Virus record (IMG/VR): IMGVR_UViG_3300010885_008642 | Location: 1 to 22,032 of that record | Origin: a virus | Strand: one strand, 5' to 3' | Length of the DNA: 22,032 bases | Part shown: piece by piece, positions 1 through 22,032 of the stretch | Layout: every line of letters begins with the position of its first letter | Numbering within the stretch: the stretch's first letter is position 1 | The notes under the pieces: generated by a model | Database searches by the model: none | What the model was told of the DNA's origin: nothing | The model's input: the letters and a program-made list of their open reading frames with translations, nothing else | Made by a program: the position numbers and the translations under genes

Positions 1-197
1 TATGCGATTTAACTGCACAGCCTGCAGATGTTAAAGATATCATAAAAGAAACAATCAAAGCAAATGCCGTGCCTAAGACAGTAGATCAAGTTGGAATTCG
101 TATGCTTAAATTTTGCAATACCTGGGATATGAAAAAGATTGCAGATAATATCCAGTCGTATGCTGAACCTTTCCAAGCAAAGTATAAGGAAAATTAA
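1..197 (+). CDS. C-terminal fragment of an unidentified phage protein
   Basis: An open frame runs in from the left edge (first full codon at position 3) to a TAA at 195-197, giving 64 visible residues. The start and most of the protein lie outside the window. The visible part is charged, probably helical, and ends in AEPFQAKYKEN. It shows no motif I can name. A new ATG follows one base after the stop, so this gene and the next are almost certainly co-transcribed. The unbroken frame, the AAGGA that lies within its end and serves the next gene, and the tight junction support a real coding sequence. The function is unknown; a replication or recombination gene would fit the neighbourhood in T4-like phages, but nothing here shows it. 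Confidence 0.7.
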   Translation, partial: CDLTAQPADVKDIIKETIKANAVPKTVDQVGIRMLKFCNTWDMKKIADNIQSYAEPFQAKYKEN

Positions 198-198
198 A

Positions 199-717
199 AT
201 GAGTGTATATCTAATTAAACCTCTTGAAAAGAAAAGTGTTGTATACCACGTGGAAATGTTTCGTGAAAATGCGGACGGTTCTACAAGTTGGGTTAATATT
301 GACGAAACGTTTCGGTGGGGTCAAGGTTTTATCGAATCCGATATGGACGTTAATCTTCCTTATAAGGACAGCGATCTTGCCTATTGCGATCCTAGTGCAG
401 GATGGGGTTCCGAACTAGACGATAGCTGTGCTTGTTGGTTTGAATATAGTGACGATATTTCCGAAGAAGAAAAAGAAGCATTTGAATCAGCTTATCACGA
501 AGGCGGTGCCGGTTGGTTGTTTGACGGCGAACACGATTGGCAGGAAGAAGATTCTGCTATTCACGTACTAGCACCGTTTCAAGTTAGTTTAGTCGAAGAT
601 GACGGTACAGTTATTGAAGAAAATGTAGTATTAAAAGCTAGACCCAACCCTAGTACAAGCTGGCCTTTCAGCCCAGAATTCCCGCGGCCTGATAGTGAAG
701 GCGGAGAAAACGACTAA
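199..717 (+). CDS. acidic hypothetical protein, 172 aa
   Basis: The start is set at ATG 199 (MSVYLIKPLEKK). AAGGA lies eight bases upstream and the preceding stop ends at 197. The frame is open further up only through a TTG at 139, which would overlap the previous gene by about 60 bp. The protein is strongly acidic, with many D and E residues and aromatic residues, including a stretch around SDDISEEEKEAFESAYHEGG (about residues 84-103). It ends in a proline-rich, acidic tail. It has no signal peptide, no membrane segment and no recognisable catalytic motif. Small acidic proteins in phage early regions sometimes bind host proteins or mimic DNA, but that is only a possibility. Function unknown. 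Confidence 0.75.
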   Translation: MSVYLIKPLEKKSVVYHVEMFRENADGSTSWVNIDETFRWGQGFIESDMDVNLPYKDSDLAYCDPSAGWGSELDDSCACWFEYSDDISEEEKEAFESAYHEGGAGWLFDGEHDWQEEDSAIHVLAPFQVSLVEDDGTVIEENVVLKARPNPSTSWPFSPEFPRPDSEGGEND

Positions 718-724
718 AATGAGA

Positions 725-732
725 GATAAATA
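725..732 (+). promoter_or_regulatory. T4-type late promoter box GATAAATA
   Basis: GATAAATA differs from the T4 late -10 element TATAAATA only in its first base. It lies in the 65-bp gap before the gene at 783. By T4 spacing, transcription would start near 738. The same GATAAATA octamer occurs at 1563 and on the minus strand at 16451-16444, each time in a short gap just upstream of a gene, which argues for a real recognition element. Confidence 0.6.
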
Positions 733-736
733 CGTA

Positions 737-769
737 TATTACTTCAGCGCCGTAAAGGGCGGAGTAATA
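737..769 (+). promoter_or_regulatory. leader stem-loop at the predicted 5' end of a late transcript
   Basis: TATTACT (737-743) pairs perfectly with AGTAATA (763-769). An inner stem CGCC (748-751) pairs with GGCG (758-761) around a GTAAAG loop, with a small asymmetric internal loop between the stems. The structure begins at the transcription start predicted from the late box and ends three bases before the ribosome site AGGAG (772-776). It could protect the 5' end of the mRNA or present the ribosome site. The fold was worked out by eye. Confidence 0.5.
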
Positions 770-782
770 CTAGGAGAAATAT

Positions 783-1331
783 ATGTATGATACAGTTTGT
801 ATATACGAAACAACATGCCCAAACAAAACTAAGGGGTGTAAGGAAAAAACTATGACAGAAATACACGCAAAGCCCATCGTCGATGGCAAATTTTGGATTG
901 TAGAACAAGACGGAAATAAAATTGCTACACTACACAAAAAAGAAAATAACAAATTTATACTCAGTAGTACTAATGGTGAAGTTATGTTTAATAAAAAACA
1001 AGACTTAACTAAACAATTTGGTAATGATTTCTTTTTAACCAGCACCAAAGTTAAAGTAACCCAGGCAGAACCCGATGAAGTACACGGCTTTCCAGCAATG
1101 TGCGCACCATACAATAGTATGTATGATGTAAGGCGTAAATTGCCATTGTTTACTAAAAGTAATCAAAGCAAGAGTTTATACTGTGCAGGGTATTATACAA
1201 TTAAATTTGATAAAGGTTGGGTTAAATCATTTTGCCCTAAGTTAATTACCATCGAGCGTTACGAAAGTAAAGGCCCATTTAAAACTGAGTTTGAAATGAA
1301 GCAGGTACTTGCTAATGCAAAATCAAATTAA
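783..1331 (+). CDS. conserved hypothetical phage protein, 182 aa (possible second start at 852)
   Basis: ATG 783 has an excellent AGGAG six bases upstream and sits behind a late-type promoter. A second in-frame ATG at 852 (MTEIHAKPIVDGKFWIVEQD) also has an AGGA seven bases upstream. The extra 23 residues between the two starts are cysteine-rich and look like an add-on. The core after residue 24 reads as a compact mixed alpha/beta protein. It ends with a conserved-looking stretch including AGYYTIKFDKGWVKSFCPKL (about residues 139-158). I recall similar proteins, starting at the MTEI position, among hypothetical proteins of T4-like marine phages, but none with a known role. The 3' end overlaps the next gene by 17 bp. 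The protein is probably soluble. Confidence 0.8.
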   Translation: MYDTVCIYETTCPNKTKGCKEKTMTEIHAKPIVDGKFWIVEQDGNKIATLHKKENNKFILSSTNGEVMFNKKQDLTKQFGNDFFLTSTKVKVTQAEPDEVHGFPAMCAPYNSMYDVRRKLPLFTKSNQSKSLYCAGYYTIKFDKGWVKSFCPKLITIERYESKGPFKTEFEMKQVLANAKSN

Positions 1332-1560
1332 TACAACTCCGATAACACAATTTACTCAGCTGTTAAAAGCGGCTGAGTTATCTCGTCAGACTGAGCTTAA
1401 AATGCCTATTCAACAGGCTAGACTGCTCAGTCTAGCACTTAACGACATATTAGGTAAGTTGAATCAAGACTACGAGAGTTTGTTTAATACACTAAAGCAG
1501 GCAAGTAGTTCTGAAGTCGTTCAGATCTCAGTAGATGGCGGTGGGTTTTCTGACAAATAA
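1315..1560 (+). CDS. small hypothetical protein, 81 aa
   Basis: ATG 1315 (MQNQINTTPITQFTQLLKAA) was chosen over a TTG two codons earlier. It overlaps the end of the preceding gene in another frame, which is common in this genome. The protein is mostly helical, with leucine-rich stretches suited to a small helical bundle, and ends in a short VQISVDGGGFSDK tail. I recall similar small proteins in T4-like cyanophages next to the same upstream gene. No catalytic motif is present. The DNA coding for its first third contains several perfect inverted repeats, described separately. Function unknown. Confidence 0.75.
   Translation: MQNQINTTPITQFTQLLKAAELSRQTELKMPIQQARLLSLALNDILGKLNQDYESLFNTLKQASSSEVVQISVDGGGFSDK
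1354..1436 (+). repeat. cluster of competing inverted repeats inside a coding sequence
   Basis: Three perfect pairings can be read. ACTCAGC (1354-1360) pairs with GCTGAGT (1372-1378). AGACTGAGC (1388-1396) pairs with GCTCAGTCT (1425-1433). GCTAGACTG (1417-1425) pairs with CAGTCTAGC (1428-1436), nine-base arms two bases apart. The last two pairings exclude each other. The whole cluster is translated in the 81-aa gene. Confidence 0.6.
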
Positions 1561-1562
1561 TT

Positions 1563-1570
1563 GATAAATA
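1563..1570 (+). promoter_or_regulatory. T4-type late promoter box GATAAATA
   Basis: The same octamer as at 725 lies in the 37-bp gap before the gene at 1598. T4 geometry puts the transcript start near 1576, giving a leader of about 22 bases that contains GAGAG (1585-1589) as the ribosome site. Confidence 0.6.
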
Positions 1571-1599
1571 TATGCGTACTTATCGAGAGATGCATATAT
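1568..1599 (+). promoter_or_regulatory. start-codon-sequestering hairpin present only in read-through RNA
   Basis: ATATATGC (1568-1575) is perfectly complementary to GCATATAT (1592-1599). The stem extends through G-U (1576/1591) and T-A (1577/1590), leaving a 12-base loop. The 3' arm contains the first two bases of the start codon at 1598. The 5' arm lies upstream of the transcript start (about 1576) predicted from the overlapping late promoter. Only RNA read through from upstream could therefore form this hairpin. Confidence 0.5.
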
Positions 1600-1882
1600 G
1601 TCAAGACCAAAACCTAAAGTGTTATTAGAATACACTAACAAAAAAACTTACAAATCTGAGCAGGTTTTAGAGTCTGAAGCCATCTGGGCTGTCTTCTATA
1701 AAGGCGAGCCTTTCAATCTAAAAAGTTTTAGTAGTGTAACCAGCTACCCGGGACCAAAGTATAAAAAGACCAGTTTTAGTAATCCTGGTCACGCATTAAA
1801 CCTAGCAAAAAAATTAAATTTAACTTTTGGTACCTCGGAGTTTGAAGTCTACAAACTTACCACCGGTACTGTAGTTAAATGA
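1598..1882 (+). CDS. small basic conserved hypothetical protein, 94 aa
   Basis: The frame starts at ATG 1598 (MSRPKPKVLLEYTNKKTYKS), with GAGAG eight bases upstream, and ends in ATGA shared with the next gene. The protein is lysine-rich and basic. It has a central YPGPKYKKTSFSNPGHALNL segment (about residues 49-68) that looks strongly conserved compared with hypothetical proteins I recall from T4-like marine phages. It has no membrane segment or catalytic motif. Basic charge and small size would suit nucleic-acid binding, but this is inference. Expression is probably late, from the GATAAATA box at 1563, with translation of read-through RNA possibly blocked by the overlapping hairpin. Confidence 0.8.
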   Translation: MSRPKPKVLLEYTNKKTYKSEQVLESEAIWAVFYKGEPFNLKSFSSVTSYPGPKYKKTSFSNPGHALNLAKKLNLTFGTSEFEVYKLTTGTVVK

Positions 1883-2268
1883 TCTCAAACGAATCGTACA
1901 CTAAAATATTTCTCCAACAATGGGAAAAGAGTGCGGACGATATTAACATAAAGTTATATCAACGTAAATGGTTTACCAATAATAGAACCAAAGAAGGCGG
2001 CGGCCTTAGACTTACTGATGATGGTTACATGTTCTTAACTAGCGAATTGGATTTGAGAGAGTATGAAGTTCCGTTTACAGCCGACATCGAATTAAGTCCC
2101 CAAACCATTATATTTTTGGATAGGTATATCGACTGCCCTTATTACCTTACTAACCAAAGTATTACTGTATTTTCGGAAAAGAAAAGTTTTGAGCTGTATT
2201 TGTTTTCGGACGACATTCGCAAATTTGGGCTGATTAAAGCTATGAAAAATAGACAAAATACCGACTAA
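1879..2268 (+). CDS. conserved hypothetical protein, 129 aa
   Basis: The start ATG 1879 overlaps the previous stop (ATGA), implying translational coupling. The protein runs MISNESYTKIFLQQWEKSAD through a GGGLRLTDDGYMFLTSEL segment (about residues 40-57) to a C-terminal SDDIRKFGLIKAMKNRQN. The fold looks mixed alpha/beta, soluble and aromatic-rich. Similar proteins, as I recall, sit beside the preceding gene in T4-like cyanophages, so the pair may act together. No enzyme motif is visible. A sigma70-type promoter for the next gene begins five bases after the stop. Confidence 0.8.
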   Translation: MISNESYTKIFLQQWEKSADDINIKLYQRKWFTNNRTKEGGGLRLTDDGYMFLTSELDLREYEVPFTADIELSPQTIIFLDRYIDCPYYLTNQSITVFSEKKSFELYLFSDDIRKFGLIKAMKNRQNTD

Positions 2269-2273
2269 ACCCG

Positions 2274-2302
2274 TTGACACTACTGCGACTTGGTGTTATA
2301 CT
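2274..2302 (+). promoter_or_regulatory. strong sigma70-type promoter for the MoxR-like ATPase
   Basis: A perfect -35 TTGACA (2274-2279) is separated by 17 bases from -10 TATACT (2297-2302). Start would be near 2309 and the leader about 48 bases, with a TAGGA ribosome site at 2346-2350. The spacer is bounded by ACAC and GTGT, as in the next promoter at 3474. Confidence 0.8.
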
Positions 2303-2356
2303 ATTAAAACAGTAACAGCACTGAACAACTTAATTTTTTAACAGATAGGAACGAAA

Positions 2357-3457
2357 ATGGCAGAAATTAATAGTCGCACAGTTGGCCCTAAGGGTGCTAA
2401 AAAATCTTTGCGCAAAGCATTTAACAGCAAACGCCCAATCTTTATCTGGGGTCCCCCAGGTATTGGTAAATCAGACATTATCAAACAATTGGGCACCGAG
2501 CTTGATGCCCACGTCATTGACGTTCGTTTGAGTCTGTGGGAACCTACCGACATTAAAGGTATTCCATATTTTGACAGTAACACTGGTAAGATGGTTTGGG
2601 CTCCTCCAAGCGAATTGCCAGATGATGAATTGGCAAAACAACATAAGACTATTATCCTGTTCATGGACGAATTGAACAGTGCCGCTCCTAGCGTACAAGC
2701 CGCGGCTTATCAGTTAATTTTGAATCGTAAGGTTGGTACTTATCAATTGCCAGATAACGTGGTAATGGTTGCCGCTGGTAACCGTGAAACAGACAAAGGT
2801 GTTACTTTCCGTATGCCTAGTCCGTTGGCAAATCGTTTTGTTCACTTGGAAATGAAAGTAGACTGGGAAGATTGGTTCGACTGGGCTACTGAAAACAAGA
2901 TCCATAAGGATGTTGTTGGCTTCCTTACTTTTGCTAAAAAAGAACTTTACGACTTTGATCCAAAGTCTAGTTCACGTGCGTTTGCTACTCCACGTAGCTG
3001 GTCTTTTGTTAGCGAATTGCTTACAGACGATGACACAGATGAGAACACGTTGACTGATTTGACTTGTGGTTCAATCGGTGAAGGATTGGCTATTAAGTTT
3101 ATGGCTCACCGTAAAGTTGCCAGCAAAATGCCTAACCCTACAGACATTTTGAGCGGTAAAGTTAAAAAGATGGAGTCAAAAGAAATTTCAGCAATGTACT
3201 CGTTGACTGTATCTTTGTGCTACGAGTTGAAAGATGCTAACGAAAAGAATTCCAAAAACTGGAATGACCAAGTAAATAACTTCTTTGAATTTATGATGAA
3301 TAACTTCGAAACAGAATTGGTTATTATGGGTACTAAATTAGCATTGTCTAGCTACAAATTGCCACTAGATCCGGACGAAATCAAATGTTTTGACAACTTC
3401 CATGCTAAGTTTGGCAAGTACATTAGTGCGGCAACTGAAAAAGAAGGCCGTAAATAA
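2357..3457 (+). CDS. MoxR-like AAA+ ATPase
   Basis: This 366-aa protein has a Walker A motif GPPGIGKS at residues 32-39, a Walker B ending in FMDE (D104, E105), a sensor-1-like AAGN (N142) and a likely arginine finger in SPLANRF (R160). The rest is a helical lid domain with no membrane segment. The arrangement and length match MoxR-family ATPases, which use ATP to remodel or load partners and usually work with a VWA-domain protein. Such a partner is encoded immediately downstream. In bacteria these pairs act as chaperone or chelatase-like machines; the phage substrate cannot be read here. It could be annotated CobS-like, but the sequence looks closer to generic MoxR proteins. It has its own strong sigma70-type promoter, pointing to early expression from host polymerase. 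Confidence 0.9.
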   Translation: MAEINSRTVGPKGAKKSLRKAFNSKRPIFIWGPPGIGKSDIIKQLGTELDAHVIDVRLSLWEPTDIKGIPYFDSNTGKMVWAPPSELPDDELAKQHKTIILFMDELNSAAPSVQAAAYQLILNRKVGTYQLPDNVVMVAAGNRETDKGVTFRMPSPLANRFVHLEMKVDWEDWFDWATENKIHKDVVGFLTFAKKELYDFDPKSSSRAFATPRSWSFVSELLTDDDTDENTLTDLTCGSIGEGLAIKFMAHRKVASKMPNPTDILSGKVKKMESKEISAMYSLTVSLCYELKDANEKNSKNWNDQVNNFFEFMMNNFETELVIMGTKLALSSYKLPLDPDEIKCFDNFHAKFGKYISAATEKEGRK

Positions 3458-3473
3458 TTTGGTTTAGCACCAT

Positions 3474-3502
3474 TTGACACCTCCTTCGGGAGGTGTTATA
3501 CT
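3474..3502 (+). promoter_or_regulatory. sigma70-type promoter whose spacer is a perfect hairpin
   Basis: A perfect -35 TTGACA (3474-3479), a 17-base spacer and -10 TATACT (3497-3502) precede the VWA gene. The expected start is near 3509. Bases 3477-3496 form an inverted repeat, ACACCTCC and GGAGGTGT, closed by TTCG. The repeat includes the last three bases of the -35 element and ends directly against the -10. Confidence 0.8.
3477..3496 (+). terminator. cUUCGg hairpin after the MoxR-like gene (possible attenuator or mRNA 3' stabiliser)
   Basis: In RNA from the upstream gene these 20 bases form an eight-pair GC-rich stem with a UUCG tetraloop, 20 bases after the stop at 3457. No U-tract follows (the next bases are TATACT), so intrinsic termination would be weak. 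Protection of the 3' end or pausing is equally possible. T4 also carries many cUUCGg hairpins between genes. Confidence 0.5.
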
Positions 3503-3531
3503 ATATACATAGTAATACTTCAGGAGCAAGA

Positions 3532-4716
3532 ATGTCACAAGTAGATCCGATTATCGATAAAATTATTATTGCCCGTGTGGGCTTATTGTTACGCCATCCG
3601 TTTTTTGGCAATATGGCTACACGCCTAAAAATCCAAGAAGCTGAAGAATGGTGTAATACTGCGGCTACTGACGGTCGCTCTATCTATTTTAACCGCAAGT
3701 TTTTTGAACCACTTAGCATTAAACAAATTGAGTTTGTTATTGCACATGAAATCTTGCATAATGTTTTTGACCATATGACACGTCGAGAAGGACGTGATGC
3801 ACAGATTTTTAACATTGCCTGCGACTATACAGTAAATGGACAAATTGTGCGTGATGGCATCGGCGATCACAATATCGACGGCATTAAGATTTTTCATGAT
3901 GCCAAATACTACGGTATGGGTGCAGAAGAAGTTTATGATAAAATCTTTGAAGAAATGGATGAGAAACAACTTAACCAATTAGGACAGTTGTTAGACGATC
4001 ACATCGATTGGGGCAAAGAAGGTAAAGATGGTCGCCCACAATATAGCAAAGACGAATTGAAAAAGATTCGCGATGAAATCCGTGAAGCAACTATTCAAGC
4101 CGCAAATGCCGCGGGTGCGGGAAATACTCCTGCAAGCGTACAACGGATGATTAAAGAATTTACAGAACCTAAAATGAATTGGCGTGAAATTTTGCGTCAA
4201 CAAATTCAAAGTGTAATCCGTAGCGACTTTACATTTATGCGTCCTAACCGTAAAGGTTGGCACATGAGTGCTATCCTGCCAGGTACCAATGTTGAAGAAA
4301 CAATTGATATTTGTGTTAGTATCGACATGTCTGGTAGTATTAGTGATGCACAGGCTAAAGACTTCCTAAGTGAGATTAAAGGCATTATGGAAGAATACAG
4401 AGAATTCAATATTAAGATCTGGTGTTTTGATACTAGTATCTACAATGAGCAATCATTTGATGGATATAATATTGAAGAATTTGACGAGTACGAACCAATG
4501 GGCGGTGGTGGCACTGATTTTGACGCTAACTGGGAATACATGAAAGAACATGACATTGTACCTAAAAAGTTCATTATGTTTACAGACGGTTATCCTTGGG
4601 ACTCATGGGGAGATGCAGATTACTGCGATACAGTATTTGTAATCCACGGCAATGATAAAATTGTTCCACCGTTTGGTGAAGTAGCTTACTACGAAGCATT
4701 GAAAGAAACTGCTTAA
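3532..4716 (+). CDS. VWA-domain protein with N-terminal HExxH metallopeptidase-like domain
   Basis: ATG 3532 (MSQVDPIIDK) was chosen because AGGAG lies just upstream; a farther in-frame start at 3493 falls inside the promoter. The 394-aa protein has an HEILH motif at residues 72-76 followed by HNVFDH, typical of the metallopeptidase-like N-terminal domain (DUF2201_N type) found with VWA domains. It has a helical linker and then a C-terminal VWA domain with an intact metal-site signature: DMSGS from D265, GGTD with T328 and D329, and TDG with D352. No membrane segment is visible. Such proteins pair with MoxR ATPases, and here the ATPase is the adjacent gene. It has its own sigma70-type promoter. 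The stop overlaps the next start by one base. Confidence 0.9.
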   Translation: MSQVDPIIDKIIIARVGLLLRHPFFGNMATRLKIQEAEEWCNTAATDGRSIYFNRKFFEPLSIKQIEFVIAHEILHNVFDHMTRREGRDAQIFNIACDYTVNGQIVRDGIGDHNIDGIKIFHDAKYYGMGAEEVYDKIFEEMDEKQLNQLGQLLDDHIDWGKEGKDGRPQYSKDELKKIRDEIREATIQAANAAGAGNTPASVQRMIKEFTEPKMNWREILRQQIQSVIRSDFTFMRPNRKGWHMSAILPGTNVEETIDICVSIDMSGSISDAQAKDFLSEIKGIMEEYREFNIKIWCFDTSIYNEQSFDGYNIEEFDEYEPMGGGGTDFDANWEYMKEHDIVPKKFIMFTDGYPWDSWGDADYCDTVFVIHGNDKIVPPFGEVAYYEALKETA

Positions 4717-4994
4717 TGGCTATCAAAAATGGCAAGCCCAATCCTTTAAATTATTTTAACTTAAGAAGGGTTGAGTTTGCCGCACCACATTTTAAATATA
4801 CTACAATAAACGAGTTTAAACCAAATATAGCACGTAGTTTAGACAAGTGGATTCGAGACAATTTAAATGGTCGATACTATATCGGCCAGGATCTCGACTT
4901 GGATCATAACAATAGCATTATATACACAACACGAATAGGATTTGAGCAAGAGAAAGAACTCAGTTTCTTCAAGATTGCCTATACTCAGAAATAA
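4716..4994 (+). CDS. small hypothetical protein, 92 aa
   Basis: The start ATG 4716 shares one base with the stop of the VWA gene (TAATG), so it is probably translated by coupling. The protein is basic at the N-terminus (MAIKNGKPNPLNYFNLRRVE) and rich in aromatic residues, ending in SFFKIAYTQK. The pattern suggests a small mixed alpha/beta domain. I recognise no family. Its tight linkage to the ATPase and VWA genes suggests an accessory role in the same process, but that rests on position alone. Confidence 0.7.
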   Translation: MAIKNGKPNPLNYFNLRRVEFAAPHFKYTTINEFKPNIARSLDKWIRDNLNGRYYIGQDLDLDHNNSIIYTTRIGFEQEKELSFFKIAYTQK

Positions 4995-5033
4995 TTGAGA
5001 TAATTAAGTGTGTAGTTTTAAAAAGGAGATATC

Positions 5034-5282
5034 ATGACTGATACAACAACACAAGAAGAACAACAACCACAAACTGAACAGCCAGGTGCCGATTTAAGTA
5101 TTCAAGACTTGAGTGCTATGAAATCGATTATCGACGTTGTCAGCAGTCGTGGTGCTTTCAAACCAGCTGAAATGATGATGGTTGGACAAGTTTATAACAA
5201 ACTAAGTGCATTCTTAGATGCTATAGCTAAACAAGCAGAAGCACAGAAATCATCAGAAACACAACCAACACAAGGAGCCTAA
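5034..5282 (+). CDS. small conserved hypothetical protein, 82 aa
   Basis: ATG 5034 has a textbook AAGGAG five bases upstream. The protein has a disordered Q/T/E-rich N-terminus (MTDTTTQEEQQPQTEQPGAD), a helical core with SIIDVVSSRGAFKPAEMMMV (about residues 31-50) and KLSAFLDAIAKQ, and a second polar tail. I recall the core pattern of a helix, RGAF, then VxxVYxKLxxFL as a recurring small protein in T4-like marine phages, with no assigned role. The strong ribosome site suggests abundant synthesis. The next gene follows after one base. Confidence 0.75.
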   Translation: MTDTTTQEEQQPQTEQPGADLSIQDLSAMKSIIDVVSSRGAFKPAEMMMVGQVYNKLSAFLDAIAKQAEAQKSSETQPTQGA

Positions 5283-5283
5283 T

Positions 5284-5883
5284 ATGGCCGACTTAAAACA
5301 CATTGGTAGGGTTAAAGCTACCAACAAGAAATGCATTATAGTATTTCGCACATTGCCAGGTGATGCATTTAATTGTTTAATTGCACCTACTGAAAATTTA
5401 CCAGATTCATATCACGATGCTTTAATCAACTTAGTTGAAAGCCCTAGCGGTCAAAACGCTAGTGAGTTTGGCGAAGTAATGGCACGTAGTAATTTCCCAG
5501 ACGGTAGCATTATGTTAGCCGCATTGCATACACAACAACGTTTGATTAAAGTTTCAACGGATCAAATTGTAGTAACACCAAACGGCGTTATGAATCTTCC
5601 GTTGTCTGAACTTAATCAAATTATTGCAGAACAAATGGGAACTACTGTAGATGCACTAGCATTGAAATCTGCTATAGCAGAAGATCCAAAACCAGCAAAT
5701 CCTAATGTTACTGTGCAAGAAGTTGCTACTGTACAAGAAGTTCCTACAGCGACTCCTACTTCTTTTGATAGTCCAGAAGCTGAAGCTAAGTTTTATCGTA
5801 GTCAAGCAGATAAGTTAAGCAAAGAAGCCGCAGAAATGCGTCGAAAAGCAGAAGTCTTATCGCCAATTAAGAAAGTAAAGTGA
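5284..5883 (+). CDS. conserved hypothetical phage protein, 199 aa, with C-terminal helical tail
   Basis: ATG 5284 follows the previous stop by one base and has AAGGAG (5272-5277) six bases upstream. The first 120 residues (MADLKHIGRVKATNKKCIIV onward) look like a compact domain containing RTLPGDAFNCLI and a FPDGSIMLAALH segment. A linker with a repeated VQEV (residues about 143-151) follows, then a charged coiled-coil-like tail around AEAKFYRSQADKLSKEAAEM. Similar proteins occur, as I recall, in T4-like cyanophages and pelagiphages without firm function. The order with its two neighbours suggests a conserved cluster. GTGA overlaps the next gene by four bases. Confidence 0.8.
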   Translation: MADLKHIGRVKATNKKCIIVFRTLPGDAFNCLIAPTENLPDSYHDALINLVESPSGQNASEFGEVMARSNFPDGSIMLAALHTQQRLIKVSTDQIVVTPNGVMNLPLSELNQIIAEQMGTTVDALALKSAIAEDPKPANPNVTVQEVATVQEVPTATPTSFDSPEAEAKFYRSQADKLSKEAAEMRRKAEVLSPIKKVK

Positions 5884-6200
5884 CGTCGGCGGGAAAAACT
5901 CTTCCCAAAGAAGTCATTGATTGCTGGCCTGAAGTGTTTGCGGAAATACAACTAAATGTATTACCGATAAAATATTTAAGTACAGTCTTGATTAATTTTA
6001 AAGACGGCAAAACATGGGAAGTTAAAATTTCTGCCGAAGCTAGAAAAGACGGCTGGGCCATCTTTGAAAAGCAGTTAAGCGAGCTTGTAAAAAACTATGA
6101 CGATGCCATTGATAATGTAGATTTTAAGCTAGACTCAGCCCGTGTTCGCAAGGATATTGAAAAAGCTAGCAGTCAATTTTTAAAAAAAAAGAAGCTATAA
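5880..6200 (+). CDS. conserved hypothetical protein, 106 aa, GTG start
   Basis: The start is GTG 5880, overlapping the preceding stop as GTGA, so translation is probably coupled. The protein (MTSAGKTLPKEVIDCWPEVF onward) is mixed alpha/beta with a highly basic end, FLKKKKL. The middle segment (NFKDGKTWEVKISAEARKDG, about residues 40-59) and the DFKLDSARVRKDIEKA stretch resemble small proteins I recall from T4-like marine phages. The function is not known. The final codons include a nine-adenine run (about 6182-6190). Three bases after the stop, thyX begins. Confidence 0.75.
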   Translation: MTSAGKTLPKEVIDCWPEVFAEIQLNVLPIKYLSTVLINFKDGKTWEVKISAEARKDGWAIFEKQLSELVKNYDDAIDNVDFKLDSARVRKDIEKASSQFLKKKKL

Positions 6201-6203
6201 ATA

Positions 6204-6887
6204 ATGAATGTTCGATTACTTAGTTACAGTCAGCCCACCGAAGAATTTGCAAACATGGGTATTGCAGATGCGCAAGAACTCATTGCGTATTGCGCCCGTG
6301 TTAGCAATCCCTCCAATCAGCTCAATACAGAAACATCCGAAAAACTCATCAGATACTTGGTCAAACACAAACACTGGAGCCCACTCGAAATGGTCTCCGC
6401 CTGTATCGAAATTACCACAACCAGAGACATTGCCCGACAAATCTTGCGACACAGAAGTTTTAGCTTCCAAGAGTTCAGTCAGCGATATGCTGACCCTACT
6501 AAAGACTTGTCGTTTGTATTGCGAGAAGCACGACTCCAAGATCCAAAAAATAGACAAAACAGTGTAGAAGTTGTATTAGATAATCCCGAGTCTCGATTAC
6601 TAGCAATGGGTTGGGAAAATGCACAAAAGCGTGTTAAGTTAGCCGCTATAGAAGCATATCAGTGGGCTATTGACAATGGTATTGCTAAAGAGCAAGCTCG
6701 TGCAGTATTACCAGAAGGCATGATAGAAAGTCGTTTATATATGAACGGGACATTACGTAGTTGGATTCATTTTATTGAATTACGTAGTGCTAATGGTACA
6801 CAGAAAGAGCATCAGGAAGTTGCTGTTGCTTGTGCAAAAGTTATTGCTAAGATTTTCCCGCTTGCTGATCAACTTGTTGCAGAGTAA
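6204..6887 (+). CDS. thyX: flavin-dependent thymidylate synthase ThyX
   Basis: This 227-aa protein makes dTMP from dUMP using FAD, NADPH and methylenetetrahydrofolate, supplying nucleotides for phage replication. The family signature is clear: RHRSFSFQEFSQRY at residues 82-95 matches the ThyX motif RHRxxSxxxxSxR. Upstream is HWSPLEM (57-63). The C-terminal segment PEGMIESRLYMNGTLRSWIH (170-189), followed by FIELR, contains the conserved basic residues of the substrate site. Length is normal for phage ThyX. The start ATG 6204 lies three bases after the previous stop. It is the last rightward gene; its final 41 bp overlap the convergent glycosyltransferase-like gene, and the nearest terminator lies 41 bp beyond its stop. 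Confidence 0.97.
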   Translation: MNVRLLSYSQPTEEFANMGIADAQELIAYCARVSNPSNQLNTETSEKLIRYLVKHKHWSPLEMVSACIEITTTRDIARQILRHRSFSFQEFSQRYADPTKDLSFVLREARLQDPKNRQNSVEVVLDNPESRLLAMGWENAQKRVKLAAIEAYQWAIDNGIAKEQARAVLPEGMIESRLYMNGTLRSWIHFIELRSANGTQKEHQEVAVACAKVIAKIFPLADQLVAE

Positions 6888-7557
6888 ATTGTTTTAACAA
6901 CCAATCAAAGTCATTGATTTTCTCAAGTGCCTCTAAATTAGAGGCATTTTTTTGGCCATAGGATTTGCCGGCGAGTGCGCCTGCAATAGCAAAAATACCA
7001 TATTCTCTATCGTCGCCAAAGCTACACCATGTAGCTAATCTTTGCAATGTTTCTACATCATCTTGTCTTTCGATAATATTACTAGCAAGTTTAACACATT
7101 CTCTAAAAGCACTACGCCATGTAGTAAAAGGATCAGTGTTAAATCGTGTAGTATTACTGATTTCAGGCATAGCTTTAAACAAATTACTAATGCTAGTTGT
7201 CATATCAACATTGGCAGTTAACATATTCATTGTTAATTTTTTTGGTAATAATTTGACACCACCGTATCCATACTCTAGATCATTTATTGGATTTATACTG
7301 CGCCAGACATGCACATGCTCTAACTCATTGTTAGGCACTTGGTAACTAAAATCAAATGTATCTAACACTTCAGCGTCACCGTCGACTACCCAAAACATTT
7401 TAGTCATTGCTTTTTTGGCGGCTGCTATATGTGCGTTGTGTATGCCGTCAACACCATGTACACGCTTTAGTGTTGGTGCACTGAATCTAGTTTGTAATCG
7501 AGCAAAATTTGCATCTGCATTTGGTTCATTATAACTGATAAAAATTATATCGTACAT
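6847..7557 (-). CDS. glycosyltransferase-like protein, 236 aa
   Basis: The protein starts MYDIIFISYNEPNADANFAR and shows a GT-A-like beginning: a beta strand, SYNEPN, RVHGVDGIHNAH (32-43), then FWVVDGDAEV with a DGD (59-61) in the position of the metal-binding DxD. The length is short for a complete glycosyltransferase but similar to other phage members. It is clearly related to the neighbouring gene at 7557-8453, sharing DIIFxSYxEPNA, RVHGVxG, AH and the DxD segment. The start overlaps the upstream stop by one base (TAATG). The 3' end overlaps thyX by 41 bp on the other strand, and codons around 6928-6953 double as a terminator for thyX. Sugar donor and acceptor are unknown. Confidence 0.75.
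   Translation of the reverse strand: MYDIIFISYNEPNADANFARLQTRFSAPTLKRVHGVDGIHNAHIAAAKKAMTKMFWVVDGDAEVLDTFDFSYQVPNNELEHVHVWRSINPINDLEYGYGGVKLLPKKLTMNMLTANVDMTTSISNLFKAMPEISNTTRFNTDPFTTWRSAFRECVKLASNIIERQDDVETLQRLATWCSFGDDREYGIFAIAGALAGKSYGQKNASNLEALEKINDFDWLLKQFTLQQVDQQAGKS
6928..6953 (+). terminator. intrinsic terminator of the rightward operon, inside an opposing gene
   Basis: TGCCTCT (6928-6934) pairs perfectly with AGAGGCA (6940-6946) around a five-base AAATT loop, followed by seven T residues (6947-6953). It is 41 bp past the thyX stop, in the right orientation to end that transcript. On the opposite strand the same bases are codons for KNASNLEALE. Confidence 0.85.
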
Positions 7558-8453
7558 TATCGTTTCCTAATAATACGTGGAGTATTTGTCCAAACAGTTT
7601 TAAAGAATTGACTACCGGCAGGATCTAAATTTGCTATTTCTAATTTACATTTTTCTTTAAGCTCCCGGGCTAGAAAATTTATGTAGTTTGTTATTTCATC
7701 AGGTTCAGCTAATTCGTGAGTAGTTTCCCATAATTCTGTCAAGTATTCAAAATCACGCACATTAGCATAATCCCAATCGGTGCAATTGGTTTTCCAGCAT
7801 CCTTCTCTTGCGCCTAATATGCTCCAGATACCATTCTTAACATCTGCGCCCACGCTTGCCCATATAAGTAGTCTGTGATAATTTTGCCACCATATAGTGC
7901 GAAGATTTTCAACCTTCGCTCCTTGGTCTAACGACATTTTTACACCTTCACGAAATCCTGCTCTCCATGCTTGAAAAGGAGTTTCGTTAGTAAAACTCTC
8001 ACTATAGTTTTCATTAAATTGATAATACTTATTATCAAAACAAAATTCAACTAGTCCTTTTTTATCTTCCGGATCGCTGTTTTCGTGTGTACGCATTTCA
8101 TTAACAAATTTGCGAGTCCACATTTTTAAACCGCCATTGCCATATTCTAAATTATTAACATGCACTTTTCCGCACCAGCTAAACACATGCTCGGGTGTTA
8201 ATCCTAATGCATCTATGTCCACTTCAACTTCGAGGAATTTAGGATCAACAATATTATCAGCATCTACAGTAACAAAATATTCTGTTTCGCTTAATTTAGC
8301 GCAGGCTTTATGTGCGGCATCACTACCTTTAACTCCGTGTACACGTTTAGCCCATGGTGCTTTTGATAACAAATCTGCATAATTTTTTTCAGCATTTGGT
8401 TCGTCATAACTGAGAAAAATAATGTCTTGTTCTATAATTTTAATCTTTTCCAT
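7557..8453 (-). CDS. glycosyltransferase-like protein, 298 aa
   Basis: The protein has an N-terminal GT-A-like half: DIIFLSYDEPNAEKN (10-24), RVHGVKGSDAAH (37-48) and FVTVDADNIVD with DAD at 64-66 as the likely metal and nucleotide-sugar site. The second half is longer than in its paralogue at 6847-7557 and carries many tryptophans and a conserved FQAWRAGFREGVKM segment that corresponds to FTTWRSAFRECVKL in the paralogue. The ATG 8453 start overlaps the previous gene by 14 bp and has a weak ribosome site, suggesting coupling. The extra eight residues before the conserved strand are unusual compared with the paralogue. No signal peptide is present, so it is cytoplasmic. Substrates are unknown. 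Confidence 0.75.
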   Translation of the reverse strand: MEKIKIIEQDIIFLSYDEPNAEKNYADLLSKAPWAKRVHGVKGSDAAHKACAKLSETEYFVTVDADNIVDPKFLEVEVDIDALGLTPEHVFSWCGKVHVNNLEYGNGGLKMWTRKFVNEMRTHENSDPEDKKGLVEFCFDNKYYQFNENYSESFTNETPFQAWRAGFREGVKMSLDQGAKVENLRTIWWQNYHRLLIWASVGADVKNGIWSILGAREGCWKTNCTDWDYANVRDFEYLTELWETTHELAEPDEITNYINFLARELKEKCKLEIANLDPAGSQFFKTVWTNTPRIIRKR

Positions 8454-9057
8454 AATTTATTGTCATTCCGTATGATTCAAAAAATGGCAATGTAAACATT
8501 GCAATTTCATCTATAGTACTTTCTTCCGGTTTAATAAATTCTATATCAATACCATCGGAAGTTGTTAGATCTTTGATTTTTATTTCAATACTGCGAATTA
8601 AAAAATTAATGTTATTTTCCTTAGTTATAAAGAAATTTATCTTACTGTTTACACTCTTACTACGAGGATTTTTTAAAGAATCTTTATTAATTTTAAAATT
8701 CCACTTTGTCGAATTCCATGTAACTTGTAACATAGCATTATTATCTTCAACTAACCGTACATATTCCACAATATTACTTTTGAAAGCAAGAGGACTTTCT
8801 TTCTTGTTTACAAATTTTATAGCATCTTCTTCGTCAAACTCTACCCGATAAAAAATAAAATTATCCTTACCCGAAAGAAAACGTTCAATTTTTTCAAATT
8901 CTATTTCAACACTTGGATATCCATTGTCTGCTATTTCATTAGTAATTGAAATAATATTACCAGTTTCTTTATCAAAGTAGATTCGATAGGGGTCAATAAA
9001 TCTATGATTATAAAACTTTAAAAACTCCTCGTCTAACATATAGTCATCATCTTCCAT
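8440..9057 (-). CDS. hypothetical protein, 205 aa, inside the glycosyltransferase cassette
   Basis: ATG 9057 (MEDDDYMLDEEFLKFYNHRF) has AAGGA close upstream and overlaps the previous gene by 11 bp. The product is highly charged, with many acidic, lysine, phenylalanine and isoleucine residues. It reads as alternating beta strands (for example IYFDKETGNIISITNE near residues 27-42). It has no DxD, transmembrane segment or signal peptide, and is not visibly related to the glycosyltransferases on either side. The DNA appears even more AT-rich than its neighbours. Co-expression makes a role in the same pathway likely, for example as a partner or acceptor protein, but nothing in the sequence defines it. 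Confidence 0.7.
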   Translation of the reverse strand: MEDDDYMLDEEFLKFYNHRFIDPYRIYFDKETGNIISITNEIADNGYPSVEIEFEKIERFLSGKDNFIFYRVEFDEEDAIKFVNKKESPLAFKSNIVEYVRLVEDNNAMLQVTWNSTKWNFKINKDSLKNPRSKSVNSKINFFITKENNINFLIRSIEIKIKDLTTSDGIDIEFIKPEESTIDEIAMFTLPFFESYGMTINYGKD

Positions 9058-9886
9058 CTATCATCCTTTTTAATTTAGATATGATATTACCATCGGCAAC
9101 AAAGTCTTTTTCAACATAATGGAATAAATGATACTGTTTAATATTACCAACTATTAATTCACCGTGACGTGTATAAATGTGCGGTATAGTTTCAGTCCAT
9201 CTTTCAGGCACCGGGTTCCAATCTTGTACACCCGGTTTCATATGTATAAATCTAAAAGGACTACACAAATCAGCAGACGAATTATACCCTGTCATTTCTA
9301 ATGCTATTGCACTGGCTAGATCCATACTAAGCCAATCTTGGTAGTGTTCAGGAGCAAATTTACCATAACACCACGCCCAGTTGTTAACTACAAATTCTAA
9401 TGTTTTATAAAAATATTCTGCGGTTTCACTTTTTCTAAAATAATGTAATGCGTGATGTGTGTTAGGTAATTGATTAACTGTAAATGTTTTTCGATAAACA
9501 CTATCGTTAATAATCTCGCCTTTGTAATTTAATGTTTTTTCGCAAAATAATAAATCGTGATCTTGAGCGTACCACCACCAGTCGTTAATGTCTTTTAACA
9601 TTAACATGTCTGCATCTAACACAATAGTTTCATCATAAGGAGTAACGTGGTACAGTTTCCAACGATGCTCAGCAGATAAATCACCACCGGCTTTGTCGTA
9701 CCACGGAATTGGAATAATTTGATCAAATGCTTGTTTATACGTATCGTCTAGTATGTCATTGGTAACTATAGATACTGAGGTTACATCGGTTTGAGTAGCC
9801 TTAATACTTAATGCGAGGGCGTATGCTTGCATTACATAGTCTACGTTGCCTTTGTTTTCTGCAAATATTAAAAATCCTTTAGACAC
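9047..9886 (-). CDS. GT8-like glycosyltransferase, 279 aa, probable GTG start
   Basis: The frame also has ATGs at 9898 and 9889, but GTG 9886 has GGAGG (9892-9896) at ideal five-base spacing. Starting there also aligns VSKGFLIFAENKGNVDYV residue for residue with MTTGCIIFAQNTVGVDYV, the start of its paralogue upstream. The protein shows a family-8-like pattern: an N-terminal strand, FDQIIPIPWYDK (54-65), YHVTPYDETIVLDADMLMLK (79-98) with DAD at 91-93 as the metal site, and a later LSMDLASAIALEM region. Such enzymes transfer sugars from nucleotide donors with retention. The stop overlaps the next gene. The acceptor could be host surface sugar, phage protein or DNA; it cannot be told from the sequence. 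Confidence 0.8.
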   Translation of the reverse strand: MSKGFLIFAENKGNVDYVMQAYALALSIKATQTDVTSVSIVTNDILDDTYKQAFDQIIPIPWYDKAGGDLSAEHRWKLYHVTPYDETIVLDADMLMLKDINDWWWYAQDHDLLFCEKTLNYKGEIINDSVYRKTFTVNQLPNTHHALHYFRKSETAEYFYKTLEFVVNNWAWCYGKFAPEHYQDWLSMDLASAIALEMTGYNSSADLCSPFRFIHMKPGVQDWNPVPERWTETIPHIYTRHGELIVGNIKQYHLFHYVEKDFVADGNIISKLKRMIDGR

Positions 9887-10724
9887 CATATCCTCCATCT
9901 ATGAAACGGGTAAGACTTTGTTTATTCATAACGTGAACGTCTAAATCGTTTGTAGATACAAGAGTATACTCACCGGGATAATATTGTTTTTCTACTAGGA
10001 ATTTCATACAGCTATCTTCCATACTGACAAATATATCACGATCTGAAATAAAATTCATTTTGCCCGGAAGTTCCCAACCAAAATCTCCTTCCGTTGAACC
10101 ATTCATAATATGTATTGCAATACTAAATGCAAAATCATTTCTAAATAACGGGCTGTCTATTTTGTAAACGACTCTGAAATATTCCCAGTTTGTTTTAATA
10201 TATTCTATTAAATTAAAGAAAGATTCTGTGCTTACAGTTTTTTCAAATATAAAAACTGTGCCCCAATAAAATGGAATACTATGCTGATTTATGCGTGAAT
10301 AAGCATCAGGGCGCCAACCTGATAGATCAAAGTTTTTACGATAAATTTGAAACTCGTAATTATTTTCAAGGGCTTTTACTAACGTGTCGGAATTAACAAT
10401 AAAATCACTATCGATTACTAACGTACGATCGTACGGGGTAATAGCATATACATGATTGCGGGTTAAGTTTTTCCACTCGGCTGTTTTAAATGCAAGTGTG
10501 CCGTCGTAAAATTTTTTCTGTTGATTAGTATTACCAGAGATTGGAATTATCTGGTCAAATATTTCAGTATGCTCGGGATAAAATTTCAAGTAATCTATAC
10601 TGTCTGTAGCAAGACTAACGGGAATATTTAAAAACTGTTTAACACGCCTAGCGGCAAATACCGCAAGTTTAACATAATCGACACCGACAGTATTTTGAGC
10701 AAAAATTATGCAACCTGTTGTCAT
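9879..10724 (-). CDS. GT8-like glycosyltransferase, 281 aa
   Basis: ATG 10724 overlaps the stop of the preceding gene (ATGA). The protein has MTTGCIIFAQNTVGVDYVKL at its start, FDQIIPISGN (56-65) and YAITPYDRTLVIDSDFIV (93-110), with DSD at 105-107 as the likely metal-binding motif. It is a clear paralogue of the next gene: same length, same FDQIIPI and TPYDxTxVxDxD signatures, and a corresponding RNDFAFSIAIHIMNG segment. It has no membrane segment. The tandem arrangement suggests duplication followed by divergence, probably giving different substrates. Donor and acceptor are unknown. Its last codons overlap the following gene by eight bases. Confidence 0.8.
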   Translation of the reverse strand: MTTGCIIFAQNTVGVDYVKLAVFAARRVKQFLNIPVSLATDSIDYLKFYPEHTEIFDQIIPISGNTNQQKKFYDGTLAFKTAEWKNLTRNHVYAITPYDRTLVIDSDFIVNSDTLVKALENNYEFQIYRKNFDLSGWRPDAYSRINQHSIPFYWGTVFIFEKTVSTESFFNLIEYIKTNWEYFRVVYKIDSPLFRNDFAFSIAIHIMNGSTEGDFGWELPGKMNFISDRDIFVSMEDSCMKFLVEKQYYPGEYTLVSTNDLDVHVMNKQSLTRFIDGGYGV

Positions 10725-11071
10725 AGATCTACTAGGTCTTTTACATTACGTTTACGTTTAATTTCTGAAAATTTAGTATGATATTCATTTACTGCTTCAA
10801 AATAAACTGAAACAATATTATCTAAAAAATCCTGGACATTAGTAATAATTACAGGTTGATTATTTGCATCAACAAATGCAATATCTTCTGTATGTCCTAA
10901 ATCTACTAAATTTTTGGCAAAATTAATTAGGTTATAATCAACATTAAATGTTGCGCCGTTGATATAGTATACTAATTTTTGAGTATACTCTTCTAAAATA
11001 ATTCTACGTTGATTTGATAGGGTAGCCATATAATTGGCTACTGCAAATGCTTTTTCGATTTTCTCGTCCAT
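10721..11071 (-). CDS. small hypothetical protein, 116 aa, first gene of the leftward cassette
   Basis: ATG 11071 (MDEKIEKAFAVANYMATLSN) was chosen because GAGG lies just upstream. A farther GTG at 11101 falls upstream of the promoter -10 element and would not be transcribed from it. The product is largely helical, with an acidic end and a basic C-terminal RKRNVKDLVDL. It contains a segment DANNQPVIITNVQDFLDN (about 68-85). No known motif was recognised. As the first gene after a strong sigma70-type promoter and coupled (ATGA) to two glycosyltransferases, it could regulate or assist them, but this is inference. Confidence 0.75.
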   Translation of the reverse strand: MDEKIEKAFAVANYMATLSNQRRIILEEYTQKLVYYINGATFNVDYNLINFAKNLVDLGHTEDIAFVDANNQPVIITNVQDFLDNIVSVYFEAVNEYHTKFSEIKRKRNVKDLVDL

Positions 11072-11084
11072 GATAACCTCAGCT

Positions 11085-11103
11085 GAGTGTTTATAATACA
11101 CTC
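11085..11103. repeat. inverted repeat spanning the -10 element
   Basis: GAGTGT (11085-11090) and ACACTC (11098-11103) are perfect six-base arms seven bases apart, centred on the -10 of the leftward promoter. In this place it could be an operator for a repressor. In RNA it would lie at or just before the transcript start, so a DNA-level role is more likely. Confidence 0.45.
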
Positions 11104-11121
11104 ATATAGTTATCATGTCAA
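11093..11121 (-). promoter_or_regulatory. strong sigma70-type promoter for the glycosyltransferase cassette
   Basis: Reading leftward, -35 TTGACA (11121-11116) is separated by 17 bases from -10 TATTAT (11098-11093). Start would be near 11086, giving a leader of about 15 bases with GAGG before ATG 11071. Spacing is the same as in the two rightward promoters. Confidence 0.8.
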
Positions 11122-11135
11122 GAGATTAGAAAAAC

Positions 11136-11143
11136 TATTTATG
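11136..11143 (-). promoter_or_regulatory. possible late promoter box CATAAATA
   Basis: Reading leftward, CATAAATA overlaps the TAA stop of the fibre gene that ends at 11139 and lies just upstream of the sigma70-type promoter. If used, it would start RNA near 11130 and give late expression of the cassette. The first base departs from the GATAAATA seen elsewhere, and overlap with a stop codon makes chance occurrence plausible. Confidence 0.3.
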
Positions 11144-13448
11144 GACCCCAGGTAATAACAACCATACCTGATCCGCCGGCCGCGCCAGAATAACCAGTAA
11201 TAGCCGCGTCGGTAATAGTAGTTCCATGAGGAGTAGCTACTCCGGCATCGCCACCACCACCGCCACCGCCGGTATTTGGTGAACCTGCTTGGCCGTTTGC
11301 TGGATAAGAAGAACCGCCACCTTGTCCGCCGCCTGTGCCTGCACTGCCTCCAGTGTCATTGGTTGCAGATCCTGGTTCGCCGCCGCCGCCCCATGCTACA
11401 TACCAGTTATCGTTTCGGCCAGAAAATGTGTAGGTTACTCCAGCACCGCCGTTGTTTGCAGACCCAGCTCCGTTAGAGCCACCACCGCCACCACCGTAAA
11501 AACTAAAAACTGCGCCAGCGGCACTTGAAGTTCCGGTTGCTCCAGCTTGTCCCGATCCACTTTGGCCGCCATTACCACCAGTTCTTGCTGAACCGTTTGT
11601 GCCGGCATTTCCGCCTAATGCTTGGAAAGAACCAACTTGAGTTGTTCCTCCGGACGCGCCTTGATTTCCGCCGTTGGCAACCAAGACTGAAATATTCTGC
11701 CCGGGACTAACTGATTGAACAACCGCTCGGGCTTGTCCGCCACCACCGCCACCACCAGCATAATTGCCGCCGCCTCCGCCACCGCCTACCATATAGATGT
11801 TTATTGAATAGATACCAGCTGGAACTACAAAATTATTATTGGCATAATACGCGGTTCCAGAACCATATTTGGTATTATTTCCAGTAATTAAAACTTCACC
11901 GGCCGGAGTAATTGAAGTTTCATTAACGTTAATACTAACCGATGCTAATCCATTGTTTAATGTAATAGTCATAGTAGTCTGACCATCGGTATATAAATCA
12001 TTAGCTATTGTAAAACTTAAAGAAGATGCGCCGCCGGATATTGTAAAATACGTTGCTGTAGTAGTATATCTAGCTACACCATTAGGCGTGGCAGCAAACC
12101 CTGAAACAGCATAATAGACAGTTGCCCCTTCATTTACGTTTTGTGTTTGTAAAAGTACTGTAAAAGTATCACCTTCATTTACATAATATGCGCTAGAACT
12201 CAGCGCATATAACGCAGGAGCACCTGACATATTTTGTAAATCTCCAGCAAATGTAATACCTGGTGGATTAATACTAACATAGCTACCGCTAGCACGGCGA
12301 CAGCCAATATATTGTGTTAAAATACCATCAACGTATTCATCACCTGCATAAAAAACAGGTTGACCACCGCTAACTCCTGAATCGTCGTTGTATTGGCATA
12401 TTAAATACATGTAACGGCCAGTTCCATCTAAATATGCGCGAACTTTAAAACTGTTTGCCGCATACGCACCTGATGGTGGAGTTTCTGTAAATAACGTTTG
12501 CGCACTAGTTGATAATTGAAAAAATCCAATATTAGTCGGAGTACTTGTATAGCCTGCTGTTCCTAAACCGCCCGAGACATACGTAGAATTTGAACCAATA
12601 TATACAGTTCCCATTGCTCCAAAAATACCACTCCAAGTATTATCTTTACTTGCGCTTTTTGAACCAAACGAACCCGTTAACGTACATGCTACAGTAAGAT
12701 AGCCGCCAGCATTAAAGAATGCACGAGCACCTGCTGTACTACCAAAATCTATTGTTGCCGTACTTTGTATGTTACCATTCCATACCTGGCCACGAGACGC
12801 AATTCCTATGCCGCCGTTTGGAGTTGCTGTTTGATTGGCAGCTACAACGTTGGCATTAGCTAATACCTGTGTGGCAAAATCGTAGTAACTTTGTCTAAAG
12901 GTTTCTGAAACAATGTTTGATGTTGTAGGAATTGGAAGACTATTTCCAATATTAAGGTCACCCGTTTGATGGATACGTGCTTTAATTAAATCTGTAGCTA
13001 AATTAGCCCAATTATTTTGATAAATTCTTGCGTCGCCGCTTCCAGATAAAGGAACTTGTGTACTTAAAACTGTTTGATTATATCCAAAAGTCGGTGTAGC
13101 ATCAGCTGGTGCGCCCATTACTTTTTGTGCAATCGCTTGTATAGTATTAAAATCGCCTGCTGTATTAGCAGTAATTGTATTGCCGGAACCTGGGCCAGAC
13201 TGCCTGTAAGCAGTAATTGTCATTGTTCCAGTACCGCCGACTATATTGATAGCAGTACCGTACAAACTGCCGCTTAGTGTGATAGTTTTACTTGCACTAC
13301 TTATAGCTATGATCCAATATGTAGTACTGAGTTGTAATCCGCCAAATGTTGTACCAGTTAATCTTACCGATTCAGTCACGGCAAAATCAGTAACTGAATC
13401 TACTGTAAGTACTCCATTTGATGTAACTGCACTAATTATTGCTGGCAC
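11139..13448 (-). CDS. tail-fibre or adhesin protein with Calx-beta-like and glycine-rich domains, 769 aa
   Basis: GTG 13448 has AAGGA upstream; the stop is at 11139-11141. Domains in order: an N-terminal beta-rich repeat (about 1-85); a segment shared with the next gene upstream (FGYNQTVLSTQ, NWANLATDLIKARIHQTGD at 147-164, then ARAFFNAGG near 243 and a PPSGAY segment); a Calx-beta-like domain (YYVNEGDTF, about 418-500); and a glycine-rich C-terminal region (about 550-769) with long glycine runs and VVQSVSPGQNISVLVANGG. Glycine-rich tips of this sort occur in phage fibre adhesins and can bind receptors directly. The first part probably anchors the protein in the tail or baseplate. It is the last gene of the structural block and the best candidate here for host recognition. 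Confidence 0.75.
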   Translation of the reverse strand: MPAIISAVTSNGVLTVDSVTDFAVTESVRLTGTTFGGLQLSTTYWIIAISSASKTITLSGSLYGTAINIVGGTGTMTITAYRQSGPGSGNTITANTAGDFNTIQAIAQKVMGAPADATPTFGYNQTVLSTQVPLSGSGDARIYQNNWANLATDLIKARIHQTGDLNIGNSLPIPTTSNIVSETFRQSYYDFATQVLANANVVAANQTATPNGGIGIASRGQVWNGNIQSTATIDFGSTAGARAFFNAGGYLTVACTLTGSFGSKSASKDNTWSGIFGAMGTVYIGSNSTYVSGGLGTAGYTSTPTNIGFFQLSTSAQTLFTETPPSGAYAANSFKVRAYLDGTGRYMYLICQYNDDSGVSGGQPVFYAGDEYVDGILTQYIGCRRASGSYVSINPPGITFAGDLQNMSGAPALYALSSSAYYVNEGDTFTVLLQTQNVNEGATVYYAVSGFAATPNGVARYTTTATYFTISGGASSLSFTIANDLYTDGQTTMTITLNNGLASVSINVNETSITPAGEVLITGNNTKYGSGTAYYANNNFVVPAGIYSINIYMVGGGGGGGNYAGGGGGGGQARAVVQSVSPGQNISVLVANGGNQGASGGTTQVGSFQALGGNAGTNGSARTGGNGGQSGSGQAGATGTSSAAGAVFSFYGGGGGGSNGAGSANNGGAGVTYTFSGRNDNWYVAWGGGGEPGSATNDTGGSAGTGGGQGGGSSYPANGQAGSPNTGGGGGGGDAGVATPHGTTITDAAITGYSGAAGGSGMVVITWGP

Positions 13449-13469
13449 GTTTATTCCTTAACATATAAT

Positions 13470-13505
13470 ATAATTAGCCTAGTAAAAAACTGCTAGGCTA
13501 ATTAT
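13470..13505 (-). terminator. long perfect hairpin between two fibre genes
   Basis: A 13-bp perfect stem (13470-13482 with 13493-13505) encloses a ten-base A-rich loop. It overlaps the stop codon of the gene ending at 13502 and lies 22 bp before the start of the next. Leftward RNA continues into an AU-rich but interrupted tract, so termination may be partial. Confidence 0.55.
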
Positions 13506-14920
13506 TGAATTGGTGTTGTGCTAGCTAATGGAACTGGGGTTGAAACATTTCCGCCGCTAGCGTAAGTAGTTGAAAATACAACAGCTAGTGAACCGTCTAC
13601 ATTTTCGTCAATATTTCCGCCGGAGTCGTCCTGGAAACGCACAGTAAGTAATAATTGAGTAGCACTTGCGTCGGTACTAGCATATACTGAAATAGCATTT
13701 AAACTATATGCTCCCGATGGTGCATTTTTAATAAAAACTAAACGTGGAACCGTTGTTAGTTGGAACCATCCAACTGTACTTACCGTACTTGGGTTACTAG
13801 ATGAGCTATCAAATCCCGAGCCACCTACACTAGTATTGTCCTGTGTAGTATCATTTGCCCTAAAAATAATTTTACCAATTTGTTGAAACATGGTTTGCCA
13901 TGTTTGATCTTTAATATTTGATCCTGCGCTGAATGTGCCAGTTAATGTAGGAGCAATTTCAATTTGGCTTCCTGCATTAAAAAATGCACGGGCCGCATCC
14001 GATGTCGATACGCTATTAGCATCTCTAAATGTAAATGTAGCTGTTGTTGCAACTTGATTATTCCAGCTAGAATTTCTAGTCACAGTTGTTAATGCTTGTG
14101 TGGCCAATTGATTTGCGGCTACAGTTTTAACGCCTGTGGTAAGATTAATAGTATATGTTTGGCTAGAAGATGTACTAGTTGCATCTTGATTAATGGTTAA
14201 ACTCTGCCCCTGAACTACACTTGTTACTACCGTACTTGCCGGAAGGCCTGGGCCAGTTATTGTAGCACCTAGCATTGATATCGTAGCTGTATAGCAAGTT
14301 ATTATTCGAGGAGTACTAAGAGATGTTATTGAAGCGGTTACCGGAGTAATAGTTGGATTATATGCAGTTATGTATAAGTTTTGTACATATGATAAGTATT
14401 TTGACATCAAGTCATACGTTAATACGCTGGCAATTTTGATAGGTTTAGCAGGATCGTATGTTCCTGGATTACTAACATAGCCAAGTGTTACACTGGTAGT
14501 TGAACTTGCTGTTGAAATTAATGTTCCATTATAGCTGGTGTTTGCACTACCAGTAATTTTATAACTTGCACCAACGCTAGGAGCTATATCCTGAATAGGT
14601 ATATTAAATGTTACAAGGTATAAATTATTACTTAACGCTGGCACAGTAGTACTACTAACTGTGATCGGTTTTAAGTTCCCAGGAACAGGTAACGTTGTAG
14701 TGGTTGGAGTTGTTCCAATCTGATGTGTTCCTATTCTGACTAAATCTGTTCTTAAATTTGCCCAGTCGAGTAATTTAAATGCTTTACCAACTTGAACTTG
14801 GGCACTATTAAGTGCTTGATTATATCCGTATTGTCCTGTACCTGTACCTAAAATTGTATTAACTAGGTTCCAGATAACATTATAATCGGATGCTAATATT
14901 TTTGATCCTGCGCCTGGCAT
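13502..14920 (-). CDS. phage tail structural protein, 472 aa, paralogue of the neighbouring adhesin
   Basis: ATG 14920 (MPGAGSKILASDYNVIWNLV) has AGGA just upstream and begins nine bases after the previous stop. The protein shares with the next gene the segments YGYNQALNSAQVQ, LDWANLRTDLVRIGTHQIG (about 53-71), ARAFFNAGS (near 312), WFQLTT and a NAPSGAYSLNAISV region. Between them are threonine- and serine-rich beta modules, including one near 195-260 ending QTYTINLTTGV. It stops where the paralogue continues into Calx-beta-like and glycine-rich domains. It is probably a virion fibre or baseplate component. The exact T4 counterpart, if any, is not clear from the sequence. Confidence 0.75.
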   Translation of the reverse strand: MPGAGSKILASDYNVIWNLVNTILGTGTGQYGYNQALNSAQVQVGKAFKLLDWANLRTDLVRIGTHQIGTTPTTTTLPVPGNLKPITVSSTTVPALSNNLYLVTFNIPIQDIAPSVGASYKITGSANTSYNGTLISTASSTTSVTLGYVSNPGTYDPAKPIKIASVLTYDLMSKYLSYVQNLYITAYNPTITPVTASITSLSTPRIITCYTATISMLGATITGPGLPASTVVTSVVQGQSLTINQDATSTSSSQTYTINLTTGVKTVAANQLATQALTTVTRNSSWNNQVATTATFTFRDANSVSTSDAARAFFNAGSQIEIAPTLTGTFSAGSNIKDQTWQTMFQQIGKIIFRANDTTQDNTSVGGSGFDSSSSNPSTVSTVGWFQLTTVPRLVFIKNAPSGAYSLNAISVYASTDASATQLLLTVRFQDDSGGNIDENVDGSLAVVFSTTYASGGNVSTPVPLASTTPIQ

Positions 14921-14929
14921 GTTTTATCC

Positions 14930-16423
14930 TTATAACACTAATGCTTCGATAACTACCACGCCAACATTTTCAGTTGTTTCTAGCGCGATTGCAAAATAAT
15001 CATTATTAGTACCGTAAGATGCTTGAGCAGTTCCGTTTGGACCTGCAACTAATTTTTGACCTTTCTTTACTTGTCCGGTTACTTTTACTGGAACACGGCC
15101 TTTGAGTGCAACGTATACGCCGCCTTCTAATCCGCTGTTCATCATGTATGCTGGATTTCCAGATACTGGGCCAACTGCACGGAATCCGACTTCACATGCT
15201 GTTACTTCTTTATCTCCACCAATCATTAAAACTGTACCAACTTCATATTCAGCATCAGCTAAGTATTTTTCTGCCAAGTCAGCGTAGTCTGCTGAACTTG
15301 CAATACCTTGGAATATGTTTGCAAAAATATCTGCATTGTTATCACGAACTGCAACAGTATTTTGAACCGAACCGGTATTACCTGTTCTGTATCCGTTACT
15401 AACGCTTTCTAATAAACTACTTGCCTGACTAGCTGTACCTGCAAAGTTTGTAGCATACATTGTATTATATTGACGAGTTTGGCTACCAATATTTGCAATA
15501 TTAGCTAAATTAATATCAGGAATAATTGTAGTTCCTGATATGGTCAACGGGCTTACTTGAGCACTGTTAACTCTAACTTGGAATACTAGTGTATTTCCCT
15601 GAATGTTTGCTAGTGTTGGAACACCGCCGCTGATATTAAACAAAATATCTTTATTGTCGCCTAACCAATATCCATTATTACTAAATTGTACAGTATTACT
15701 AAATCCAGCATTACCACTACGTAGATAATCAGTTGCTGGAAAGCCGCCTAGGCTATCTGAATCGCTGGATGTTCCCCAGAAACGCATAGTAGATTCTGAT
15801 GTTGTAAATTTACCATTTACATTTACTGAGCTACTCGATAGTGTAATGCCTTTGTTAATAGTAGAAAAACCACTTGTAGGATTGCTTGCAATGTTAGGAT
15901 TTAATACAAACGAAACTGAACTAATAACATACATTACTTGTCCACCGACATAAGCTAAAATTACCGAGTGTGATCCTCCGTTAACATCAGTTACACTTGC
16001 ACTTTGCATTTGTGTAGTGCCGGCGCCTGCAACACTTTGTGGGCCGACTAAAACATATCCTGCTCCGTTGTTAACATATACTTGTTGATTAACTGTATCA
16101 AACCAAAATTCGCCTTGTTTAGCACCGCTAGGTTGTAAATTTGTCACTGTGACTTCACACCCACTAGCTACACGATAACGACTACCGTCCCAGAAGCGTA
16201 ATTTTGCATTAGATGTATCGTACCATAATTGCCCAGTAAGCGGGTTGTTTGGGCCGTTCGCATTAGCAAAATTTTCTAGCATATACACTAGGTTTTCGCT
16301 TTGAATTTCGCCGTATCCAGCGTAATTTTTACCAATTAATTTAATCGGTAGTGTGTTATCTATAGTGCCGTCCGCTATTACTGTTAGCTGGGTTCCTCTA
16401 GAATTAAGAATCGTGTATGACAT
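14930..16423 (-). CDS. tail-fibre protein with shared N-terminal domain, 497 aa
   Basis: ATG 16423 follows GAGG and a late-type promoter box at 16451-16444. Residues 1-85 (MSYTILNSRGTQLTVIADGT, KNYAGYG, SENLVYMLENFA, GQLWYD) are the domain repeated in the next two genes upstream. It is followed by a second GEFWFDTVNQQVYVNNGAGY block (about 104-123). The middle is beta-rich. The C-terminus (about 370-497) carries SSADYADLAEKYLADAEYEV, NPAYMMNS, LKGRVPVKVTGQVKKGQKLV and ends VVVIEALVL. I recall this as a conserved C-terminal domain of many phage fibre proteins. Likely location is the distal tail or baseplate of the virion. A receptor role is possible but unproven. Confidence 0.8.
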   Translation of the reverse strand: MSYTILNSRGTQLTVIADGTIDNTLPIKLIGKNYAGYGEIQSENLVYMLENFANANGPNNPLTGQLWYDTSNAKLRFWDGSRYRVASGCEVTVTNLQPSGAKQGEFWFDTVNQQVYVNNGAGYVLVGPQSVAGAGTTQMQSASVTDVNGGSHSVILAYVGGQVMYVISSVSFVLNPNIASNPTSGFSTINKGITLSSSSVNVNGKFTTSESTMRFWGTSSDSDSLGGFPATDYLRSGNAGFSNTVQFSNNGYWLGDNKDILFNISGGVPTLANIQGNTLVFQVRVNSAQVSPLTISGTTIIPDINLANIANIGSQTRQYNTMYATNFAGTASQASSLLESVSNGYRTGNTGSVQNTVAVRDNNADIFANIFQGIASSADYADLAEKYLADAEYEVGTVLMIGGDKEVTACEVGFRAVGPVSGNPAYMMNSGLEGGVYVALKGRVPVKVTGQVKKGQKLVAGPNGTAQASYGTNNDYFAIALETTENVGVVVIEALVL

Positions 16424-16443
16424 CAGTTATTCCTCGTTTTTTA

Positions 16444-16451
16444 TATTTATC
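16444..16451 (-). promoter_or_regulatory. T4-type late promoter box GATAAATA
   Basis: Reading leftward, GATAAATA lies in the 36-bp gap between two fibre genes. T4 geometry predicts a start near 16438, giving a 15-base leader with GAGG before ATG 16423. It shares the octamer with the rightward boxes at 725 and 1563. Confidence 0.65.
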
Positions 16452-16459
16452 GCTACTAA

Positions 16460-17797
16460 TTAAAAGCTACTTAAGGCTACACGTTTCCACGTATCTACGG
16501 CTGTACAAACATACAAATAACCCGTATCCCAAGCAAATTGTCCTGGTGTTCCTGTGCTAGTTCCAGTTTTAGTGGCACTTAATCCAATTGTTAGGCTCGA
16601 TCCTGTTAAACTTAATGTTCCACGGATAATTGCGCTTCCGTTAACATCTAAGGTAGCTTGTGGAGTAGAAGTATAAATTCCTACTTCTCCAATATTCGAA
16701 TTTACAAAAATTGCACTAGTCGAACTGCCTCCCGTTGGAACTACATTTACTTGAAAGTTGCCGCCAGGTACAACAGATTCAATTTTTAATGTATCTGTGC
16801 CCGAATAAATCTTTCCGCTTTGATTACTACCTAATTGCAAAGCATTGTCATTTGCAATAACTACTTGATTTAAAGTAAGACTCTGTCCGTAACTACCGTT
16901 AGATTGTAAATCGCCGGTGCTCATAAAATTTGAAACAGTTTTTATACTACCATCAGTGTCTAAAATTCCAGATGCTGTACTTGCTTGCACATTAAAAGTT
17001 AATCCTGGATAACTACTGATATTAAATCCTGATTTAATAACTTTGTTGCTGGCGCTAATAGTTGTGCTAGCTACAGTTTGACTTGTTGTAACACTATATG
17101 TTCCTACGCCGCCTGTTCCAGTTTTAAATGCTGTAATTATTGTGCCGGAAGCAATTCCCGTGCCTGATAAAATTTGTCCAACACTAATTTGTCCAGTAGT
17201 AACACTAGTAATAGTTAATGTTGTTCCAGTTTGAAATCCTGTAAAACTACCAAATGTATATCCACTAATTGCTATTAAAGGTGTAAATGTATCTAAGCTA
17301 TAGATTCCAATTAAATTATTTGCAAGATAAAAATATAAAACTGTATGAGGAGAACTGTATTGGTCTAAAATTGTTACAGTCTTGAATCCCGACTGACCTT
17401 GATTTTTTGTATAAATCGGAGCGGCTAAAACTGTAGCACTTCCGTCATTAAAATACATTTGTTGGTTAGTACTATCTATCCAAATATCACCGGCAGCAAG
17501 TTGCGCTGGGGCAGATGTACTTACTAGTGCTCCGCCTGTGACTTTAAATAAATTTCCATCATAAACTTTTAAACGGCCGGTGCTTTTATCAAACCATACT
17601 TGTCCAGTAACTGGTTTAGTAGGAGCAGATGTTCCGGCAAAATTTTCTAATAAGTAAACAAAATTCTCATTAAAGTAATTGCCATAGTTGCTTGAATTTT
17701 TTCCAACTAAAGTTAAACTAGTAGTAATTTGGTCAAACTGGCCGTCTAGTACTTGAGTTAGTTGCGTTCCGTCGGTTGTATATACTGTATAACTCAT
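16460..17797 (-). CDS. tail-fibre protein with shared N-terminal domain, 445 aa
   Basis: ATG 17797 overlaps the previous stop by one base (TAATG). Residues 1-90 ([48 protein letters not shown]) match the shared domain, followed by [19 protein letters not shown] (about 102-120). Around residues 185-250 is a threonine- and glycine-rich beta module ([20 protein letters not shown], then [19 protein letters not shown]), of a kind that recurs in unrelated phage tail proteins and looks inserted. The C-terminus has [20 protein letters not shown] and a terminal [13 protein letters not shown] segment ending KRVALSSF, typical of fibre ends. It probably forms a trimeric virion fibre. Receptor unknown. 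Confidence 0.8.
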
Positions 17798-19998
17798 TAA
17801 ACGGCTCCGGTAAAGATAATATAATTAATAGTCAAGTATGGATTCATAATTGTCACTGGGTTTCCGATAGTTTCGCCTGAATCTAATGATATAGCTCCAG
17901 AATTTGACAAGTATTGTGATTGATTAGCGGCAATAGTTCCCGGGCCCTGACCTGCAATCGCATCTCCGTCTTGCGGCGCTCCGGCAATAGGTCGTACTGC
18001 ATAGTACTGTGTACCAGCAGAACCTTTTAATGTATGTGTATGCGCTGGCAAGTTTCCCTTGGTTAAAGTAACTTGGAACGTTCCAGATGCTCCGCCAACT
18101 GATTGACTTGTAACTGCGCCACCAAGTCTTCCGGCATTGCCGCCACCGGCGCTTTGAGTATCTTTTTGTGCATCGATAACGACACTTAGTCCGTTATTCA
18201 TCGTATCTAAACCTAATGGAAAACGTCCACGAAGGTCTGGTAATGCAAATGTACTACCAGTTGGATAACCAGCTAGTTGTGCGGCTGGTTTATAAATATA
18301 ACCGGCAGGTGCTCCAATAACAGTATTTAGAGCGCCGTAATCTTTAATAGTAACTTCGCTTCCGTCACACCATAAAAATCCAGGAGGAAGTGTTTTTCCG
18401 CTATAAGGTAATATGGTTCCTATTGGAACTTGTAATCCACTAACAAGATTGCTTCTTGTAATAGTATTTAAACCGGTATTTCCTGGTCGATAAAATAAGA
18501 AAATATCAGTCGATTGCGGATTACCTGTTGTTTTTGTAGAATCTGTAAATGGTGTTGTTGCCAACGAAGTTGAAAACGTAATAGTTGAATTAGTATTACC
18601 GGTAGATCCTAATGTTGGGAAAGAAGTAATGTTTGATCCGTCTGTAACTACAACGTTACTATTAACATCACCAGACAAGACAAAATTAATTGCTTGTGCT
18701 AACCTAGTTGCAGATCCGCTGATACTTACACTTGCTGTAGCACCACTTGCAAATGTTCCATTAAATGTACCATAGAAGTTTTTAGCATAAACTGAATTTA
18801 ATCTGTAATTTGTTCCGCCTAGTGCAGGGTCTGCACCAATATTCCAAACTTCATTTACAGTCGGTTGTATATTTGATCCAAGATTAACTAATTTAGAATT
18901 AGTTCCGCCAGCTAGATTAACTATTCCAGATAGTGTTGTTATTCCCGAAACTTGTAAGCCGCCAGATGTAACTAGACTGTCATCATCTGTTCCATTAATT
19001 TTAACTTTACTATCAGTTTGAATGACACCCGATACGTCAAGACTTTGCGTTGGATTTGATTTATTAACTCCGACGAATCTATTAGAGTCAATATGCATAA
19101 CTGTAGCAGGACCACTATTACTATAATTAACTCTAAACTCAATACTGTTACCTGTCTTAGCATAAAATGCCGCAGTATTATTAGTATCTGTAAAAATACT
19201 TAAACTTCCAGTGTCGCTACCAAGGGTTAAACCGGCGGCATTTTTAATGGTTAAACTATAATTTGTTGTACTAGGTTGATCACTACGCAATAAACTTGTT
19301 ACGCTCAACGGTGTTGATGCACTAGCAGGATCTGTTAAGGTATCAGCTTGACTAATAATACCTGAAAACTTATATGAATTACTAATAGTATTAGTATCAG
19401 TATATACGTTTACCCCTTTATTAATTGTAGTAAAACCTAAAATGGTTGTTTTAGGTGTAAATGTACTATCACTAATAACCATTGCACGATTATTGTTTAC
19501 AAAAATACTTTGTACAACGTGGGTTACATTATTAACGTCTGCAAAACTTTCTAATTTAGGTCCAGTTTGTGCTCCGGCGCTGTATGTTGGGCCTACTAGT
19601 AACCACTGACTGCCAGTATATAAATTTAATTGTTGATTAACTGTATCAACCCATAGATCGCCTTGAATACTGTTTGTAAGATCCGGTGAGCTAGCCGCTT
19701 TTCGAACGTTACCAGCGGCTTGCCAACCATTTGTAGTACCGTCGATATTAACTTTTAATTGGCTAGTGCCACTTGTGTTATCAAACCACAGTTGTCCTTG
19801 TACAGGAGTAGCTGGTTGCGTAGGGCTTGCAAAGTTTTCTAGCAAGTGCAAGAAATTTTCTGCAATTAACGGGCCGTAACCTGCATAGTTTTTACCTACA
19901 AAAGTTACATCCGTTTGTGTATTAATTGTTTGGTCGGCAACAGTAATCGGCGCTTTAGCCGAATTGTTTGTTTCTGTAAATTTAACGGTATATGACAT
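17797..19998 (-). CDS. tail-fibre protein with C-terminal tail-collar domain, 733 aa
   Basis: ATG 19998 begins three bases after the previous stop. The N-terminus ([47 protein letters not shown]) is the third copy of the shared domain, followed by [21 protein letters not shown] long beta-rich shaft (about 200-510) follows. Near residues 522-610 is a phage tail-collar domain: [40 protein letters not shown]. Then comes [13 protein letters not shown] (about 650), with histidines reminiscent of metal-binding short-tail-fibre tips. The family includes T4 gp12-like short fibres, which fix the baseplate to the cell. Assignment to collar-domain fibres is firm; equating it with gp12 is inference. Confidence 0.85.
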
Positions 19999-20001
19999 TG
20001 A

Positions 20002-20622
20002 TTAAACTCCTGCCAAGCCAGTTAAACTTTGGATTCGAACTGTATAATCAACTTGGATCAAACGATTCAATGATTTTTGTACCGGATTAAAAATAACATG
20101 AGTTAGTAATAAGCCCGTTGATGTTGCATCTGCACCAGGATAGCCAACTAGCCCTAACTCGTCAAATACAAATTCACTATTTGTGCTAGTAGCATTGTCA
20201 AATGCTTGTTGAATTCCGTTGCCGTCACCGTAATCTAGTAAACAAGTTACAAAAATATCTGTATAATTTGTACCTGTTACATGGCGAACTTGAATATAAT
20301 TTCTTGTAGGATCTGTATTGTTGCTGTTGGTTGCATCGACCACTTTCGCATACTGCTGATTATATAAACTAGCATTACTTCCTGAACTATTTGGAGTTAG
20401 ATATGTAATAATACCAGTTGGATCAACTGCTGTACCGCCGTTACCAAACGCCATTTGATAAACAGTACCTTGCCCAGTATTAGCCATAGTATTTGCCAGT
20501 GCAATACTCACGTTTTCGTAGTGGATAGCGTTACGTTTATTAATGTAGATTTCTTTAGATTCAGGGTCAAATATCTTAATATGTCCCTCAATATGAATTC
20601 CTGTTGCGTCTTTAGTCTGCAT
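20002..20622 (-). CDS. virion structural protein, 206 aa
   Basis: ATG 20622 (MQTKDATGIHIEGHIKIFDP) has AGAGAG upstream and a late-like box at 20650-20643. The protein is beta-rich. It contains YQMAFGNGGTAVDPTGIITY (about 55-74), a NYIQVRHVTGTNY stretch, and ends VIFNPVQKSLNRLIQVDYTV followed by RIQSLTGLAGV. The FDELGL and C-terminal pattern match hypothetical structural proteins I recall next to fibre genes in T4-like cyanophages. It has no signal peptide or membrane segment. It is probably a baseplate or fibre-attachment protein, judged by neighbours: the collar-domain fibre follows after three bases. Confidence 0.75.
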   Translation of the reverse strand: MQTKDATGIHIEGHIKIFDPESKEIYINKRNAIHYENVSIALANTMANTGQGTVYQMAFGNGGTAVDPTGIITYLTPNSSGSNASLYNQQYAKVVDATNSNNTDPTRNYIQVRHVTGTNYTDIFVTCLLDYGDGNGIQQAFDNATSTNSEFVFDELGLVGYPGADATSTGLLLTHVIFNPVQKSLNRLIQVDYTVRIQSLTGLAGV

Positions 20623-20642
20623 ATCAATCTCTCTTTATCTTG

Positions 20643-20650
20643 TATTTAGC
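20643..20650 (-). promoter_or_regulatory. late-like promoter box GCTAAATA
   Basis: Reading leftward, GCTAAATA differs from GATAAATA at one position and sits in the 55-bp gap before ATG 20622. The predicted start near 20637 leaves a 15-base leader containing AAAGAGAG. Position and leader length match the box at 16444. Confidence 0.45.
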
Positions 20651-20677
20651 TGTTTTCATTATGTGCTAGTTTAATCA

Positions 20678-21397
20678 TTAGTACCCAAATCTTGTCTTAT
20701 AAGTGGCGTGTTCTGCCTGTATCTGTGCCAATGTCAGCACACCGTCCCACACTTTGACAAATCCTACATCAGCATCAACTGGTTCGCTAATAGTAGTGGT
20801 GCTGGCAAATCTTCCAAATAATCTTAATCCGTTAAATCCGCCCATAGTAGTAGCTGTTCCATTAACAGAAGCAGGTGCTATGTTAGTGGCAATATAGGAA
20901 TTAGTGACGTCCAAACCATTCCATGTAAACCATATGAAATGCCAAGCAGTGTCTGCGGTAGTAGAACTTGACCCAACAAAACCGCTACCGTTAAAGGCAA
21001 TGTTCATAACACATGTACCACTTCCCCATAGTCCCATCAGAAAATCCGGGCTTGCTGAGTTAGCATTTAGTAATCTGCCAGCTGTGGCACCGTTCCATTT
21101 ATAGGCCATGCCCACAGTAAATGCCTGGGTGTTGGTACTGTAATTCGGGCCGGCGGCTAAGAAATCAGTACTATTAGTAGCCGCGCTGGTTACTCTGAAC
21201 ACACCGCCATTGACACTATTCCAACTCATTCTAGAGTTGGTATTTTGCATAGTGATAGGATAAGCACCAGCACCAGCCACCGTACTAGCATTGACGGGTA
21301 ACGCGGAATAGTTGGCCGCATCTAAATTCATCACCAAAGTAGCAGGAGCTGGGCCGCTTGCGCCGTAGCTGGCCAGTATTGCCGATACACCTGTCAT
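20678..21397 (-). CDS. LamG-like (concanavalin-type lectin fold) protein, 239 aa
   Basis: ATG 21397 lies one base after the previous stop and has AGGA upstream. After a short N-terminal segment (MTGVSAILASYGASGPAPAT) comes LVMNLDAANYSALP, a pattern typical of LamG-like domains in phage structural proteins. It continues through FTVGMAYKWNG, TADTAWHFIWFTWNG (about 147-161) and GFVKVWDGVLTLAQIQAEHA near the end, the usual closing helix of these domains (VYxxxLsxxEI). Such domains bind sugars or proteins; here it would sit on the tail. Base composition looks higher in GC than the surrounding fibre genes, hinting at separate ancestry. The ligand is unknown. Confidence 0.75.
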   Translation of the reverse strand: MTGVSAILASYGASGPAPATLVMNLDAANYSALPVNASTVAGAGAYPITMQNTNSRMSWNSVNGGVFRVTSAATNSTDFLAAGPNYSTNTQAFTVGMAYKWNGATAGRLLNANSASPDFLMGLWGSGTCVMNIAFNGSGFVGSSSTTADTAWHFIWFTWNGLDVTNSYIATNIAPASVNGTATTMGGFNGLRLFGRFASTTTISEPVDADVGFVKVWDGVLTLAQIQAEHATYKTRFGY

Positions 21398-21398
21398 A

Positions 21399-22032
21399 TT
21401 ATGTTAATCCTGTTCCGTTTATGTACCACGTCGTGGCCGCTACTTTGACTGCGGTAGCCATACCGTTAGCGGCTAGTGTACGTGTGCCTGTTAAAGCACC
21501 GCCTGCTAACCGCATAGTATCTGTTGTGATAGCAATGCTGACTGTGGTAGCACTTGAACCTGCTATGAATGTAATGGTAGTTCCTATTGGATACGCTACT
21601 GTACCGTTAGCTGGAATAGTTATTGTTTGACTTGCTGTTGTTACATAAATGTGTTTACCAGCATCACCAATAGCCAATGTAGCTGTAGTAGCCGTAGCAC
21701 TTTGTGGCAAGCCCAAGTAACCAACACTGGCCGCTGTACTGTTTGTAGTAGCAGTTGCGGCCACTGCCGCAATAGTTCCAGTACCAGTACTTCCAAGTTT
21801 TACGTTGCCTGCTGTGATTAAACTGTATGCGTTTGTAATTGTTACGTTAGTACCAGCAGTTGGATCATTTAAAAATACTGTAGCATAGTTAGTAAATGTT
21901 ACACCTGCGTTAGTTGCGGCAATAGTATTACCGCCAAAATTGTTAGTGTATCCATTGACTATTGTGCCTGTACTAGTAGTGTCGGTTAATGTAGCGGCAA
22001 CTGATACGTGTCTAATACCGCTAGTTGTCCAA
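21399..22032 (-). CDS. C-terminal part of a tail-fibre-like structural protein
   Basis: The frame is open from the right edge to TAA at 21401-21399, at least 210 residues; the true start lies outside the window. A GTG at 21764 is internal, because the frame continues upstream with similar composition. The sequence is rich in T, A, N, G and V with repeated short strands, such as PTAGTNVTITNAYSL. A later module includes YLGLPQSATATTATLAIGDA, GKHIYVTT, TITIPANGTVAYPIGTTITF and WYINGTGLT at the end. Both patterns recur, as I recall, at the ends of many phage tail proteins that lie on the virion surface. It shares the raised GC content of the LamG-like gene. No enzyme motif is visible. Confidence 0.7.
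   Translation of the reverse strand, partial: WTTSGIRHVSVAATLTDTTSTGTIVNGYTNNFGGNTIAATNAGVTFTNYATVFLNDPTAGTNVTITNAYSLITAGNVKLGSTGTGTIAAVAATATTNSTAASVGYLGLPQSATATTATLAIGDAGKHIYVTTASQTITIPANGTVAYPIGTTITFIAGSSATTVSIAITTDTMRLAGGALTGTRTLAANGMATAVKVAATTWYINGTGLT

Follow-up and report, generated by a model that had tools for sequence, protein, structure and literature searches.

Our analysis of a 22,032-nucleotide stretch of viral DNA (the window) identified, in front of a small gene encoding 94 amino acids, an element that most probably works as a late-only expression switch of the kind known from the T4 genes e, 49 and I-TevI. Judging from sequence and computed folding, host RNA polymerase together with a phage gp55-type sigma factor would use the box GATAAATA as a T4-type late promoter. 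RNA reading through from upstream promoters would hold both arms of a hairpin that hides the start codon and the Shine-Dalgarno (SD) region, and little protein should be made from it early, as folding and selection suggest. Late RNA would begin near position 1576, inside or after the 5' arm, so that the stem could not form and the message would be translated. The late-only hairpin appears to be kept on this small gene in more than 100 relatives within a large jumbo-phage family. The design itself is known from T4; what is new here is its occurrence in a different jumbo-phage lineage and on a different gene. Covariation of the arms indicates selection for the T4 late-only leader design and its use beyond the T4 group, and a late expression time, which can be tested, is predicted for the conserved 94-aa gene. 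The features of the locus are the following:

1309 to 1560, + strand: co-directional gene that stops 2 nt short of the box, presumed source of read-through RNA (open reading frames)
1563 to 1570, + strand: box GATAAATA, putative T4-type late promoter at -13 to -6 (placement in relatives, conservation in leaders)
1568 to 1577, + strand: 5' arm of the hairpin (ATATATGCGT), overlapping the box and mostly upstream of the predicted +1 (folding, covariation)
1576, + strand: predicted late transcription start, +1 (T4 spacing; opening of the start region as a function of the RNA 5' end)
1578 to 1589, + strand: loop, holding most of the SD-like GAGAGA at 1585-1590 (sequence; trimer in homologues)
1590 to 1599, + strand: 3' arm of the hairpin (ATGCATATAT), covering the A and U of the start codon (folding, arm position in homologues)
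1598 to 1882, + strand: 94-aa gene, putatively controlled by the hairpin element (open reading frame; aligned homologues with 58-96% identity)
1879 to 2268, + strand: 129-aa gene, whose start overlaps the 94-aa stop (ATGA); both genes are likely carried by one late mRNA (open reading frames)

The preliminary description of this DNA had placed the box at 1563-1570 and the arms at 1568-1575 and 1592-1599, and all these coordinates agree with the sequence; the ATG of the 94-aa open reading frame is at 1598-1600. In the core stem, ATATATGC (1568-1575) pairs with GCATATAT (1592-1599), and the 8-bp core is lengthened to 10 pairs by G1576-U1591 and U1577-A1590, the G-U and T-A extension that had been described. 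The fold also bears out that the 3' arm reaches the start codon, whose A and U are covered, and in the minimum free energy structure three bases of the SD-like GAGAGA pair with 1579-1581. RNA from 1555 to 1620 folds with a minimum free energy of -14.3 kcal/mol (z -4.0), which none of 200 shuffled sequences equalled, and no significant structure was found for RNA from 1576 to 1640 (z 0.18). A repeat search with a 10-nt minimum misses the 8-bp stem. The extended element GATAAATATATGCGTA, allowing 0-2 mismatches, is present as a single copy, at the 94-aa gene, in most related contigs searched. Because of this single-copy location in most of these contigs, and because the arms covary, the inverted repeat is, on the sequence evidence, not a product of chance.

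Opening the start region of the window costs 14.2 kcal/mol in read-through RNA and 2.9 kcal/mol in RNA from 1576, a difference of 11.3. A 5' end at 1574 or earlier keeps the masking and one at 1575 or later frees the start region, with 1576 predicted by T4 spacing; the proposal that RNA started upstream masks the start region and late RNA exposes it thus held when the RNAs were folded. The T4 controls gave long-minus-late differences of 12.9 (gene e), 11.5 (gene 49) and 1.6 (soc), so that the likeness to the T4 design, suggested earlier, extends to the energy difference in the cases of e and 49. For 134 distinct leaders of the 94-aa gene, the mean cost was 10.8 kcal/mol in read-through RNA versus 3.4 in late RNA, and the mean difference of 7.4 compares with 2.5 in 37 other GATAAATA leaders and 2.6 when the flanks were shuffled and the box kept (rank test on leader differences, p 4e-12, a value that ignores relatedness). 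The opening-energy difference is an imperfect measure, since the textbook case T4 soc reaches no more than 1.6; high scores also occur at the leaders of some other late genes, for example 15.4 at PA5oct 135020.

In the T4 leaders of e, soc, 49 and I-TevI, an inhibitory hairpin lies at the translation start and the late promoter lies in its 5' strand (PMC3014915). The element described here resembles them in that the late box is in or beside the 5' arm and in that read-through RNA hides the SD and/or AUG whereas late RNA exposes them, here by computed folding. Assuming T4 box-to-start spacing, late RNA would lack the 5' arm. The phage lineage, the gene and the box GATAAATA are different from those of T4. 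Unlike the stem of T4 gene e, a structure that is not apparent in several T4 relatives (PMC3014915), the stem here is kept with covariation in more than 100 distinct leaders.

This covariation was counted with sequence-anchored arms, because loop length varies and MAFFT misaligned the 3' arms. The arm pair at box offset +11 (G1574 in the window) is G-C in 72 homologues, A-U in 30, G-U in 4 and A-C in 1; its neighbour is G-C in 96 and G-U in 11. On a tree of the coding sequences, both sides of the offset +11 pair change in the same direction on 12 branches and in opposite directions on none, and one side alone changes on 12; an independent-pair sign test on supported branches gave a median p of 0.016. 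Native arm pairing averages -10.7 kcal/mol, compared with -6.4 for arms that differ at two or more places and were exchanged between leaders. Compensatory changes in both arms, for which the preliminary description had proposed aligning homologous leaders, are therefore present. Across homologues the loop varies from 6 to 18 nt, an SD-like trimer is in or at the loop in 105 of the 107 scored, and the 3' arm ends on the start codon in 55/107 and within 6 nt upstream of it in 52/107.

Divergent members join the same two regions by unrelated stems, as in leaders L291 (ATATCATACT/AGTATGAT), L235 (AAATAAA/TTTATTT) and L247 (CTGAATA/TATTCAG), and in L187 and the L209 group the 5' arm, located by eye, lies upstream of the box and is paired with the SD. 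It is conceivable, as a reading that falls just short of an even chance, that silence of the 94-aa gene until late is under strong selection across the jumbo-phage lineage and that the lock has been rebuilt several times with unrelated stems, L187, L209, L235, L247 and L291 being examples. If true, this selection for late silencing would single out the 94-aa protein as a regulator acting late or as a product that does harm when made early.

These leaders also bear on two other readings of the hairpin. A small conserved protein with a hairpin at its own start site is comparable to the autoregulation of T4 genes 32 and 43 (PMC3014915), and the hairpin could accordingly be an operator for a protein, for example the 94-aa product repressing its own translation. 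We regard this as unlikely: the loop ranges over 6-18 nt, the arm letters drift while pairing is kept and the stems of divergent members are unrelated, which argues against a specific protein site, since such a site should keep its letters; moreover, a search with the predicted 94-aa fold gave no match among solved structures (none in PDB with E below 0.7). Still less probable is that the inverted repeat acts as DNA, as a dimer-binding operator or a cruciform over the late promoter. The repeat does overlap the promoter and the predicted start point, where a repressor would bind, but the spacing of the arms varies with the loop, and departures from Watson-Crick pairing are mainly G-U, which RNA pairing tolerates (four G-U against one A-C at offset +11, and 11 G-U at the neighbouring pair).

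As for the promoter component of the proposed switch, the window alone is weak evidence for the box, whose meaning comes from its placement in related genomes: allowing one mismatch, GATAAATA occurs 42 times in the whole window versus 41.6 expected by chance, without excess. In related contigs it is the commonest 8-mer 5' of open reading frames on the sense strand (19 versus 2 antisense), and likewise in PA5oct (24 sense versus 2 antisense). The window and three related contigs together contain 21 exact copies, of which 20 lie 8-90 nt upstream of an open reading frame start, where about one would be expected. The genes 3' of late boxes include those for tail sheath, tail tube, the wedge and hub of the baseplate, tail fibre and virion proteins, and some of these structural genes are preceded by AATAAATA or TATAAATA in place of GATAAATA. 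A gp55-type late sigma factor family, phrog_12791, was detected in all four complete relatives and in 8/12 partial contigs (E 1e-73 to 6e-118), with hits of the T4 gp55 profile itself at identical positions; the family is absent from the 22-kb window, itself a genome fragment. The authors of the Atu_ph07 genome noted its late sigma factor (PMC6102473), and an orthologue of gp33, which takes part with gp45 in sliding-clamp coupling at T4-type late promoters, has been reported for group 2 jumbo phages (PMC7824862).

The earlier assignment of the box as a late promoter thus gains from its sense-strand placement, the structural genes downstream and the sigma factor of the relatives, and GATAAATA probably serves as a late promoter motif in the jumbo-phage relatives of PA5oct and Atu_ph07. 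It differs by one base from the T4-type late promoter TATAAATA recognized with gp55, precedes tail and baseplate genes as T4-type promoters do, and accompanies a gp55-type sigma encoded by the relatives; unlike in T4, the first position is mainly G here, in place of T, and the +1 is deduced. The start at 1576 follows from T4 box-to-start spacing, in which the first two late-box bases lie at -13/-12 (PMC2988020). A box is present in 137/138 distinct homologous leaders (L245 has none), and in nearly all of the 138 its first base lies 27-41 nt from the start codon. A few leaders have GC or AC at the first two box positions, a type reported for Aeh1 (PMC2988020). A literature search for GATAAATA together with late promoters found, among the papers listed, no phage paper naming the motif, and one on jumbo-phage late promoters found nothing specific.

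Leader processing is known in phages, and a nuclease cutting read-through RNA at the hairpin would likewise remove the 5' arm and leave a short 5' end, with no late promoter involved. This is very unlikely, given that no part of the element is more conserved than the box and that tail and baseplate genes have the same motif upstream. That the late promoter sequence is simply longer here and yields the hairpin as a side effect, as the overlap of box and arm might suggest, can practically be dismissed: none of the other late boxes listed has the extension TATGCGTA, and the 3' arm, about 15-25 nt downstream, covaries with it.

The late-only design is common among relatives, and it is not universal, as shown by leaders with little masking, the boxless L245 and three leaders (L236, L241, L244) in which no more than 14-15 nt separate the box from the start codon (locus position 1501). 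The opening difference is below 3 kcal/mol in about 12% of distinct leaders, and about a tenth have the box with no clear stem; masking is slight despite a kept gene and box in L023, L075, L252, L254, L256, L314, L322 and SCTP-2 (L085). Loss of pairing with gene and promoter kept, which the preliminary description had named as evidence against the switch, is therefore seen in a minority of relatives, and most leaders keep the pairing. Late mRNA of L236, L241 and L244 would be nearly leaderless. Also against the switch, a box at 725 would give late RNA that still contains the 94-aa hairpin. After this second GATAAATA, within 725-766 (+), come a strong hairpin (TATTACT...AGTAATA) and the sequence TAGGAG; late mRNA would carry this hairpin at its 5' end with the SD left open, and leaders L263 and L268 have a similar element. 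On the minus strand, a gene (14930-16423) that matches tail-fibre and virion proteins has GATAAATA 28 nt upstream, at 16444-16451, where a late promoter would be expected.

Read-through RNA into the 94-aa gene is plausible, because the genes form a tight co-directional cluster and relatives carry upstream sigma-70-like promoters. No forward terminator-like site was found between the gene at 1309-1560 and the 94-aa gene, and overlap or abutment of the 94-aa and 129-aa genes recurs in related contigs. Four relatives (G001-G004) have sigma-70-like promoters at a distance of about 2-5 kb upstream, most of them in front of the same gene run. No strong one was found upstream in the window, nor within 9 kb upstream in PA5oct; the strongest in the first 5 kb of the window, at 2274 and 3474, are downstream of the 94-aa gene. 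The open reading frame called at 783 (+) probably starts at 852 (ATGACAGAAATACACGC), and many relatives align only from about residue 20-27.

The 94-aa protein has no Pfam or PHROG match. Its structural model (mean pLDDT 91) comprises four strands and one helix, and its significant matches in BFVD are uncharacterised phage proteins only. By this gene the window, a piece of a jumbo-phage-like genome, is related to PA5oct, Atu_ph07, Phosso and SCTP-2. All four have a 94-aa homologue with a NATAAATA box before it; they differ from the window in that the homologues are only 45-62% identical and the leader stems are of other sequence, weak in PA5oct and displaced upstream of the start region in SCTP-2. 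A viral scan with the SCTP-2 homologue protein found nothing.

The sigma-70-like promoter at 3474-3502 (+), between an AAA-ATPase gene and a phrog_1314 gene, reads TTGACA-17-TATACT, and its spacer is a perfect inverted repeat (CACCTCC TTCG GGAGGTG). The counterpart in relatives lies about 1.85-1.9 kb after the start of the 94-aa gene and shows no fewer than seven distinct arm sets, all fully paired, for example CAGGACC/GGTCCTG, CACCGCC/GGCGGTG and CAGGGAC/GTCCCTG; 42/49 matches to the pattern are paired at all seven positions. Spacer stems of 7-8 bp were found in 22 of 215 distinct promoter-like sequences and in none after shuffling. The spacer repeat is possibly a hairpin of read-through RNA embedded in the promoter.
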